A stretch of 64,000 bases of DNA, from assembly GCF_001641285.1 (NCBI RefSeq), contig NZ_CP014841.1, positions 186,001 to 250,000 of the forward strand, given 5' to 3'. Both the position numbers and the translations under genes were made by a program. The DNA is from Dyella thiooxydans. Lineage in GTDB: Bacteria > Pseudomonadota > Gammaproteobacteria > Xanthomonadales > Rhodanobacteraceae. Below the pieces are notes generated by a model, which worked only from the letters and a program-made list of their open reading frames with translations, was not told the origin of the DNA and made no database searches. Positions 1 to 64,000 of the stretch are shown piece by piece. Positions within the stretch are counted from its first letter, which is position 1. Every line of letters begins with the position of its first letter.

Positions 1-35
1 TGCAGCTCGGCCAGCGTCTCCATGCTGTTTCGCAT
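1..35 (-). CDS. Possible start of a truncated gene
   Basis: On the minus strand an ATG at 35 opens a frame reading MRNSMETLAEL and continuing past the left edge. A GGGAG lies 10 bases upstream. A second in-frame ATG sits at 23. Only about 12 codons are visible, so no family can be named. It lies in the same direction as, and downstream of, the chemotaxis receptor gene. Confidence 0.3.
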   Translation of the reverse strand, partial: MRNSMETLAEL

Positions 36-84
36 TGACTCGATGCTCCCGGGATGAAAAGGGGTACTTCGCAAAGTCAGCGTG

Positions 85-113
85 GCCCCGCATCGCATCG
101 CACGATGCGGGGC
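85..113 (-). terminator. Hairpin downstream of the chemotaxis receptor gene
   Basis: An 11-bp perfect stem (gccccgcatcg pairing with cgatgcggggc) surrounds a 7-base loop, beginning 14 bases beyond the receptor stop codon. The stem is GC-rich but no clear T tract follows on the minus strand, so intrinsic termination is plausible rather than certain. Confidence 0.55.
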
Positions 114-127
114 TGCCGGGGCACCGC

Positions 128-1783
128 TCAGAACTCGTTCCAGCCTCCCGCCGCCGCGACGGCGACCGGGGCGTTGGACATCCTGGATGCGACCGGGCGC
201 GGTGACTTGGCTGCCTCTGCGCCAGTGGGGGGTGCCTCTTCGTCGATCCGGAAGTAGGCGACCTGGCGGCGCAGGCTCATGGCCTGCTCTTCCATCGCCC
301 GGCTGGCCGAGGCCGCTTCCTCGACGAGCGCCGCGTTCTGCTGGGTGACCTCGTCCATCTGGGTCACGGCGAGATTCACCTGCTCGATGCCGGCGGACTG
401 TTCCGAGCTGGCCGCTGCGATCTCCGAAACGATATCGGTGACCTTCTTCACGCTGTCGACGATGCCCGCCAGCGCGCGTCCCGATTCGTCGACCAGTTCG
501 GCACCCAGTCGGACGCGCTCCGAGCTGTCGCCGATCAGGCCCTTGATCTCCCGGGCGGCCGCGGCGCTGCGCTGCGCCAGGTTGCGCACTTCGGATGCGA
601 CCACGGCGAAACCGCGGCCCTGGTCGCCGGCGCGGGCGGCCTCGACGGCGGCGTTGAGCGCGAGCAGGTTGGTCTGGAACGCGATCTCGTCGATCAGGCC
701 GACGATGTCGGCGATCTTCTGGCTAGAGGCGGAGATCTGCTCCATCGCCTCGACAGTACGCTGCACGACGCTGCCGCCGTGCTCGGCCTGCTCGCGTGCA
801 CCGCGGGCCAGATGATTGGCGTGCACGGCGTTGTCGGCGTTCTGCCGCACGGTGGCGGTCATCTCCTCCATCGAGGAGGCGGTTTCCTCCAGGCTCGACG
901 CCTGCTCCTGGGTGCGCTGGCTGAGGTCGTCGTTGCCCTGGGCAATCTGGCGGGCCGCGGTACTCACCGACTCGGAGCCGGCGCGGACATCCGCCACCAC
1001 TTCGGCCAGCTTCGCGTCCATCCGCGATAGCGACAGCAGCAGCTTGCCGACTTCGTCGCCGGAGATCCGTTCCACCCGGTTGTTGAGCTTGCCGCCAGCG
1101 ATGTTGTCCGCCACGCGCACCGCTTCGGCGAGCGAACGGGAGATCGAGCGCACCAGCTGGAAGCCGATCGCGCCGGCGAGCAGCAGGCCGAGTGCGATGG
1201 CGCCGATGGTGGTCTCCGCCGCACGCGACTCACGCGCCTCGTCGGTGGCGAAGGAGGCCGAGGCGATCTTTTCCTGCAGGTTGAACAGGGCGCCGATGTC
1301 GTGGCGCAGGGCGCCGTAGTCTTTTTCAGCCGGCCCGTCCATGGTCTGGGTGGCCTGGTCGTAGTGCTTGGCGGCCAGATCGGAGACCGCCGAGTTCATC
1401 TCTTGCTGGAACGCGCTGCGGTCCGCGTCCAGGTGCTGGCCGATGGTGGCTTCCTGCGGCGAGAGGCTGGCCTGGTGGAAGGTGCCGAGGAACTGCTTCA
1501 GGTCGCCGGCGTCCGCCTGCAGCGCCTGCTCGGCGGACGCTGCGTGGGCGGGATCGCGCGAACCGATCGCGCGATGCACCGAGGTTCGTTCGCTGCCCAG
1601 CAGGTCCAGCGCCTGGGCCAGCGCCATCGCGGGGACCAGCTTGTTGGCATGCATGTCGCGCAGGGCGACGTTGCTGCCGGACAGGTCCACCATGCCCATG
1701 ATGCCGACCGCGGCCAACAGTGCCGAAAGTATGCCTAGCGTAACTATCAACCTGACCTTGATCGTCCACTGCGGGAGTTGCAT
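128..1783 (-). CDS. Methyl-accepting chemotaxis protein
   Basis: Transmembrane chemoreceptor of about 551 residues that would signal to CheA/CheW. It starts with a signal-anchor helix (residues ~10-30), followed by a four-helix-bundle (Tar-like) periplasmic ligand domain, a second membrane helix near 190-210, a HAMP domain (~210-265) and the cytoplasmic signalling domain with the conserved hairpin tip (EIAFQTNLLALNAAVEAARAG). The C-terminus ends in GWNEF, which fits the xWxxF pentapeptide that tethers CheR/CheB. The ATG at 1783 is preferred to the one at 1804 because GGAG stands 7 bases before it. The ligand is unknown. No che genes lie nearby, so it is an isolated receptor that would use a remote chemotaxis core. 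Confidence 0.93.
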   Translation of the reverse strand: MQLPQWTIKVRLIVTLGILSALLAAVGIMGMVDLSGSNVALRDMHANKLVPAMALAQALDLLGSERTSVHRAIGSRDPAHAASAEQALQADAGDLKQFLGTFHQASLSPQEATIGQHLDADRSAFQQEMNSAVSDLAAKHYDQATQTMDGPAEKDYGALRHDIGALFNLQEKIASASFATDEARESRAAETTIGAIALGLLLAGAIGFQLVRSISRSLAEAVRVADNIAGGKLNNRVERISGDEVGKLLLSLSRMDAKLAEVVADVRAGSESVSTAARQIAQGNDDLSQRTQEQASSLEETASSMEEMTATVRQNADNAVHANHLARGAREQAEHGGSVVQRTVEAMEQISASSQKIADIVGLIDEIAFQTNLLALNAAVEAARAGDQGRGFAVVASEVRNLAQRSAAAAREIKGLIGDSSERVRLGAELVDESGRALAGIVDSVKKVTDIVSEIAAASSEQSAGIEQVNLAVTQMDEVTQQNAALVEEAASASRAMEEQAMSLRRQVAYFRIDEEAPPTGAEAAKSPRPVASRMSNAPVAVAAAGGWNEF

Positions 1784-1982
1784 GTTCGTTCTCCGAAAAG
1801 GCATGTGACCCGAAGGAACGCGGCGGACGTGCCCGCCGGATTAATTCGGGATGCGTATCGCAAATATTTGCCGCCCTGGGGTGGGTGCGATGCACCTGTC
1901 CTGATGGCGGCCGTTTCATCCATCACTTGCTGGAAGGCAACAGGATGGCGTTTGCAATTAGCGGCCCCGAGTCGTGGATCTT

Positions 1983-2002
1983 AAACGGAAAATATTCCGT
2001 TT
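1983..2002. promoter_or_regulatory. Palindromic operator upstream of the XRE regulator
   Basis: A perfect 8-bp inverted repeat, aaacggaa-aata-ttccgttt, is centred about 60 bases before the XRE start codon in an AT-rich patch. Its symmetry and position suit dimer binding by the XRE protein itself (autoregulation). It also lies in the promoter region shared with the divergent chemotaxis receptor gene. The link to XRE is inference. Confidence 0.6.
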
Positions 2003-2053
2003 TGGACTATTTCGACGAGGAATCTACGGTGCGTCAAACACAGTAGTGACGCA

Positions 2054-2386
2054 ATGACGCGAACCATCCACAAGGACCACTACCACCTGCTCCTCAGCTT
2101 CATGCAGCAGGTCAGGGAGGAGGTGGGCATCACCCAGGCGCAGCTGGCGCAGCGCCTCCGCACAACCCAGTCTTACGTGTCCAAGTGCGAGCGCGGCGAG
2201 CGCCGAATCGACATCATGGAATTCGTAGCCTATTGCGAGGCGCTCGATGTCGATGCGGGTGTCGTCCTGGATGCCTTTCTCGATTACCGCAATTACCATT
2301 TTCTCGATGCCGAGCATATGGCGACGGCGATCGCGGCCCTCATGCGGAAAAGCAAACGACGCCAACGGATGCGCGTACCGGGTTGA
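2054..2386 (+). CDS. XRE-family helix-turn-helix regulator
   Basis: Small cytoplasmic DNA-binding protein of 110 residues. A Cro/C1-type HTH occupies about residues 15-70, with the typical pattern of an ITQAQLAQRL helix followed by the TTQSYVSKCERGERRI recognition segment. The C-terminal 35 residues are charged and basic, with no recognisable sensor domain, so ligand control is not evident. It is divergent from the chemotaxis receptor and has a 20-bp palindrome just upstream. No toxin-like partner gene follows, which argues against a toxin-antitoxin pair. Start is the first ATG; no strong ribosome binding site is visible. Confidence 0.85.
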   Translation: MTRTIHKDHYHLLLSFMQQVREEVGITQAQLAQRLRTTQSYVSKCERGERRIDIMEFVAYCEALDVDAGVVLDAFLDYRNYHFLDAEHMATAIAALMRKSKRRQRMRVPG

Positions 2387-2646
2387 TCGATCGCGCGGGC
2401 GGGTGGTGCGGCGCCTGGTACCGATGCCCGCGACGGCCGTGCACGATGGGACGTGCTTTCGCCGGCGCAAAATCCGGCCCGATATGGATTCTGGGTCGGC
2501 ACCGGTCATCCCAGGTGCGGTCGTCACGACCCTGCCGCGGGAATTCCTGGACCACGACCGGGCCTCGCGTTCGACGGCGCGGATCGGGCGCACATTCGAT
2601 TCCCAGACCTCCCAGCGCAGTGTTCGAAACGATGCTTTCGATGGGC

Positions 2647-5547
2647 TCAAACCAGGGGCCTGCCCACCCGTGCCCAGGCTGACGCCGGGTCCGAGGCCTT
2701 GCCGAACAGGAAGCCCTGGGCCAAATCGCAACCCAGGGCCTTGGCCAGGGCCACCTGCTCGGCCGTTTCGATGCCTTCGATAATGGTACGGACCTGCAGG
2801 TTCTTGGCGATGGCCACGATCCCGCTGCATACGGCGCGCGCGCGGTCGCTGATGGACAAGTCGCGGGTTATCGACTTGTCGATCTTCAGTGCGTCTATGG
2901 GTAGACGATGCAGGTAGCTGAGCGAGGAATAGCCGCTGCCGAAATCGTCGATGAGGATATCGATCCCGGCCTCTTTCAGATCCTGCAGGACTCGAGCGCC
3001 GTGAGCGATATCGGCGATCAGGTCGTTCTCGGTGATCTCGAAGGCAATCTTGACCGCCTGCGGCTCTGCTTCAGCTTTACCGCAAGTGTCCCGCACGTTT
3101 CTGACGAAATCCCGATCAGTCAGCTGGACCGGCGAGACGTTCACGGTAATGAACAGGTCGCTGCTCGCTTCGCGGGCCCAGTGCGAGGCCTGTGTGCATG
3201 CATCGCGCAGGACTTTCCTGCCGATCGCGGAGATCAGGCCCGAGCGTTCCGCGATCGGAATGAACTTCGATGGCGCGATGTAACCCAGCCGGATGTCGCT
3301 CCAGCGCAGTAGGGCCTCGAATCCTGCGATCTGCGATGTTGCGAGGTCGACGATCGGTTGGTAGTGCAACTGCATTGCACCGTCGGCAAGTGCGCCCGGC
3401 ATTGCCCGCTCGATCTCCCTGAGTTCGCGCGCAACGTCCCCCAACTGTTTGCTGTAGTAGGTGATGGCACCCTCCCGGCCGGTGGCAGCTCGCAGCGCGA
3501 TTTGCGCCGATTCAAGCAGGGATTGCGGCGTGTCGCCGCCTTCCGGCCAGAACGCGACCCCCATGCGCAAGGGTGGGCCAGGATCAACGGTCGCCTTGTC
3601 GTCGTGGGACACGGCTGCTTTGGCCAAAGCGTCCAGCCAGTCCCGAGTGGAAGCGTGGTCCAGTCCGGGGGTGACGAGAACTCCCAATGACGGACCGGGG
3701 AGGAGCGCCATGTCGATTGCTTGGCCGAGCCGCGATGCAATGCGCTCGGCTAACTGGATGACGTGGGTCTTGGCGGAGACCAGGCTCTTACCCGCCGCGG
3801 CGCTCTCGATACCGGCGTCCAGAAGGCACACGCCGACGGCGGCGTCTTTGCGCTTCGGGTCGCGCAAGGCCCTGTGTACCCTGTCGTAGAAATGGGTTTC
3901 ATTGGGCAGACCGGTGCTCGCATCATGGCTGCGCGCGTGTTGCAGCGCCGATTCGGTCTGGATGATGCGCGCGCCCAGCTGTACGTCCTGTGCGATCTGG
4001 CCAAGCAGGCGATAGGTGGTTTCCTCGAGCAGCCGGGCGTCGTCGAATGCGCACGCGATGATGCGCTTGCGACCGTCCTGGGCATGGCCCAGCGGAATCG
4101 CCACCGTCGCCCCCGTGCCGCGTTCGCCGGCCGCATGCACCGTTTCGACGTGCCAAGAGTGCGCGGCACGATTGGCGGTTGGCAGCAGGTGGTTCGATTG
4201 GCCGGCGTCGGTTGGGGGGGCGGGGTGGGAGGCGAGTGTGACCAGAGGATGGTCGCCCGCCTCCCTCAACTCGAAGATGCCGGCGGCGCGTATGCCGCCG
4301 ATCTCCACGGCAAGCCGGCAGATATCCTCGAAGAATGCGCCGTCATCGTCCCGGGCACCGGTCGCGGCACCGATCACACCGAGCATCTCGTGAAGACGGT
4401 TGGTTTGCCGGAGCAGGTCCAGAGATCGAGTGCGGCGGATGTCCTCCTGCTCCAGCGTGTCGGCCATCTTGTCCAGCGCGGAGGCGACCTGCGTAAGTTC
4501 GTCACGCTTGGTGCGAAGGCCGGTGCGCGCGGCAAGGTCCCCGTTGGAAAGGCGGGTGATGGTGCGCATGATCGCCCCGGCTGGCACGGCGATCATCTGC
4601 CGGCCGACCATGGCACCCACCATGAGCAGCGCCGCCAGGGCGCAGGCGAGCCACGCCGTGTTGTGCTGGCGCGACACGTAGGCGTCGGAGTAAACGATGG
4701 ACTTGGGCAGCTCGATGCGTAGCACGCTTGGCAGCCCGTGATGGATCAGTCGAAGAGTGGCCCGGATGCTTTTATTGTCGCTCTGCAGCGACAGGTCGTC
4801 AGCTCCCGGCGAAACGTCGTCGGTTGTCGGTGCCGCATTGCTGTAACCGGTTCCCCTGTTCCTGACGTGGATCAGGTGCCCGGCGGGATCGCGCAGGTCT
4901 ATGCTGATCTGTGCGCCATCGCGGGAGGGACCGAGGCGCTCGAGCGGGGAGTAAGGCGTGGCAATGACGGCAATCGAGCCGGGGGCTGCGGCGCTCCCGG
5001 TCCGTCGAGCCGACACGAGCATCATCGGGTAACCGTGGTGTGCTGCCACCAGGGTGCTCTGTGAGTTGCTCTGGCCGAGGGTCAGCCGATCGATCGTCAC
5101 ATGCATGGCGTCGAGCCAGCCAGCCGCAGCCGTGCTCGCGTGGGTCGAACAAACAGTCGCGCCGGTAGGCGCCATGATGGCGACGATCGCGTAGTCCGGG
5201 TGCAGCTTGGCCATGATTGGCAGCATGGACGGGCACCGTGTTCCGTCCTCGGTGCTGCTTCGCACCAGGATATCGGTGTCGGACAGCAGGTCATCCACAG
5301 CATCGGCGTAATCGCTCTTGCTGTGGCTGAGCGTTTGATAGAGCGCCTGTCGGGCATTGGACTCCTGCACCCGGCTCAGGTTGAGTCCGTCTGCCACCGC
5401 CACCAGCAGGCCCGGGAGTGCGGCGAGTACGGTCAGTATGAGCACGCGGTCACGGAGACTCCGGCCGATATTGCGCAAGCCCGTCAGTCGCCGAGCGATC
5501 CCCGACAGGGGCGAGGGAGTGCGGCGCGGCGGCGTGTCATTGACCAT
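2647..5547 (-). CDS. Cyclic-di-GMP phosphodiesterase with degenerate GGDEF and EAL domains
   Basis: Membrane protein of 966 residues. Order: helix 34-51, a Cache-like extracytoplasmic region (~55-295), helix ~297-318, HAMP (~318-370), a GAF-like domain (~385-530), a GGDEF-fold domain (~541-700) and a C-terminal EAL domain (~712-960). The GGDEF active-site loop is lost (the segment reads ALLPGPSLGV), so cyclase activity is unlikely. The EAL domain keeps FEALLRW, the DDFGSGYSS loop and the downstream LKIDKS motif, so c-di-GMP hydrolysis is expected. Start at 5547 is chosen because the longer frame overlaps the upstream gene. It is 13 bases downstream of the diguanylate cyclase, so the two are probably co-transcribed. 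Confidence 0.9.
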   Translation of the reverse strand: MVNDTPPRRTPSPLSGIARRLTGLRNIGRSLRDRVLILTVLAALPGLLVAVADGLNLSRVQESNARQALYQTLSHSKSDYADAVDDLLSDTDILVRSSTEDGTRCPSMLPIMAKLHPDYAIVAIMAPTGATVCSTHASTAAAGWLDAMHVTIDRLTLGQSNSQSTLVAAHHGYPMMLVSARRTGSAAAPGSIAVIATPYSPLERLGPSRDGAQISIDLRDPAGHLIHVRNRGTGYSNAAPTTDDVSPGADDLSLQSDNKSIRATLRLIHHGLPSVLRIELPKSIVYSDAYVSRQHNTAWLACALAALLMVGAMVGRQMIAVPAGAIMRTITRLSNGDLAARTGLRTKRDELTQVASALDKMADTLEQEDIRRTRSLDLLRQTNRLHEMLGVIGAATGARDDDGAFFEDICRLAVEIGGIRAAGIFELREAGDHPLVTLASHPAPPTDAGQSNHLLPTANRAAHSWHVETVHAAGERGTGATVAIPLGHAQDGRKRIIACAFDDARLLEETTYRLLGQIAQDVQLGARIIQTESALQHARSHDASTGLPNETHFYDRVHRALRDPKRKDAAVGVCLLDAGIESAAAGKSLVSAKTHVIQLAERIASRLGQAIDMALLPGPSLGVLVTPGLDHASTRDWLDALAKAAVSHDDKATVDPGPPLRMGVAFWPEGGDTPQSLLESAQIALRAATGREGAITYYSKQLGDVARELREIERAMPGALADGAMQLHYQPIVDLATSQIAGFEALLRWSDIRLGYIAPSKFIPIAERSGLISAIGRKVLRDACTQASHWAREASSDLFITVNVSPVQLTDRDFVRNVRDTCGKAEAEPQAVKIAFEITENDLIADIAHGARVLQDLKEAGIDILIDDFGSGYSSLSYLHRLPIDALKIDKSITRDLSISDRARAVCSGIVAIAKNLQVRTIIEGIETAEQVALAKALGCDLAQGFLFGKASDPASAWARVGRPLV

Positions 5548-5560
5548 GGAGGTGCGCTCT

Positions 5561-6640
5561 TCAGTTCGAACCGGCCACGAGGTTGCGGCCCTTGCGCTTG
5601 GCTCTGATGAGCGCGCGGTCGGCCAGCAGGTAGAGATCGGAGAATTTCTCATCGCCACGAAGCTGGGCGACGCCTGCCGACACGGTCAGCCGATGCTCGG
5701 AATGCCACGGGGCCCTGGCATCGGGGATGCTCACGCAATGCAGCACCCGCTCGACGATCTGGCTCGCCTGGTCGGCATCGGCGCCGTTGAACAGCACCAT
5801 GAACTCGTCGCCGCCGATCCTTGAGCACAGGTCTGCCTCGCGCAGGGCGGCGGTGAGAGCACGTGTCACGTGCTGAATCGCGAAATCACCGGCTGCGTGG
5901 CCCCATTCGTCGTTGATCCGCTTCATGTTGTCGATGTCGATAATCGCGACGCACAGCGCGGCTTCGCCGAATGCAGCGCGCTTCATCTGCGCCTTCGCGA
6001 GGGACTCGAAAATGTCCCGCTGCAGCAGCCCGGTCAGCGGGTCGCGAAAGGCAATGGCGGTGACGGCCGCGGTGGTGGCCAGCAGATCACGGGAGAACAG
6101 CGTGGACACCGTGGTCACTACTGCGAAACTGCAGATGAAATCGATGTTGTCGGCGCGCTGCAGGTCGCGCGCGTCGTGTAACGAGAAACACGCGATCAAA
6201 AGCACGCCGGCGACGCCGACCACATAGGCAAAGCCGCGTCGGGGCGGGTGCATGAAAAGAATCAGCGGCGGCACGATAAACGCCCAGGCCATGCCGGTGC
6301 GCATGTCCACCTGCAGCACCACGAATCCCGCCACCATCGCCACCAGCAGGTGCGTTGCCAGCCGTGCGTTGCGGCCCAGGGTGAGGGCGGCATTGGCGAA
6401 GCACGCCACAGCGAGGCTGATGGCCGCTGTCAACCATGCATCGTTCTGCCGGATATGGACAGTGACCGGCTCAGCGATGGAAACGATGCCGAGCGCAGCG
6501 GAGAGTAGCCCGCAGATCGCATGGCGATGCCTGGTGATGAGTGTCTCGATGTCTGCCAGGCGGTCCTTGGGGCTGGCCGGCGCTGCGGCGTCGAAAGCGG
6601 TGCATTCCTTGCCCGTCCGCGAAACTGAGTGGGCTGTCAT
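5561..6640 (-). CDS. Membrane diguanylate cyclase (GGDEF)
   Basis: About 359 residues. The N-terminal half holds several hydrophobic helices (residues ~45-190), a MASE-like sensor region, followed by a GGDEF domain (~205-355). The active site is intact (RIGGDEFMVLF), and an allosteric I-site RxxD (READ) lies exactly five residues before GGDEF, so synthesis of c-di-GMP with product inhibition is predicted. A longer frame starts at 6730, but the ATG at 6640 (MTAHS) fits better because the extension is arginine/proline-rich and crosses a palindrome. No strong Shine-Dalgarno is seen. It is followed directly by the EAL phosphodiesterase gene. Confidence 0.9.
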   Translation of the reverse strand: MTAHSVSRTGKECTAFDAAAPASPKDRLADIETLITRHRHAICGLLSAALGIVSIAEPVTVHIRQNDAWLTAAISLAVACFANAALTLGRNARLATHLLVAMVAGFVVLQVDMRTGMAWAFIVPPLILFMHPPRRGFAYVVGVAGVLLIACFSLHDARDLQRADNIDFICSFAVVTTVSTLFSRDLLATTAAVTAIAFRDPLTGLLQRDIFESLAKAQMKRAAFGEAALCVAIIDIDNMKRINDEWGHAAGDFAIQHVTRALTAALREADLCSRIGGDEFMVLFNGADADQASQIVERVLHCVSIPDARAPWHSEHRLTVSAGVAQLRGDEKFSDLYLLADRALIRAKRKGRNLVAGSN

Positions 6641-6731
6641 ATGAAGTGGTGAAATCCGAAGGTTACGTTTTACGGCGCGCCCGTCTGGAGGGCACACAGT
6701 CCCCCAGCAGGCAGCATGAGCGGGTGGCATT

Positions 6732-6752
6732 AGCGCTGGCTTAGCCAGCGCT
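6732..6752. promoter_or_regulatory. Perfect 9-bp inverted repeat upstream of the cyclase gene
   Basis: agcgctggc-tta-gccagcgct forms a perfect palindrome with a 3-base centre, about 92 bases before the predicted cyclase start. It could be an operator or an RNA hairpin in the leader. There is no T tract, so a terminator is less likely. Confidence 0.4.
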
Positions 6753-7235
6753 GGGGCGAGGTGCTGAAGGGATCGCTGTGTCGCGAGCGGGCATTACCCG
6801 GCCCTGTGCAGCATGCAGGCAGGGCGGGTCAGTCGACGACGGGGCTCGACCGCTTCGGGGCGATGGGCGTGCTGTCCATGGGGTCGGCATCGTTTTGCTC
6901 CAGGGTGTAATCGTGCGTTGACCACCGATGATGGGTGGGGGCGCGGAGCATGACTCCCTGCGTGCTCGACTTCTGTGGTTCGCCTCGGTCGTTATGACCA
7001 GGCAAGTTTTGGGGCCTTGGACGACTCGGGCGCCCATGTAGCGGCAACGTGCCGGGTATCTTGAGCTGAAATAGTCCGGAATGGAATAACGAATGCGTCG
7101 CTACCGAGCAGCACTTGTGGTTTGTGCGCATAGCGCACGCGTGGATAGGGAGATGGGGCGGTAATCCCCTCACTTGGGCGTCACAACAAAGTCACCACAA
7201 GCCAGTTGCATCGAACGCCATGACTTCATGCCCAT

Positions 7236-7262
7236 GGACTAGTCATAACTAAACACTATGCT
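7236..7262 (+). promoter_or_regulatory. Putative padR promoter/operator
   Basis: An AT-rich stretch 35-60 bases before the padR start contains the small dyad tagt-cata-acta (7240-7251), followed by a possible -10 element (cactat). PadR regulators usually bind short AT-rich dyads over their own promoters, so autoregulation is plausible. Confidence 0.35.
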
Positions 7263-7295
7263 TGATGCCGACACAGGTAGCAGGGCGGGCAAGCC

Positions 7296-7661
7296 GTGGA
7301 TGAGGACGTCGCCAGCGCGCTGAAGAAGTTCCAGAAGGAGTTGTCGGCCGGCACGGTATCGCTGGCGCTGCTCTCCGTGCTGGGTCGTGCGCGGCAGCCG
7401 ATGTACGGCTACCAGATCGCCAAGCGGCTGGAGGCGGCGGGGGAGGGCGTGCTCGCGGGCAAGCAGAGCGCGCTGTATCCGGTGTTGCGCAACCTGGAGG
7501 CCGCCGAGCTGCTCAGCAGCGAGGTCGAGCCCTCGGTCAGCGGGCCGCCGCGCCGCTATTACCGCATCACCAAGACGGGTCGCGAGGTGCTCCGCGTCTG
7601 GACCGACGCCTGGCACGCCACGCGCGACTCGATGGACCGGGTTCTGGAGGGAGAGCTGTGA
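7296..7661 (+). CDS. PadR-family transcriptional regulator
   Basis: A 121-residue winged-helix regulator. Residues ~18-100 match the PadR core: the hydrophobic helix with the YGYQIAKRLE turn, the ALYPVLRNLE recognition helix, and the RRYYRIT wing ending in the TGREVL helix. It starts at a GTG codon. Its stop overlaps the ATG of the next gene by one base (TGATG), indicating translational coupling with the HAAS membrane protein. PadR next to a HAAS/DUF1700 membrane protein is a recurrent envelope-stress type pairing, so it probably represses this operon. Confidence 0.9.
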   Translation: MDEDVASALKKFQKELSAGTVSLALLSVLGRARQPMYGYQIAKRLEAAGEGVLAGKQSALYPVLRNLEAAELLSSEVEPSVSGPPRRYYRITKTGREVLRVWTDAWHATRDSMDRVLEGEL

Positions 7662-8584
7662 TGAATGCGCCACGCACGATCGCCGAATACCTCGCGCAAC
7701 TGCGCGACGCCCTGCGCGGGGCCGATCCCGCGCTGATCCAGGACGCGCTGTACGACGCCGAGGAACACCTGCGCGCCGAACTGGCCGAGCAGCCGGGACG
7801 CAGCGAGGCGGACATGCTCGCTCACGTCGTCGGCAGCTACGGGGCGCCGGAGGAGGTGGCCGAGCTGTACCGCGACCAGGAAATCAGGATCCAGCGCGCG
7901 CTGCGGCCGCCCCCGGTGCCGAAGCGCCGCTCGTTGCTGGGCCGCTTCTTCGGCGTGGCCGCCGACGTGCGTGCGTGGGGCGCGCTGTTCTACATGCTGC
8001 TGGCCCTGGGCACCGGCATCGCCTACTTCGTGCTGGTGGTGGTCGGGCTGTCGATGTCGGCGGGCCTGTCGGTGCTGATCATCGGCATCCCGTTCATCGT
8101 GCTGTTCTTCGGTGTGGTGCGTGCGATGTCGCTGATGGAGGGGCGCATCGTCGAGGCGATGCTCGGCGTGCGCATGCCGCGTCGGCCGCCGTACCCGGCG
8201 CAGAACGGATCGCTGCTGCAGCGCATCGGCGCGATGTTCACCGACTGGCGCACCTGGACCACGATGTTCTACATGGTGTTGATGCTGCCGCTGGGCATCG
8301 CGTACTTCACGCTGACCGTGACGCTGATGACGATGGCGCTGGCCGGAATGGCGGTGCCGTTCGCGCGATTGATCGATATGGACGGCATCAACCATGTGTT
8401 TGCCGACGGCACCCTCACCTTCGACTGGGGCATGGGCCCGCACGTGCCGGGCTGGGGTGAGCTGATCGCTGTGGGCGTCGGTGGCGTGCTGCTGTTCTTC
8501 GCCACCCTGCACTTGGTGCGGGCGCTTGGCCAGCTGCAGGGCCAACTGGCCAAGCACCTGCTGGTGGCGGGTGCGGCGCGGTAA
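7661..8584 (+). CDS. HAAS-domain / putative sensor membrane protein
   Basis: About 307 residues. The N-terminal ~85 residues form the soluble helical HAAS (DUF1700-like) domain (YLAQLRDALRGADPALIQDAL and the EEVAELYRDQEI region). Two similar hydrophobic modules follow, each with paired helices (~105-155 and ~195-290), like the putative-sensor membrane domain. Such proteins pass membrane signals to a PadR partner; the biochemical role is unknown. It begins one base inside the padR stop codon, with GGAGGGAGAG upstream. The two hydrophobic blocks resemble each other (WGALFYMLLALGTGIAYF versus WTTMFYMVLMLPLGIAYF), suggesting internal duplication. Confidence 0.8.
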   Translation: MNAPRTIAEYLAQLRDALRGADPALIQDALYDAEEHLRAELAEQPGRSEADMLAHVVGSYGAPEEVAELYRDQEIRIQRALRPPPVPKRRSLLGRFFGVAADVRAWGALFYMLLALGTGIAYFVLVVVGLSMSAGLSVLIIGIPFIVLFFGVVRAMSLMEGRIVEAMLGVRMPRRPPYPAQNGSLLQRIGAMFTDWRTWTTMFYMVLMLPLGIAYFTLTVTLMTMALAGMAVPFARLIDMDGINHVFADGTLTFDWGMGPHVPGWGELIAVGVGGVLLFFATLHLVRALGQLQGQLAKHLLVAGAAR

Positions 8585-8611
8585 TCGATACGGAACCGTC
8601 GGGGGAGCGAC

Positions 8612-9055
8612 ATGACGGATGCATGGCAACGGATGGCTGGCCGCTGGGAAGGCGAGGAGCGGATTTCGGCCACGCGCTGGGGGCCAGCGGGGCTGGCGCG
8701 CGGTTTCATCGAAGCGCGCATCGAACTCGGCGGGCGCGTGCTGGTGCAGGACTACCGGCAGCAGCGTGACGGTCATCCGGCCCTGCAAGTGCATGCGGTG
8801 TTCGCCACCGGGGCAGACCACCGTGTGGCGCTGTACTGGTTCGACAGCTACGGATTCGTGCCGCAGGAACCGGCCGGTGGCGCGTGGCAGGATGGGATGC
8901 TGGTGATCGTCCGGCGCTCGCCACGTGGCGAGACACGGCATCGGTACACGCTGCAGGATGCGAAATGCTTCCGGCTGGAGCTGGCCAGTTCTTTCGACCA
9001 GGGGGCGAACTGGGAGCCGGTGATGGAGGCGACCTACCACCGCATCGGTGATTGA
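8612..9055 (+). CDS. DUF1579-like small cytosolic protein
   Basis: A 147-residue soluble protein with alternating beta-strand pattern, beginning with a WQRMAGRWEGEERI segment typical of DUF1579 and other lipocalin-like barrels. No signal peptide or membrane segment is present. It follows the HAAS gene by 27 bases with GGGGGAG before the ATG, so it may be the last gene of the padR operon. It converges with the DUF1501 gene, leaving 9 bases between the stops. No catalytic motif is recognised, and the function is unknown. Confidence 0.7.
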   Translation: MTDAWQRMAGRWEGEERISATRWGPAGLARGFIEARIELGGRVLVQDYRQQRDGHPALQVHAVFATGADHRVALYWFDSYGFVPQEPAGGAWQDGMLVIVRRSPRGETRHRYTLQDAKCFRLELASSFDQGANWEPVMEATYHRIGD

Positions 9056-9064
9056 GCGTCCGGC

Positions 9065-10267
9065 TCAGACCAGCCCGAGGTCGACCGGCCGCGCCTGCGG
9101 GAACACCGACTGCACCTGGCCGGCGCGCAGCCCCCACAACTTCTGCATCAGGCCGCCGAGCACGTCGCGGTAATTGTTGAGCACGGGGTAGTCCCGGTTC
9201 TGCAGCAGGTTCGGCTGGGTGACGGCGACCTGCTCGCCGGCGATGCGGCCGCCGCGCACGCGGCCGCCGAGCACCCAGTGCACCGTGCCATGGCCGTGGT
9301 CGGTGCCCTTGTCGCCGTTCTCGCGGAAGGTGCGGCCGAACTCCGACAGCACCACCACGGTGGTGTCGTTCCAGTCGTCGCCCAGCGCATCGGCGTAGGC
9401 GGCCAGGCCTTCGCCGAGGTTGCGCAGGTTGTTGGCCAGGGCGCCTTTCACGCTGCCCTGGTTGACGTGGGTGTCCCAGCCGCCGACGTCGACGAAGCCG
9501 AGCCGGTACTGGTCGCGCATCAGCGTGGCGATGCGGCGGGTCTCGCTGGCGAAGTTGCGTGCGCTGGGCGCGCCACGGCTGGCGGCGACCATCTCTTTTT
9601 CCAGATCGGCGGTGACATCCTTGCGCAGGGCCAGTCCGTCGGCTGAGGCGGCGGCCATTGCAGTGCCCTGGTACATGCTGGCGAGGATCGCGGCCTGCCG
9701 GTCGTTGAAGTGGGACTTCGTGTTGCCCTTGAGCGAGATGTTGGGGATGTCGTGGCCGGCGCCCTGGAAGCTCAGCGGCAGGTTGTTGGTGAAGGCGATC
9801 GCCGGCGTGCCGGTGAGCTGGCCGGACAGCCGCGCCATGAAGCCGGAGCGGTAGTCGCCGGTGTGATCCATCGGCTCGCCGCGCTCGATATGGTCCTGGG
9901 TCTCGAAGTGGCTGCGCGAGAGATCGGTGGTGCCGGCGAACGGTACGAAGGCGATCTGCTTCTTCTGCCACAGCGGGTAGATCGAGTCGCGAAGGACCGG
10001 ATTCAGACCCCAGCCGCCGTCCAGCGCCAGCGCGCTGTCCGGGTTGGCCGTGTCCGGCCGGGCGATCGCCAGGGTCGGACGCGATTCGTAGTAGAAGTCG
10101 CTGCCGGTCGGCACCAGCAGGTTGTTGCAGTCGTAGCCGCCGCGCAGGAACACCAGCAGGAAGCGCGGCGTGTTGGTCGGCGCGGCGAACAGCCGGCCGG
10201 AGAACGACAGGGCCGGGGCGGCGAGCGCGGCGGCAGCGGCGGTGCGGAGGAACTGGCGACGGTCCAT
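9065..10267 (-). CDS. DUF1501 family Tat-exported protein
   Basis: About 400 residues. It opens with a twin-arginine signal (DRRQFLRTAAAAALAAP) and then a sulfatase/alkaline-phosphatase-like fold typical of DUF1501 (FLLVFLRGGYDCNNLLVP near the N-terminus; GGWDTHVNQG and EFGRTFREN in the second half). The start at 10267 has GAGG six bases upstream. It lies 8 bases after the DUF1800 gene, its usual partner, and their pairing in an exported, possibly metal- or phosphoester-related system is widespread but functionally undefined. Confidence 0.88.
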   Translation of the reverse strand: MDRRQFLRTAAAAALAAPALSFSGRLFAAPTNTPRFLLVFLRGGYDCNNLLVPTGSDFYYESRPTLAIARPDTANPDSALALDGGWGLNPVLRDSIYPLWQKKQIAFVPFAGTTDLSRSHFETQDHIERGEPMDHTGDYRSGFMARLSGQLTGTPAIAFTNNLPLSFQGAGHDIPNISLKGNTKSHFNDRQAAILASMYQGTAMAAASADGLALRKDVTADLEKEMVAASRGAPSARNFASETRRIATLMRDQYRLGFVDVGGWDTHVNQGSVKGALANNLRNLGEGLAAYADALGDDWNDTTVVVLSEFGRTFRENGDKGTDHGHGTVHWVLGGRVRGGRIAGEQVAVTQPNLLQNRDYPVLNNYRDVLGGLMQKLWGLRAGQVQSVFPQARPVDLGLV

Positions 10268-10275
10268 GGTGAACC

Positions 10276-11859
10276 TCAGCGCGTGTTGAAGTCGGGGGAG
10301 GACAGCAGGAAGGTGTTCCACTCGGCGGGCGATTTCGCCTGGGCCAGCGCGTCACGGGTGTGCGGCGACAGCCATGGCTGCATCGCCTGGGCGAACAGCG
10401 GGCCGTTCAGGGTGGGTGGGTCCGGGCGTTCGCCCGGCTGCCGGCGCGGCAGGGTGCCGTCGGGGGCGAACAGCGGTGCACGTCCGGTGCCGATCATGCC
10501 GGCGATGTCGAAGCGCTTGGCCATCTGGCCGGAGCCGGCCCAGCTGGCATTGTCCAGCGGCCAGCCGTCCGGCGTGATGCGGCCGTAGAGCGGCTCGCCC
10601 ATCTGGTTGAGCGCGGCGACCAGCGGTTGGGCGTTGGTGATCGGTCGGCCGTCCAGGCTGAAGCGCATCGCCGAGACCACGAACTGCACCGGATCCTTGA
10701 ACTTGGCGCCAGCGGTCGCGGTGATCGCCTTCGAGGTGAACAGCGTGCGCAGCACGGCGGCGATGTCGCCGTCGGTGCGCTGGAAGGTGGCGGCCATGGC
10801 GTCCACCAGTGCCTGCGGCGGGTGGTCGGAGACGAAGTACTCGGCCAGCTCGCGCGAGACGAACTGCGCACAGGCGGGCTGACGCACGATCAGGTCGACC
10901 GCATGCTCCACTTCGTCGAAGCCGCCGCCGTCGATGCGCTGGCCGAGGAACACCTTGTCGCTTGAATCGTGGCGCGCGGGATTGAACTCGAACAGGCCCT
11001 GACGCACCACGCCAGGGCGCTCGCCACCGAAGCGATCGAAGCCGCCGAAGCGGCCGCGGCGGTTCATGCGCGGGCCGCGCATCGCGTCGCGCGGCCGGAT
11101 CACGCCGACGCCGGTAAGGATCGCCGCCAGCTGCTGCACGTCCTGCTGGGTGTAGCCGGCGTGCACGCCCAGGGTGTGCAGCTCCATCAGCTCGCGTGCG
11201 TAGTTCTCGTTGATCTTGTCCTTCGCGTTCTGTGCGTTGTCCAGATACACCAGCATCGCCGGGCTCTTCAGCGTGGCCATCACCAGGTCGCGGAACTTGC
11301 CCAGCGCGTGCGGGCGGATCACGTGTTCCTCGTAGTCGGCGGCGAGCAGGCGCACCGGGCCCTTGTTGCCGTACACGCTGAAGTGGTTGAGCCAGAACCA
11401 CACCATCTGTTCCTTCAGCGGATTGCTGCCGTAGATGGCGTGCAGCAGCTCGGCCTGCTGGGCCTGGCGCATCAGTTCGCGGCCGTGGATCTGCGCCGCT
11501 TTCTTCGCCGCGACCTTGGCGTCGCCGTCCGGCATCGCCTTTACCTGGCGCAGGGTCTCGCGATAGGACATCACCAGCTGCGCCGGCGGCGTGGCGATCG
11601 CCTCGTAGCCGTCGATCTCCTGCGCGATGGCGGGCGGCAGGTGGTCGTCGCGGTCGGCCAGGGCCTCGTCGAGCCAACGGTCGCGACCGAGCTCGCGGTA
11701 GCGGGCGAGGGTGGCGCTGTCGATGCCGAAGCTGGCGCGGCGCAGCCAGGCGATGTCGTCGTGGGTCAGTGGTGCACCGTCCGCCGCGGCCGGTGCCGAC
11801 AGGGCGCCGGCCAGTGCAAGCAACAGGCCGAGCGGTGCGAGGCGGGTGTATCGGCGCAT
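10276..11859 (-). CDS. DUF1800 family exported protein
   Basis: About 527 residues. A Sec signal peptide (MRRYTRLAPLGLLLALAGA) leads into the DUF1800 region, which begins with the characteristic DDIAWLRRASFGI segment and continues through WFWLNHFSVYG, NYARELMELHTLGV and the HDSSDKVFLG block. The start at 11859 is chosen because the signal peptide begins there and GGAAGG lies upstream. It is the first gene of a two-gene operon with the DUF1501 protein. A DRFGGERPG-type glycine/arginine patch in the middle (~residues 270-290) is probably a flexible loop. The function of the family is unknown. Confidence 0.88.
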   Translation of the reverse strand: MRRYTRLAPLGLLLALAGALSAPAAADGAPLTHDDIAWLRRASFGIDSATLARYRELGRDRWLDEALADRDDHLPPAIAQEIDGYEAIATPPAQLVMSYRETLRQVKAMPDGDAKVAAKKAAQIHGRELMRQAQQAELLHAIYGSNPLKEQMVWFWLNHFSVYGNKGPVRLLAADYEEHVIRPHALGKFRDLVMATLKSPAMLVYLDNAQNAKDKINENYARELMELHTLGVHAGYTQQDVQQLAAILTGVGVIRPRDAMRGPRMNRRGRFGGFDRFGGERPGVVRQGLFEFNPARHDSSDKVFLGQRIDGGGFDEVEHAVDLIVRQPACAQFVSRELAEYFVSDHPPQALVDAMAATFQRTDGDIAAVLRTLFTSKAITATAGAKFKDPVQFVVSAMRFSLDGRPITNAQPLVAALNQMGEPLYGRITPDGWPLDNASWAGSGQMAKRFDIAGMIGTGRAPLFAPDGTLPRRQPGERPDPPTLNGPLFAQAMQPWLSPHTRDALAQAKSPAEWNTFLLSSPDFNTR

Positions 11860-11976
11860 GCAGGGGCGTCCTTCCGGGGCGGTCAGCGCCATCTTCAACG
11901 CGGTGCATGCGGTGTGGTGCACAGGAAAGGTGTGGCAGCGATTCTGCGTTCATTCTTCGCAAGACGTTGCGCCGGG

Positions 11977-12264
11977 TCAGAACTCGTCGACGAACTCCAC
12001 CGCCATGCCGCGCCGGCCGCCGACGTACTCGGCCATGCTGCGCACCGCCTGTGCACGCAGCGCGTTCGGTGCGCGCACTTCCAGGCAGTAGACATGGCCC
12101 TCGCTGTCGTCGACCAGTTCGCTGGAGCTGGAGTCGTCGCGCATGGTGGACATCAGGTCGTCCACCTCCTCCACGTGCTCGATACCTTCGATGCCGTGCA
12201 CGGCATTGATCACCGCGTCGGCGTCCTCGCGGCTACCGATCAGGCGCATGCGGACCATGGGCAT
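11977..12264 (-). CDS. Small acidic conserved-looking protein
   Basis: A 95-residue protein starting at 12264, where AGGAGA precedes the ATG by 8 bases. The pattern is strand (VRMRLIGS), helix (DADAVINAVHGIEG), strand, an acidic linker (SSSSELVDDSEG), strand (VYCLEVRAP) and helix, reading like a ferredoxin-like (ACT-type) fold. The long frame upstream to 13161 is a shadow of the methyltransferase gene. No function can be assigned. It is divergent from the methyltransferase gene. Confidence 0.7.
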   Translation of the reverse strand: MPMVRMRLIGSREDADAVINAVHGIEGIEHVEEVDDLMSTMRDDSSSSELVDDSEGHVYCLEVRAPNALRAQAVRSMAEYVGGRRGMAVEFVDEF

Positions 12265-12363
12265 GGGGGCTTCTCCTGCAGGTGGTGTGCGCCATGCTGG
12301 AACGGCGGATGTTCGCGCGAGGTGATGCCGCGCGCCGGTTACCATGACGGATCGATCCACTGG

Positions 12364-12981
12364 ATGCCTGCCGTGCCCAAGACCTACGACCGCGCCTATT
12401 TCGACAAGTGGTACCGCCATCCGGAGCATTCGGTGGCCGCGCCGGCCGAGCTGCGTCGCAAGGTGGCGCTGGCGGTGTCGCTGGCGGAGTTCTACCTCGG
12501 GCGGTCGATCCGCAACGTGCTCGACATCGGCTGCGGCGAGGCGCCGTGGCGCGCCCACCTGCGCGCGCTCCGTCCCGGCATCGCGTATCGCGGCCTCGAC
12601 GCCAGCGAATACGTGGTGTCCCGCTACGGACGCAGCCGCGATATCGGCCTGGCCACTTTCGGCCAGCTGCAGTACCTGCGCTTCGACGAGCGCTACGACC
12701 TGATCGTGTGCAGCGACGTGCTGCATTACCTCAAAGCCGCCGAGATCCGTGCCGGGCTGGAGGGACTGGTCGACATGCTCGAGGGCGTCGCCTTCATCGA
12801 GGTGTTCACCCGGCAGGACGACCCGGCCGGCGACCTGCACGGCTTCGTCGCCCGCAACGCCTCGTGGTACCTGCGTACCTTCCGCGAGGCCGGCCTGCTG
12901 CCGTGCGGTTCGCAGGCCTACCTGGGGCCGCGGCTGGAGCGAAGGATCGCGGCACTGGAGCGGGCGCAGCTGGCGTTCTAG
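12364..12981 (+). CDS. Class I SAM-dependent methyltransferase
   Basis: A 205-residue cytosolic enzyme. Motif I (VLDIGCGEAPWR, residues ~56-68) and the acidic residue of motif II (YRGLDASEYV) define a Rossmann SAM-binding fold; motif IV-like DLIVCSDVLHYL follows. No TM or signal is present. The longer frame reaching back to 10969 is spurious: it runs antisense through the DUF1800 gene. Start is the ATG at 12364 (MPAVPKTYDRAYFD), which matches the usual YDxxYFxxWY opening of this subgroup. Substrate unknown. Confidence 0.85.
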   Translation: MPAVPKTYDRAYFDKWYRHPEHSVAAPAELRRKVALAVSLAEFYLGRSIRNVLDIGCGEAPWRAHLRALRPGIAYRGLDASEYVVSRYGRSRDIGLATFGQLQYLRFDERYDLIVCSDVLHYLKAAEIRAGLEGLVDMLEGVAFIEVFTRQDDPAGDLHGFVARNASWYLRTFREAGLLPCGSQAYLGPRLERRIAALERAQLAF

Positions 12982-13009
12982 GCGTTCAACGAAAGACCGG
13001 AGGCAGACC

Positions 13010-13288
13010 ATGGAGTGGCCATTGGCCTGGCGTCGGCGCAAGGCGCTGGAGCGCATGCTGGAAGAGGAGCGGCGCGCTTCGCGAGCGCGCGCCACCGGGA
13101 TCGTCGAGTCGCTCGAACGTGACGGCGCAGGAGCCGGGCGGGAGTTGCTCTCTCTGTACATCCGGGAGCGACGGCGGATGGCGAAAGGGCGGGGGCGGCG
13201 CGTGCTGGCGCGGATCGGGGCATCCGTGCTCCTGCTGGCCGCAGGCGCGGTGGCGTGGATGTTCTGGCTGGCGGCCGTCGACGCCTGA
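13010..13288 (+). CDS. Small single-pass membrane protein
   Basis: A 92-residue protein. Residues 1-62 are strongly basic and helical (RRRKALERMLEEERRASR, IRERRRMAKGRG), followed by one hydrophobic helix (~residues 66-88) and a short tail, giving an N-in tail-anchored topology. GGAGG stands 6 bases before the ATG. It follows the methyltransferase gene by 28 bases. No family is recognised. Confidence 0.65.
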   Translation: MEWPLAWRRRKALERMLEEERRASRARATGIVESLERDGAGAGRELLSLYIRERRRMAKGRGRRVLARIGASVLLLAAGAVAWMFWLAAVDA

Positions 13289-13397
13289 TTGCGTCGGGTG
13301 GCGGGGTCGGTGGGACCCGCGTCCGCGCGGTCCTGGGCTGGCCGGCAGCAATCACTTGTGCGATGCGAAATGACAGGGCTCGAGCGCCTGCGCTAAA

Positions 13398-13421
13398 ACA
13401 TTTCAACTTTTACTGAAATGT
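13398..13421 (+). promoter_or_regulatory. Operator of the ArsR-type sulfur regulator
   Basis: A perfect 8-bp inverted repeat (acatttca ... tgaaatgt) with an 8-base AT-rich spacer ends 6 bases before the GTG start of the ArsR frame. Its AT-rich dyad form and promoter-proximal place suit an ArsR/SmtB dimer of the BigR/SqrR type repressing its own operon. Binding is inferred. Confidence 0.7.
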
Positions 13422-13427
13422 GAATTT

Positions 13428-14312
13428 GTGAGCCGCAGGAACCCGACCAGACACCCTCTCGTGGTGGAAACGGCGCGCCAGCTCAAGGCGCTCGGCAACC
13501 CCGTACGGCTGCTGGTGCTGTGCCGGCTTCATCACGGCGGCGAGGCCTCGGCCGGCGTGCTGGCGAAGGAGCTCGGGGTGGGGATGTCGGCGCTGTCGCA
13601 ACACTTGGCCCGCATGCGTGAAGAGGGACTGGTGCTCCAGCGGCGCCAGGCGCGCCAGCTGCTCTATCGACTCGATGAATCCGCATCCGCCCATCTGCCG
13701 GCGGTGCTCTCTGGCATCTGCGGCCTTGCCCGGCCGCTATCTACCGAAGGAGAAGTTCCGATGAACAAGACCGTGACCGCCCTGGGTGCCGTGCTCGGCC
13801 TGGCTTTCGCAAGCTCCGGGGCGCTGGCCGCAGACAACTTCTGGGTGACGCCCACCATCCACTCCGCCGGCAAGATGCACGAGCTGCCGCAGGCGTCGTA
13901 CAAGCCCGACGTCAAGGCGAACTACAAGATCGTGTTCGGCCTGACCAAGGCCGCTGCCAAGCCGGACGAGGTCAATCCGGGTATCGAGCGCGTGGCGCGC
14001 ACCGTCAATCTCTACACTTGGGCCGGCGTGCCGTTGAAGCATCTGCACATCGTTGCGGTCGCCTCCGGCGGCGCCACCGCGATCGCGCTGGACAACGCGC
14101 ACTATCGCCAGGAGTTCGGCACCGACAACCCGAACCTGCCGGTGATCGCCGAGCTGCGCAAGGCGGGTGTCGACATCGCGGTGTGCGGGCAGGCGGTCGC
14201 CGAGCACAAGTATCCGTACGATGCCGTGGACAAGAGCGTCACGCTGGCGCTGTCGGCTCTCACCACCATCACCGAGCTGCAGCAGAAGGGCTATGCCCTG
14301 ATGCCGCTCTGA
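13428..14312 (+). CDS. ArsR/SmtB regulator fused in frame to a DsrE domain
   Basis: A single 294-codon frame. Residues 1-111 are a winged-helix ArsR regulator (ETARQLKALGNPVRLLVLCR; recognition region MSALSQHLARMREEGLV; wing QRRQARQLLYRL) with two cysteines, C32 and C98, placed like the persulfide-sensing pair of BigR/SqrR. No stop codon follows: the frame runs straight into MNKTV at residue 112, a signal-peptide helix and a periplasmic DsrE protein. Either a transmembrane regulator is made, or the ribosome also re-initiates at 13761. It heads the thiosulfate operon and has a palindromic operator just upstream. GTG start; no strong Shine-Dalgarno. Confidence 0.75.
   Translation: MSRRNPTRHPLVVETARQLKALGNPVRLLVLCRLHHGGEASAGVLAKELGVGMSALSQHLARMREEGLVLQRRQARQLLYRLDESASAHLPAVLSGICGLARPLSTEGEVPMNKTVTALGAVLGLAFASSGALAADNFWVTPTIHSAGKMHELPQASYKPDVKANYKIVFGLTKAAAKPDEVNPGIERVARTVNLYTWAGVPLKHLHIVAVASGGATAIALDNAHYRQEFGTDNPNLPVIAELRKAGVDIAVCGQAVAEHKYPYDAVDKSVTLALSALTTITELQQKGYALMPL
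13761..14312 (+). CDS. Periplasmic DsrE-family sulfur protein (internal start)
   Basis: A 183-residue form that starts inside the ArsR-DsrE frame. GGAG lies 8 bases before this ATG, and the translation begins with a classic signal peptide (MNKTVTALGAVLGLAFASSG, cut after ALA). The mature part is DsrE-like, with a conserved cysteine in the DIAVCGQAV segment, the usual site of persulfide carriage in this family. A role as a periplasmic sulfane-sulfur acceptor or donor for the downstream thiosulfate system is inferred. Whether it is made separately, only as the fusion, or both, cannot be told from sequence. Confidence 0.75.
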   Translation: MNKTVTALGAVLGLAFASSGALAADNFWVTPTIHSAGKMHELPQASYKPDVKANYKIVFGLTKAAAKPDEVNPGIERVARTVNLYTWAGVPLKHLHIVAVASGGATAIALDNAHYRQEFGTDNPNLPVIAELRKAGVDIAVCGQAVAEHKYPYDAVDKSVTLALSALTTITELQQKGYALMPL

Positions 14313-14338
14313 CCCTGCCCGGCAACGGAGACACGCCC

Positions 14339-15307
14339 ATGAACCGTTCGGCCACCCGCCTCGCGGCGACGTGCGTCCTGGCGCTGCTTGCCCTGGCGAC
14401 CGCCGGGACGGCAGCCGCCCAGAGCACGGACTACCTTCCGTCCTGGAACCCACCGCCGGCGGGCGGCGTGCACTTCAGTGCGCCGCCGGTCGATGCCATC
14501 GCCGACCTGCACGGCGACATCGCCGATCCGCAGCTCACGGTGTTCTTCGCCGGCAACCAGTTCATGGTCGTGCACGACCTGATGGACGCGTTCCGCCAGG
14601 CCTATCCGCAGTACCAGCGCATCTACGTCGAGACGCTGCCGCCGGGCATCCTGGCCAAGCAGATTGAGAGCGGTTCGCTGGTCATGGGCAACCTGCGCAT
14701 CGCGTTGAAGCCGGACATCTACACTGCGGGCAAGGCGGCCATCGCCGAGCGCCAGAAGGAGCACGGCTGGTTCGCCGAAACCGTCGACTACGTGCGCAAC
14801 CCGCTGGCGATCATGGTCGCCAAGGGCAACCCGAAGCACGTCGAGGGGCTGAAGGACCTGGGCCGGCCCGACGTGCGGGTGAGCATGCCGAACCCCGCCT
14901 GGGAGGGCATCGCCCGGCAGATCCAGGCCAGCTACCGCAAGGCCGGGGGCGAGGCGCTGGTGACCGCGATGATGAAGACCAAGGTGGCCGACGGCAGCAC
15001 CTTCCTCACCCACATCCACCATCGCCAGTCGCCGCTGCGCGTGCTGCAGGGCGAGTCGGACGCGGCGCCGGTGTGGTCCACCGAGGCGTACTTCCAGCAG
15101 GAGATCCTGCATCGCCCGGTGGAGACGATCGCGATTCCCGCCGACCAGAACTCCATCGCCACCTACACCGCGGCACGCATGAAGGATGCCCCGCACGCGC
15201 AGGCCGCGAAGGATTTCCTCCGCTTCATGCAGACGCCGGCGGCGCAGGCGATCTACCGCAAGTACGGCTTCCAGACCGTCGCCGGGGGCGGCCACGATGC
15301 GCATTGA
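14339..15307 (+). CDS. Periplasmic substrate-binding protein (orphan)
   Basis: A 322-residue exported protein with a Sec signal (residues 1-27) and a type II periplasmic binding fold resembling molybdate/sulfate-type binding proteins: LTVFFAGNQFMVVHDLMDAF near the N-terminus, NPLAIMVAKGNPKHVEGL in the middle, and AKDFLRFMQTPAAQAIYRK at the end. GGAG lies about 9 bases upstream. No ABC permease or ATPase is next to it. In this operon a sulfur oxyanion is the likely ligand, but that is inference. Its end overlaps the next gene by 11 bases. Confidence 0.8.
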   Translation: MNRSATRLAATCVLALLALATAGTAAAQSTDYLPSWNPPPAGGVHFSAPPVDAIADLHGDIADPQLTVFFAGNQFMVVHDLMDAFRQAYPQYQRIYVETLPPGILAKQIESGSLVMGNLRIALKPDIYTAGKAAIAERQKEHGWFAETVDYVRNPLAIMVAKGNPKHVEGLKDLGRPDVRVSMPNPAWEGIARQIQASYRKAGGEALVTAMMKTKVADGSTFLTHIHHRQSPLRVLQGESDAAPVWSTEAYFQQEILHRPVETIAIPADQNSIATYTAARMKDAPHAQAAKDFLRFMQTPAAQAIYRKYGFQTVAGGGHDAH

Positions 15308-15971
15308 TCGTTGGCGCGGACATGCGATCGCCGCGGCCGCGCTGTTGATGGCGGCCACCTTGCCGGCCGCGGCGCAGGACGCGGCGACGATCGCCGCGCA
15401 GGGCAATGGCAAGGGCGCGGCGCCCTGCCAGACCTGCCATACGCCCGACGGCGGTGGTCAGGCGTCCGGCGGTTTTCCCCGGCTGGCCGGGGAGAACGCG
15501 GCCTACCTGCAGGCGCAGCTCGACGCTTTCGCCAGCGGCACCCGGGACAACCCGGTGATGAAGCTGCAGGCCAGTGCGTTGACCGAGGCGGAGCGCAAGG
15601 CGCTGGCGATCTACTTCAGCAGGATGCCGGCGGTCGCGACGCCGGATGCTGCGGGCACCACGCCCTTTGCCGATCCGGAGCACCTCGGCGAGACGCTGGC
15701 CACGCGCGGGCGCTGGTCGAAGCAGGTGCCCGCCTGCGTGCAGTGCCATGGCCCGGGCGGCGTGGGCGTGGGAGCGGATTTCCCGCCGCTGGCGGGGCAG
15801 TCGGCCAACTATCTGGCGGCGCAGCTCAAGGCCTTCCGCAGCGGCAGTCGCCACAACGATCCGATGGGTCTGATGCGCAACATCAGCCATTCGCTGAGCG
15901 ACCGGGACATCGATGCGGTGGCGCACTGGTTCGCCGCCCAACCGTTTCCGCCGAAGGAGTCCCGCCCATGA
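15297..15971 (+). CDS. Diheme cytochrome c4-type protein
   Basis: A 224-residue periplasmic diheme cytochrome. A signal peptide (residues 1-26) precedes two homologous cytochrome domains, each with one CXXCH site (CQTCH and CVQCH) and downstream methionine ligand candidates (NPVMKLQ and NDPMGLM). Both domains share the FPRLAGENAAYLQAQL / FPPLAGQSANYLAAQL repeat typical of cytochrome c4. Overlaps at both ends (11 bases upstream, ATGA downstream) put it in one operon with the TsdA-like enzyme. It is therefore probably the electron acceptor for thiosulfate oxidation, the role TsdB plays elsewhere. Confidence 0.88.
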   Translation: MRIDRWRGHAIAAAALLMAATLPAAAQDAATIAAQGNGKGAAPCQTCHTPDGGGQASGGFPRLAGENAAYLQAQLDAFASGTRDNPVMKLQASALTEAERKALAIYFSRMPAVATPDAAGTTPFADPEHLGETLATRGRWSKQVPACVQCHGPGGVGVGADFPPLAGQSANYLAAQLKAFRSGSRHNDPMGLMRNISHSLSDRDIDAVAHWFAAQPFPPKESRP

Positions 15972-16945
15972 CGCCGCGTCATCTGCTCATTGGCCTGGCC
16001 GTGCTGGCGCTGGCGGCCTGTTCGCACGCCGCACCGCCGGAAGCTTCCAAACCGGCGCCGGCCACTGGATCCAGCGCCGCATCAGCGGCCGGCGCGGCGG
16101 CCCACGCCCAGGCAGCGGCCGCCGCGAAGGCCGGGCCGGCCGCGTTCGAGCCGCCGCCGGAATCGGCGATCCCGCCGGGGCCGTTCGGCGATGTGGTGCG
16201 CGAGGGCCGCGAGATCTTCATCAACACCGATGTGGCGGCGAAGGCCTACGTCGGCAACGGCCTGCGCTGTTCCAACTGCCACCTCGATGCCGGACGGCTG
16301 GCCAACTCCGCGCCGCTGTGGGGCGCCTACGTCGCCTATCCCGCCTACCGTGCGAAGAACGGTCACGTGAACACGTTGGGCGAGCGCCTGCAGGGCTGCT
16401 TCAAGTACAGCATGAACGGCAAGGCGCCGCCGCTGGACTCGAAGGAGATGGTGGCGCTGGAGACCTATGCGTTCTGGATGGCCAAGGGCGCGCCCACCGG
16501 CGAGAAGCTGCCGGGCGCGGGCTACCCGAAGAAGGGCTTCAAGCCGCCGCAGCCGCCCGACTATGTGCGTGGCGAAGCGGTGTTCAAGGCGCATTGCGCG
16601 CTGTGCCACGGTGCCGATGGGCAGGGCCAGCAGGTGGCCGGGCGCTACGTGTTTCCGCCGCTGTGGGGGCCGGACTCGTTCAACTGGGGCGCCGGCATGC
16701 ACCAGCTCGACAACGCGGCGGCCTTCATCAAGGCCAACATGCCGCTGAGCCAGGGCGGCACGCTCACCGACCAGGACGCGTGGGACGTGGCGATGTACAT
16801 GGACGGGCACGAGCGCCCGCAGGACCCGCGCTACAAGGGCGACCTGGCAGCCACCCGAAAGGCGTACCACGACTCGCCGATGTCGCTGTACGGCACCACG
16901 GTGAACGGCCATCTGCTGGGCTCGGCACCGGCGACGCGGAAGTAG
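15968..16945 (+). CDS. tsdA: TsdA-like thiosulfate dehydrogenase, diheme
   Basis: A 325-residue diheme c-type enzyme expected to couple two thiosulfates to tetrathionate in the periplasm. A lipobox (LAAC, C18) suggests a membrane-anchored lipoprotein, followed by an alanine-rich linker. Heme 1 is C101-C104-H105 in RCSNCHLDAGR; C144 in the LQGCFKYSMNG segment sits where TsdA supplies its unusual axial cysteine. Heme 2 is C210-C213-H214, with a later NMP methionine. These features separate TsdA from ordinary cytochromes. The ATG overlaps the cytochrome stop (ATGA). Confidence 0.82.
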   Translation: MTPRHLLIGLAVLALAACSHAAPPEASKPAPATGSSAASAAGAAAHAQAAAAAKAGPAAFEPPPESAIPPGPFGDVVREGREIFINTDVAAKAYVGNGLRCSNCHLDAGRLANSAPLWGAYVAYPAYRAKNGHVNTLGERLQGCFKYSMNGKAPPLDSKEMVALETYAFWMAKGAPTGEKLPGAGYPKKGFKPPQPPDYVRGEAVFKAHCALCHGADGQGQQVAGRYVFPPLWGPDSFNWGAGMHQLDNAAAFIKANMPLSQGGTLTDQDAWDVAMYMDGHERPQDPRYKGDLAATRKAYHDSPMSLYGTTVNGHLLGSAPATRK

Positions 16946-17032
16946 CCGGGTGCGGACGTGTACGGGTGCCGCACCGTGCGTCGGTGCGGCCCTCCACCTG
17001 CGCTGGCCCGCTGCGGTCGGGGGGATGTGTTG

Positions 17033-17887
17033 ATGGCTGCCCCGGTGGTATCGATCGGTCCGCTGGCGTGGTCGCTGGATACGGTGCTGCTGGTGGCGGG
17101 CGTCGTCACCGCGCTGGCGGTGGCGGCATTCCTGCACCGGCGTGGCCGCGCCAGGGTCGAGCCGGCGCTGTGGGCGTTGCTGGTACTGACACTGCTGGTG
17201 GCGCGAATCGCCTTCGTGGTGCGCTGGTGGCCGCAGTACGCCGACGCACCGCTGAGCGTGATCGATCCTCGCGATGCGGGTTTCTCCCTGTGGGCCGGCG
17301 TGGCGGCGCTGGTTCTCGGCGCGCTGGGCCTAGGCTGGCGGCGACCGATGCTGCGGCTGCCGCTGACGGCTTCGCTGGCAACCGGCCTGCTGGTCTGGGG
17401 CTTCGGCCTGCTCGTCGTGGAGCGGCTGGACGTGGCCATGCACGCGCCGCTGCCGGCGCTCACCCTGCAGGACCTGGACGACCGTCCGGTGGACCTGCGC
17501 GCCTTTGTCGGCCAGCCGGTGGTGCTCAACCTGTGGGCGACCTGGTGCCCGCCGTGCCGGCGCGAGTTGCCGGTGCTGGTGGAGGCGCAGCGGACGCACC
17601 CGGAGGTGCGCTTCGTGTTCGTCGACCAGGGCGAGTCGGCTGCCGAAGTGAAGGCCTTTCTCGTCGCCAGCGGCCTGCAGGCGGACCACATGCTGGTCGA
17701 TCCCGCCCAGTCGCTGGCGCAGCAGATGAACGCCCGGGTGTTTCCGACCACGTTGTTCTTCGATGCCGGCGGCGTTTTGCGTAGCATGCATGTCGGAGCA
17801 CTGTCGCCGGCCACCCTGGCCGCCGAGATGCGGCTCATTCTGTCCGGTGCCCCGTCGGCGCCGATCCACCCTGGAGTAGCCCGATGA
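17033..17887 (+). CDS. Membrane-bound TlpA-like thiol:disulfide protein
   Basis: A 284-residue protein. The first ~145 residues contain about four hydrophobic helices with an Lgt-like flavour (LLVARIAFVVRWWPQYADAP). The C-terminal part (~150-275) is a thioredoxin domain with the active site WATWCPPCRRE and the cis-proline segment VFPTTLFF. It would reduce periplasmic disulfides or handle sulfur adducts for the cytochromes. The start at 17033 follows a GGGGGG run, while the longer frame from 16958 looks non-coding. It overlaps dsbG by 4 bases. Confidence 0.82.
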   Translation: MAAPVVSIGPLAWSLDTVLLVAGVVTALAVAAFLHRRGRARVEPALWALLVLTLLVARIAFVVRWWPQYADAPLSVIDPRDAGFSLWAGVAALVLGALGLGWRRPMLRLPLTASLATGLLVWGFGLLVVERLDVAMHAPLPALTLQDLDDRPVDLRAFVGQPVVLNLWATWCPPCRRELPVLVEAQRTHPEVRFVFVDQGESAAEVKAFLVASGLQADHMLVDPAQSLAQQMNARVFPTTLFFDAGGVLRSMHVGALSPATLAAEMRLILSGAPSAPIHPGVAR

Positions 17888-18642
17888 AGTTTCATTTGCT
17901 GGGCCTGGCCCTGCTGCTGAGCGCCTGTGCCCAGGCACAGGATGTGCCCAAGTACCCGGCGCCGGTGCAGGCCTTGCAGCAGAAGATGGGCCTGGAGATC
18001 AAGGGCAGCCTGCCGGCCCCCGATGGCTACCGCGCCTATCTGGCGAGCTACCGCGGTCATCTGGTGCCGCTTTACGTGCCGCCGGACGGCAAGCATGCCT
18101 TCGTCGGCGAGATGTTCGACGAGAACGGGCACGACCTCACCCAGGCGCCGATGGCCGAGGCCAGCCGGCCCGTGTTCGACGCCGGTACCTGGAACAGCCT
18201 GGAGAAGTCGACCTGGATCGCCGAGGGCTCGCCGAAGGCGTCGCGCATCGTCTACGTGTTCAACGACACCGAGTGCCCGTACTGCCATCACCTGTGGGCG
18301 GCGATCCAGCCGAAGCTGGCCAAGGGTGACCTGCAGGTGCGCTACGTGATGGTCGCGGTGATCGCGCCGAAGAGCGAGTCACGCGCCGCCGCCGTGCTGG
18401 ACGCATCCGATCCGGCCGCCACCCTGCGCCAGCACGAGCAGCACTTCGGCAACAGCCCGGTGCAGCCGTTGGCCAAGGTCTCCGCGGCGACGGCGAAGAA
18501 GCTGGATGACAACGCGGCCCTGATGGACCAGCTGGGCGTCACCGGCACGCCCGCGGTGATCTACAAGGACGCGGCCGGCAAGATCCGCATGTCCGACGGC
18601 ATGCCGCCGCCGGACATGCTGGACGCGATCTTCGGCAAGTAG
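17884..18642 (+). CDS. dsbG: Thiol:disulfide interchange protein DsbG/DsbC-like
   Basis: A 252-residue periplasmic protein. Signal peptide (residues 1-19, with a possible lipobox LSAC), an N-terminal dimerisation-type segment, then a thioredoxin fold with the DsbG-type CPYC motif (NDTECPYCHHLW) and the cis-proline TGTPAVIY. Length matches DsbG. It is the last gene of the sulfur operon and starts inside the stop of the TlpA-like gene (ATGA). It may protect or reduce cysteine sulfenates and sulfur adducts on the DsrE, TsdA and cytochrome proteins; that role is inferred from context. Confidence 0.87.
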   Translation: MKFHLLGLALLLSACAQAQDVPKYPAPVQALQQKMGLEIKGSLPAPDGYRAYLASYRGHLVPLYVPPDGKHAFVGEMFDENGHDLTQAPMAEASRPVFDAGTWNSLEKSTWIAEGSPKASRIVYVFNDTECPYCHHLWAAIQPKLAKGDLQVRYVMVAVIAPKSESRAAAVLDASDPAATLRQHEQHFGNSPVQPLAKVSAATAKKLDDNAALMDQLGVTGTPAVIYKDAAGKIRMSDGMPPPDMLDAIFGK

Positions 18643-18662
18643 GCCTGGCCGTTCCGGGTACG

Positions 18663-18691
18663 AAAAAGCCGCCCCTTGGGGCGGCTTTTTT
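18663..18691. terminator. Bidirectional intrinsic terminator
   Basis: aaaaa-gccgcccc-tt-ggggcggc-tttttt. An 8-bp GC stem flanked by A and T tracts on both sides serves the sulfur operon (plus strand) and the convergent typA gene (minus strand). Confidence 0.93.
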
Positions 18692-18714
18692 GCGGAGCGG
18701 ACCGGAAAACCCGG

Positions 18715-20544
18715 TCAGCCGCCGCGCGAGGCCCGCTTGCGGTCGTTCTCGGTGAGGTGCTTCTTGCGCAGACGGATCTCCTTCGGCGTGACCTCGACCA
18801 GCTCGTCGTCGTCGATGAAGTCCAGTGCCTGCTCCAGCGAGAACTTGATCGCCGGGGACAGCTGGATCGCGTCGTCCTTGCCCGAGGCGCGCATGTTGGT
18901 CAGCGGCTTGGGCTTGATCGCGTTGACGGTGAGATCGTTGTCCTTGGCGTGGATGCCGACCAGCTGGCCTTCGTACACGTTGTCGCCTTCGGCGGCGAAC
19001 AGCTTGCCGCGCTCCTGCAGTGGCCCCAGCGAGTAGGCGGGAGTGGTGCCGGCGGCGTTGGCGATCATCACGCCGTTCTGGCGCTTGGCGATCTGGCCTT
19101 CCTCCTTCGGACCGTAATGGTCGAACACGTGGAACAGCAGGCCCGAACCCTGGGTGAGGGTCTTGAACTGGTTCTGGAAGCCGATCAGGCCACGCGCCGG
19201 GATCATGTACTCCAGGCGCACGCGACCCTTGCCGTCCGGCTCCATGTTCTTCAGCTGGCCCTTGCGGATGCCCAGGCGCTCCATCACCGGACCCTGGTGG
19301 ATCTCTTCCACGTCGACCACCAGCTGCTCGAACGGCTCCATCTTCTGGCCGTCGATCTCCTTGATGATCACCTCGGGACGCGACACGGCCAGCTCGTAGC
19401 CTTCGCGACGCATGTTCTCGATCAGCACCGACAGATGCAGCTCACCGCGGCCGGAGACCAGGAACTTGTCCGCATCCGAGCCCTGCTCGACGCGCAGCGC
19501 CACGTTGTGCACCTGTTCGCGCTCGAGGCGGTCCTTCAGCTGGCGGCTGGTGAGGAACTTGCCGCCGGAGAGGTCCTTGTTGCCGGCGAACGGCGAGTTG
19601 TTGACCTGGAAGGTCATCGAGATGGTCGGCTCGTCGACGGTCAGCGCCGGGAGCGCCTCCGGGGTGTCCAGCGCGCAGACGGTGTCGGAGATGGTCAGGT
19701 CGGCGATGCCGGAGATGGCGACGATGTCGCCGGCTTCGGCGCTGTCCTGCTCGATCCGTTCCAGGCCGAGGAAGCCCAGCACCTGCAGCACCTTGCCCTG
19801 GCGCTTCTTGCCGTGGCGGTCGATGATCGCCACCGGCATGTTCTTCTTCAGGGTGCCGCGCTGGATCCGGCCAATGCCGATCACGCCGACGAAGTTGTTG
19901 TAGTCCAGCTGGCTGATGCGCATCTGGAACGGGCCGTCCGGGTCGACTTCCGGCTTCGGTGCGTGCTGCATGATCGCTTCGTACAGCGGGGTCATGTCGC
20001 CTTCGCGGGCGTTCTCGTCCAGCGAGGCGTAGCCGTTCAGCGCCGAGGCGTAGACGATCGGGAAGTCCATCTGCTCCGGCGTGGCGCCGAGGCGGTCGAA
20101 CAGGTCCCACACCTGCTCCACCACCCACTCCGGGCGCGAACCCGGGCGGTCGATCTTGTTGATCACCACGATCGGCTTGAAGCCCATCGCGAACGCCTTC
20201 TGGGTCACGAAGCGGGTCTGCGGCATCGGGCCGTCCAGCGCGTCGACCAGGATCAGCACGGTGTCCACCATCGACAGCACGCGCTCCACCTCGCCGCCGA
20301 AGTCGGCGTGTCCGGGGGTGTCGACGATGTTGATGCGGTTGCCGTTCCAGGTGATCGCGGTGTTCTTCGCCAGGATGGTGATGCCGCGCTCCTTTTCCTG
20401 GTCGTTCGAATCCATCACGCGCTCGGCCAGCACGGTGCGTTCGGCCAGGGTGCCGGACTGCTTCAGCAACTGGTCGACGAGGGTGGTCTTGCCGTGGTCG
20501 ACGTGGGCGACGATGGCGATGTTGCGCAGGTTTTCGATAGACAT
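18715..20544 (-). CDS. typA: Translational GTPase TypA/BipA
   Basis: Ribosome-associated GTPase of 609 residues, the normal length. G1 AHVDHGKT, G2 region ERGITI, G3 DTPGH and G4 NKID are all intact, followed by domain II, EF-G-like domains and the TypA C-terminal domain. It affects 50S assembly and stress or low-temperature growth. The ATG at 20544 ([19 protein letters not shown]) matches the family N-terminus better than the ATG at 20568. It stands alone, convergent with the sulfur operon. Confidence 0.97.
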
Positions 20545-20724
20545 GGGTAAAGGCTCGGCGGGCGCCATGGGGGCCGCCTGAAGGGTGGGCTGAAGGAATA
20601 ACCGCCGGATTATACGGGCTTGTGTGACAGATTGCTGCGCCGCCGCGCCGGGCGGTTCAGGCGGCGCCGGCCACCCGGTGCGCCCAAGGCCGGGGGATCG
20701 GGCGATTCAGGCTGGCGCAGCCGG

Positions 20725-21026
20725 TCGCGCACAGGGTGCGCTCCTACCGGGGCCGGGGCCTTTTCTGTAGGAGCCCACCCTGTGGGCGACTGCGCTTCGT
20801 CGGGCGGCGGGAAGCCGGTCGCGCACAGGGTGCGCTCCTACGGGGCCGGGGCTTTTCTGTAGGAGCCCACCCTGTGGGCGAACGCGCTTCGTCAGGTGGC
20901 GGGAGGCTGGTCGCGCACAGGGTGCGCTCCTACGGGGCCAGGGCCTTTTCGGTAGGAGCCCACCCTGTGGGCGAACGCGCTTCGTCGGGTGGCGGGAGGC
21001 CGGTCGCGCACAGGGTGCGCTCCTAC
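20725..21026. repeat. Tandem array of REP palindromes (about 93-bp unit)
   Basis: Seven REP half-elements alternate in orientation: reverse forms (tcgcgcacagggtgcgctcc) at 20725, 20819, 20911 and 21004, and forward forms (gtaggagcccaccctgtggg) at 20766, 20858 and 20952. The head-to-head pairs recur every 92-94 bases, about 3.5 units, with near-identical spacers. The forward arms carry CCC/GGG changes on both sides of their own small palindrome, so pairing is retained. The last element supplies the lipase stop codon. About 150 bases on the typA side hold no gene. Confidence 0.9.
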
Positions 21027-21718
21027 CGGATCAGCGCCATCTGGTCGGCGGCGGTGTACCAGAGCAGCTGGTAGTGACCGTAGGGGTAGTCGAAGCTGGC
21101 GTCCTCGCCGGGGATCGACGAGGTATGCACACCATCGACGGTGCACACGCCGCCGTAGCAGTTGATCTCGTCGATCCACGACTTGAACGAGTACATGTGC
21201 GTGCCGTAGCGGTGCCCGGCAAAGGACTCCAGCAGCGGGCTGCCGATCGACAGGCCGTAGGTGCCGCAGGTGCTGGTGAGCACGTTGTACGGGTACACCC
21301 CGCAGCTCCACAGGCCATGCACCGCGCCGGCGATGCCGATGAAGGTGTCCACTTTGGAAGCCACGCCGAGCTTGTCGATCTCGCGCATGGCCAGGGTCAC
21401 GCCCATGGAGTGCGCGATCACGTCGATCCTGCCGCTGCACGAACCGGCGATGGCGCTGGAGATCGCGTTCTTCACCGGCGTCTCCTCGCTGCCGTTGTGG
21501 TCGTTGCAGGCGGCGCAGTAAGGGTCGCCCCAGGACGGGCGGACGATCTGCGCGTCGCTCCAGCCGTTCTGGCGCAGCAGGTTGTAGGTGTTGACGAAGT
21601 CGCTTGGGCTGCCGGTGTTGCCGTGGACCATCACCACGGTGTCGTGGCAGACGGCGTGGGCCGCGGTGGCGGGTATCAGGAGCAGCAGGGCGAGCAGGAC
21701 GTGCTTGATCGACATCAT
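21023..21718 (-). CDS. Secreted lipase, alpha/beta hydrolase class 2
   Basis: A 231-residue exported hydrolase. Signal peptide (residues 1-22, AHA cut). The mature protein opens with VVMVHGNTGSPSDF (oxyanion-hole HG) and has the nucleophile elbow AHSMG, the pattern of Lip_2/triacylglycerol lipases. D-x-x-x-F and GHYQLLWY segments near the end probably carry the acid and histidine. Six or more cysteines suggest disulfides. GGAGG precedes the ATG by 6-7 bases. The TAG stop lies within a REP palindrome. A G10 tract lies about 120 bases upstream. Confidence 0.85.
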   Translation of the reverse strand: MMSIKHVLLALLLLIPATAAHAVCHDTVVMVHGNTGSPSDFVNTYNLLRQNGWSDAQIVRPSWGDPYCAACNDHNGSEETPVKNAISSAIAGSCSGRIDVIAHSMGVTLAMREIDKLGVASKVDTFIGIAGAVHGLWSCGVYPYNVLTSTCGTYGLSIGSPLLESFAGHRYGTHMYSFKSWIDEINCYGGVCTVDGVHTSSIPGEDASFDYPYGHYQLLWYTAADQMALIR

Positions 21719-21835
21719 GTCTTTCCTCCTTCGCTACGGGCCTCGGTGACGAGGCGGATGGCGCCGCGCGGGTGCGCGGTGCCGGATCGGTAGCGACATC
21801 GCGGCGTGGTGGGCGCCGGGGGAGGGATGTCGGGC

Positions 21836-21845
21836 GGGGGGGGGG
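21836..21845. repeat. Ten-base G homopolymer
   Basis: An uninterrupted run of ten G bases lies 118-127 bases upstream of the lipase start, in a gene-free spacer of about 290 bases. Such tracts can change length by slippage; here it could only alter promoter spacing. Confidence 0.6.
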
Positions 21846-21885
21846 TTGGCTTTTAGTGCCGCGGCATCAAGGTTCAACAAGCTTG

Positions 21886-21970
21886 CTGTAGGAGCGGCTT
21901 CAGCCGCGATGCTCCAGGCTTCAGTTGTGCATCAGGAGCAAGAGCATCGCGGCTGAAGCCGCTCCTACAG
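21886..21970. repeat. REPIN of a second REP family
   Basis: A perfect 29-bp inverted repeat (arms 21886-21914 and 21942-21970, loop 27 bases), beginning ctgtaggagcggcttcagcc. It shares the GTAGGAGCG head with the other REPs but has the GGCTTCAGCC core common in Pseudomonas and Xanthomonadales. It lies between the divergent-upstream lipase side and the GntP stop. Confidence 0.88.
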
Positions 21971-21998
21971 GTTCTATACGAGCAGGTTCTATACGAGC
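21969..21998. repeat. 15-bp tandem duplication
   Basis: aggttctatacgagc occurs twice head to tail, directly at the edge of the REPIN and 13 bases from the GntP gene end. It is probably a duplication scar next to the REP element. Confidence 0.8.
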
Positions 21999-22010
21999 CG
22001 CGGGTGGCGC

Positions 22011-23408
22011 TCACACCAGCCCCGTCATCGCATACACCGCAATCACCACGCCCACCGCCAGCGTCTTCACCACGGTGATCGCGAAGATGTCCTTGTACGA
22101 CTGCCGGTGGGTGAGGCCGGTCACCGCCAGCAGGGTGATCACTGCGCCGTTGTGCGGCAGCGTGTCCATGCCGCCGGAGGCCATCGCCGCCACGCGGTGC
22201 AGCACTTCCATCGGGATGCCGGCGGCCTGGGCGTTGTGGATGAAGGTGTCGGCCATCGCCGCCAGCGCGATGCTCATGCCGCCCGAGGCCGAACCGGTGA
22301 TGCCGGCCAGCGCGGTCACCGACACCGCCTCGTTGACCAGCGGATGCGGGATCGCGCGCAGCCCGTCGGCGACCAGCTTGAAGCCGGGCAGGGCGGCGAT
22401 CACCGCGCCGAAGCCGTATTCCGACGCCGTATTCATCGAGGCCAGCAGCGCACCGCCCACGGCCGCCTTGCTGCCCTCGGCGAAGCGGCGGGTCACCGGT
22501 TTCCAGGCGGCGGCGAGCACGCACAGGATGCCGACCAGCAGCGCACCTTCCACCGCCCAGATCGCGGCGATCTTCGCCGTCTCCTGCACCACCGGCTTCG
22601 GGGTGCCGATCACTGCCGGCAGGAACGAGCTGCTGGCGCCGTACAGGCGCGGGATCAGGTCGGTGAGCAGCTTGTTCACCACGCCGACCAGCACCAGCGG
22701 CAGCACCGCCAGCAGCGGGTGGGCGAGCTTGCCGTGCTCGAACGGCGCCGGCTCGTTCACCAGGTCGGTGCCATAGCCTTCGCCGGCCGCGGCGGCCTGG
22801 CGGCGGCGCCACTCCAGGTAGCTCAGGCCCACGATGAGGATGAACACCGCGCCGATCGTGCCCAGCCATGGCGCCGCCCAGCCGGTGGTGCCGAAGAACG
22901 CGGTGGGGATGATGTTCTGGATCTGCGGCGTGCCCGGCAACGAGTCCATGGTGAAGGTGAACGCGCCCAGCGCGATGGTGCCGGGGATCAGCCGCTTGGG
23001 GATGTCGCTGGCGCGGAACAGCTCGGCGGCGAACGGGTACACCGCGAACACCACCACGAACAGCGACACGCCGCCGTAGGTCAGCAGTGCGCACACCAGC
23101 ACGATGGAGAGGATCGCGCGGCTGCGCCCGACCAGGCCGATGGTCGCCGCCACGATCGCCTTGGAGAAGCCGGACAGCTCGATCAGCTTGCCGAACAGCG
23201 CGCCGAGCATGAACACCGGGAAGTACAGTCGCAGGAAACCGACCATCTTCTCCATGAACAGGCCGGTGAACATCGGCGCGACCAGCGAAGGTTCGGTCAG
23301 CAGCACCGCGCCCAGCGCGGCGAGCGGCGCGAACAGGATGACGCTGTAGCCGCGGTACGCCGCGAACATCAGGAAGCACAGCGCGGCGAGCACGATCAGG
23401 AAGGCCAT
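22011..23408 (-). CDS. GntP-family permease, probable hydroxy-acid/3-hydroxybutyrate importer
   Basis: Inner-membrane symporter of 465 residues with about 12 hydrophobic helices. It carries GntP-type sequences: the PVFMLGALFGKLIE helix, TFTMDSLPGTPQIQN and, near the C-terminus, ASGGMDTLPHNGAVITLLAV. GntP proteins import gluconate or related hydroxy acids with protons; this branch is often found beside 3-hydroxybutyrate genes. Here it is divergent from a TonB receptor and a PHB depolymerase, so 3-hydroxybutyrate is the favoured substrate (inference). Confidence 0.82.
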   Translation of the reverse strand: MAFLIVLAALCFLMFAAYRGYSVILFAPLAALGAVLLTEPSLVAPMFTGLFMEKMVGFLRLYFPVFMLGALFGKLIELSGFSKAIVAATIGLVGRSRAILSIVLVCALLTYGGVSLFVVVFAVYPFAAELFRASDIPKRLIPGTIALGAFTFTMDSLPGTPQIQNIIPTAFFGTTGWAAPWLGTIGAVFILIVGLSYLEWRRRQAAAAGEGYGTDLVNEPAPFEHGKLAHPLLAVLPLVLVGVVNKLLTDLIPRLYGASSSFLPAVIGTPKPVVQETAKIAAIWAVEGALLVGILCVLAAAWKPVTRRFAEGSKAAVGGALLASMNTASEYGFGAVIAALPGFKLVADGLRAIPHPLVNEAVSVTALAGITGSASGGMSIALAAMADTFIHNAQAAGIPMEVLHRVAAMASGGMDTLPHNGAVITLLAVTGLTHRQSYKDIFAITVVKTLAVGVVIAVYAMTGLV

Positions 23409-23482
23409 CCTTGCGGTTCCTCGGCGGTGGCGTGGATCACGATGGGGTCCGCAGTATCCGCACCCCCCGCCGCCATCGGCAC

Positions 23483-23496
23483 TGTACGAAGGTACA
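23483..23496. promoter_or_regulatory. Candidate operator in the GntP / TonB receptor divergent promoter
   Basis: A small perfect dyad, tgtac-gaag-gtaca, is about 75 bases before the permease start and 117 bases before the receptor start in the 205-base divergent region. A nearby regulator is the LuxR-type protein at 31.7 kb. That pairing is a guess. Confidence 0.35.
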
Positions 23497-23613
23497 AGTG
23501 TGACGGCGCCCTCCGCTGCCTAGGCTTGCCAGCCAACAGGCATCCATCGTCGATGGCTGCGTCCACGCGAGTCGCCCCCGAGGCGACCAGCTCACCGAAG
23601 GGAAGGGGAAACC

Positions 23614-25824
23614 ATGAAGCGCACGCATCTCAGTCTCGCGATCGGCCTGGTGATCGGCCTGTCCGGCAGCCCCGTGCTGCACGCGCAGGACACCGCAGGT
23701 GCGCCGAGCGTCGACAAGGCCAAGCAGCTCGACCAGATCACGGTGACCGCGCGCAAGCGCGAGGAGACGCTGCAGGACGTGCCGATCGCGGTCAGCGCGT
23801 TCACCGCGCAGTCGCTGGAAAAGCAGAACGTGCAGAACCTGGCCGACCTGCAGGGCAAGGTACCGTCGCTGCAGATCTATGCCGCGCGCGGTTCCAACAC
23901 CACGCTGACCGCCTACATCCGCGGCATCGGCCAGGCCGACCCGACCTGGGGCTTCGACCCGGCGGTGGGCATCTACCTCGATGACGTCTACGTGGCCCGC
24001 CCGCAGGGCGCGGTGCTGGACGTGTTCGACGTCAGCCGGATCGAGGTGCTGCGCGGTCCGCAGGGCAGCCTGTACGGCAAGAACACCATCGGCGGCGCGA
24101 TCAAGTACGTTTCCAATCCGCTGCCGACCAAGACCGAGGGCGCGGTGGAAGTGACCGCCGGCACCCACGGCGAGAAGGACATCAAGGCCAGTATCGGCGG
24201 CGCCAGTGCGGACAAGGTCTGGCGCGGCCGTGCCGCGGTCGCCAGCGAGCACAACGACGGCTTCGGCAAGAACCTCAACACCGGCAGCCGCAACGGCAAC
24301 AAGAACACCAACTCGGCCCGGGCGACGATCGGATACTTCCCCAGCGACCATTTCAACGCCCAGCTCGAAGTGGACGGCGTGCGCGACAACTCCAACCCGC
24401 GCGGCGCGAAGATGCTGATCGCCAACAAGTTCGATCCGGCCTACGCGCCGCTGTCGAGCAACTTCGACACCCGCGGCGGCATGGCCCAGCTCAACAACAC
24501 CACGCTGTACGGCACCGGCCTGACCCTGAACTGGGTCGCCAGCAGCGACTGGACGCTGAAGTCGGTGACCGCCGTGCGCGGCTCGCACACCGACACCGCG
24601 ATCGACTTCGACACGCTGCCGGAGAAGATCGCCGACGTCACCGCGATGTACAAGGACCACCAGTTCAGCGAGGAGCTGCAGGCCAACTACGACGCCGGCG
24701 GCAGCCTGCACGGCGTGGCCGGCCTGTACTACTTCAACGGCTCGGCCAGCGGCCAGATCCACAACATCTTCCTCGGCTCGCCGCCCTACAGCACGCTGGG
24801 CTACTCGCTCTACGGCAGCACCGGCGGGCGCATCGGCACGCGCAGCCTGGCCGCCTACGGCGACTTCACCTGGGACATCAATCCGAGCTGGAGCCTCGAC
24901 GTCGGCGTGCGCATGACCCGCGAGACCAAGAGCGCGCTGATCCAGAACTACGGCTACGCCGACGAGACCTTCAGCACGCCGATCTCGGTGGCGGCCAACT
25001 TCTCCGGCTCGCACACCACCAACAACGCCTCGCCGAAGGTCTCGCTGGACTGGAGCGTCAACGACAACGTCAAGCTCTACGCCAGCTACAGCACCGGCTT
25101 CCACTCCGGCGGCTACAACATCCGCGCCAACTGCACGGCGATCCCGACCTCGTGCCGCCCGATCAAGGACGAGAAGGTGCAGTCGTACGAGCTGGGCAGC
25201 AAGATGACCTTCTTCGACGACGCGCTGATGATGAACACCGCGCTGTTCCGCAACGTGTACTCGGACATCCAGCTGTCGGTGTTCACCTCGTACACCCTGC
25301 CCAACGGCAGCCAGGGCTTCTTCGGCGACTTCACCAACGCCGGCAAGGGCCACATCGACGGCCTGGAGGAAGAGTTCGCCTGGAAGCCGGCCGACGGCTG
25401 GACGCTCAGCGGCAACTTCGCCTACCTGCATACGAAATACACCGAGTTCCTCAGCGGTGGCGTCAACATCGCCGACCAGCAGAAGTTCACCAACGCACCG
25501 AAGTGGTCCGGCGGCCTGTCGCTGGAGAACACCCGCCCGGTCGGCAACGGCGGCAGCCTGACCGCCCGCGTGAACTACACCTACCAGACCATGGTGTACC
25601 CGGAGACGACGCTGTCGCCGCTGATCGCCCAGGGCGCCTACGGGCTGTGGAATGCGGGCATCATCTGGCAGATCGACCAGCCGTGGAGCCTCAGCCTGCA
25701 GGGCACCAACCTGGCCAACAAGTCGTACCGCACCACCGGCTACAACATCGGTTCGCTGGGCATCATCACCGGTTTCTACGGTGCCCCGCGGATGGTCACG
25801 CTGAGCGCGCGCTACACGTTCTGA
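23614..25824 (+). CDS. TonB-dependent outer-membrane receptor
   Basis: A 736-residue receptor. Signal peptide (residues 1-25, HAQ cut), a TonB box-like LDQITVTARKREE segment, plug domain (~45-165, with DVSRIEVLRGPQGSLYGKN), then a 22-strand barrel ending in the typical aromatic SARYTF. The length and the TARKREETLQDVP signature belong to the group that imports organic substrates rather than only siderophores. AAGGGGAAACC precedes the ATG. It forms an apparent operon with the PHB depolymerase 82 bases downstream, so it may import hydroxybutyrate oligomers. Confidence 0.92.
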   Translation: MKRTHLSLAIGLVIGLSGSPVLHAQDTAGAPSVDKAKQLDQITVTARKREETLQDVPIAVSAFTAQSLEKQNVQNLADLQGKVPSLQIYAARGSNTTLTAYIRGIGQADPTWGFDPAVGIYLDDVYVARPQGAVLDVFDVSRIEVLRGPQGSLYGKNTIGGAIKYVSNPLPTKTEGAVEVTAGTHGEKDIKASIGGASADKVWRGRAAVASEHNDGFGKNLNTGSRNGNKNTNSARATIGYFPSDHFNAQLEVDGVRDNSNPRGAKMLIANKFDPAYAPLSSNFDTRGGMAQLNNTTLYGTGLTLNWVASSDWTLKSVTAVRGSHTDTAIDFDTLPEKIADVTAMYKDHQFSEELQANYDAGGSLHGVAGLYYFNGSASGQIHNIFLGSPPYSTLGYSLYGSTGGRIGTRSLAAYGDFTWDINPSWSLDVGVRMTRETKSALIQNYGYADETFSTPISVAANFSGSHTTNNASPKVSLDWSVNDNVKLYASYSTGFHSGGYNIRANCTAIPTSCRPIKDEKVQSYELGSKMTFFDDALMMNTALFRNVYSDIQLSVFTSYTLPNGSQGFFGDFTNAGKGHIDGLEEEFAWKPADGWTLSGNFAYLHTKYTEFLSGGVNIADQQKFTNAPKWSGGLSLENTRPVGNGGSLTARVNYTYQTMVYPETTLSPLIAQGAYGLWNAGIIWQIDQPWSLSLQGTNLANKSYRTTGYNIGSLGIITGFYGAPRMVTLSARYTF

Positions 25825-25906
25825 GGCAGTCTCCCCGCCTCAAGGGCCCGCGCGAGCGCTCCCCGGTCGCGCGGGCCGTTGTTTTTCCGGATCGAGAGGA
25901 TTCGCC

Positions 25907-26944
25907 ATGTCCATGCTCCACCGCCTGCGCCTGACCGCCCTGGGCCTGCTGTTCGGCACCGCCGCGGCCTGTGCCGCGCACGACGACGGCGGCTTGCCGA
26001 AGCTGCACCTGGAGGCCGGGCGCACCGCCGTGGTCGGTCTCTCGTCCGGCGCCTACATGGCGACCCAGGCGCAGCTGGCCTATCCGGAACTGTTCCACGA
26101 TGCGGCGATGGTCGCCGGCGGTCCCTACGGCTGCGCCGGCGGCAACCTGCAGACCGCACTGTCCAGCTGCATGAAGGGCGCGCCGGCGATCGACGTGGCC
26201 GCGCTGGTGGCGAGTGCGCGCAAGCGCGCGGCGGCCGGCCAGCTCGGCTCGCTCGATGCGCTGGCCGGGGCGCATGTGTACCTGCTGCACGGTCGCGACG
26301 ACGCCACGGTGGCGCCGGCGGTGGCCGAGGCTGGCGCGCAGTTCTATCAGCAGCTGAAGGCCGGCTCGCCTGCGCTGGCCGGCATGCAGGTGGTCGACGA
26401 CGGCGGCCGCGCGTTCGCGCACAACCTGCCGGTGGCCGCCTCCGGGGAGGACTGCGACAAGTCCGTGTCGCCGTATCTCGGCCACTGCGGCTTCGATGCG
26501 GCGGGCGAGATTTTCCGTCAGCTGTTCGGCGCGCCGGCCCGTGCGGCGACCGAGGCGCAGGGCACGCTGCGCAGCTTCGACCAGGACGCGCTGCGCCCGG
26601 ACGGCAAGGATGCGCTGCTGGCGGCGAAGGGGTATCTCTACCTGCCGCCGGCCTGCGCCGCGGGCAAGCCCTGCGGCCTGGTGGTGGCGCTGCACGGCTG
26701 CAAGCAGAACGCGGATGCGATCGGCGAGGCGTTCGTGAAGGATGCCGGCTTCAACCGCTGGGCCGACGTCTACGGCGTGGCGGTGCTTTATCCTCAGACC
26801 CGCGCAAGCTTCGCGCCCTTGAATCCGCAGGCATGCTGGGACTGGTGGGGATACTCCGGCTCCGACTACGACACCCGCCAGGGCGTGCAGCTGCGCTGGC
26901 TGGCCAACGCCGTGCGCGCACTTGGGTTGCCCGCGGGGCACTGA
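25907..26944 (+). CDS. Extracellular PHB depolymerase-like enzyme, type 2 catalytic domain
   Basis: A 345-residue exported esterase with a signal peptide (residues 1-23, possible lipobox). The lipase box GLSSG is at residues 44-48 near the N-terminus, with S46 as nucleophile, as in type 2 short-chain polyhydroxyalkanoate depolymerases. The LVVALHGCKQNADAIGEAF segment near residue 255 is the oxyanion-hole motif, placed after the nucleophile, which is diagnostic for this circularly permuted type. CWDWWGYSG near the end also fits. No substrate-binding domain is present. It should release 3-hydroxybutyrate oligomers. Confidence 0.85.
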   Translation: MSMLHRLRLTALGLLFGTAAACAAHDDGGLPKLHLEAGRTAVVGLSSGAYMATQAQLAYPELFHDAAMVAGGPYGCAGGNLQTALSSCMKGAPAIDVAALVASARKRAAAGQLGSLDALAGAHVYLLHGRDDATVAPAVAEAGAQFYQQLKAGSPALAGMQVVDDGGRAFAHNLPVAASGEDCDKSVSPYLGHCGFDAAGEIFRQLFGAPARAATEAQGTLRSFDQDALRPDGKDALLAAKGYLYLPPACAAGKPCGLVVALHGCKQNADAIGEAFVKDAGFNRWADVYGVAVLYPQTRASFAPLNPQACWDWWGYSGSDYDTRQGVQLRWLANAVRALGLPAGH

Positions 26945-26978
26945 TGGCGGCCTGCCGCCGCCCGCATTTTCGTCGGGC

Positions 26979-27002
26979 TGCAGGAGCGCACCCTGTGCGT
27001 GA
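26979..27002 (+). repeat. Single degenerate REP element
   Basis: tgcaggagcgcaccctgtgc is a slightly diverged copy of the REP core, 34 bases after the depolymerase gene. No inverted partner follows. Confidence 0.75.
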
Positions 27003-27042
27003 CGCTCTCGCTCCATTTGGAGCCATAGGCTTCAGAGCGAGG

Positions 27043-27290
27043 AGCTTTCGTCCTCCTGCGGAGGGCGAGTTACTTCTCTTTTGCCTGTCCAAAAGAGAAG
27101 TAACCAAGAGAAAACGACACCCCGCTTGGCGCTTGCCGCCCATCCATGGGCGGCAAGTCCGTGAGGCGGGGTCGGGCTTTTCGACCGGACTCCTGTCCGG
27201 GCGAAAAGTCATCGGCGTCCGTGCCGATGACCGCTACGCGGCCTGTCGTCCCCACCTCACCGCCGCACAGGGGCCCCGGGTAGGGCAGCG
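27043..27290 (+). repeat. Dispersed structured repeat, copy A
   Basis: Starts with agctttcgtcctcctgcgga (27043) and contains four hairpins: a 14-bp stem (27069-27082/27091-27104), an 11-bp stem with TCCA loop (27132-27142/27147-27157), a 7+6-bp stem with one mismatch and TCCT loop (27177-27208), and an 8-bp stem (27209-27216/27223-27230). Copies B and C share this layout with compensatory changes in the stems. It lies directly downstream of the depolymerase gene. No believable coding frame. Confidence 0.8.
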
Positions 27291-27334
27291 GGCCATCCTG
27301 GCCCGCACTCGGTGGAAAGCCGAAAGGCTGAAAA

Positions 27335-27392
27335 GCCAGAGCAACAGCAAAGCAACCGCAAAGCGATGCTTTGCTGTTGCTCTGGCTCTTTT
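27335..27392. terminator. Long hairpin with T-rich tail between repeats A and B
   Basis: A perfect 19-bp inverted repeat (gccagagcaacagcaaagc at 27335-27353 and its complement at 27368-27386) surrounds a 14-base loop. It is preceded by AAAA and followed by TCTTTT, so it could terminate transcription from either side. It lies midway between inverted copies A and B. Confidence 0.75.
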
Positions 27393-27439
27393 AAGAAGTG
27401 TGCGCTGGGGGCGCGCTGCTCTATCCGGGGCCCCTATGG

Positions 27440-27662
27440 CGCGGCGGGTGGGTGTAGGAGAGGCCCCGCAGGGGGGGCTCGCATGGATGCGAGCCAGTTC
27501 GACGTCAGGGCAGGAGCCCTGTCGGCGAACCCCCGGAACCCACCCGCGCACCCGGAGGGCAGGATGCCCGCAGGGCGCGCCATCGGGGTGCCCCTCTCTT
27601 TGGTTACTTTCTCTCGGGCAAGCGAGAGAAAGTGACTCGCCCTCCGCAGGAGGACGAAAGCT
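27440..27662 (-). repeat. Dispersed structured repeat, copy B (inverted)
   Basis: Reverse-oriented copy of the element. Its outer 28 bases (27635-27662) are the exact complement of the first 28 of copy A (27043-27070). The conserved hairpins are the 11-bp stem at 27606-27633, the TCCT-loop hairpin at 27497-27530 and the last stem at 27476-27495. It ends about 70 bases before the histidine kinase start. Confidence 0.8.
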
Positions 27663-27731
27663 TTTTGCTTCGAGGCCTTGGAGGAATCCGGCGTCGTCGC
27701 GACTGAAGTGGCTCCCCAAGGCACACAAGTC

Positions 27732-30700
27732 ATGCTGAGCACCCCCCTGATCGCCACCGCAGCGCTCCTGTGGCTGGGCCTGCTGTTCGGCGTGGCCCAG
27801 TTCGGCGAGCGTCGACCGCATCTGCTGGAGAAGCGCTGGGCGATCGTCTACGCGCTGTCGCTGGCGATCCACTGCACCTCGTGGACCTTCTACGGCACGG
27901 TCACCCAGGCCAGCCGCTCCGGCTGGTGGCTGCCGCCGACCTTCGTCGGCGCGATCCTGATGTACCTGCTCGCCGTCACCGTGCTGCAGCGGCTGGTGCA
28001 GCTGGCGCGCGAGTACAACGCCGGCTCGATCGCCGACCTGGTCTCGGTGCGCCTCGGCCGCCACGCCGGGCTGGCGGCGCTGGTCACCGCGGTGATCATC
28101 ATCGGCATCGTTCCGTACATCGCGCTGCAGCTGAAGGCGGTGGCGATGAGCTACGCCACGCTCAACCGCGGCCAGCTCGGGGAATCCGAGCCGTGGCAGG
28201 ATTCGGCGCTGTACGTGGCGCTGCTGATGGCGCTGTTCGCGATGCTGTTCGGCACCCGGCGGGCGGCGACCACGGCGCACAACCGCGGCCTGGTGCTGGC
28301 GATGGCGTTCGAGTCGCTGTTCAAGCTGGGCGCGATGCTGGCGCTGGGCACGCTGCTGTTCGCGCCGCTGCCGGCCAACCTGCCGCCACCGATGCCGGTG
28401 CCGCACGACAGTCGCGGCTTTCCGGCATTGATCCTGCTCGGCGCGCTGGCGATGTTCACCCTGCCGCACCAGTTCCACGCCGGCGTGGTGGAGTGCCGCG
28501 ACGAGCGCCACGTGCGCACCGCACGCTGGCTGTTTCCGCTGTACATGGTGCTGATCGCCCTGCCGATCCTGCCGCTGGCGAAGCTCGGCGATGCCTGGCT
28601 GGGGCCGCAGGGCGTGCCGTCGGATCTCTACGTGCTGGCGCTGCCGATGGCGCGCGAGCAGCACGGCCTGGCGCTGGTCGCCTTCCTCGGCGGCCTGAGC
28701 GCGGCCACCAGCATGGTGGTGGTGGCGACGCTGGCGTTGAGCCTGATGGTGGTGAACCACTTCATCGCGCCGTTGCGCGTGCGTGCCGGCTGGGGCCGCG
28801 GCGAGCGTGGCGACCTGCGCGGGCAGGTGCTCATCCAGCGCCGGGTGGCGATCCTCGCGGTGGTCCTGCTGGCCTGGGGCTACAGCCGCGTGCTGGCGCG
28901 CAACGACGCGCTGGCGGACATCGGCGCGATTTCCTTCTCCGCCCTCGCCGGGCTGGCGCCGGCCCTGCTGGTGGCGGTGTACCGGCCGCAGCTCGGGCCG
29001 CGCGCGGTGTTCGCCGGGCTCGCTCTCGGCACCGTGGTGTGGTTCTACACCTTGCTGCCGGTGGTGCTGCCGGAGGCGCCAGGGTGGTTGCTGGCCGGGC
29101 CGTTCGGGCTGGACTGGCTGGGGCCGGATCATCTGCTCGGGCTGGGCGACTGGAGCCGGCTCGGTCGCGCGGTGGTGCTGAGCCTGGCGGTGAACGTGGC
29201 GGTGATCGGCTGGGTCGCCGGTACCCGCTACGGCAAGGCGACCGGCGCATCCGGGGTCGGCGACGTCGGCGTGGCCGAGCTGCGCGCGCTGGCGGTGCGC
29301 TTCCTGCCGCCGGAGCGGGTCGAGCACCTGTTCGCGCAGTCGCCGGCGCAGGGGCCGGCGGGTGCGGCACGCATGGCCGAGGTGGAGCACGAACTGGCCG
29401 CGGTGATCGGCGCGGCGTCGGCCCGTCTGCTGCTGGAGGTGGTGCACCGGCAGGGCCGAGGCGACCTGGACACCGTGGCGGCCATCGTCGGCGAGGCGGC
29501 ACAGGACCTGCGCTTCAACCAGCGCGTGCTGGAGGCGGCGCTGGAAAACATGAGCCAGGGCATCTGCGTGGTCGACGCCGAGCTGCGGCTGGTGGCCTGG
29601 AATGCGCGCTACGCCAGCCTCTTCGACTACCCGTCCGAGCTGCTGCAGGTGGGACGGCCGGTGGCCGACCTGACCCGCTACGCGGTGGCGCTGGGCATCG
29701 TCGGCGAGGTGTTCGACGCCGACACGCTGGAGGCGCGCGTGCAGCGCCGCCTGCAGCACATGCGCTCCGGCACGCGGCACCTGTCCGAGCGGCGCTTTCC
29801 CGACGGCACCGTGGTGGAGATCCGCGGCAACCCGATGCCCGGCGGCGGCTTCGTCGCCACCTTCACCGACGTCACCGCGTTCCGCCAGGCCGAACGGGCA
29901 CTCAAGCGCATCAACGAGACGCTGGAGCAGCGCGTGGACGAGCGCACCCGCGCGCTGGTGCAGGCCTCGGAAGAGGCGCAGCGCGCCAACGAGGCGAAGA
30001 GCCGCTTCCTCGCCGCGGTCAGCCACGACCTGATGCAGCCGCTGCACGCGGCGCAGCTGTTCGCACATACGCTCACCGAGCGCGGTGCCGATGCCGCCAC
30101 CACGCAGCACCTCCACGGTGCGTTGGCGGCCACCGAAGGCCTGCTCGCCGGCCTGCTCGACATCGCCCGGCTGGAGGGCGGCCGCCTGCACCCGCAGTCG
30201 CGCGAGCTGGCACTGGCCGAGGTACTCGACCCGCTGGCCGCGGAGTTCCGGGCGATCGCCCGCGACCGTGGCGTGCGCTTCGACACCGTGGCCACCCGTG
30301 CTTGGGTGCGCACCGACCCGCAATTGCTGCGCCGGGTACTGCAGAACTTCCTCTCCAACGCGCTGCGCTATGCCGAGTGCGGCCGCGTGCTGCTCGGCGT
30401 GCGCCGTCGTGGCGGCATGGTGCGGGTGGAGGTGTGGGACACCGGCCCGGGCATCGCGCCGGAGGAACAGCAGCTGATCTTCCAGGAGTTCCGACGCGGC
30501 AGCGCGGCGGGCGGGCAGGGCCTGGGTCTGGGCCTGTCGATCGCCCAGCGCATGGCGGCGCTGCTGGAGCATCCGCTGGGCCTGCGTTCCACGCCGGGGC
30601 GCGGCAGCGTGTTCCATCTGGTGCTGCCGCTGGCGCGGCCGATGCGCCCGGCCGTGCCGCCGGTGTCCTCGCTGCTGCCGGTGGCATCGGGCCGTGCACT

Positions 30701-31055
30701 GGTGCTGGACAACGAGCCGGCAGCGCTGGCGGCGCTCGAGCATCTACTCGCCGGCTGGGGCTGGCAGGTGCATGCGGCGCGACAGCCCGAGCAGGCGCTG
30801 GCCGCGCCGTGGCGGCCGGACATCCAGATCCTCGATTACCACCTGGACGCCGGCCGCACCGGCATCGACGTGTGGGTGCAGCTGCGCGAGCGTCACGCGG
30901 ACGTCGCGACCGTGATCCTCACCGCCGACCGCGACAGCGAACTGCGCCAGCGGTTGCAGGATCTCGGCGCGGTGGTGTTGCACAAGCCGTTGAAGCCGCT
31001 GGCCCTGCGCCAGGTGCTGCAGCGTGTGGCCAGCGCACAGCAGGCCCCGGTGTAG
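27732..31055 (+). CDS. CrbS-like sodium/solute symporter-histidine kinase hybrid
   Basis: A 1107-residue sensor. Residues 1 to ~490 are a multi-helix SSF transporter-like domain (opening with IVYALSLAIHCTSWTFYGTV). A PAS domain follows (~597-720, ALENMSQGICVVDAELRL), then HisKA with H765 in VSHDLMQPLHA, a HATPase (NFLSNALRYAE; DTGPGIAP; GLGLSIAQRMA) and a receiver domain with acceptor D1035 (QILDYHLD). This is the architecture of CrbS/MxtR, which governs acetyl-CoA synthetase and short-chain acid use. A fitting LuxR-type regulator is at 31745-32404. Its stop codon TAG lies in a REP element. Confidence 0.9.
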   Translation: MLSTPLIATAALLWLGLLFGVAQFGERRPHLLEKRWAIVYALSLAIHCTSWTFYGTVTQASRSGWWLPPTFVGAILMYLLAVTVLQRLVQLAREYNAGSIADLVSVRLGRHAGLAALVTAVIIIGIVPYIALQLKAVAMSYATLNRGQLGESEPWQDSALYVALLMALFAMLFGTRRAATTAHNRGLVLAMAFESLFKLGAMLALGTLLFAPLPANLPPPMPVPHDSRGFPALILLGALAMFTLPHQFHAGVVECRDERHVRTARWLFPLYMVLIALPILPLAKLGDAWLGPQGVPSDLYVLALPMAREQHGLALVAFLGGLSAATSMVVVATLALSLMVVNHFIAPLRVRAGWGRGERGDLRGQVLIQRRVAILAVVLLAWGYSRVLARNDALADIGAISFSALAGLAPALLVAVYRPQLGPRAVFAGLALGTVVWFYTLLPVVLPEAPGWLLAGPFGLDWLGPDHLLGLGDWSRLGRAVVLSLAVNVAVIGWVAGTRYGKATGASGVGDVGVAELRALAVRFLPPERVEHLFAQSPAQGPAGAARMAEVEHELAAVIGAASARLLLEVVHRQGRGDLDTVAAIVGEAAQDLRFNQRVLEAALENMSQGICVVDAELRLVAWNARYASLFDYPSELLQVGRPVADLTRYAVALGIVGEVFDADTLEARVQRRLQHMRSGTRHLSERRFPDGTVVEIRGNPMPGGGFVATFTDVTAFRQAERALKRINETLEQRVDERTRALVQASEEAQRANEAKSRFLAAVSHDLMQPLHAAQLFAHTLTERGADAATTQHLHGALAATEGLLAGLLDIARLEGGRLHPQSRELALAEVLDPLAAEFRAIARDRGVRFDTVATRAWVRTDPQLLRRVLQNFLSNALRYAECGRVLLGVRRRGGMVRVEVWDTGPGIAPEEQQLIFQEFRRGSAAGGQGLGLGLSIAQRMAALLEHPLGLRSTPGRGSVFHLVLPLARPMRPAVPPVSSLLPVASGRALVLDNEPAALAALEHLLAGWGWQVHAARQPEQALAAPWRPDIQILDYHLDAGRTGIDVWVQLRERHADVATVILTADRDSELRQRLQDLGAVVLHKPLKPLALRQVLQRVASAQQAPV

Positions 31056-31128
31056 GAGCGCACCCTGTGCGCGAATGGTCTTCTGTGCCGGCGGCGGACA
31101 AGCCGTCGCGCACAGGGTGCGCTCCTAC
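31051..31128. repeat. REPIN after the histidine kinase gene
   Basis: Inverted pair of REP cores: gtaggagcgcaccctgtgcg (31051-31074) and its complement (31106-31128), with a 31-base loop. The first arm overlaps the kinase stop codon, and the pair separates the kinase gene from the convergent hydrolase gene. Confidence 0.9.
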
Positions 31129-31137
31129 AGGGGAGTG

Positions 31138-31710
31138 TCAGGCGGCGACGTGCCCGATCCAGTCGTCGATCGTTCGCACGGTGGCCTGGCGCGGAAACAC
31201 TTTTTCCGTGAGCACGCGATGCACCTCGGCATCGCCGTCCATGCAGCCGTCGGCGAGCACGGTGAGGCGGTAATCGAGGTCGGCGGCGAGCCGCACGGTG
31301 GACAGCACCACGCCGCTGGTGGAGACACCGGCCAGCACCAGGTGGCGGATGTTGCCACCGCGCAGCACCACGTCCAGGTCGCTGCCGGCGAATGCGCCAA
31401 TGCGCCGCTTGGTGACGATCACGTCCTGCGGCTGCACTGCCAGGTCCGGATGGATGCCGGCGGCTTCGGTCGATTCCAGCCGGCGGCCGCTGCCGCGGAT
31501 GCCGGCGAAGATCGCGTTGTCGGCCGACACTTCCGGGTAGCCGTCGCGGAACGCCACGCGGACCCAGATCACCGGCAGTCCGGCGTGGCGGGCGGCGGCC
31601 AGCGCGCGGCGGATGCGCGGCAGGTAGTCGGCGTCGGCGTAGTTCGCAAGGATCCCGGGCTGCAGGTCCATCAACAGCAGGGCGGTGTCGGCGCGGGAGG
31701 CGTCGGTCAT
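31138..31710 (-). CDS. Isochorismatase-family hydrolase lacking the usual cysteine
   Basis: A 190-residue protein of the cysteine-hydrolase fold: LLLMDLQPGIL near the N-terminus with the catalytic aspartate, a lysine in VIVTKRRIGAFAGSDL, and VLAGVSTSGVVLSTVR where most family members have GVxTxxCV. Here glycine/valine replaces the nucleophilic cysteine, as in the isochorismatase proper, so amidase activity is unlikely. It is downstream of the response regulator gene, 34 bases away on the same strand. Substrate unknown. Confidence 0.82.
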   Translation of the reverse strand: MTDASRADTALLLMDLQPGILANYADADYLPRIRRALAAARHAGLPVIWVRVAFRDGYPEVSADNAIFAGIRGSGRRLESTEAAGIHPDLAVQPQDVIVTKRRIGAFAGSDLDVVLRGGNIRHLVLAGVSTSGVVLSTVRLAADLDYRLTVLADGCMDGDAEVHRVLTEKVFPRQATVRTIDDWIGHVAA

Positions 31711-31744
31711 GGGTAGTCTCCTTCGTCGGGGGATGAGGGGTGAA

Positions 31745-32404
31745 TCAGACGACCCGCGCGGGTTCGCCCAGCTCCAGTGCCTTCAGCACGCCGCTGGCCT
31801 GCGTGCGGTTGCGCACGCCGAGCTTCTCGAAGATCGCGGTGACGTGCGCCTTCACCGTGCGCTCCTGGATCGCCAGCCGGTCGGCGATCTGCTTGTTGAG
31901 CAGGCCGTCGGCCAGCAGCACCAGCACGCGGTACTGCTGTTCGGTGAGGCTGGCGAGCCGGGCGGCCAGATCGCCGTCGGCCGGGTCGGCGGGCAGGGCG
32001 GCCACGCTCTCGGCCAGCGCCGGCGGCAGCCAGGTGCCGCAGTCGAGCACGCAGCGGATCGCCTCGCCGATCTCGGCGGGGCTGGCGCTCTTGGGGATGA
32101 AGCCGGCGGCGCCGTGGTCGAGCGCGCGGCGGATCACCCGCGGTTCGTCGTGCGCGGATACCACCAGCACGGCCACACCCGGATGCTGGCCGCGCAGCGC
32201 GGCCAGCCCGGTCAGCCCCTGGCTGCCGGGCATGTGCAGGTCGAGCAGCACCAGGTCGATGTCGGCATCCGTGCGCAGCACTTCCAGCGCGCCGTGCAGA
32301 TCGGCTGCCTCCAGCACCGTGCAGCCGGCCACGCTGCCGGCCGCGGCCTGGTGCAGGGCAGCGCGGAACAGCGGGTGGTCGTCGGCGATCAGCAGGCGGG
32401 TCAT
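31745..32404 (-). CDS. LuxR/NarL-type response regulator, CrbR-like
   Basis: A 219-residue regulator. Receiver domain (1-120) has the acidic pair (IADDHP), phosphorylated aspartate in LVLLDLHMPGSQG, and the switch residues SAHDE and PKSAS. A linker is followed by a C-terminal HTH (~150-210, LTEQQYRVLVLLADGLLNKQIADRLAIQERTVKAHV). This is the form that partners SSF-histidine kinases (CrbR, ErdR). It lies about 690 bases beyond the kinase gene on the opposite strand, and is probably the output of that sensor, acting on acid-activation genes such as prpE. Confidence 0.88.
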   Translation of the reverse strand: MTRLLIADDHPLFRAALHQAAAGSVAGCTVLEAADLHGALEVLRTDADIDLVLLDLHMPGSQGLTGLAALRGQHPGVAVLVVSAHDEPRVIRRALDHGAAGFIPKSASPAEIGEAIRCVLDCGTWLPPALAESVAALPADPADGDLAARLASLTEQQYRVLVLLADGLLNKQIADRLAIQERTVKAHVTAIFEKLGVRNRTQASGVLKALELGEPARVV

Positions 32405-32536
32405 CCATCGAACGGTAGCCGGGCCCGCCGGTGCCGTCGAGGGTGGATCGTCACGTCCAGCTCCCGCGCTATCTGCTTCTGAACACTCGACGCGCTACGC
32501 TCGGGGTAGTGTCGAGGCGCCCGGAGGACGACGGAC

Positions 32537-33931
32537 ATGGCAGGGATGTGGCGATACCCGATGTCACTGCTGTCGATCGCGGCCTTGCTGCTCGGCATGG
32601 CATCGGCCGTGCGCGCCGCGACGGTGGCGGACGCCCCGCCGATGGTGGCGCGGATCGCGCTGGACGGGGCGATCGGTCCGGCCACCGCGGAATACGTCCA
32701 TGACGCGAGTCGCCAGGCGGTTGCTGCCGGCGCCCGCGCGATCGTGCTGCAGCTGGACACCCCGGGCGGGCTGGCCGGATCGATGCGCGAGATCATCGCC
32801 GACATGCTGGCCAGCCCGGTGCCGGTGCTGGTCTACGTGGCGCCGGGCGGGGCACGGGCCGCCTCGGCAGGCACCTACATCCTCTACGCCGCGCAGCTCG
32901 CGGCGATGGCGCCGGGCACGCACCTCGGGGCGGCGACGCCGGTGTCCCTGGGCGGCGGCACGCCGCTGCCGCTGCCGAAGGCCACACCCGTCCCCGCGGG
33001 CGCGGCCTCATCCGGTTCGCCGTCGTCGCTCGCCGGGCCCGGCGGCGATGCCGAGACGCACAAGGTGCTCAACGACGCCATCGCCTACCTCCGTTCCTTG
33101 GCGCAATTGCGCGGCCGAAATGCGGCCTGGGCGGAGCAGGCGGTGCGTGGAGCGGCCACGCTGACCGCGACCGAGGCGAAGCAGCAGCGGGTGATCGACC
33201 TCATCGCCACCGACCTGCCCGACCTGCTGGCCCAGGCCGACGGCCGCACCGTGCGGGTCGGCGAGCGCGAGGTGACTCTGCACCTGCGCGGCGCCACGGT
33301 GCGCGATTTCGCGCCAGGGGCTCGCGTCCGCTTCCTGTCCGTCATCACCGATCCGACGATCGCCTATCTGCTGTTGCTCGCCGGCATCTTCGGCCTGCTG
33401 CTGGAGGCGCTGCATCCGGGCGCGATGCTGCCCGGCATCGTTGGCGGGATCTGCCTGCTGGTGGCGTTCTACGCGCTGCAGCTGCTGCCGGTGAATTACG
33501 CCGGGCTGGCGCTGATGGCGCTGGGTATCGGCCTGCTGGTGGCCGAGGCACTGACGCCGACGATCGGCGCGCTCGGTGTCGGCGGGGTCATTTCGTTCGT
33601 GCTGGGGTCGGTCATGCTGATGCATTCGGGAACACCGGGGTATGCGGTGAACATCGGGGTGATCGCCGGGATCGCGGTGGCCGCGTCGCTGTTGCTGGCA
33701 CTGCTGCTGTGGCTGGTGCTTGCCGCGCGTCGCGCGCGGCGGATCAGCGGCGACGATGCCCTGCGCGATGCCGAAGGCGAGCTGCTGGCGGCGCTGGAAC
33801 CCGGCGCGGAGGGTTGGGCTCGGGTGCTGGGCGAGCGCTGGCGGGTACGCGCCGAGGTTGCGCTGCCCGCGGGAGCGCACGTGCGGGTACTGCGCCGGAA
33901 CGGCCTGCTGCTGTGGGTCGCGCCGGCCTGA
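32537..33931 (+). CDS. NfeD-family membrane serine protease (long form)
   Basis: A 464-residue protein. A signal peptide (residues 1-27) is followed by a ClpP-like protease domain (~35-240) with serine in GGARAASAGTYI and lysine in TATEAKQQRVID, then about five membrane helices (~280-400) and a C-terminal OB-like NfeD domain. A Gly/Pro/Ser-rich insert (~residues 135-170) interrupts the protease domain. The catalytic pair suggests an active STOPP-type protease that cleaves its slipin partner or other membrane proteins. GGAGG lies upstream. The slipin gene follows 52 bases later. Confidence 0.9.
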   Translation: MAGMWRYPMSLLSIAALLLGMASAVRAATVADAPPMVARIALDGAIGPATAEYVHDASRQAVAAGARAIVLQLDTPGGLAGSMREIIADMLASPVPVLVYVAPGGARAASAGTYILYAAQLAAMAPGTHLGAATPVSLGGGTPLPLPKATPVPAGAASSGSPSSLAGPGGDAETHKVLNDAIAYLRSLAQLRGRNAAWAEQAVRGAATLTATEAKQQRVIDLIATDLPDLLAQADGRTVRVGEREVTLHLRGATVRDFAPGARVRFLSVITDPTIAYLLLLAGIFGLLLEALHPGAMLPGIVGGICLLVAFYALQLLPVNYAGLALMALGIGLLVAEALTPTIGALGVGGVISFVLGSVMLMHSGTPGYAVNIGVIAGIAVAASLLLALLLWLVLAARRARRISGDDALRDAEGELLAALEPGAEGWARVLGERWRVRAEVALPAGAHVRVLRRNGLLLWVAPA

Positions 33932-33983
33932 TCGATGCGCCGCCGGTCCGCCGGCGGCTTTCCTGTAACGGATGGAGATGGAC

Positions 33984-34760
33984 ATGTTCGGATTCATGGG
34001 TGTGCTGGTGCTGCTGGTGGCGTTCCTGTTGTTTTCCTCGATCAAGGTGCTGCCGGAATACCAGCGCGGGGTCGTGCTCACGCTGGGCCGCTACACCGGC
34101 ACCAAGGGGCCGGGCCTGATCCTGCTGGTGCCGGTGGTGCAACGGATGCTGCGGGTGGACCTGCGCATCATGGTGATGGACGTGCCGCCGCAGGACGTGA
34201 TCTCGCGCGACAACGTCTCGGTGCGGGTCAACGCGGTGGTGTACTTCCGCGTGGTGGAGCCGGACAAGGCGGTGCTGCAGGTGTCGGACTTCTACCAGGC
34301 CACCAGCCAGCTGGCGCAGACGCGGCTGCGCTCGGTGCTCGGCCAGCACGAGCTGGACGAGATCCTTTCGCAGCGCGAATCGATCAACCAGACGCTGCAG
34401 GGCATCCTCGACGAGGCGACCGATCCGTGGGGCATCAAGGTGGCCAACGTGGAAATCAAGGATGTCGACCTCAACGACACCATGGTCCGCGCGATCGCCC
34501 GCCAGGCCGAGGCCGAGCGCGAGCGTCGCGCCAAGGTGATCCACGCCGATGGCGAGATGCAGGCCTCGGAGAAGCTGCGCGATGCGGCGCAGATGCTGTC
34601 ACAGCAGCCGCAGGCGCTGCAGTTGCGCTATCTGCAGACGCTGGCCGACATGTCCTCCAACGGCAAGTCGTCGACCATCGTGTTCCCGCTGCCGCTGGAC
34701 CTGATCAAGCCGTTGATGGAGGCTTTGCCGCAGAAGCTGGGCGGTACGCGGCCGGACTGA
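33984..34760 (+). CDS. Slipin (SPFH/stomatin family)
   Basis: A 258-residue membrane scaffold protein. An N-terminal hydrophobic hairpin (residues 3-22) precedes the SPFH domain (~25-180; [40 protein letters not shown]). A charged coiled-coil ([20 protein letters not shown]) and a C-terminal tail follow. Of three in-frame ATGs (33972, 33978, 33984), the last is favoured because GGAG is six bases before it. Slipin oligomers partner NfeD proteases, and the adjacent gene is exactly that. Confidence 0.92.
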
Positions 34761-34875
34761 GCCATTCGTGGCCGCGGCCGGCCCCGGTCGGCCGCGGCAT
34801 GTTCCGGCGCATGCGGTGCACCGGCATGGACTTTCGTACGATGGCGGCCAAGCAGGCGGTTGCTATGGTGCACGG

Positions 34876-36714
34876 ATGAATCTGCGCACCTTCTGCCTGC
34901 CGCTGCTGGCGCTGGCCCTGCCGGCCTGTGCTGCGCTCCCATCCCCACCGGAGGCGGCGATGACCCATCCCGGATTCCTGGTCGGCGACGTCCGCGTCAC
35001 CGACCATCGCGACCACGACGACCTGCTCAGCGCGGGCCTGGGACTGGCCGGCCTCGCCGGCGCCCCCTCGCCGATCGCCGATCCCGAGCATCCGACATCC
35101 GCCGAACTGCGTCGGCGCGCGATCCAGACCAACTGGAAAGGCATCGCCGACCTCGGCCCTCTGGGCGGCTACGGCACAGTCTACGGTGGCGTGCCGAACG
35201 TGCCGGGACGCGAGTACCAGGCCTTCGCCCGCGTGCCCGGCGCGAGCCAGCCGCATCGCGTGCTGCTGCAGGTGCCGGATCATTTCGACCCGGTGCATCG
35301 TTGCCTGGTGGTGGCGCCGTCGTCCGGCTCGCGCGGTGTCTATGGCGCGATCTCGCTGGCTGGCGCCTGGGGCCTGCCGAAAGGTTGCGCGGTGGCCTAC
35401 ACCGACAAGGGCACCGGTCCGGGGTATTTCAACTACGCCGACGACAGCGGGGTGCAGCTGGACGGCACGCGCGCGAAGCGTGGCGAGGCGGTGCTGGAGT
35501 TCGAGCCGCAGCCGGCACCGGCCGATGCCGGCATCGCGGTGAAGCAGATGCACTCCGGCGACAACCCCGAAGCCGACTGGGGCCGCGACGTGATCCAGGC
35601 GGCCCAGTTCGGGCTGGCCATGCTCGATCGCGCGTTTCCCGGGCAGGCGCCGTTCACGCCGCAGAACACGAGGATCATCGCCACCGGGCTGTCCAACGGC
35701 GGCGGTGCCGTGCTGCAGGCCGCCGGGCTGGACGATGCTCACCTGTTCGCCGGCGTGGTGGCGCTGGAGCCGAACGTCTACGTCGCGGGCCACGGCCGAC
35801 CGATGTACGACTACGCCACCGAGGCGGCGATCTGGCTGCCCTGTGCGCTGACCTCGCCACGCTTCGCCCGGGTACCCTTCGGCCGTGCGCCGGACGGCTC
35901 GGTCCCGCCGGCGTGGATCCAGCGTTGCGCCAGCCTGCACACCGACGGTCGATTGCCGGGTGCGACGGTGGCGGCGCAGGGCGAGGCGGCCTACGAGCGG
36001 CTGCGCTCCCATGGCTGGACCGACGAGGCGATGGCGACCGCGGCCAGCACCACAGCGTTCGATCTGTGGCGGGTGATCGCTGCCGGTTATGCGTCGTCCT
36101 ATGCCCGTACCGGCGCCATCGACATGCCGTGCGGCTTCCATTACGTCACGATCGACAAGGACAACCATCCGGCGCCGGCCGGCGCGGCGACGCGCGCATC
36201 CTGGTGGGCGGACGGTTCGGGTATCCCGCCCGGCAACGGCATCGCCCTGCGTGGCGGCATGGACCACTCCGACGATCCGACCCTGGCCGGGCTCGACTGC
36301 CTGCGCAACCTGTGGACCGGCGACGGCAGCGAGGCGCGCACGCTGCATGCCAGCATCGCCGCCACCGCGGTGAAGCTGCCGCGGGCGGACCTGCCGCTGT
36401 GGGTGCTGCACGGCGCCGGCGACGGCCTGCTGCCGACCGCCTTCAGCTCCGAGCCCTATATCGCCTGGCTGCGCAGCGAGGGGCGCGCGCCGCTGTACTG
36501 GCGGGTGCCGTACGCCCAGCATTTCGACGCGTTCCTCGCCGTGCCGGGGTTCGGCGCCGCGCACGTACCCCTGATGCCGTACGGCTACGCGGCGCTGGAC
36601 CGCATGTGGGCGCATCTGTTCGAGGGGGCATCCTGGCCGAAGGCGCTGCCGACACCGGCGGCCTCCGCCCGCGGCGAGGGCATGCTGCGGCGGGAGATGC
36701 TGGACCTGCCCTGA
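34876..36714 (+). CDS. D-(-)-3-hydroxybutyrate oligomer hydrolase
   Basis: A 612-residue exported lipoprotein-like hydrolase (signal with lipobox LPAC). It matches the 3HB-oligomer hydrolase family: LVVAPSSGSRGVYGAI (oxyanion hole) and the nucleophile elbow GLSNGGG around residue 275. Later segments such as HGAGDGLLP (acid) and YAQHFDAF (histidine) complete the alpha/beta-hydrolase triad. It cleaves hydroxybutyrate dimers and oligomers made by PHB depolymerase, complementing the enzyme at 25.9 kb. The ATG at 34876 is chosen because the lipobox follows at the right distance; the longer frame has no signal. Confidence 0.9.
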   Translation: MNLRTFCLPLLALALPACAALPSPPEAAMTHPGFLVGDVRVTDHRDHDDLLSAGLGLAGLAGAPSPIADPEHPTSAELRRRAIQTNWKGIADLGPLGGYGTVYGGVPNVPGREYQAFARVPGASQPHRVLLQVPDHFDPVHRCLVVAPSSGSRGVYGAISLAGAWGLPKGCAVAYTDKGTGPGYFNYADDSGVQLDGTRAKRGEAVLEFEPQPAPADAGIAVKQMHSGDNPEADWGRDVIQAAQFGLAMLDRAFPGQAPFTPQNTRIIATGLSNGGGAVLQAAGLDDAHLFAGVVALEPNVYVAGHGRPMYDYATEAAIWLPCALTSPRFARVPFGRAPDGSVPPAWIQRCASLHTDGRLPGATVAAQGEAAYERLRSHGWTDEAMATAASTTAFDLWRVIAAGYASSYARTGAIDMPCGFHYVTIDKDNHPAPAGAATRASWWADGSGIPPGNGIALRGGMDHSDDPTLAGLDCLRNLWTGDGSEARTLHASIAATAVKLPRADLPLWVLHGAGDGLLPTAFSSEPYIAWLRSEGRAPLYWRVPYAQHFDAFLAVPGFGAAHVPLMPYGYAALDRMWAHLFEGASWPKALPTPAASARGEGMLRREMLDLP

Positions 36715-36825
36715 GCGCCGCCGTGCCTGCTCGGCGCGCGCCGGGTGCCTGCGTTATTCTTGGCGGCCGTTTGCCGCCGCGCCCCGGCGCGGCGACGCGT
36801 TCCACCCGAACCCAAGGATTGCCTC

Positions 36826-37335
36826 ATGTCCATCCAGCTCACGCTCCAGACCAACCGCGGCCCGATCCGCCTGCGCCTGCACGACGACAAGACGCCGGTT
36901 ACCGTCGCCAGCTTCGTCAACCTGGTGCGCCGCGGCTACTACGACGGCCTGTCGTTCCACCGCGTGATCGCCGATTTCATGGTCCAGGGCGGCTGCCCGC
37001 TGGGCACCGGCACCGGCGGCCCGGGCTACAAGTTCGAGGACGAGTTCAACCCGTCGCTGCGCCACGACAAGCCGGGCATCCTGTCGATGGCCAATGCCGG
37101 TCCGCGTACCAACGGCAGCCAGTTCTTCATCACCCACGGCGCCACCCCATGGCTGGACGGCAAGCACAGCGTGTTCGGCGAAGTGCTGGGCGCCGAGGAC
37201 CAAGCCGTGGTCGACGCGATCCGCCAGGGCGACGTGATCGAGAAGGCCACCGTCGAAGGCGACGTCGATGCGCTGCTGGCGGCCCAGGCCGAGCGCGTGA
37301 AGGAGTGGAACGCGATCCTCGACGCCCGCGGCTGA
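36826..37335 (+). CDS. ppiB: Cyclophilin-type peptidyl-prolyl isomerase
   Basis: A 169-residue cytosolic cyclophilin without a signal peptide. Core sequences are intact: [16 protein letters not shown] (catalytic Arg and Phe), [15 protein letters not shown] and the [12 protein letters not shown] segment with the cyclosporin-site Trp. AAGGA is about 8 bases upstream of the ATG. A UUCG-loop terminator follows, so it appears monocistronic. Confidence 0.94.
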
Positions 37336-37358
37336 GCCCGGTCTTCAGGCGATATTTG

Positions 37359-37380
37359 GCGGCCACCTTCGGGTGGCCGC
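37359..37380 (+). terminator. UUCG-loop terminator after ppiB
   Basis: gcggccacc-ttcg-ggtggccgc forms a 9-bp stem with a stable UUCG loop, 23 bases after the stop codon. The tail (tgtcgtttc) is only moderately T-rich. Confidence 0.75.
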
Positions 37381-37483
37381 TGTCGTTTCAGGCCTGTCAT
37401 GCCACGCGGTGGTTGCGACCGATCGATCGGCCTATGCTCGGCGGACGAGGCGCGGTGGCGCGCCGGTCCAGGGAGTTCGAGCC

Positions 37484-37888
37484 ATGTCGTTGCTGGGAGA
37501 TCTGATGGGCGGAGGCGGGCAGGGCGGCGGATCCCTGCTGGGGGTGGCCGGCGAGTTGATCGAGCGCGCCGGCGGCGTGCAGGGGCTGGTGGCGATGCTG
37601 CAACAGCACGGCCTGGGCGATGCGGTGCAGTCCTGGGTGGGTACCGGCGCCAATCAGCCGGTGTCTCCGGGCCAGCTCGGCCAGGCACTGGGTAATGGTG
37701 GCCTGGGTGGCGTGATCGAGTCGATGGCGAGCAAGCTCGGCACCGATCCGCAGGCGCTGCTCGGCCAGTTGTCGCAGGTGCTTCCGCATGCGGTCGACCA
37801 CCTGACGCCGGATGGCCAGGTGCCGTCGGGCACCGGTGGCGTCGATCTGAGCGCACTGGCCGGGCTGGCCGGCAAGCTGTTCGGCTGA
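37484..37888 (+). CDS. YidB/DUF937-family protein
   Basis: A 134-residue soluble, glycine-rich protein. It opens with MSLLGDLMGGGGQGGG, followed by a helical repeat region (VQGLVAMLQQHGLGDAVQSWVGTGANQPVSPGQLGQAL) characteristic of YidB/DUF937 proteins and a hydrophobic helical C-terminus. GGGAG lies 9 bases before the ATG. No signal peptide. The family function is not established. Confidence 0.85.
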   Translation: MSLLGDLMGGGGQGGGSLLGVAGELIERAGGVQGLVAMLQQHGLGDAVQSWVGTGANQPVSPGQLGQALGNGGLGGVIESMASKLGTDPQALLGQLSQVLPHAVDHLTPDGQVPSGTGGVDLSALAGLAGKLFG

Positions 37889-37894
37889 ACGGCA

Positions 37895-37922
37895 GGGGCC
37901 CGGCGCCGGTGCACCGGGCCCC
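37895..37922. terminator. Convergent hairpin between yidB-like and glsB-like genes
   Basis: ggggcccgg ... ccgggcccc, a 9-bp stem with a 10-base loop, fills the 38-base gap between the two convergent stops. There is no T tract, so it probably slows polymerase on both strands. Confidence 0.6.
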
Positions 37923-37926
37923 TCGC

Positions 37927-38184
37927 TCAGGAGGCTTTGTTCTTGAACACCATGTGGTAGGCCAGCAACAGGACCACCGCACCGATCACCGAGGCGATCC
38001 AGCCGGCCGACTGGCCGGGGGCGTACATGTGCAGCACGTGGACCCCGACCCAGGTCGCCAGCAGCGAACCGGCGATGCCGATCAGGCCGGTGACGATGAA
38101 GCCGCCCGGGTCGCGCCCGGGGGTGAGCAGCTTGGCGATCACGCCGACCACCAGGCCGACCAGGAATACCCAAAGCCAATGCAT
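37927..38184 (-). CDS. GlsB/YeaQ/YmgE-family stress membrane protein
   Basis: An 85-residue, three-helix membrane protein with the family layout: helix 1 (WLWVFLVGLVVGVIAKLL), the TPGRDPGGFIVTGLIGIAGS glycine-rich turn and helix 2, then helix 3 (IASVIGAVVLLLAYHMVF). The family is linked to general stress response; its molecular role is not settled. AGGAGGTTCCG lies close before the ATG. Confidence 0.9.
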   Translation of the reverse strand: MHWLWVFLVGLVVGVIAKLLTPGRDPGGFIVTGLIGIAGSLLATWVGVHVLHMYAPGQSAGWIASVIGAVVLLLAYHMVFKNKAS

Positions 38185-38373
38185 CTGCGGAACCTCCTCC
38201 GGCGGTGGGCGCTCCGGCCCGTTCCGCGCGCCATCCCGGCGTCGCAGGCCGCTGCGGCGGCACTTCGCGCATCTTGCCGCGGTTACGACCTTGGTGGTGT
38301 GGCCTGACCGGCGGCCGGTAGGCGCGTGTTAAACTTCGCCGGTTTGCTGACCGCAAATCCCTTCGAGGACACC

Positions 38374-39573
38374 ATGCCCCAGCTCGCCCAGCGCGTCGGT
38401 CGCGCCAAGCCCAGCGCGATCATGCTGATCGCCGAGAAAGCCAAGCAGCTCAAGGCTGCCGGCCGTGACGTCATCAGCTTTTCCATCGGCGTGCCGAACT
38501 TCCTGCCCGGCGAGCACGTGTACGCCGCAGCGCGCGAGTCGCTCAGCCACGATTCCGGCCAGTACGGCAGCAACCGCGGCGCCGAGGGGCTGCTGGATGC
38601 CTTCCTCAGGCACATCGAGGCGCTGGGCCTGACCGGCTACGGCCGCATGAACCTCTCCATCGGCATCGGTGCCAAGCAGGTGCTGTACAACCTGGCCGAG
38701 GCGATGCTCGACGAAGGCGACGAGATCTGCTTCGCCGCACCGTTCTGGACCACCTACCGCGACATCGCCGACATCGTCGGGGCAAAGGCGAACATCCTGC
38801 ACTGCGGCCCGGACCAGAACTACAAGCTGGTGCCCGCGCAGCTGGAAGCGGCGCTGAAGCGCAAGCCGAAGGTGTTCCTGTTCAACAACCCGTCGAACCC
38901 CACCGGCATGGTCTACACGCGCGAGGAAATCGCCGCGCTCGCCGACGTGCTGGTGAAGTATCCGGACACCTGGATCATTACCGACGACATCTACAACTCG
39001 ATGGTGTTCGACGGCATCGGCTACCACAACTTCGTGCACGTGAGGCCGGAGCTGAAAGACCGCCTGGTGTTCGTCGATTCGCTGTCCAAGACCTACGGCA
39101 TGCCGGGCTGGCGCGTCGGGTTCATCGCCGGACCGGAGTCGGTGGCGAAGGCGGTCACCACGCTCAACTCCAACCACATCACCAGCATCCCGGAAGTGAT
39201 CACCGCCGCTGCGGTGGCCGCGCTCACGGGGCCGCAGGACGTGCCGCAGGCCAAGTGCGCCGAGTTCGCCGCCAAGCGCGACACGGTGATGGCCGCGCTG
39301 AACGCGATCCCCGGCGTGGTGTGCCCGCGGCCGCAGGGTGCGTTCTACGCGTTCCCGGATATCTCCTGCGCGTTCGGAAAGCGCCACGGCGAACACACGA
39401 TCACCGACGACGTGAGCTTCTGCGCCGCGCTGCTGGAAGCCAAGGGCGTGGCCTGCGTGCCGGGTTCGGCCTTCGGCGAGCCGCGCGCCATGCGCATCTC
39501 CTACACCTGCCCCACGGCCCAATTGCAGCCGGGCCTCGACCGCATCTCCCAATTCTTCGCCGAACTCACCTGA
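38374..39573 (+). CDS. Class I/II pyridoxal-phosphate aminotransferase (AspC-like)
   Basis: A 399-residue cytosolic enzyme of fold type I. The PLP lysine is in SLSKTYGMPGWRVGF, the phosphate and ring contacts in NNPSNPTGMVY and ITDDIYN, and the substrate carboxylate arginine in MRISYTC. It resembles bacterial aspartate/prephenate-type aminotransferases. GAGGA lies 5 bases before the ATG at 38374. It is followed by a REPIN and then mdh, so oxaloacetate/aspartate exchange is a reasonable context, though specificity is not fixed by sequence. Confidence 0.9.
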   Translation: MPQLAQRVGRAKPSAIMLIAEKAKQLKAAGRDVISFSIGVPNFLPGEHVYAAARESLSHDSGQYGSNRGAEGLLDAFLRHIEALGLTGYGRMNLSIGIGAKQVLYNLAEAMLDEGDEICFAAPFWTTYRDIADIVGAKANILHCGPDQNYKLVPAQLEAALKRKPKVFLFNNPSNPTGMVYTREEIAALADVLVKYPDTWIITDDIYNSMVFDGIGYHNFVHVRPELKDRLVFVDSLSKTYGMPGWRVGFIAGPESVAKAVTTLNSNHITSIPEVITAAAVAALTGPQDVPQAKCAEFAAKRDTVMAALNAIPGVVCPRPQGAFYAFPDISCAFGKRHGEHTITDDVSFCAALLEAKGVACVPGSAFGEPRAMRISYTCPTAQLQPGLDRISQFFAELT

Positions 39574-39580
39574 AGCCCCC

Positions 39581-39657
39581 TGTAGGAGCGCACCCTGTGC
39601 GCGATTGCTTTTTCCCAATCCGATATGAGGCAATCGCGCACAGGGTGCGCTCCTACA
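39581..39657. repeat. REPIN between the aminotransferase and mdh
   Basis: Perfect 28-bp inverted repeat (39581-39608 and 39630-39657) with a 21-base loop. It begins 7 bases after the aminotransferase stop and ends about 30 bases before the mdh start. Confidence 0.92.
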
Positions 39658-39687
39658 ACGAACCCACCTCACTGAAGGAGTCCCACC

Positions 39688-40674
39688 ATGAAAGCCCCCG
39701 TTCGAGTTGCCGTCACCGGCGCCGCCGGCCAGATCGGTTACGCCCTGCTGTTCCGCATCGCCGCGGGCGACATGCTGGGTCCGGACCAGCCGGTGATCCT
39801 GCACATGCTGGAGATCACCCCGGCGCTGCCCGCCCTGCAGGGCGTGGTGATGGAGCTGAACGACTGCGCCTTCCCGCTGCTCGCCGGCACGGTGGCCACC
39901 GATGACGTCAACGTCGCCTTCAAGGACGTCGACTACGCCCTGCTGGTCGGTGCGCGTCCGCGCGGCCCGGGCATGGAGCGCAAGGACCTGCTGGAAGCCA
40001 ACGGCGCCATCTTCGGCCCGCAGGGCAAGGCGCTGAACGACCACGCCAAGCGCGACGTGAAGGTGCTGGTGGTCGGCAACCCGGCCAACACCAACGCGCT
40101 GATCGCCCAGCAGAACGCCCCGGACCTGGATCCGAACTGCTTCACCGCGATGGTGCGCCTGGACCACAACCGCGCCATGAGCCAGTTGGCCGAGAAGACC
40201 GGCAAGCACAACACCGACATCAAGAAGATGACCATCTGGGGCAACCACAGCTCCACCCAGTACCCGGACCTGCACCACGCCACCGTGGACGGCAAGCCGG
40301 CACTGAGCCTGGTCGAGCAGAGCTGGTACGAGAGCGACTTCATCCCGACCGTGCAGCAGCGCGGCGCGGCGATCATCAAGGCCCGTGGCGCCTCGTCGGC
40401 CGCCTCGGCCGCCTCGGCCGCGATCGACCACATGCGCTCGTGGGCACTGGGCACCGCCGAGGGCGACTGGGTCTCGATGGGCATCCCGTCGGACGGCTCC
40501 TACGGCATCGCCCCGGGCGTGATCTACGGCTACCCGGTGACCATCAAGAACGGCAAGTACGCGATCGTGCAGGGCCTGGAGATCAACGATTTCTCGCGCG
40601 CCCGCATGGATGCCACCGACAAGGAACTGCGCGAGGAGCGCGCCGGCGTCGAGCATCTGTTCGCCAAGAAGTAA
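39688..40674 (+). CDS. mdh: Malate dehydrogenase
   Basis: A 328-residue NAD-dependent enzyme of the LDH/MDH group 2 type. N-terminal nucleotide-binding motif [15 protein letters not shown], the [13 protein letters not shown] loop, [10 protein letters not shown] (substrate arginine region) and the catalytic histidine in [12 protein letters not shown] are intact. It closes the TCA and methylcitrate cycles by making oxaloacetate. AAGGAG stands before the ATG, and a strong terminator follows. Confidence 0.97.
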
Positions 40675-40697
40675 GCCGCTTCGTTTCGGCTTGAGGG

Positions 40698-40726
40698 AAG
40701 GGCGGCTTCGGCCGCCCTTTCTTTTT
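40698..40726 (+). terminator. Intrinsic terminator of mdh
   Basis: aagggcggc-ttcg-gccgccctt followed by tcttttt: a 9-bp stem with a UUCG loop and a T tract, 24 bases after the stop codon. Confidence 0.95.
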
Positions 40727-40767
40727 GTTCGATCGTCGCCGACCTTGCTAGATGTTTCCTCAGCGTC

Positions 40768-40815
40768 ATCCCAGCGAGGAGCTTTTCAACAGCCGGAGGC
40801 TGGTCAAGCTGGGAT
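40768..40815. repeat. Short inverted repeat at the edge of copy C
   Basis: atcccagc (40768-40775) pairs with gctgggat (40808-40815) and is followed by ccagtgactt, a form recalling short dispersed palindromes of related genomes. Only one copy is in the window. Confidence 0.45.
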
Positions 40816-40890
40816 CCAGTGACTTCGCACCGCATTGGCGAGGCGGTGCGCGGATGGGCGTGCGCACTTGTTGCAGACTCAAAAGCGCTT

Positions 40891-41125
40891 TCGACGTCCT
40901 TCGGCCGCCAAGTCACTTTCTCTTGCTTGCCCAAGAGAAAGTAACCAAAGAGAACGGCACCCTGCGTCTGTCGTCCTTCCGCGCCGTTGGCGCTCCAGGC
41001 ACGCGGGTCGGGCCGGGCTTTTCGACAGGGCTCCTGCCCTGACGAAAAGGAACGGGCGTCCTGCCCGTTCCCCTACGGGCCTTTTCGTCCCGACCCGCTC
41101 GACTCCCGAAGGGGGTTGAGTGACG
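40891..41125 (+). repeat. Dispersed structured repeat, copy C
   Basis: Third copy, in the 560-base gap after mdh. Hairpins: an 11-bp stem (40915-40925/40932-40942), the 7+6-bp stem with TCCT loop (41018-41049) and an 8-bp stem (41050-41057/41063-41070). Relative to copy A the last stem changes at several positions on both arms and still pairs fully. It lies downstream of a gene on the same strand, like copy A. No convincing protein is encoded. Confidence 0.8.
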
Positions 41126-41240
41126 GCTCGCTTTGCATCGCCGCGCTTCAGCGCATGTGGCGCGCCGAAATACAAGGCAGCGCTGCGCGCCCCCAATCCC
41201 TAAAATGCCCGACCGTTTTGCATGGTTGGGCACGCGCCGC

Positions 41241-42056
41241 ATGAACATCGTCGTCAACGAAGAACTCAAGGCCTACATCGAGCCGATGACGCCCGAGGAA
41301 TACGAGGCGCTGGAGCGCAGCCTCCTCGCCGAAGGTTGCCGCGATGCGCTGGTGCTGTGGGGCGAGATCCTGATCGACGGCCATCACCGCTACGCGATCT
41401 GCCAGCAGCATGGCCTGCCGTTCCAGACCGTGCAGCACCCGAACTTCCAGTCGATGGACGACGTACACCTGTGGATGATCGACCAGCACCTGGGACGGCG
41501 CAGCCTGTCGGTGTTCCAGCGCGGCGAGCTGGCGCTGCGCAAGCGCGACATCCTTGCTGCACGTCGCGCACAGGCGCGGGTGAAGTTGCCGCCGCTGCCA
41601 CCGATTCCGGAAGACGCGGAAGCCGCCACGGAAGATGCGGAGCAGGTGAACGAACCGGCAGTCAGCACGCCGGAAGCGCCGGTGGAGGCACCGCCCAGCC
41701 GCGAGGCCTTGGCGAAGGCCGCGCGGTTGAGCCACACGCAGGTCGGGCTGATCGAGAAGATCCGCAAGCAGGCCGCGCCCGAGGTGGTGGAGGCGGTGAA
41801 GGCCGGCACGATCTCGATCAACGCCGCCGCCGCCGTGGCCAGCCTGCCGGAGGACGAGCAGCGCGCGGCGGCCAGCGGCGGCGACAGGGAACTGAAGGAG
41901 GCCGCCAAACGCGTGCGCGAGTCGCGGCGCAAGCCGAAGGAGATTCCAGCGGCGGGCGCGGAAGATGAGCTGCAGCAGTTGCGCCAGCGCGTGGCGGAGC
42001 TGACCGCCGAGGTCGCTTCGCTGCGCCAGCAGCTGGCCGAGCTGCAGGGCGGGTGA
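41241..42056 (+). CDS. Orphan ParB-like nuclease-domain protein
   Basis: A 271-residue protein. Residues ~1-75 form a ParB/sulfiredoxin-like domain (LKAYIEPMTPEEYEALERSL and ILIDGHHRYAICQQHGL), a helical segment to ~110, an acidic-proline linker (~115-155), an HTH-like region (REALAKAARLSHTQVGLIEKIRK, ~157-190) and a C-terminal heptad coiled coil (ELQQLRQRVAELTAEV). No parA or plasmid genes are adjacent. It may be a DNA-binding regulator rather than a partition protein. Start at 41241 is chosen because the earlier part of the frame is repeat-derived. Confidence 0.78.
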   Translation: MNIVVNEELKAYIEPMTPEEYEALERSLLAEGCRDALVLWGEILIDGHHRYAICQQHGLPFQTVQHPNFQSMDDVHLWMIDQHLGRRSLSVFQRGELALRKRDILAARRAQARVKLPPLPPIPEDAEAATEDAEQVNEPAVSTPEAPVEAPPSREALAKAARLSHTQVGLIEKIRKQAAPEVVEAVKAGTISINAAAAVASLPEDEQRAAASGGDRELKEAAKRVRESRRKPKEIPAAGAEDELQQLRQRVAELTAEVASLRQQLAELQGG

Positions 42057-42096
42057 CGGCGCGGCGCGACAGCTGGGCTGCGCGCCGGCCGAGCCG

Positions 42097-43125
42097 TCAG
42101 TGTGGGCGGGCGGTCGCGCTCGCCGCGGCCTCGCGCACGTAGGCGAGCAAGGCATCGTCGACCGAGCTGCCGGTACGCAGCTCCGGCTCCTTCGCATAGG
42201 CCTCGCGGATCTTCGCGTGCGTAGCCGGGTCGTCACCGGCATATGCGCGGAACATCGCCATCCAGCGCTGCGCCATGGCCTGCACCGCCGGATCGTGCGC
42301 TGGCACGCCGTCAGCGAGCGCGGCGCGCAGCTCGGCGATGAGTTCGGGCCAGGCGTACATCTGCTTGCCGTAGTGCTGGCGCATCCGTTGCATTTCGTGC
42401 TCGTCGAGGTAGCGCTCGAAGATCGCCAGCCGCGCACTCACCATGGATTCCTCCACGAAGCGCTCCAGAGCCGGCGTGATGCCGCTGCGTTCACGCATGC
42501 CCGGCTCCTTCTCGGTCATCGTGCGCAGCCGCAGCAGGAAGGCCGGGTTGTTGCCGGTGCCGCGGCCGACCATTTCCATCCACTGCAGGGCAAGTTGCTG
42601 CGCGTCGGCGTCGTCCGGCGTGGCGCCGCGGTCCATCGCCGACTGCACGGCAGTCACCAGGGCGCTCCAGGCCGGCAACACGTCCGGGTCGGTATGCAGC
42701 GGCAGGGCTTTCAATTCCTCGGGGGTGAAATACTTTTCGTACATCGTCATCTGCTCCAGCGTTTCCAGCCAGTCGGCCAGGTCGGGGGACTGTCCGGACG
42801 ACAGCTGCGCACGCAGGTGCACCAGCCGTTCGCGCAGGCGGGCGGCATCGGCCAGGTCGCGGTCGAGTTGGGCGATCTGGCGATCCACCACCTCGGCCAG
42901 CGGTGGCTGCGGTCCGGACAGGGCTTGCCCGATGTCGGCCAGCGCCAGGCCCAGCTGGCGCAGCGCCTGGATGCGGTGCAGGCGTTCGATGTCCGCCTGC
43001 CCGTAAAGCCGGTAGCCGGCATCGGACCGCGAGGACGGGCGCAGCAGGCCGATCGCGTCGTAGTGGTGCAGGGTGCGCACGGTCAGCCCGCTACGCTTCG
43101 CCAGTTCGCCCACCGTCAGCTGCAT
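42097..43125 (-). CDS. MerR-family regulator with TipAS-like effector region
   Basis: A 342-residue activator-type regulator. MerR winged HTH at residues 1-70 (LTVGELAKRSGLTVRTLHHYDAIGLL, SDAGYRLYG), a dimerisation helix (~75-120) and a long helical C-terminal domain (~125-330) of the TipAS/antibiotic-recognition kind (YFTPEELKAL appears at its start). Only the ATG at 43125 has a good site (GGAGG, 8 bases upstream). A dyad of MerR-operator form lies 44 bases before it. Effector unknown. Confidence 0.85.
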   Translation of the reverse strand: MQLTVGELAKRSGLTVRTLHHYDAIGLLRPSSRSDAGYRLYGQADIERLHRIQALRQLGLALADIGQALSGPQPPLAEVVDRQIAQLDRDLADAARLRERLVHLRAQLSSGQSPDLADWLETLEQMTMYEKYFTPEELKALPLHTDPDVLPAWSALVTAVQSAMDRGATPDDADAQQLALQWMEMVGRGTGNNPAFLLRLRTMTEKEPGMRERSGITPALERFVEESMVSARLAIFERYLDEHEMQRMRQHYGKQMYAWPELIAELRAALADGVPAHDPAVQAMAQRWMAMFRAYAGDDPATHAKIREAYAKEPELRTGSSVDDALLAYVREAAASATARPH

Positions 43126-43168
43126 CGTCCATTCCTCCATCCGTCCTGCGTGGCCGCCACGCTAAGGG

Positions 43169-43183
43169 CTCACGTTACGTGAG
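43169..43183 (-). promoter_or_regulatory. MerR-type operator-promoter
   Basis: The dyad ctcacgt-t-acgtgag lies, on the minus strand, right after a TTGACC -35 element and before a TTAGCG -10-like hexamer. This is the usual arrangement of MerR-controlled promoters, with an operator inside a long spacer, so autoregulation is likely. The remaining ~245 bases up to 43432 show nothing else recognisable. Confidence 0.65.
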
Positions 43184-43432
43184 GGTCAACAGTAAGGCGA
43201 TGACGGTCTTCGTGGCGATGTGCCAAATGTTGAACGGTTGAAGCTCTTCGCACGGCTCTCGGTGTCGGCAAAGCCGTTACTTGGTAAGGTCGCTGCTCGC
43301 CATGGTTGGTTGGCGGTTTTGGCAGTAGGACGAATGGCGGGCGGCGCGGCGTGGCAATGCGCGGCTCGGCTATGGCCTCATCCTGAAATTTACGACGACC
43401 AACTTTTCATTAGCCGCCAAGGATGAAAATCC

Positions 43433-43855
43433 ATGAACAAGAAGTCAGTGCTGGCAATGGTGACTTTTGCAGGGCTTAGCATTGCCCTCGGTATTGTTTT
43501 CCAGCTCGTCCTCGAATCGACCGGGGTCGAGTCGGGCCTGGTCAGCCAAATAGCGGTGTACGTGTGTGTCTGTCCGGTCGCGCTCATTGCGGCACGCCAG
43601 GTAGGCGAGGTCACCCGGGTTGCTCTGTTGGCGGCCAGTTTTGTGGTCTTGTGCATCGAATTGGCCGCGATTGTTTATCTGCTGGACGCGATTGCCAAGC
43701 CAGCTGGCGGCCACGCGCGGTGGTCCGCTGTGCTTAATGCCGGCATGGTCGGCGATATTCTCGCCGCGCTGATCGCTCCCCAGATCTGGCTGTGGCTGTT
43801 CGACAAATGGGGAGCTGATCATTCCTCGATACCCTCTCAGGCTTCCGGCTCTTAA
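43433..43855 (+). CDS. Small four-helix membrane protein, unknown
   Basis: A 140-residue protein with about four hydrophobic segments (residues ~8-27, 38-55, 62-87 and 102-124) and a polar serine-rich tail. AAGGATG lies upstream of the ATG. Base composition is noticeably less GC-rich than its neighbours, and the flanking spacers share this, hinting at a different origin. No family recognised. Confidence 0.65.
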   Translation: MNKKSVLAMVTFAGLSIALGIVFQLVLESTGVESGLVSQIAVYVCVCPVALIAARQVGEVTRVALLAASFVVLCIELAAIVYLLDAIAKPAGGHARWSAVLNAGMVGDILAALIAPQIWLWLFDKWGADHSSIPSQASGS

Positions 43856-44057
43856 ATCGCACGTCGCCGCATTGCTGGAACGTGCACTGCCCGAGTGTGG
43901 CCATGTGGATTGGCGGCCTGGCTCACGCATTGGTCAGCACGGCTGAGGTCCGCAGGCGGCTTCATGACTCGTCGCTCCGGTTCCGACGAAAGTCTTGTCA
44001 TACGGTGGATGGCGCTTGGTATATCGTCGGACGGATATTCCGCATGCGGGGTGAGCC

Positions 44058-45950
44058 ATGGGCTACGACGAGTTCTACCGGCAGTCGATCGATGAGCCGG
44101 AACGGTTCTGGGGCGAGCAGGCGCGGCTGATCCACTGGGAGACGCCGCCACAGCAGATCCTCGATGCCACGAAGCTGCCGTTCCGCCAGTGGTTCGTCGG
44201 CGGCACCACCAACCTCTGCTACAACGCGGTGGATCGGCATCTGGCCGAGCGCGGCGAGCAGCTGGCGCTGGTGGCGATCTCCACCGAGACCGGCGTTACC
44301 GAGGAGATCAGCTATCGCGTGCTGTACCGCGAGGTGAACCGCTTTGCCGGCATCCTCAAGGGCCTGGGCGTGGGTCGCGGCGATCGCGTGGTGATCTACA
44401 TGCCGAACATGGCCGAAGCGGTGTACGCGATGCTGGCGTGCGCGCGCATCGGTGCGATCCACTCGGTGGTGTTCGGTGGCTTTGCCGCGCACAACCTTGC
44501 GCTGCGCATCGACGACGCGGAGCCCAAGCTGCTGATCTGCGCCGATGCCGGCATGCGCGGCGGCAAGGTGATCCCGTACAAGCCGCTGGTGGATGCGGCG
44601 CTGGCCGAGGCGAAGGCACCGCCACCACACGTGCTGATCGTCAGCCGCGGGCTGGACAAGGACATGCAGCGGGTCGCCGGTCGCGATGTCGACTACGCCC
44701 GCCTGCGCGCCGAACACATGAACGACGAGGTGCCGGTGGAATGGCTCGAATCGAACGAGCCCAGCTACCTGCTCTACACGTCGGGCACCACCGGCAAACC
44801 CAAGGGCATCCAGCGCGACGTGGGCGGTTACGCGGTGGCGATGGCGATGTCCACGCGCCTGGTGTTCGACATCGGGCCGGGGCAGGTGATGTTCTCCACC
44901 TCCGACGTCGGTTGGGCGGTGGGCCACTCGTACAACGTGTATGGCCCGTTGATCGTCGGCGCGACGTCGCTGCTCTACGAAGGACTGCCGACGAATCCCG
45001 ACCCCGGCATCTGGTGGCGGCTGTGCGAGAAGTATCGCGTGCGCACCATGTTCTCCTCACCCACCGGCATCCGCCTGCTGAAGAAGCAGGACGTGTCGTG
45101 GCTGAAGAACGCGGACCTTTCCTCGCTCAAGTGGCTGTTCCTCGCTGGCGAGCCGCTGGACGAACCGACCGCGCACTGGATCACCGACGGTCTCGGGGTG
45201 CCGGTGATCGACAACTACTGGCAGACCGAGACCGGCTGGCCGGCGCTCACCCTGATGCCGGGGCTGGAGTTGAAGCCGGTGAAGTGGGGTTCCCCGGGCC
45301 TGCCCGCTCCGGGCTACCGCATGAAGGTCATCAACGAGACCACCGGCGAGGAAGCCGCCGCGGGCGAGAAGGGCGTACTGGTGATGGTGCCGCCGCTGCC
45401 GCCGGGCTGCCTGACCACGGTGTGGCGCGACGACGATCGCTACGTCAACAGCTACTTCAGCCACTTCAGGGAGCTGCTGTACAGCTCGCTGGACTGGGCG
45501 ATCCGCGACGCGGACGGCTACACCAACATCCTCGGCCGCACCGACGACGTGATCAACGTGGCCGGGCATCGCCTGGGCACGCGCGAGATCGAGGAGTCCG
45601 TCGCCACCTATGCGTCGGTGGCCGAGGCGGCGGTGATCGGCATGAAGGACGATCTCAAGGGGCAGGTGCCGGTGGTGTTCGCCACGCTCAAGCAGGGCGC
45701 CACCGCCTCGTCGGAGGAGGCGGCGCGCGGCATGCAGCAGGCGGTGACCGAGCAGCTCGGCGCGATCGCCCGGCCCGCGCGCATCTACGTGGTGAATGCC
45801 TTGCCGAAGACCCGCTCGGGAAAGCTGCTGCGCCGCTCGCTGCAGGCACTGGTGCAGCACACCGATCCGGGCGACCTGTCCACGCTGGACGATCCGTCGT
45901 CGCTCGATGAGGTGCGCAAGGCGCTGGAGCGGGGGCCGGACCTGGGCTGA
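44058..45950 (+). CDS. prpE: Propionyl-CoA synthetase (acyl-CoA ligase)
   Basis: A 630-residue AMP-forming ligase that activates propionate (and probably acetate) to the CoA thioester. The P-loop-like motif YTSGTTGKPKG, the YWQTETGWP adenylation segment, GRTDDVINVAGHRLGT (hinge) and the acetylatable lysine in PKTRSGKLLRR are all present. Several positions favour PrpE over Acs, including the N-terminal YDEFYRQSIDEPERFW. It supplies propionyl-CoA for PrpC at 50.9 kb. It stands alone, with a REPIN downstream. It is a candidate target of the CrbSR-like system. Confidence 0.9.
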   Translation: MGYDEFYRQSIDEPERFWGEQARLIHWETPPQQILDATKLPFRQWFVGGTTNLCYNAVDRHLAERGEQLALVAISTETGVTEEISYRVLYREVNRFAGILKGLGVGRGDRVVIYMPNMAEAVYAMLACARIGAIHSVVFGGFAAHNLALRIDDAEPKLLICADAGMRGGKVIPYKPLVDAALAEAKAPPPHVLIVSRGLDKDMQRVAGRDVDYARLRAEHMNDEVPVEWLESNEPSYLLYTSGTTGKPKGIQRDVGGYAVAMAMSTRLVFDIGPGQVMFSTSDVGWAVGHSYNVYGPLIVGATSLLYEGLPTNPDPGIWWRLCEKYRVRTMFSSPTGIRLLKKQDVSWLKNADLSSLKWLFLAGEPLDEPTAHWITDGLGVPVIDNYWQTETGWPALTLMPGLELKPVKWGSPGLPAPGYRMKVINETTGEEAAAGEKGVLVMVPPLPPGCLTTVWRDDDRYVNSYFSHFRELLYSSLDWAIRDADGYTNILGRTDDVINVAGHRLGTREIEESVATYASVAEAAVIGMKDDLKGQVPVVFATLKQGATASSEEAARGMQQAVTEQLGAIARPARIYVVNALPKTRSGKLLRRSLQALVQHTDPGDLSTLDDPSSLDEVRKALERGPDLG

Positions 45951-45959
45951 CGATTTGTC

Positions 45960-46043
45960 GTAGGAGCGCACCCTGTGCGCGAATGCTTTTGCCCGTGATC
46001 GACATCAAAACCAAGAGCCTTCGCGCACAGGGTGCGCTCCTAC
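45960..46043. repeat. REPIN between prpE and ahpF
   Basis: REP core at 45960-45982 and its complement at 46021-46043, with a 38-base loop. It starts 10 bases after prpE and lies between the two convergent genes. Confidence 0.9.
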
Positions 46044-46071
46044 AGCAGGGTATGGATGCCGGCGGCCCCGC

Positions 46072-47661
46072 TCAGGCCGCCACCGCTTCTGGCTTCGCCG
46101 CCACCGGCAGACGCATCAGGTGGTCGAAGGCGCTCAGCGCCGCGGTGGAGCCGGCACCCATGGCGATCACGATCTGCTTGTACGGTACCGTGGTGGCGTC
46201 GCCGGCGGCGAACACGCCCGGTACCGAGGTCTCGCCGCGGTCGTTGATGACGATCTCGCCGCGGGCCGACAGTTCCACCGTGCCCTTCAGCCACTCGGTA
46301 TTCGGCAGCAGGCCGATCTGCACGAAGATGCCTTCCAGGTCGATCGTGTGGGTGTTGCCGCTGACGCGGTCGGTGTAGACGAGTCCGTTGACCTTCTGGC
46401 CGTCGCCCAGCACCTCGGTGGTCTGCGCGTTCACCAGGATCGCCACGTTCGGCAGGCTGCGCAGCTTGCGCTGCAGGACTTCGTCGGCGCGCAGCTGGCT
46501 GTCGAACTCGAGCAGGGTGACGTGGCTGACGATGCCGGCCAGGTCGATCGCCGCCTCCACGCCGGAGTTGCCGCCGCCGATCACCGCCACGCGCTTGCCC
46601 TTGAACAGCGGGCCGTCGCAGTGTGGGCAGTAGGCCACGCCCTTGTTGCGGTAGTCGTTCTCGCCCGGCACGTTCATCTGCCGCCAGCGCGCGCCGGTGG
46701 AGAGGATCACGGTCTTGGACTTCAGCGCGGCGCCGTTCTCCAGCTGCACCTGGACCAGGCCACCGGTGGCTTCGCTGGCAGGAATGAGCCTGGTCGCGCA
46801 CTGCAGGTTCATCACGTCGACCTCGTGCTCGCGCACGTTCTGCTCCAGCGCGGCGGCGAGCTTCGGGCCTTCGGTGTGCGGCACCGAGATCAGGTTCTCG
46901 ATGCCCATGGTGTCCAGCACCTGGCCGCCGAAGCGCTCGGCGGCGACGCCGGTGCGGATGCCCTTGCGCGCGCTGTAGATCGCCGCCGCCGCGCCGGCCG
47001 GGCCGCCGCCGACGATCAGCACGTCGAAGGCGTCCTTGGTCTTGAGCTTCTCGGCGTCACGCCTGGCGGCACCGGTGTCGAGCTTGGCGACGATCTGTTC
47101 CAGGCTCATGCGGCCCTGGTCGAACACCTCACCGTTGAGATAGACGGTGGGCACCGACATCACCTGGCGGGCATCCACCTCGTCCTGGAACAGCGCGCCG
47201 TCGATGGCAATGTGCTTGATCTTCGGATTCAGCACGCTCATCAGGTTGAGCGCCTGCACCACGTCCGGGCAGTTCTGGCAGGACTGCGAGAAATAGGTCT
47301 CGAAGACGAAGTCGCCGTCGAGGCTCTTTACCTGCTCGATCACGTCCTGCGTGGCCTTGGACGGATGACCGCCGACCTGCAGCAGCGCGAGCACGAGCGA
47401 GGTGAATTCGTGGCCCATCGGGATGCCGGCGAAGCGCACGCCGATGTCCGTGCCCACACGGTTGATCGCAAAGGACGGCTTGCGCGCGTCGTCGTCGCGG
47501 CGCACCAGGGTGATCCGGTCCGAGAGCGAGGCGATTTCTTCCAGCAGCTCGTGCAGCTCGGCGGACTTGGCGCCGTCGTCGAGCGACTCGACGATCTCGA
47601 TCGGCTGCGTGACCTTCTCGAGGTAGGCCTTCAACTGGGCGGAGAGATTGGCGTCCAACAT
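46072..47661 (-). CDS. ahpF: Alkyl hydroperoxide reductase subunit F
   Basis: A 529-residue flavoprotein reductase for AhpC. An N-terminal tandem thioredoxin-like domain carries CQNCPD; the FAD/NAD(P)H part has [17 protein letters not shown], the redox pair CPHCDG and the second dinucleotide site [14 protein letters not shown]. Length and order are standard. AGGGA lies upstream. ahpC is 142 bases upstream on the same strand; together they reduce peroxides with NADH. Confidence 0.96.
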
Positions 47662-47803
47662 GGCGATGTCCCTGATGATGGGGTGAGTCTGGCGAGCGCC
47701 CGGGAAAATCCCGGGCGTCGCGAGCGTTCAATGGGAGAACGAAAGGTCCGGGTGATCCGCGGACCGGGCGCGCGCATCGGGGCGATGCGCGCGCCGGGCG
47801 GCA

Positions 47804-48367
47804 TCAGATCTTGCCGACCAGGTCCAGCGACGGGGCGAGGGTCTTCTCGCCTTCCTTCCACTTGGCCGGGCACACCTCGTTCGGGTGGGCGGCGACGTAC
47901 TGGGCGGCCTTGAGCTTGCGCAGGGTCTCGGTGACGTCGCGGGCGATCGCGTTGTCGTGGATCTCCAGCGTCTTGATCACGCCTTCCGGGTTGATGATGA
48001 AGGTGCCGCGCAGGGCCAGGCCTTCCTCTTCGATGTGCACGTCGAACGCGCGGGTCAGCTGGTGGGTCGGGTCGCCGACCAGCGCGAACTTGGCCTTGCC
48101 CACTGCCGGAGAGGTCTCGTGCCACACCTTGTGCGAGAAGTGGGTGTCGGTGGTGACGATGTACACCTCGGCGCCGGCCTTCTTGAACTCCTCGTAGTGC
48201 TCGGCAGCGTCCTCGACCTCGGTCGGGCAGTTGAAGGTGAAGGCGGCCGGCATGAAGATCACGACGGACCACTTGCCCTTCAGGTCGGCATCGGTCACCT
48301 CGATGAACTTGCCATCCTTGAACGCATTCGCCTTGAACGGCTTGATTTCGGTGTTGATCAGGGACAT
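47804..48367 (-). CDS. ahpC: Alkyl hydroperoxide reductase subunit C (typical 2-Cys peroxiredoxin)
   Basis: A 187-residue peroxiredoxin. Peroxidatic cysteine in AAFTFNCPTEVED, resolving cysteine in NEVCPAKWKEG. The ATG at 48367 follows AGGA by 7-8 bases and gives the usual MSLINTEIKPF start. It is the first gene of the ahpCF unit, with an inverted repeat in its promoter that may bind a peroxide regulator. Confidence 0.97.
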   Translation of the reverse strand: MSLINTEIKPFKANAFKDGKFIEVTDADLKGKWSVVIFMPAAFTFNCPTEVEDAAEHYEEFKKAGAEVYIVTTDTHFSHKVWHETSPAVGKAKFALVGDPTHQLTRAFDVHIEEEGLALRGTFIINPEGVIKTLEIHDNAIARDVTETLRKLKAAQYVAAHPNEVCPAKWKEGEKTLAPSLDLVGKI

Positions 48368-48458
48368 TGCAGCTTCCTGTGGTTGGTGGATGGTGGGTTG
48401 GTGCGTCGGGCATCGCCGAAGCCAATGCCTGTAGCTTACGGGCTTGCTGTGCGATGCA

Positions 48459-48490
48459 GCAAATCGATTGATTGGATAGTGTCGATTTGC
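48459..48490 (-). promoter_or_regulatory. Inverted repeat in the ahpC promoter
   Basis: gcaaatcga and tcgatttgc form a perfect 9-bp dyad with a 14-base AT-rich centre containing ATAG, about 90-120 bases before the ahpC start. OxyR is the usual regulator of ahpC, but the spacing does not match its classical ATAG-N7-CTAT pattern, so the binding protein is uncertain. Confidence 0.45.
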
Positions 48491-48518
48491 TTTATCTATC
48501 GTAAGGCGCTCCCGTATT

Positions 48519-49736
48519 TCACTCTGCCCGGGGTGGCATGAGGCCGGCGTAAGTGGCGCGGGGCCGGATGAGTCCACCCTCCGCCCGTTGTTCCAGCGCG
48601 TGGGCCAGCCAGCCGGCCATGCGGCTGGCGGCGAACACGGCCAGGCCGCGTCCGGCCTCCCAGCCATAGGTGATGGCGATCGCTGCCAATGCGAAGTCCA
48701 GACTGGGATGCTGCCCGGTGGCGGCCTCCACCGCGCTGGTCAGGCGCTGGATGCTCGCGACCGAACTCCGCCGCGGGTGCTGCCGCGCCAGCGTATCGAG
48801 CAGGAGCGATGCGCGGGGATCGCCTTCGGGATAGAGCGGATGCCCGAACCCGGCCAGCGGTTCGCCGCGGCGGAGCAGGTCGCGCACCAGCACCTCGGCA
48901 TCGCGTTCCCGTGACGCCTGGCGGAGCAGGGCATGGGCACGAGCCGTGGCGCCACCGTGCTTCGGTCCTGACAGTGCCGCCAGGCCGGCCCCGACCGCCG
49001 CGTGCAGACTGGCGCCGGTGGATGCGGCGACCCGCGTGGCGAAGGCCGAGGCGTTCAGTTCGTGGTCGGCGCATAACACCAGCGCGGCGCGCAGCAGTTC
49101 GGGCAGCTCCCTGGCGTTCGGCTGCCAGCAGGCGGCCATGCGGGCGTGGATCGGCTGCGCATCCGGCTCGGCCCGGCAGAGCAGGGCGGCCGTCTCCCGC
49201 AGAAGCTGTGCGGCTGCCAGGCGCTGCTGCTCGGGATCGCTGCTGTGCGGATAGTCGGCGCTGAGCCCGAGCAGGGGGAGTGCGGCAGCGGTCCGTTCCA
49301 GCGGCGGGAGGTCCGCATGACGCATCAGACCGGCGACTTCCACCGGCCAGCTGCGGCGGGGCGGCGCAGCGAAGGGATCCTGCGCCAGTGCGTCCCACAG
49401 CAGCCGGGCCACCTGTTCCAGCGAGGCGCCGTCCCGGGCCAGTGCCAATGCCGACTGCCCCCGGTAATAGTAACCATGCGGGCGGATCAGCGAGATCCGT
49501 GTCTCCATCACCGGCAAGCCCCAGGTGAGGCTGTGCGCCGCTCCCTGCGCCGCACCGCGACCGGCCTGGCGCCGCTCGATCAGTTGCGCGACGTCCTCGG
49601 CGAGATAGATCCGGCTGCGGCCGTCGGGGCCGGGGCGGGAGTCGATCTTGCCGCGGCTGACGTACGCGTAGAGCGTCGCCAGGCTGACGCCGAGGCGTTC
49701 GGCTGCGTCCTGCGCGGAGAGATAGTCGCTGGCCAT
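48519..49736 (-). CDS. HTH-citrate synthase fusion protein, putative methylcitrate-cycle regulator
   Basis: A 405-residue protein. Residues 1-55 are an excisionase/MerR-like HTH ([26 protein letters not shown] ... [11 protein letters not shown]); residues ~75-400 are a citrate synthase fold. The three synthase catalytic positions are conserved: H260 (GPKHGG), H299 (GFGHPLY) and D347 (PSLDFAL), as is a substrate arginine (LIRPRATY). It is divergent from prpB-prpC and has three TTGATCA boxes right before its start codon. It takes the position of prpR in other genomes. I infer a regulator that senses a cycle substrate or product through its synthase domain; it could also be a working synthase. 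Confidence 0.8.
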
Positions 49737-49744
49737 GTCGATAT

Positions 49745-49773
49745 GTTGATCATTTTGATCAAGATTGATCAAC
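49745..49773. promoter_or_regulatory. Triple TTGATCA operator between the HTH-citrate synthase gene and prpB
   Basis: ttgatca occurs at 49746, 49755 and 49765, each centre about one helical turn apart. The whole block is also symmetric, starting gttgatca and ending tgatcaac. It begins 9 bases upstream of the fusion gene start and lies about 125 bases before prpB. No Shine-Dalgarno precedes that start, so the message may be nearly leaderless with the operator over its promoter. Confidence 0.7.
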
Positions 49774-49898
49774 CTATTTCGTCGGCCTACAGTGCGCGGC
49801 AGCGAAAACCGGTGGCTGGCCACGACGGGTGTGCACGGTCGCATCGCAGCACTGCGCCGGACCCCGTCGCCTACACTATGCGATTCAGGAGATTCCCC

Positions 49899-50783
49899 AT
49901 GACAGCCCAAGCTTCCGCCGGCGCCCGCTTCCGCGCCGCCCTCTCCGAAGAGACCCCGCTGCAGGTGATGGGCGCCATCACCGCCTATGCGGGCCTGATG
50001 GCGAAGCGGGTCGGCTACAAGGCGCTGTACCTGTCCGGCGGCGGCGTGGCCGCCAACTCGCTGGGCATGCCAGACCTGGGCATCAGCACGATGGAAGACG
50101 TGCTCACCGACGCGCGCCGCATCGTCGACGCCACCGGCATGCCGCTGCTGGTCGACATCGACACCGGCTGGGGTGGCGCCTTCAACATCGGCCGCACGAT
50201 CCGGTCGTTCATCAATGTCGGCGTCGCCGCCGTGCACATCGAGGACCAGGTCGGCCAGAAGCGCTGCGGCCACCGTCCCGGCAAGGAAGTGGTGCCGAAG
50301 GAAGAGATGGTCGACCGCGTCAAGGCCGCGGTGGATGCGCGCACCGACGCCGGCTTCGTGATCATGGCGCGCACCGACGCGGCTGCGGCCGAAGGTATCG
50401 ACGCCGCCATTGACCGCGCCTGCGCCTACGTCGAGGCGGGCGCGGACATGATCTTCCCCGAGGCGATGAAGACGCTGGACGACTACCGCAGGTTCAAGGC
50501 GGCGGTGAAGGTACCGATCCTGGCCAATCTCACCGAATTCGGCTCCACCCCGTTCTTCACCACCGACGAGCTGCGCTCGGCCCACGTGGACATCGCGCTG
50601 TACTGCTGCGGCGCCTACCGCGCCATGAACAAGGCCGCGCTGAACTTCTACGAGACGGTGCGCCGCGAAGGCACCCAGAAGAACCTCATCGACACGCTGC
50701 AGACGCGCGCCGAGCTGTACGACTTCCTCGGCTACCACGCCTACGAGGACAAGCTCGACGCCCTGTTCGCCAAGAAGCACTGA
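49899..50783 (+). CDS. prpB: 2-methylisocitrate lyase
   Basis: A 294-residue lyase that splits 2-methylisocitrate to pyruvate and succinate. The ICL/PEP-mutase signature KRCGHRPGK carries the catalytic cysteine; [12 protein letters not shown] binds Mg2+. The start at 49899 follows AGGAG by about 8 bases. First gene of the prpBC unit, facing the HTH-citrate synthase gene. Confidence 0.96.
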
Positions 50784-50792
50784 AGCCAGTCA

Positions 50793-50859
50793 TGTAGGAG
50801 CGCACCCTGTGCGCGAGGATCCTCCGCGAAAAGCTCTCGCGCACAGGGTGCGCTCCTAC
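50793..50859. repeat. REPIN between prpB and prpC
   Basis: REP core at 50793-50816 and complement at 50837-50859, with a 20-base loop, inside the 129-base prpB-prpC spacer. It may set differential expression or mRNA stability of the two genes. Confidence 0.92.
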
Positions 50860-50912
50860 GAAAAGCACATTGCGCCACTGTTCGAATTCCCTGCATCACC
50901 AGGAGACACACG

Positions 50913-52058
50913 ATGACCGAGCAAACCCTGCCCAAGCCGAAGAAATCCGTGGCGCTGTCCGGCGTTGCCGCCGGCAACACTGCGCTGTGCACGGTTGGCC
51001 GCAGCGGCAACGACCTGCACTACCGCGGCTACGACATCCATGACCTGGCGGCCAAGGGCTGCTTCGAGGAGGTGGCGCATCTGCTGGTCTACGGCGTGCT
51101 GCCGAACTGGACCGAACTGCAGAACTACAAGGCGAAGCTGAAGCGCCTGCGCGGCCTGCCGGCGCCGGTGAAGGCGGCGATGGAGCTGCTGCCTGCCGCC
51201 ACCCACCCGATGGACGTGCTGCGTACCGGCTGCTCGGTGCTGGGCACGGTGCTGCCGGAGAAGGAAGACCACAACCTCACCGGCGCGCGCGACATCGCCG
51301 ATCGCCTGATGGCCAGCTTCGGCTCGATGCTGCTGTACTGGTACCACTTCAGCCACAACGGCAAGCGCATCGAGACCGAGACCGACGACGAGACCATCGC
51401 CGCGCACTTCCTGCACCTGCTGCACGGCAGGAAGCCGAGCGAACTGCACGCGCACTCGCTGGACAAGTCGCTGGTGCTGTACGCCGAGCACGAGTTCAAC
51501 GCCTCGACCTTCACCGCCCGCGTGATCGCCGGCACCGGTTCGGACATGTACTCCTCGATCACCGGCGCGATCGGCGCGCTGCGCGGCCCGAAGCACGGCG
51601 GCGCGAACGAGGTGGCGATGGAGATCATCGCGCGCTACCGCAATGCCGCCGACGCCGAGGCCGACATTCGTGCCCGCGTCGAGCGCAAGGAAATCATCAT
51701 CGGCTTCGGCCATCCGGTGTACACGGTGTCCGATCCGCGCAACGAGATCATCAAGGAGATCTCGCGCAAGCTCTGCACCGACGGCGGCAACCCGACCCTG
51801 TTCGAGGTGTCCGAGCGGATCGAGAAGCTGATGTGGGAACAGAAGAAGATGTTCCCCAACCTCGACTGGTTCTCGGCCAGCGCGTACCACATGATGGGTG
51901 TGCCGACCGCGATGTTCACGCCGCTGTTCGTGATCGCCCGTACCTCCGGCTGGAGCGCTCACGTGATCGAGCAGCGCCAGGACGGCAAGATCATCCGCCC
52001 GAGCGCGAACTACACCGGTCCGGAAGACCAGACCTACGTGCCGATCGACAAGCGCTGA
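50913..52058 (+). CDS. prpC: 2-methylcitrate synthase
   Basis: A 381-residue synthase that condenses propionyl-CoA with oxaloacetate. Catalytic residues are visible in GPKHGGANE (His), [13 protein letters not shown] (His) and NLDWFSAS (Asp). Length and the [19 protein letters not shown] segment are typical of PrpC rather than GltA. It ends at a strong terminator, separating prpBC from acnD-prpFD 6.2 kb away. Confidence 0.96.
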
Positions 52059-52078
52059 CCGATCAGGTCGTCACAGGG

Positions 52079-52108
52079 AAAAAGGGGCTGCGGCCCCTTT
52101 TTTCTTTT
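52079..52108 (+). terminator. Intrinsic terminator of prpBC
   Basis: aaaaaggggc-tgcg-gcccc-tttttt followed by ctttttg, a 10-bp stem with a strong T tract, 21 bases after the prpC stop. The next ~250 bases up to the sigma-54 promoter show no gene. Confidence 0.95.
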
Positions 52109-52366
52109 TGCGCGTCGCCCCGATCCGCGCGGATACAACCTGTAACAGCGGTGATACACCCCGTCCCGGAAGGCGCCCGGCCCCGGGCTCCGTCAGTTCG
52201 GAGACCTCACGGCGTCCCTGGCATGCGGCATGCGCAGCGGTGCTTCATGGATGAAACAGGTGCGCGCTTTTCGTGCAGCGGTCGATGCGCGGCGGATGTC
52301 CGGCAAGTTGCTCAAATCATTGATTTTTCCTTGCGCTACCGGCGGCCCGTGAGGTCGCGCGGGACG

Positions 52367-52382
52367 TGGCACGCATGTTGCC
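52367..52382 (+). promoter_or_regulatory. Sigma-54 (-24/-12) promoter of the Fap-like locus
   Basis: tggcacgcatgttgcc matches the RpoN consensus TGGCAC-N5-TTGC, with the GG and GC elements exactly 10 bases apart. Transcription would start near 52393, about 50 bases before the first gene. An enhancer-binding protein is required; none is encoded nearby. Confidence 0.78.
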
Positions 52383-52444
52383 AAGCAGCTGGGCGACCGT
52401 AAGACAAGAAGCAGGGGGATAACGCGATGTTCCGGAGAACGATC

Positions 52445-53347
52445 ATGCGCAAGACTCTTCTCGTAACAGCGGTATGTCTCGGCCTGGGATTCACGCTCCC
52501 GGCGATGGCGGACAAGACCCAGACCGGCGGAGCCGGACCCAGTGCCCAGGCCAATTCCTCGGCAAACGCGGACGCGTATGCCACGGGCCAGGGAAGCGCC
52601 TCGGCAAACAACAGCAGTACCTCCACCTCGTCGATCGCCAGCTCGTTCAACACCAGCAAGGCGATCGCCACCAGCCGGCTCGACGGCGCGGTGACGGATA
52701 TCCACGTCCGCGACATCGGCAACGTGGCCAAGAACTTCGGTGATGCCAACGGCGGCTCGGGCGGCTACGGCGGCGACGCCTACGGCGGCAAGGGCTACGG
52801 CGGCCGGGGTGGCTCCGGTGGCGACGGCGGCAATGCCTCCTCCCGCAGCGGCCACGTCGGCGGCAGTGGAGCGGCCAGCGGCGACGCCGCCGGTTACGCC
52901 GGGGCCTGGGGTGGCGACAGCAACGGCGACAACTATGCCGATGCGCACGCTCGGTCGCGTGGTGGCGGCACCAATACCAGTACGGCTTCCGGCGGAAGCG
53001 GCGGCTGGGCCGGCGGCAGCGCGACGGGCGGCAGCAACAGCAGCACCAGCGGCTCGGCGACCGCCTCCGGCGGCAGCAGCGGTGCGTCCGATGCCACCGG
53101 TGGTGCCGGCGGCATGGGTGGTGCCGGCGCGGCCGGAACCGGCGGTTCGGCGCTTGCCGGCAACGGCGGCACGGGTGGCAACGGCGGATCGAACAGCGTC
53201 GATGCGGGCATGTTCGACATGTCCAACCACATGGACGGCGCTGCGGCAGCGGCCGCTGGCGTCACCGTGATGGCGCAGAACAGCGGCATCGGGGCCCTGG
53301 TCCAGCAAAGCGTGAATGTCCAGGCGAATCTCAACGTCGGGCCATAA
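52445..53347 (+). CDS. Glycine/serine/alanine-rich secreted protein, candidate fibre subunit
   Basis: A 300-residue secreted low-complexity protein. Signal peptide (residues 1-20, PAMA cut), an N-terminal Ser/Ala/Asn-rich segment, a short conserved-looking stretch (RLDGAVTDIHVRDIGNVAKN), about 150 residues dominated by Gly, Ser, Ala and Asn (GGSGGYGGDAYGGKGYG), and a structured tail (GVTVMAQNSGIGALVQQSVN). The final QQSVNVQANLNV is amyloid-prone in pattern. GGAG lies 7 bases before the ATG at 52445; an ATG at 52427 is also possible. Position behind a sigma-54 promoter and before a C39 peptidase and barrel suggests a secreted fibre or matrix protein. Confidence 0.72.
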   Translation: MRKTLLVTAVCLGLGFTLPAMADKTQTGGAGPSAQANSSANADAYATGQGSASANNSSTSTSSIASSFNTSKAIATSRLDGAVTDIHVRDIGNVAKNFGDANGGSGGYGGDAYGGKGYGGRGGSGGDGGNASSRSGHVGGSGAASGDAAGYAGAWGGDSNGDNYADAHARSRGGGTNTSTASGGSGGWAGGSATGGSNSSTSGSATASGGSSGASDATGGAGGMGGAGAAGTGGSALAGNGGTGGNGGSNSVDAGMFDMSNHMDGAAAAAAGVTVMAQNSGIGALVQQSVNVQANLNVGP

Positions 53348-53359
53348 GCGCAGGGAAAC

Positions 53360-53388
53360 GTCATGGGGCGCCTCGGGCGCCCCATGAC
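53360..53388 (+). terminator. Hairpin after the fibre-subunit gene (attenuator or partial terminator)
   Basis: gtcatggggcgcc-tcg-ggcgccccatgac is a perfect 13-bp stem with a 3-base loop, 13 bases after the first gene, followed by only TTT. It could reduce read-through to downstream genes or protect the 3' end of the subunit message. Confidence 0.65.
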
Positions 53389-53484
53389 TTTGTGCCGGAT
53401 GCCGGGAGCCATTGACCTGGCGGATGGCCATCGCGTGCTGCCGCGCAGTGTGGCGGTGGCGCGGAAGCGACCGGAGACAAGGCC

Positions 53485-53889
53485 ATGCGATCAGTCAGTG
53501 CGCGATATGGGCTGGTTCTGCTTGGAGTGATGTTTGCGCCGTGGAGCGTCGCAGCAGAAACCCCGGCGGCATCCGTCACATTCTCTCAGCCGTCTGCTGT
53601 ATCCGTGCGCAGCGCGGTGGGGACCCCGTCCGGACGGGTCGAGGGTCTGGGGCCGCGGGTCGATGCTGCGACGCTGGGCCGTCTCAGCGGCGGCACCGAA
53701 GTCAGCCAGGAGATGACGCTCACCGGAACGGTGGGCAACAACCAGATCGATCACGCGGTGACCGGAAGCAACGTGATCAGCTCCGGATCGTTCGATGGAG
53801 CGACCGGCCTGCCGATGGTGATCCAGAACACCGGCAACGGCGTGCTGATCCAGAACGCCACGATCATCAGCGTGAAGCTGCAGCCATGA
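53485..53889 (+). CDS. Small secreted protein of the Fap-like locus
   Basis: A 134-residue secreted protein. Signal peptide (residues 1-24, VAAE). The mature part is polar and beta-rich, with Asn/Gly turns (TGTVGNNQIDHAVTGSNVI; MVIQNTGNGVLIQNATIISV), much like short amyloid or chaperone subunits. GGAG precedes the ATG by 8 bases, and the stop overlaps the peptidase ATG. The VIQNTGNG-type motif also occurs in the protein at 54587 (VIQNSLDNQNIQ), suggesting related structural proteins. Confidence 0.7.
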   Translation: MRSVSARYGLVLLGVMFAPWSVAAETPAASVTFSQPSAVSVRSAVGTPSGRVEGLGPRVDAATLGRLSGGTEVSQEMTLTGTVGNNQIDHAVTGSNVISSGSFDGATGLPMVIQNTGNGVLIQNATIISVKLQP

Positions 53890-54575
53890 AGCGATGGTCC
53901 GTGCAGCTGATGTGGCTGCTCGCCGGTATCCCGGTGGGAGCCGTGGCGCACTCGCCGGTGGAGCTGGCAGGTGTCTCCGGCGGCGTATACACCTTGCACG
54001 TGACGAGCCTGAAAGAGGCGCGCTTCCGCAACACGATCCGGCAGAAGTACGACTTCAGCTGCGGCTCTGCGGCGGTGGCCACCCTGCTCACCTACCAGTA
54101 CGACTATCCGGTGAGCGAGCAGACCGCCTTCGCCCAGATGTACGCGCACGGCGACCAGGCGAAGATCAATCGCGAAGGGTTTTCGCTGCTCGACATCAAG
54201 CGCTTTCTCGCCGCCCACGGGTTCGACGCCGACGGCTTCGAGGTACCGCTGGAGAAGCTCCGGCAGGAGCACCTGCCGGCGATCGTGTTGATCGACGAGC
54301 GCGGCTATCACCATTTCGTGGTGATCAAGGGCCTGCGGGACGGGCGGGTGCTGGTGGGCGACCCGGCCATGGGGACGCGCTCGATACCGCTGCGGCAGTT
54401 CGAGGCGGCGTGGAAGACACACCTCGTCTTCGTGATTCACAACCGGCGCGGGCTGGCCATCTTCAACAGTCCGAAGGACTGGCGCGTGGCTCCGCTGGCG
54501 CCGCTCGGGCTGGCCATCGACCGCCGCGGGCTCGAGGGCATCGTGATGCCGCGTCGCGGGCCGGGCGACATCTGA
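53886..54575 (+). CDS. C39-family cysteine peptidase, FapD-like
   Basis: A 229-residue exported peptidase. Signal peptide (residues 1-21), then a papain-like C39 domain with nucleophile C59 in RQKYDFSCGSAAVATLL, histidine in RGYHHFVVIKG (H143) and aspartate in VLVGDPAMG (D159). This is the stand-alone form, without an ABC transporter, seen as FapD in Pseudomonas functional-amyloid operons. The ATG overlaps the stop of the previous gene (ATGA). It is expected to process the secreted subunits or gate their export. Confidence 0.8.
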   Translation: MKRWSVQLMWLLAGIPVGAVAHSPVELAGVSGGVYTLHVTSLKEARFRNTIRQKYDFSCGSAAVATLLTYQYDYPVSEQTAFAQMYAHGDQAKINREGFSLLDIKRFLAAHGFDADGFEVPLEKLRQEHLPAIVLIDERGYHHFVVIKGLRDGRVLVGDPAMGTRSIPLRQFEAAWKTHLVFVIHNRRGLAIFNSPKDWRVAPLAPLGLAIDRRGLEGIVMPRRGPGDI

Positions 54576-54586
54576 AGGAGCCTGCG

Positions 54587-55132
54587 ATGAAACGAACCAT
54601 GACGTGCCTGTGCGGTTGCCTCTGTGTCCTGGGCGGCATCGCCTTCAGTGGCCTTGCCTCGGCGCAGGATGCTTCTGTTCCCGCCGCGGGAGCGGCACTG
54701 GGGACGTTCCATGCCTGGCGGCCCGTCAGCGACCAGCGTCTCGCGGGTGTGCGCGGCGGTTTCGACGACGGCCGCGGGCTGGTGGTCTCGTTCGGCCTCG
54801 ACCGGCTGGTGTATGTCGGCGGCAACCTGGTTTCCAGCAGCAGCGTGGAGATTCCCGATATCGCGCACATCACCCGGGAGCAGGCCGAGGCGCTAGCGGC
54901 CGCGACCGGCGCGGTGAACGTGATCCAGATCGGCCCTGGCAACACGGTCGACCCGATCGTGCTGCAGCAGGCCGCAGGTCTCGGTGCAACGGTGATCCAG
55001 AACAGCCTGGACAACCAGAACATCCAGAGCCTGACCCGCCTGGATGTGACGTTGAGCGGCCTGGGGCTGCTCAACGGCGTGGACCTGCAGGGTTCGCTGC
55101 AGGCTGCCATGTCCAGTCGCGCGGGCCCGTGA
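54587..55132 (+). CDS. Secreted protein of the Fap-like locus, unknown
   Basis: A 181-residue secreted protein. Signal peptide (residues 1-27, ASAQ). The mature domain begins DQRLAGVRGGFDDGRGLVVSFGLDRLVYVGGNLV, then IPDIAHIT, and ends with an Asn/Gln-rich segment (VIQIGPGNTVDP, VIQNSLDNQNIQSL). AAGGAG precedes the ATG. It lies between the peptidase and the outer-membrane barrel. The beta-turn-rich, Q/N-containing tail fits a minor fibre component (FapE-like) or a substrate chaperone; this is inference. Confidence 0.65.
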   Translation: MKRTMTCLCGCLCVLGGIAFSGLASAQDASVPAAGAALGTFHAWRPVSDQRLAGVRGGFDDGRGLVVSFGLDRLVYVGGNLVSSSSVEIPDIAHITREQAEALAAATGAVNVIQIGPGNTVDPIVLQQAAGLGATVIQNSLDNQNIQSLTRLDVTLSGLGLLNGVDLQGSLQAAMSSRAGP

Positions 55133-55194
55133 GGAAGCCGGGCGCGAGCGACTGCCTGAAACGACCTGCCTGCCACCGACTCCGGGGAAATCCG

Positions 55195-56559
55195 ATGAAG
55201 CAGAAAGCATGTCAAGCCGGGCGCATCGTGGCCTGTGCCGGAATGATCCTGCTCGGTGGCATGGTCCGTGCGCAGGACGCACCGGCGCCCTCGGATCCGG
55301 ATCCGTTGTCTGCCGTGATCCGGAAGAACCTGGCCGAGCAGGCCGCGCGACTCGATGCCATGCGCAGCGAGCTCGCCAGGCAGGACCAGCAGATTGCCCA
55401 GTTGAAGCGCGCGCTCGCCGCACAGGAAGCCGACTACCGGGCCTTGCGGCACGCCGTGGGCGCCGACGTGCTCGACCAGCAGCGGGCAGGCAACGTGGCC
55501 GCGGCCGGACGCATGGCCACCGCGCTGCCCATGCCGGATGATGCGGCCCCGGTCCTGCAGTCGCAGGAGCGGCCCGTCGGAAAAGCCCCCGAGCGTGACC
55601 AGCGGCCACCCGAAGTAGCTCCGATCTTCGATCAGCCAGGCGTCCTGACGGCACGCGGCAAGCTCGTGGTCGAGCCGTCGTACCAGTTCGCCTATTCGTC
55701 GAACGAGCGTGTCGCGCTGATCGGTTACACGGTGATTCCCGCCGTGCTGATCGGCCTGGTCGACGCGCGGCAGGTCAAGACCACCACCCAGACCGGAGCA
55801 CTGGCGTTCCGCTATGGCGTCAACAACCGCATGGAAGTAGAGCTGCGGGTCCCGTACGTGTACGGGCACACCGACACGATCAGCCGGGAGATCTTCACCG
55901 GCAGCGCCACCGACAAGGTGTTCACTTCCCACGGCCACGGGATCGGCGATATCGAGGCCACCGCGCGCTACCAGATGAACGATGGCGGCGCCGACCGGCC
56001 CTACTACATCGGCTGGCTGCGGGTGAAATCGCGCACCGGCAAGGATCCCTTCGAAGTCACCACGGACTGCGTGAGCCGCTGCGTGCAGAACACCACGGGC
56101 ACCGGGCTTCCGCTGGAGCTGCCGCGGGGCTCGGGGTTCTACTCGGTCCAGCCCGGCCTGACCTGGCTGTTCCCGTCCGACCCGGTGGTGTTCTTCGGCA
56201 ATGTCAGCTACCTGCACAACTTCCCGCGCAGCCATGTCACGCGCACCGTCCTGGCGGGCGGCAAGGAGCCGCTCGGCACGGTGAAGATCGGCGACATCGT
56301 CGATGCCAGCGTCGGCATGGGACTGGCCCTGAACGAAAAGGCTTCCTTCAGCATCGGCTACGACATGAGCCTGGTCGGGCTGACCCGGCAGAACGGCCAG
56401 AAAGTGGCGGGAACGGCGCGCAGCGTACTGGGCACCCTGCTGGTGGGTGGTTCCTACCGCTACGACAACAAGCGCACCCTGAACTTCACGCTCGGGGTCG
56501 GGGTGACCCGCGACACGCCGGACGCCACCGTCACGGTGCGCGTGCCGATGATGTACTGA
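55195..56559 (+). CDS. Outer-membrane barrel with N-terminal coiled coil, FapF-like
   Basis: A 454-residue exported protein. Signal peptide (1-27), a coiled coil at ~38-87 (KNLAEQAARLDAMRSELARQ), a Pro-rich linker and a beta-barrel from ~residue 145 to the end (VLTARGKLVVEPSYQFAYSS ... VRVPMMY). The coiled coil plus barrel copies the plan of FapF, the pore that exports amyloid subunits. The barrel is also close to general transporter-like (Phenol_MetA_deg-type) porins. It is the last gene of the secretion locus. Confidence 0.75.
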   Translation: MKQKACQAGRIVACAGMILLGGMVRAQDAPAPSDPDPLSAVIRKNLAEQAARLDAMRSELARQDQQIAQLKRALAAQEADYRALRHAVGADVLDQQRAGNVAAAGRMATALPMPDDAAPVLQSQERPVGKAPERDQRPPEVAPIFDQPGVLTARGKLVVEPSYQFAYSSNERVALIGYTVIPAVLIGLVDARQVKTTTQTGALAFRYGVNNRMEVELRVPYVYGHTDTISREIFTGSATDKVFTSHGHGIGDIEATARYQMNDGGADRPYYIGWLRVKSRTGKDPFEVTTDCVSRCVQNTTGTGLPLELPRGSGFYSVQPGLTWLFPSDPVVFFGNVSYLHNFPRSHVTRTVLAGGKEPLGTVKIGDIVDASVGMGLALNEKASFSIGYDMSLVGLTRQNGQKVAGTARSVLGTLLVGGSYRYDNKRTLNFTLGVGVTRDTPDATVTVRVPMMY

Positions 56560-56693
56560 GTTCCATCTGCGACAGTGAGGGGCGGCCTTGGCTGGCTTCG
56601 CTGCCGCGGTCCTCGTCTGTAAGATCGACGGCGGGCGGCTCTGGCATGGTGTCAGTGACCGCGCGGAAGGACGGTCTCCGCGAGGGAGGAACC

Positions 56694-57218
56694 ATGCAGG
56701 CGTGGCTGCTCGGTGGACTGGTGCAGGCCGTATCCGCTGGCGCACCGTCAGACGGCGATGCCTATGGCGACTGGGGCGTGAACCTCGCTGTGATCGTCGC
56801 CACCATCGTGGCGGTCGGCCTCTGCGTGACGCTGCATTACGAGGTGCTCTCCTGGCTGTCGCGCCGGCTGGGGGGCAAGGACCGGACCGGGCGGCATCAC
56901 CGCCGCCAGGTGCTCTACGGCATCTTCGGCGTGCTCAGCGTGCACGTCTGCGAAATCTGGATCTTCGGCCTGGCGTTCTATCTGCTGCAGTCGATCAGTC
57001 CTTCGTTCGGCCACGTCCACGGCATCGCGGCCGGTTCGCTGGTCGACCACGTGTACTTTTCGGCCGTGACGTTCACCACGGTGGGCTTCGGTGACGTGAT
57101 TCCCTTCGGGCCGGTGCGCTTCCTGGCGGGCACCGAGGCGCTCACCGGCTTCGTGCTGATCACCTGGTCGGCCTCGTTCACGTTCCTGGAGATGGGGCGC
57201 TTCTGGCGACGCGACTGA
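56694..57218 (+). CDS. Small two-helix potassium-channel-like protein
   Basis: A 174-residue membrane protein. Helices at ~25-55 and ~75-100, a pore helix and the filter TVGFGD at ~126-131, then helix ~145-165 make an Ion_trans_2-type pore. No RCK or other regulatory domain follows. The ATG at 56694 is preceded by GGGAGG. It ends one base before the TerC stop, and both stops lie within one palindrome. Selectivity is presumed from TVGFGD only. Confidence 0.82.
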   Translation: MQAWLLGGLVQAVSAGAPSDGDAYGDWGVNLAVIVATIVAVGLCVTLHYEVLSWLSRRLGGKDRTGRHHRRQVLYGIFGVLSVHVCEIWIFGLAFYLLQSISPSFGHVHGIAAGSLVDHVYFSAVTFTTVGFGDVIPFGPVRFLAGTEALTGFVLITWSASFTFLEMGRFWRRD

Positions 57219-57227
57219 GTCAGTCGC
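57211..57227. terminator. Palindrome holding both convergent stop codons
   Basis: gcgactga-g-tcagtcgc is a perfect 8-bp dyad. The channel gene stop (TGA 57216-57218) and the TerC stop (57220-57222) are its central bases. It may act as a compact two-way hairpin. Confidence 0.6.
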
Positions 57228-57900
57228 GCGCATCCCGCAGCTGGCGGCGCCGGACCAGCCAGCCGCCGCCGCAGACCGCCAGCACCAGCAGCGCGTCGAG
57301 CGCATAGGCGGCCCACGGGCGCGGGTCGAACCAGCGCGCGACCAGGTTGTCGTGGGCGATCATGCGTGCTGCGGTCCAGGCGATGGCGCCCGCGCCGACG
57401 TAGATGATCACCGGGAAGCGCGCGATCAGCTTCAGGATCAGCGTGCTTCCCCACACCACCAGCGGCACGCTGATCAGCAGTCCCAGGATCACCAGGCCCA
57501 TGTGGCCCTTCGACGCACCGGCGATCGCCAGCACGTTGTCCAGGCCCATCAGGGCGTCGGCCACCACGATGGTCTTGAGCGCCGACCAGAACGTGTCGCC
57601 GGGGCTGACGTCGGGGTCCTCCTCCTCGTGCCTGAGCAGCTTCCAGGCGATCGGCAGCAGCAGCAGGCCGCCGGCCAGCATCAGGCCGGGCAGCTTGAGC
57701 AGGTAGACCACGATCGCGGTCAGCAGCACGCGCACGCCGACGGCGCCGAAGGTGCCCCAGAACACCGCCTTCTTCTGCAGCCTGGGTGGCAGGTTGCGCG
57801 CGGCGAGGGCGATCACGATCGCGTTGTCGCCGGCCAGCACGAGATCGAGCAGGACGATCGCCGCCAGGCCGGAGAAGAATTCGGGGGAGAGGAAATCCAT
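57220..57900 (-). CDS. TerC-family integral membrane protein (probable Mn2+ exporter)
   Basis: A 226-residue protein with about seven hydrophobic helices. The two signature acidic motifs of TerC/Alx metal exporters are present: LDLVLAGDNAIVIALAARNL and DALMGLDNVLAIAG. Start at 57900 (MDFLSPEFF) is chosen because AGGA lies 9 bases upstream and the longer frame runs into the riboswitch. It belongs to the small YjbE-like group. Control by a yybP-ykoY riboswitch points to manganese homeostasis. Confidence 0.88.
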   Translation of the reverse strand: MDFLSPEFFSGLAAIVLLDLVLAGDNAIVIALAARNLPPRLQKKAVFWGTFGAVGVRVLLTAIVVYLLKLPGLMLAGGLLLLPIAWKLLRHEEEDPDVSPGDTFWSALKTIVVADALMGLDNVLAIAGASKGHMGLVILGLLISVPLVVWGSTLILKLIARFPVIIYVGAGAIAWTAARMIAHDNLVARWFDPRPWAAYALDALLVLAVCGGGWLVRRRQLRDARD

Positions 57901-57959
57901 GCGGTTCATTCCTGCGCGCGGGACGAATGCAGCAACCGCGGGCGCACGCCGCCCCGTGG

Positions 57960-58080
57960 TTACCGCAAAAGTCTCGTTCGCGACAAAGCCGCTGGGGTGA
58001 CCGGAGCGGTGCTCCGCTCGTGATGACGACCACCGCACGAACGTCCGAAGAATCGACGTCCGGAACTACTCCCTTTTGGG
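57960..58080 (-). ncRNA. yybP-ykoY manganese riboswitch
   Basis: On the minus strand the leader opens with aaaagggagtag and closes with cgagacttttgcgg, the two conserved strands of the yybP-ykoY aptamer (GGGGAGUAG ... GAGACCUUUGC). Between them lie hairpin arms including ggtcgtcatcacg, as expected. It ends about 60 bases before the terC start. Mn2+ binding would raise terC expression by freeing the ribosome site or by antitermination. Confidence 0.8.
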
Positions 58081-58300
58081 GTTAGTACCAGTGCATTGTC
58101 GAGCTCGCCGCGCATGCCGGTCAAGCCAAAGCCCTCGGGGTGGCGCCTTCATCCCGCTACAATAGGCAGGCTTTGTGTCGTGTCTGCCGCCGTTTCGGGC
58201 CATCGGCCAGCGATGCCCCGGGCAGTGTCCGGAAAACGGTGCGCGGGCGCGGAAACGACCTGTTCCCAGCGAGTGCTTGTCTCCAGGATTGCCGACCTCT

Positions 58301-60895
58301 ATGAACAACGCCTACCGAAAGTCCCTCCCCGGCACCTCGCTGGACTACTTCGATGCACGCGCCGCCGTGGAGGCGATCCAGCCGGGCGCCTACGACGCGT
58401 TGCCGTACACCTCGCGCGTGCTGGCCGAGAACTTGGTGCGCCGCTGTGATCCGGCCATCCTCGCCGACTCGCTGATGCAGCTGATCGAGCGCAAGCGCGA
58501 GCGCGACTTCCCGTGGTTCCCGGCGCGCGTGGTGTGCCACGACATCCTCGGCCAGACGGCGCTGGTGGACCTGGCTGGCCTGCGCGATGCGATCGCCGAT
58601 CGCGGCGGCGACCCGGCCAAGGTGAACCCGGTGGTGCCGGTGCAGCTGATCGTCGACCACTCGCTGGCGGTGGAGTGCGGCGGCTTCGATCCGGACGCCT
58701 TCGCGAAGAACCGCGCCATCGAGGATCGCCGCAACGAGGACCGCTTCCACTTCATCGAGTGGACCAAGCGGGCGTTCGAGAACGTCGACGTGATCCCGCC
58801 GGGCAACGGGATCATGCACCAGATCAACCTGGAGAAGATGTCGCCGGTGGTGCAGGTGCTCGATGGCGTGGCCTATCCCGATACCTGCGTCGGCACCGAC
58901 AGCCATACCCCGCACGTGGATGCGCTCGGCGTGATCGCCGTCGGCGTGGGCGGGCTGGAAGCCGAGAGCGTGATGCTCGGCCGTGCCTCGTGGATGCGCC
59001 TGCCCGACATCATCGGGGTGGAACTCACCGGGCGTCCGCAGCCGGGCATTACCGCCACCGACATCGTGCTGGCACTGACCGAGTTCCTGCGGGCTTCGAA
59101 GGTGGTGGGCGCGTGGCTGGAGTTCCGCGGCGAGGGTGCCGCGGCGCTCACGCTGGGCGATCGCGCCACCATCTCCAACATGGCCCCCGAATACGGGGCC
59201 ACGGCGGCGATGTTCTTCATCGACAGCCAGACCACCGACTATCTGCGCCTGACCGGCCGCAGCGACGAGCAGGTCAAGCTGGTGGAGACCTACGCCAGGA
59301 CGACCGGGCTGTGGGCCGACGCGCTGGCCGGCGCGCAGTACGAGCGCACGCTCACCTTCGATCTCTCCTCGGTCGTGCGCAACATGGCCGGCCCGTCCAA
59401 TCCGCACAAGCGGCTGCCGACGTCCGATCTCGCTGCGCGCGGTATCGCCGGCCATTGGGAGGAGCAGTCGGGGCAGATGCCGGACGGTGCGGTGATCATC
59501 GCCGCCATCACCAGCTGCACCAACACCAGCAACCCGCGCAACGTGATCGCGGCCGCGCTGCTGGCACGCAACGCCAACGCGCGCGGCCTCACCCGCAAGC
59601 CGTGGGTGAAGAGTTCGCTGGCGCCTGGCTCGAAGGCGGTGGAGCTGTACCTGAAGGAGGCGAACCTGCTGCCGGAACTGGAGCGGCTCGGCTTCGGCAT
59701 CGTCGCGTTCGCCTGCACCACCTGCAACGGCATGTCCGGCGCGCTCGATCCGAAGATCCAGCAGGAGATCATCGACCGCGACCTGTATGCCACCGCCGTG
59801 CTTTCGGGCAACCGCAACTTCGACGGTCGCATCCATCCGTACGCGAAGCAGGCCTTCCTGGCCTCGCCGCCGCTGGTGGTGGCCTACGCCATCGCCGGCA
59901 CCATCCGCTTCGACATCGAGAAGGACGTGCTCGGCGTCGATGCCAACGGTCAGCCGGTCACGCTCAAGGACATCTGGCCGAGCGACGAGGAGATCGACGC
60001 GATCGTGGCTTCCAGCGTGAAGCCCGAGCAGTTCCGCGCCGTCTACGAGCCGATGTTCGCGCGCACCGGCCCAATGGGCATCCGCGCCGCGCCGCTGTAC
60101 GACTGGCGTGCGCAGAGCACCTACATCCGTCGTCCGCCGTACTGGGAGGGCGCACTCGCGGGTGAGCGCACGCTCACCGGCATGCGCGCGCTGGCGGTGC
60201 TCGGTGACAACATCACCACCGACCACCTGTCGCCGTCCAACGCGATCCTGCCGACCAGCGCGGCGGGCGAGTACCTGGCGAAAATGGGTCTGCCGGAAGA
60301 GGACTTCAATTCGTATGCCACCCACCGCGGCGACCATCTCACCGCGCAGCGCGCCACCTTCGCCAACCCGACCCTGGTCAACGAGATGGCGGTGGTCGAT
60401 GGCGAGGTGAAGCGCGGTTCGCTGGCTCGCGTGGAGCCGGAAGGCCGGGTGATGCGCATGTGGGAGGCGATCGAGACCTACATGGAGCGCAAGCAGCCGC
60501 TGATCGTGATCGCCGGCGCCGACTATGGCCAGGGCTCCTCGCGCGACTGGGCCGCGAAGGGCGTGCGGCTGGCCGGCGTGGAGGCGATCGCGGCCGAGGG
60601 CTTCGAGCGCATCCATCGCACCAACCTGATCGGCATGGGCGTGCTGCCGCTGCAGTTCAAGCCCGGCACCAACCGCAAGACGCTGGGCATCGACGGCAGC
60701 GAGACCTTCGACGTGGTGGGAGCGCGCACGCCGGGGACGGACCTCACCCTGGTGATCCATCGCAGCACCGGCGAACGCATCGAGGTGCCGGTGACCTGCC
60801 GGCTGGATACCGCTGAGGAAGTGTCGATCTACGAGGCGGGCGGCGTGCTGCAGCGCTTCGCTCAGGATTTCCTTGAGGCGTCGCAGGCGGCATGA
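58301..60895 (+). CDS. acnD: 2-methylcitrate dehydratase, Fe/S-dependent (AcnD)
   Basis: An 864-residue aconitase-family enzyme that dehydrates 2-methylcitrate. Three iron-sulfur cysteines are seen in TSCTNTSNP and FACTTCNG; swivel-domain GADYGQGSSRDWAAKG is intact. AcnD works only with PrpF, whose gene is next but one. The ATG at 58301 (MNNAYRKSLPG) is taken; the longer frame to 58175 is not supported. It overlaps the thpR-like gene by 4 bases. Confidence 0.96.
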   Translation: MNNAYRKSLPGTSLDYFDARAAVEAIQPGAYDALPYTSRVLAENLVRRCDPAILADSLMQLIERKRERDFPWFPARVVCHDILGQTALVDLAGLRDAIADRGGDPAKVNPVVPVQLIVDHSLAVECGGFDPDAFAKNRAIEDRRNEDRFHFIEWTKRAFENVDVIPPGNGIMHQINLEKMSPVVQVLDGVAYPDTCVGTDSHTPHVDALGVIAVGVGGLEAESVMLGRASWMRLPDIIGVELTGRPQPGITATDIVLALTEFLRASKVVGAWLEFRGEGAAALTLGDRATISNMAPEYGATAAMFFIDSQTTDYLRLTGRSDEQVKLVETYARTTGLWADALAGAQYERTLTFDLSSVVRNMAGPSNPHKRLPTSDLAARGIAGHWEEQSGQMPDGAVIIAAITSCTNTSNPRNVIAAALLARNANARGLTRKPWVKSSLAPGSKAVELYLKEANLLPELERLGFGIVAFACTTCNGMSGALDPKIQQEIIDRDLYATAVLSGNRNFDGRIHPYAKQAFLASPPLVVAYAIAGTIRFDIEKDVLGVDANGQPVTLKDIWPSDEEIDAIVASSVKPEQFRAVYEPMFARTGPMGIRAAPLYDWRAQSTYIRRPPYWEGALAGERTLTGMRALAVLGDNITTDHLSPSNAILPTSAAGEYLAKMGLPEEDFNSYATHRGDHLTAQRATFANPTLVNEMAVVDGEVKRGSLARVEPEGRVMRMWEAIETYMERKQPLIVIAGADYGQGSSRDWAAKGVRLAGVEAIAAEGFERIHRTNLIGMGVLPLQFKPGTNRKTLGIDGSETFDVVGARTPGTDLTLVIHRSTGERIEVPVTCRLDTAEEVSIYEAGGVLQRFAQDFLEASQAA

Positions 60896-61476
60896 GTCGG
60901 ATCGCGGAGTGGCGCCTGTTCTTTGCGGCCATGCCGTCGCCGGCCCTGGTGGAGTACATCGGTGCTCTTCTGGAGCGGTACGGACTGGATAAACGCTTGG
61001 GAACCGCCATGTTCGCGCTGGCTAACCTGCATCAGTCGTTTTCCGAGCGCATTTTTTCACCGACCGCTTCAGACCGTGCGGCGTTGCTGCGGGTGGGTGC
61101 AGCCGTCTCCGCATCCTCTTGCACGCTCGATTTCAACCGCATCGAGGGATCGGCTGGTTTGCCGGGGCATATCCATTGGAGGATGAGCGCGTACGGGGTG
61201 CCGAGGGCGTTCACTGCCTTACTCAAGGAGGTGCAGCAGCGCCTCGCTGAAGCGGGATTCGGCCATATCGCCACGGGCGTCACGCCGCATATGACTCTGA
61301 GTTATAGCGCCCCCTCGCCGCTGAACAAGATCGTGCTTGATCCACCCCTCCGCTGGACCATCGACGAACTGTGTCTCGTCATGGGCGGCGGCCATCCTTA
61401 CCGTTACGAGATCATCGGTCGTTGGCCGTTGCTGCCAGAAATCGATCCCCCTGCCATGCAGCCCGCTTTGTTTTAA
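60892..61476 (+). CDS. 2'-5' RNA ligase-family (2H phosphoesterase-like) protein
   Basis: A 194-residue cytosolic protein of the LigT/ThpR fold: two HxS/T motifs, NLHQSF (residues ~46-51) and TPHMTLSY (~130-137), are at the usual spacing. The ends are poorly conserved, so RNA 2',3'-cyclic phosphodiesterase activity is likely but not proven. It starts inside the acnD stop (ATGA) and is followed by prpF after 27 bases, so it is translated within the methylcitrate operon though it has no known role there. Its GC content is somewhat lower than its neighbours. Confidence 0.82.
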   Translation: MSRIAEWRLFFAAMPSPALVEYIGALLERYGLDKRLGTAMFALANLHQSFSERIFSPTASDRAALLRVGAAVSASSCTLDFNRIEGSAGLPGHIHWRMSAYGVPRAFTALLKEVQQRLAEAGFGHIATGVTPHMTLSYSAPSPLNKIVLDPPLRWTIDELCLVMGGGHPYRYEIIGRWPLLPEIDPPAMQPALF

Positions 61477-61503
61477 GCGGCGCGGGCACTTCCGGAGATT
61501 CCC

Positions 61504-62688
61504 ATGTCGCATGCTGCACAGATCCGCATTCCCGCCACCTACATGCGCGGGGGCACCAGCAAGGGTGTGTTCTTCCGCCTCGAGGATTTGCCCGAGGTCG
61601 CCAAGGTGCCGGGCGCTGCGCGCGACGCGCTGCTGCAACGGGTGATCGGCAGTCCCGATCCCTACGGCAAGCAGATCGACGGTATGGGCGGCGCCACCTC
61701 CAGCACCAGCAAGACGGTGATCGTGTCCAAAAGCACACGGCCGGCCCACGACGTGGACTACCTGTTCGGCCAGGTGGCGATCGACAAGGCCTTCGTCGAC
61801 TGGAGCGGCAACTGCGGGAATCTCTCCGCGGCGGTCGGTCCGTTCGCCATCGCCAGTGGCCTGGTCGATCGCGCCCGCGTGCCGCGCGACGGCATCGCCA
61901 TCGTGCGCATCTGGCAGGCCAATATCGCCAAGACGATCATCGCCCATGTGCCGATGACCGACGGCGCGGTGCAGGAGACCGGCGACTTCGAGCTGGACGG
62001 TGTGACCTTCCCCGCAGCCGAGGTGCAGCTGGAATTCATGGATCCGGCCGCCGAGGAAGAGGGCGCAGGTGGCGCCATGTTCCCCACCGGCAACCTGGTC
62101 GACGACCTGGAGGTGCCTGGCGTCGGCACGCTCAAGGCGACCATGATCAACGCCGGCATTCCGACGATCTTCATCGAGGCCGCCGCGATCGGCTACGCCG
62201 GCACGGAACTGCAGGACGCCATCAACGGCGACGACAAGGCGCTGACGATGTTCGAGACCATCCGGGCGCACGGCGCGTTGCGCATGGGCCTGATCCAGTC
62301 ACTGGATCAGATCGCCACGCGCCAGCACACGCCCAAGGTGGCCTTCGTCGCCGGGCCGGCCGACTACGTCGCGTCGAGTGGCAAGCACGTGAGGGCCACC
62401 GACATCGACCTGCTGGTGCGGGCGATCTCGATGGGCAAGCTGCATCACGCCATGATGGGCACGGCGGCGGTGGCGATCGGCACCGCCGCGGCCATTCCCG
62501 GCACGCTGGTGAACCGGGCCGCTGGCGGTGGCGAGCGCCAGTCGGTGCGTTTCGGTCATCCGTCGGGAACCCTGCGGGTGGGCGCCGAGGCCACGCTGGT
62601 CGACGGCACCTGGACCGTCACCAAGGCGGTCATGAGCCGTAGCGCGCGCGTGCTGATGGAAGGCCGGGTGCGGGTGCCTGCGGGGTAA
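61504..62688 (+). CDS. prpF: 2-methylaconitate cis-trans isomerase PrpF
   Basis: A 394-residue isomerase of the PrpF/diaminopimelate-epimerase-like fold. RGGTSKGVFF near the N-terminus, the IDGMGGATSSTSKT segment, the active-site DWSGNCGNLSAAVG with its cysteine, and GERQSVRFGHPSG near the C-terminus are typical. It converts the AcnD product so that aconitase can make 2-methylisocitrate. GGAG lies 8 bases before the ATG. Confidence 0.96.
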   Translation: MSHAAQIRIPATYMRGGTSKGVFFRLEDLPEVAKVPGAARDALLQRVIGSPDPYGKQIDGMGGATSSTSKTVIVSKSTRPAHDVDYLFGQVAIDKAFVDWSGNCGNLSAAVGPFAIASGLVDRARVPRDGIAIVRIWQANIAKTIIAHVPMTDGAVQETGDFELDGVTFPAAEVQLEFMDPAAEEEGAGGAMFPTGNLVDDLEVPGVGTLKATMINAGIPTIFIEAAAIGYAGTELQDAINGDDKALTMFETIRAHGALRMGLIQSLDQIATRQHTPKVAFVAGPADYVASSGKHVRATDIDLLVRAISMGKLHHAMMGTAAVAIGTAAAIPGTLVNRAAGGGERQSVRFGHPSGTLRVGAEATLVDGTWTVTKAVMSRSARVLMEGRVRVPAG

Positions 62689-62821
62689 GTCCGCAGGGCA
62701 CGCGTAGCGCTTTTTCGCTGCCGTGACGTCGCATCGGTAATCTCTGGGAGGATCGCGTCCGGTGACGGGGGCAGCACCCCCGACTCTGAGGCGTTTTCCC
62801 TGCTGCCAGGAGACGAGCCTC

Positions 62822-64000
62822 ATGAGCGCGCACGATATTCGTTATGCCAAGCGTCCCGATCCCGACCAGCCGATGGTCGACATCGCCGACTATGTGATCG
62901 ATTACCGGATCGATTCGGTCGAGGCGTACGACACCGCCCGCATCATGCTGCTCGACTCGCTGGCCTGCGCGATGCTGGCGATGAAGTTCCCCGAGTGCGT
63001 CAAGCATCTCGGCCCCCTGGTGCCGGGGGCCACGCTGACAGGTGGCGCCCGCGTGCCAGGCACCAGCCATGAGCTCGATCCAGCGCAGGCCGCGTTCGCG
63101 ATCGGCACGCAGATCCGCTGGCTCGACTTCAACGACACCTGGCTGGCGGCGGAGTGGGGCCATCCGTCGGACAACCTCGGCGCGATCCTCGCGGTGGCCG
63201 ATTACCTCAGCCGCAAGGCCGAACGCGAAGGTGGCGAGCCGCTGACCGTGCGCGACGTGCTGACCTGGGCGATCAAGGCGCACGAGATCCAGGGCTGCTA
63301 TGCGCTCAGGAACAGCTTCAACCGCGTCGGCCAGGATCACGTCATCCTGGTTCGCCTGGCGTCCACCGCGGTGACCACCGCGATGCTCGGTGGTGACAAG
63401 GAGCAGGTCATCGCCGCGGTGTCGCACAGCTGGATCGACAACGGCGCGCTGCGCACCTATCGCCATGCCCCGAACACCGGCCCGCGCAAGAGCTGGGCCG
63501 CCGGCGACGCCTGCCGCCGCGCCGTCATCCATGCAATCAACGCCGTGTACCGCGATGTGATCGGCTATCCCTCGGCGCTCAGCGCCGGGACGTGGGGCTA
63601 CTACGACGTCGCCTTCAAAGGTCACGCGTTCGAGTTCGAGCGACCGTTCGGCAGCTATGTGATGGAGAACGTGCTGTTCAAGATCAGCTTCCCCGCCGAG
63701 TTCCATGCGCAGACCGCGGTGGAGTGCGCCATGCAGCTGCACGGGCAGGTGGCGGGCAGGATCGATCAGATCGAGAAGGTGGCGATCGAGACCCAGGAGG
63801 CGGGACGCCGCATCATCGACAAGACTGGCCCGCTGGCCAACTATGCCGACCGCGACCACTGCATCCAGTACATGGTCGCCGTGCCGCTGATCTTCGGTCG
63901 CCTCACCGCGGACGACTACAACGACGACGTCGCAGCCGATCCGCGCATCGACGCGCTGCGCGAGAAGATGGTGGTTGGCGAGAATCCGGATTTCACCAGG
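62822..64000 (+). CDS. prpD: 2-methylcitrate dehydratase PrpD, truncated by the window end
   Basis: 393 codons visible, without stop, against about 483 expected. MmgE/PrpD fold: [24 protein letters not shown] at the start, then [38 protein letters not shown] with the active-site region, and [17 protein letters not shown]. The ATG at 62822 follows AGGAGACG. It lies 133 bases after prpF; the spacer has a small GGGGG/CCCCC hairpin but no strong terminator. Having both AcnD/PrpF and PrpD gives two routes for methylcitrate dehydration. Confidence 0.93.

Follow-up and report, generated by a model that had tools for sequence, protein, structure and literature searches.

What does a Fap-type export machine carry in an operon in which FapA, FapB and FapC were not found? 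A locus of the soil bacterium Dyella thiooxydans raises this question. It lies in a window of 64,000 nucleotides, the whole stretch of DNA that was analysed. The preliminary description had proposed a divergent export system of the FapD/FapF kind whose main substrate is glycine-rich; this proposal is supported by both homology and a conserved gene set. Our preferred reading is that the five genes form a variant of the Fap-type operons for fibre secretion, under BrfA-type control, which we consider probable (about 0.7).

Gene content and conservation of the locus

All five open reading frames (ORFs) reported earlier were found at their positions in one orientation (plus strand): P1 (52445..53347, 300 aa), a secreted Gly/Ser/Ala-rich protein and putative fibre subunit; P2 (53485..53889, 134 aa), a small secreted protein with a double-glycine leader and one Fap-type repeat; P3 (53886..54575, 229 aa), an exported FapD-like C39 peptidase; P4 (54587..55132, 181 aa), a second small secreted protein with a double-glycine leader; and P5 (55195..56559, 454 aa), a FapF-like outer-membrane barrel with an N-terminal coiled coil. 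Signal peptides of these proteins were assigned by eye. The intergenic gaps from P1 to P5 are, in order, 137, -4, 11 and 62 nt.

The preliminary description had made gene order a check on its reading, and this order is conserved elsewhere: P2-P3-P4 occur in this arrangement in 77 of 79 complete loci, from which one truncated locus (L082) was left out. The barrel gene lies on the opposite strand in 21/79 loci. A P1 equivalent, defined as an ORF with a minimum length of 250 aa and a Gly/Ser/Ala/Asn/Thr content of 55% or more, precedes P2 in 71/79 loci; because the ORFs were picked by length and composition, the composition of the equivalents is a selection rule. P1 went uncounted in the other eight loci owing to six contig ends and two ORF-calling problems (P1 fused to P2 in L046, a merged ORF in L058). 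Start codons of P1 equivalents were selected by a signal-peptide and ribosome-site score.

Judged by sequence, the locus is a separate conserved operon type (P1-P2-P3-P4 plus a barrel; P-type hereafter) and not fapABCDEF. P-type operons are found in Rhodanobacteraceae, Burkholderiales and other Pseudomonadota. The FapA family had no match among the five locus proteins, and no FapA was best-assigned in 21 loci typed as P-type; this chaperone is often missing from known Fap operons. The NCBIfam families FapB and FapC had no match to P1, P2 or P4.

Export machinery and its predicted substrates

The claim of a stand-alone C39 peptidase with an intact catalytic set was borne out. P3 matches Pfam Peptidase_C39 (4.7e-21), its sole domain above threshold, and the Gln-Cys-His-Asp pattern fits all 79 of the 79 related P3 proteins. 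Its nearest relative among the families compared is FapD (NCBIfam, 1.6e-40, under the family cut-off), followed slightly more weakly by FilB (1.5e-36) of the Acinetobacter Fil putative pilus system, in which a C39 peptidase likewise stands alone and the barrel is related. The folds nearest to the P3 model are C39 domains, including a leader-peptide complex. P3 is a clear FapD relative with its catalytic residues. It resembles the C39 double-glycine exporters PCAT and ComA in peptidase fold and leader grammar. In contrast to these, P3 is not fused to an ABC transporter, none is encoded by the five locus genes, and its putative substrates P2 and P4 also bear Sec-type signals. The signal-peptide-like N-terminus of P3 would place the enzyme in the periplasm.

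P5 is a clear FapF relative. Comparison with the solved FapF by phmmer gave 2.4e-30, and the model shows an N-terminal helix (residues 38-87) followed by a barrel, in agreement with the barrel and N-terminal coiled coil described earlier. The best 18 folds in a PDB comparison were all FapF. The match to NCBIfam FapF (5.8e-44) scored 150.5 bits, below the equivalog cut-off of 700, which was missed too by all 274 genomes examined and by a canonical locus (L110); the match to FilC was far weaker (1.1e-8). In sequence search, fold comparison and tree alike, P5 sided with FapF, whereas a grouping with unrelated porins would have counted against the earlier reading. In the barrel tree, built from 51 flanked loci chosen for retrieval (a subset of the barrel matches) and 14 of 80 named loci, the P-type barrels formed a clade separate from canonical FapF with 100/100 support. 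Under lax operon typing (E 1e-2, any match), 11/51 loci were “mixed” because the FapE and P4 profiles cross-match, and 13 label changes on the tree were counted with these lax labels; best-hit operon labels were compared with the two barrel clades by eye.

The two small secreted proteins were present as described earlier; their double-glycine leaders and FapE kinship had been overlooked. The leader of P2, VDAATLGRLSGG (residues 59-70; 53659..53694, plus strand), and that of P4, VSDQRLAGVRGG (residues 47-58; 54725..54760, plus strand), are both located behind a signal peptide. C39 leaders have hydrophobic residues at -12, -7 and -4 and GG at -2/-1, and the predicted leaders of P2 and P4 conform to this consensus. 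Among 78 aligned P2 relatives (L046 excluded), L-7 is present in 78 and GG in 77, position -4 varies (M, H, L, Y or other residues), and many distant members have a degenerate leader. For P4, GG is present in all 79 loci holding that part (76 aligned rows and three further loci) and R-3 in 78; the 76 rows have V/L/I-12 in 75, L-7 in 76, M/V/I/L-4 in 55 and GG in 76. The RGG of this leader recurs in 20/20 further distant loci with P4. Elsewhere in the genome we found no extra P2-like substrate, the sole other match having an E of 0.44.

Single-protein scans of P1, P2 and P4 against Pfam and NCBIfam returned no useful match and NCBIfam FapE matched none of the five locus proteins; since the single-protein scans were uninformative, profile-profile comparison was used. 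P4 matched the FapE profile with an E of 3.2e-8, and none of 60 permuted nulls reached the score, which suggests, at the level of profiles, that P4 is a remote FapE homologue. The P2-P4 and P2-FapE comparisons likewise exceeded all 60 nulls each. The C-termini of P2 and P4 are N/Q-rich and mutually related, and that of P2 is conserved across genera. A FapE search of the D. thiooxydans genome gave no match, and the controls gave none in that search either.

In canonical FapE, an aligned leader is present in 18/18 proteins and ends in GR or GK (a conserved RG[R/K]), which provides a testable answer to what FapD cuts: in Pseudomonas, the substrate would be FapE, cleaved at this motif. A 2018 paper states that the FapD substrate is undetermined (PMC6173800). 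With an intact, near-invariant C39 leader in P2 and P4 that aligns with the conserved FapE leader, simple mutagenesis could address the question. FapE is reported to lose peptides up to residue ~70 (PMC5557850), which the predicted cut at about residue 40 would explain only in part.

P1 has no double-glycine leader. It consists of 25% Gly, 14% Ser and 17% Ala, and its central 155 residues contain 39% Gly. A single Fap-type repeat was detected at its C-terminus (residues 264-297; 53234..53335, plus strand; repeat profile i-E 0.0037). At an i-E of 0.01, this profile found one repeat in 58 of 72 P1 proteins and none in 14. The P1 C-terminus matches the P2 profile (E 1.3e-6; 0/60 permuted nulls reach the score), and the repeat profile common to both also detects repeats in 11/17 FapB proteins. 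In two distant members (L155 and L161), the P1 equivalents have four repeats, and one of these equivalents matches the FapB profile at 8.4e-7. Direct profile-profile comparison of the P1 C-terminus with the FapB/FapC repeat was not significant; the kinship runs via P2, whose score against the Fap repeat (21.6) is narrowly above the best null (20.1). Neither P4 and the Fap repeat nor the P1 C-terminus and P4 gave a significant match. When 7,862 ORFs were searched with a profile built from 104 canonical repeats, the first 19 places went to P2 proteins and one P4; with a best E of 0.032, this ranking is no more than suggestive of kinship with Fap repeats. The P1 C-terminal repeat is, by these profile matches, a degenerate Fap-type repeat common to P2. 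The earlier view of a subunit “not FapB/FapC-like” therefore holds for the glycine-rich character of P1 and fails for its C-terminal repeat.

Promoter control and relation to canonical fap

The predicted sigma-54 (-24/-12) promoter was confirmed by direct reading of TGGCACGCATGTTGC (52367..52381, plus strand), in which the hexamers TGGCAC-N5-TTGC match at 10/10 positions. A site with at least 9/10 matches lies upstream of P1 in 49/55 non-Burkholderiales relatives versus 1/270 random windows; in Burkholderiales, the count was 2/16 versus 2/76 controls. Further upstream are two enhancer-like palindromes (plus strand): site 1 (TGTAACAGCGGTGATACA, 52141..52158), which scores 27.7 bits and is the one place in the genome that fits the IUPAC pattern exactly, and site 2 (52241..52258), which has one mismatch to the pattern and is present in several relatives too. 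With at most one mismatch, the 18-bp palindrome occurs at two places in the genome, both at this promoter. The motif was trained on 53 P-type promoters, including close relatives of the window. Cross-training revealed that it is common to P-type and canonical fap promoters; the controls are conservative because the random windows could overlap true promoters. An earlier count of 61/62 versus 14/310 came from training data and was discarded. In Burkholderiales promoters, sigma-54 and enhancer signals are weak or absent.

A BrfA-like activator was found in 19/19 FapF-positive and 1/21 FapF-negative genomes among 40 genomes; genome G017 has brfA without any FapF. The brfA gene is unlinked to the P1-P5 locus. 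A sigma-54 promoter with a BrfA-type activator is known for fap of P. fluorescens PF07, and the predicted control of P1 is common to canonical fap in all three elements: sigma-54, palindromes and a BrfA-type activator. In 9/10 P-type-only genomes examined, the fap site retains brfA without a fap operon. The D. thiooxydans genome gave no match to FapC and no significant match to FapB. In three genomes (G005, G009 and G024), P-type and canonical fap coexist as distinct operons. The preliminary description had overlooked the enhancer common to both operon types, the connection to BrfA and the lack of canonical fap at its usual site.

Taken together, the P-type locus shares with fapABCDEF a FapF-type barrel with a coiled coil, an exported C39 peptidase, a FapE-like protein with its leader at an equal position, substrates with repeats, and a sigma-54 promoter with a BrfA-type activator and enhancer motif. 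It differs in having two FapE-like proteins with true GG leaders, a glycine-rich main subunit with one C-terminal repeat versus about three in FapB and FapC, a separate barrel clade and a barrel gene that is reversed in some loci.

Proposed mechanism and alternative readings

We propose that a BrfA-like enhancer-binding protein acts on the two upstream palindromes and switches on the sigma-54 promoter, from which the five genes would be transcribed. All five products would reach the periplasm by Sec, where P3 would cleave the double-glycine leaders off P2 and P4. The cleaved FapE-like proteins may start or license export through P5. P1 would be exported as the main subunit; its C-terminal Fap-type repeat would join or dock the fibre, whose character would come from the long glycine-rich part of P1. 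Among the ancestors of D. thiooxydans and of several related genomes, canonical fap may have given way to the P-type system while the regulator stayed the same. More tentatively, at somewhat below even odds, the locus represents an undescribed second Fap-type class, in which the polymer is glycine-rich and held by a single amyloid-type repeat, the C39 peptidase matures two FapE-like starters in the periplasm at their double-glycine leaders, and the c-di-GMP-responsive regulator of the canonical Fap operon now serves its replacement. Among the matches listed, the main texts of open-licence papers contained no prior description of the P-type system.

P1 might instead be a silk-like or water-binding glycine-rich protein of the matrix or cell surface, non-amyloid in nature, that uses the same machine and bears its repeat as a mere export or docking tag. 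The lone repeat, its absence from some P1 proteins, the glycine-rich central part and a C-terminus without significant direct match to the FapB/FapC repeat would all fit such a protein; the four-repeat subunits of the two distant members and the N/Q-rich, related C-termini of P2 and P4 argue against it, and we regard it as unlikely. A canonical fap operon whose FapB and FapC had diverged past detection would explain the homologies to FapD, FapF and, remotely, FapE as well as the common promoter architecture, but it is very improbable given the fully supported separate barrel clade, the coexistence of both types in three genomes, a P1/P2 architecture unlike FapB/FapC, and a genome without a FapC or FapE match or a significant FapB match. 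We give still less credence to an antagonism system in which P2 and P4 are bacteriocin- or microcin-like peptides. Their small size, their double-glycine-type leaders and the C39 peptidase recall such systems; yet signal peptides precede the leaders, the five genes include no ABC transporter, P4 is a putative FapE homologue, the P2 C-terminus is kept over genera and not varied, and the barrel is of FapF type.

On the reading as a variant Fap-type operon, the Fap export machine would be able to handle a polymer of very different, glycine-rich composition, and one operon type would have displaced the other without a change of regulator. The palindrome is a candidate binding site on DNA for activators of the BrfA type. 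Export of glycine-rich fibres by a small outer-membrane machine dedicated to them would be of interest for research on biofilms and biomaterials.

Two further features accompany the locus. A leader-like motif in the P5 linker, LxxxR[GA][GA], occurs in 64/81 barrels; because most of the distant barrels lack it, cleavage of the barrel is no more than a possibility. Between P1 and P2 lies a 13-bp stem-loop without a strong T-run (53360..53388, plus strand), and stems of at least 11 bp (G-T pairs allowed) are found at this place in 66/71 loci versus 4/213 shuffles.

The locus and its Fap-type export machine

The five co-directed genes of the preliminary description were borne out in the window, with P1 to P5 lying on the forward strand at 52445, 53485, 53886, 54587 and 55195, respectively. 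P1, the putative fibre subunit, is 300 aa long and 56% Gly+Ser+Ala, and its central 155 residues are 39% Gly. The small secreted proteins P2 (134 aa) and P4 (181 aa) both have N-termini that, judged by eye, are signal-peptide-like. P3 is a lone exported C39 peptidase (Pfam match 4.7e-21), and P5 is an outer-membrane barrel preceded by an N-terminal coiled coil, 97% identical to the barrels of D. lutea and D. ginsengisoli.

Profile searches upheld the proposed kinship with FapD and FapF: P3 hit the FapD model of NCBIfam (1.6e-40) and P5 its FapF model (5.8e-44), each far short of the curated cut-off. P5 also matched solved FapF (E 2.4e-30). Its structural model has a mean pLDDT of only 64.9, and the top 18 fold matches to it were FapF chains without exception (best E 3.7e-18, TM 0.77 on the target). 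The structures nearest to the P3 model (mean pLDDT 73.7) were C39 domains, among them 6mpz with a double-glycine leader peptide, and all 79 related P3 proteins matched the Gln-Cys-His-Asp pattern. The export machine of the locus is Fap-type. This machine and the fapD-fapF pairing outside known operons are already published, a 2018 review having found homologues of fapD and fapF co-localised in five more phyla (PMC6173800).

P-type operons and canonical fap

A P5 scan of named genomes confirmed 114 candidates, the best 80 of which were kept as loci and come from Dyella, Rhodanobacter, Luteibacter, Frateuria, Fulvimonas, Burkholderia, Paraburkholderia, Variovorax and others. The gene set recurs, as the preliminary description had anticipated: P2, P3, P4 and P5 are all present in 79 of these best 80 loci (the exception, L082, is truncated at the end of its contig), and P2-P3-P4 follow one another on one strand in 77/79. 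The barrel gene shares the strand of these genes in 58 loci and lies on the opposite one in 21. Upstream of P2, 71/79 loci have a Gly/Ser/Ala/Asn/Thr-rich ORF, composition being the selection rule, and these P1-like ORFs have similar N- and C-termini in nearly all; six of the eight loci without a counted P1 ORF are contig ends.

Typing by best hit of 51 selected loci with flanks gave 25 canonical operons (fapABCDEF), 21 of the P-type (P1-P2-P3-P4 plus barrel), one with both labels and four with neither. A 65-row tree of the barrels contains two groups. One comprises the 25 canonical rows (support 100/99); the other, of 37 rows (100/100), unites the 21 loci typed as P-type with 14 P-type loci of the named genomes, L154 with both labels and L200 with a barrel alone. 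Forty genomes of the order were compared, that of D. thiooxydans among them, and 19 carry a FapF-type barrel; 11 have the P-type only, five the canonical operon only and three both, and in G005, G009 and G024 the two are separate operons. The P-type is an operon type separate from canonical fap. The D. thiooxydans genome (one contig, 4.23 Mb) has a single FapF-type barrel; its searches returned no FapC match and no significant FapB match, and zero FapE matches, but the FapE controls likewise gave no signal.

Under the criterion of the 2018 review, which asks for at least four fap homologues in a Fap operon (PMC6173800), the P-type would not count as one; it very probably works like one. Among the literature matches listed, neither the P-type gene set, nor a glycine-rich single-repeat Fap subunit, nor a FapE leader was described.

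L210 (5762-7631), L211 (5397-7211) and L160 (3534-5517) show a third arrangement, in which a FapD-like peptidase neighbours a FapF-like barrel and neither a Fap nor a P-type substrate was recognised; the L210 and L211 barrels branch outside both clades. Two FapD/FapF systems coexist in G436 (L191/L210, P-type and third type) and G386 (L190/L201, P-type and canonical). L191 carries a tandem duplicate of P2-P3-P4 (1924-3506 and 4788-6370) with identical C-terminal ends. L200 (6897-8093) is a second P-type barrel in genome G588, with no recognised P2-P4 gene around it in the fetched stretch.

Putative substrates: kinship and double-glycine leaders

Profile-profile comparisons were each judged against 60 column-permuted nulls. 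None of the 60 reached the scores of P4 versus FapE (E 3.2e-8), P2 versus P4 (1.2e-10), P2 versus FapE (2.9e-5) or the P1 C-terminus versus P2 (1.3e-6). P2 also matched the FapB/FapC repeat (3.8e-4, 0/60 nulls, its score of 21.6 close to the best null of 20.1), as did the P2 C-terminus alone (1.9e-4, 0/100 nulls). In these comparisons the P1 C-terminus and P4 were not significant against the Fap repeat, nor against each other.

In the distant members L155 and L161 the P1 equivalents show four clear repeats each and form a bridge between the P-type subunit and Fap proteins, that of L161 matching the FapB profile at 8.4e-7; those of L153, L154, L156, L158 and L159 have one each. The P-type repeat profile matches FapB repeats at the proper places, with at least one at i-E <0.01 in 11/17 FapB proteins versus 0/17 FapC. 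In the P1 of the window a single repeat spans residues 264-297 (i-E 0.0037); across 72 P1 proteins, 58 likewise show one, and in 14 none reaches i-E 0.01. Given the profile comparisons and the four-repeat distant members, P1 looks, by sequence, like a FapB-type protein cut to one repeat and enlarged by glycine-rich sequence. In L046 (4963-6417), P1 and P2 are a single 484-aa ORF with a P1-like start and a P2-like end, either a natural fusion or a sequencing error.

The P1-P2 gap contains a stem-loop of at least 11 bp (G-T pairs allowed) in 66/71 loci versus 4/213 shuffles. It may raise P1 production above that of the machinery, as would be expected of a main subunit.

Behind a Sec-type signal peptide, P2 and P4 carry the stretches V-D-A-A-T-L-G-R-L-S-G-G and V-S-D-Q-R-L-A-G-V-R-G-G, which fit the consensus of C39 double-glycine leaders. 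Counting back from the predicted cut, L-7, G-2 and G-1 are invariant in 76 pattern-matching P4 relatives and R-3 occurs in 75; three complete relatives outside the pattern also read RGG, giving GG in 79/79 (L082 is truncated), and RGG recurs in 20/20 further distant loci with a detected P4. P2 relatives have L-7 in 78/78 and GG in 77/78 (GS in L064). In the aligned stretch, all 18 canonical FapE proteins share L/I/V at -12, L or M at -7, R-3 and G-2, with D-10 in 14, E-8 in 13, M-4 in 12 and S/T at -11 in 11. Four further fap operons (L206-L209; family f171, taken to be Pseudomonadaceae) have LRG[R/K]Y or MRGRY at the leader position.

We propose that P3 would cut P2 and P4 at the double-glycine leader, and FapD would cut FapE at the aligned leader. 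In published work the active cysteine of FapD is essential, FapE or FapF was suspected as its substrate and no peptide was seen from the initial ~70 residues of FapE (PMC5557850); the 2018 review gave the substrate as undetermined (PMC6173800). Several points count against the proposed cleavage: canonical FapE has the last glycine replaced (R-1 in 15, K in 3), the predicted FapE cut near residue 40 leaves some of the missing peptides unexplained, and many distant P2 leaders are degenerate (RGR, RGM, RAK, RGQ, SGR).

Nine Burkholderiales loci (L083, L088, L089, L090, L092, L093, L096, L097 and L104) have P4 ORF calls of up to 480-591 aa because a long variable stretch precedes RGG; the putative leader peptide would thus run to several hundred residues there.

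Probable shared control and the brfA site

In eight relatives with canonical fap, a homologue of brfA, which encodes a sigma-54 activator, lies ~200 bp or less from the fap barrel on the opposite strand, and canonical fap sits between argD and brfA in 3/3 mapped neighbourhoods (L109, L110, L113). Ten P-type-only genomes were surveyed at this site, G002 being left out. In nine (L218, L221-L226, L229 and L230, D. thiooxydans among them) argD adjoins brfA and no fap gene was detected in between; in the tenth, L228 (G004), whose contig starts inside P4, P4 and P5 directly adjoin brfA. L227 (G017) has a similar argD-brfA arrangement, yet no FapF at all in the genome. Called at E 1e-100 or better in the 40 genomes, brfA was present in 19/19 FapF-positive versus 1/21 FapF-negative genomes (Fisher p 3e-10 overall and 5e-5 within the family, both optimistic since the genomes are related). 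The simplest reading is that canonical fap was lost and the P-type operon retained under the same regulator, a direction of replacement that we infer.

Outside Burkholderiales, a sigma-54 site with at least 9/10 core bases lies upstream of P1 in 49/55 loci versus 1/270 random windows; in Burkholderiales the figures are 2/16 and 2/76. Canonical fapA of relatives has a like site, with 10/10 bases in 6/8. In P. fluorescens PF07 the fap operon is dependent on RpoN as well as on BrfA, the activator encoded by the adjacent reverse-strand brfA (PMC9207406), and BrfA is described elsewhere as a c-di-GMP sensor (PMC13101488).

The motif TGTAACAncgnTGATACA, derived from 53 P-type promoters alone, exceeded the random-window 95% level in 8/8 canonical fapA promoters and the 99% level in 5/8. 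Training on the eight canonical promoters alone gave a nearly identical motif, which exceeded these levels in 50/53 and 35/53 P-type promoters; in Burkholderiales promoters the enhancer motif did so in 8/16 and 0/16. Across the D. thiooxydans genome, the pattern with at most one mismatch occurs in two places only, each upstream of the P1 promoter: the palindromes at 52141-52158 and 52241-52258 of the window. The reversed control pattern occurs nowhere. P-type and canonical fap operons are probably under common control. BrfA would bind at these candidate enhancer sites.

The enhancer motif may apply to BrfA-type control in general. In the L206-L209 fap operons of family f171, the sigma-54 scan found only 7 or 8 of 10 bases. 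TGTTTCATCCTTGATACA-like sites of 18-22 bits lie there around the first fap gene found, each the best score within about 1.3 kb.
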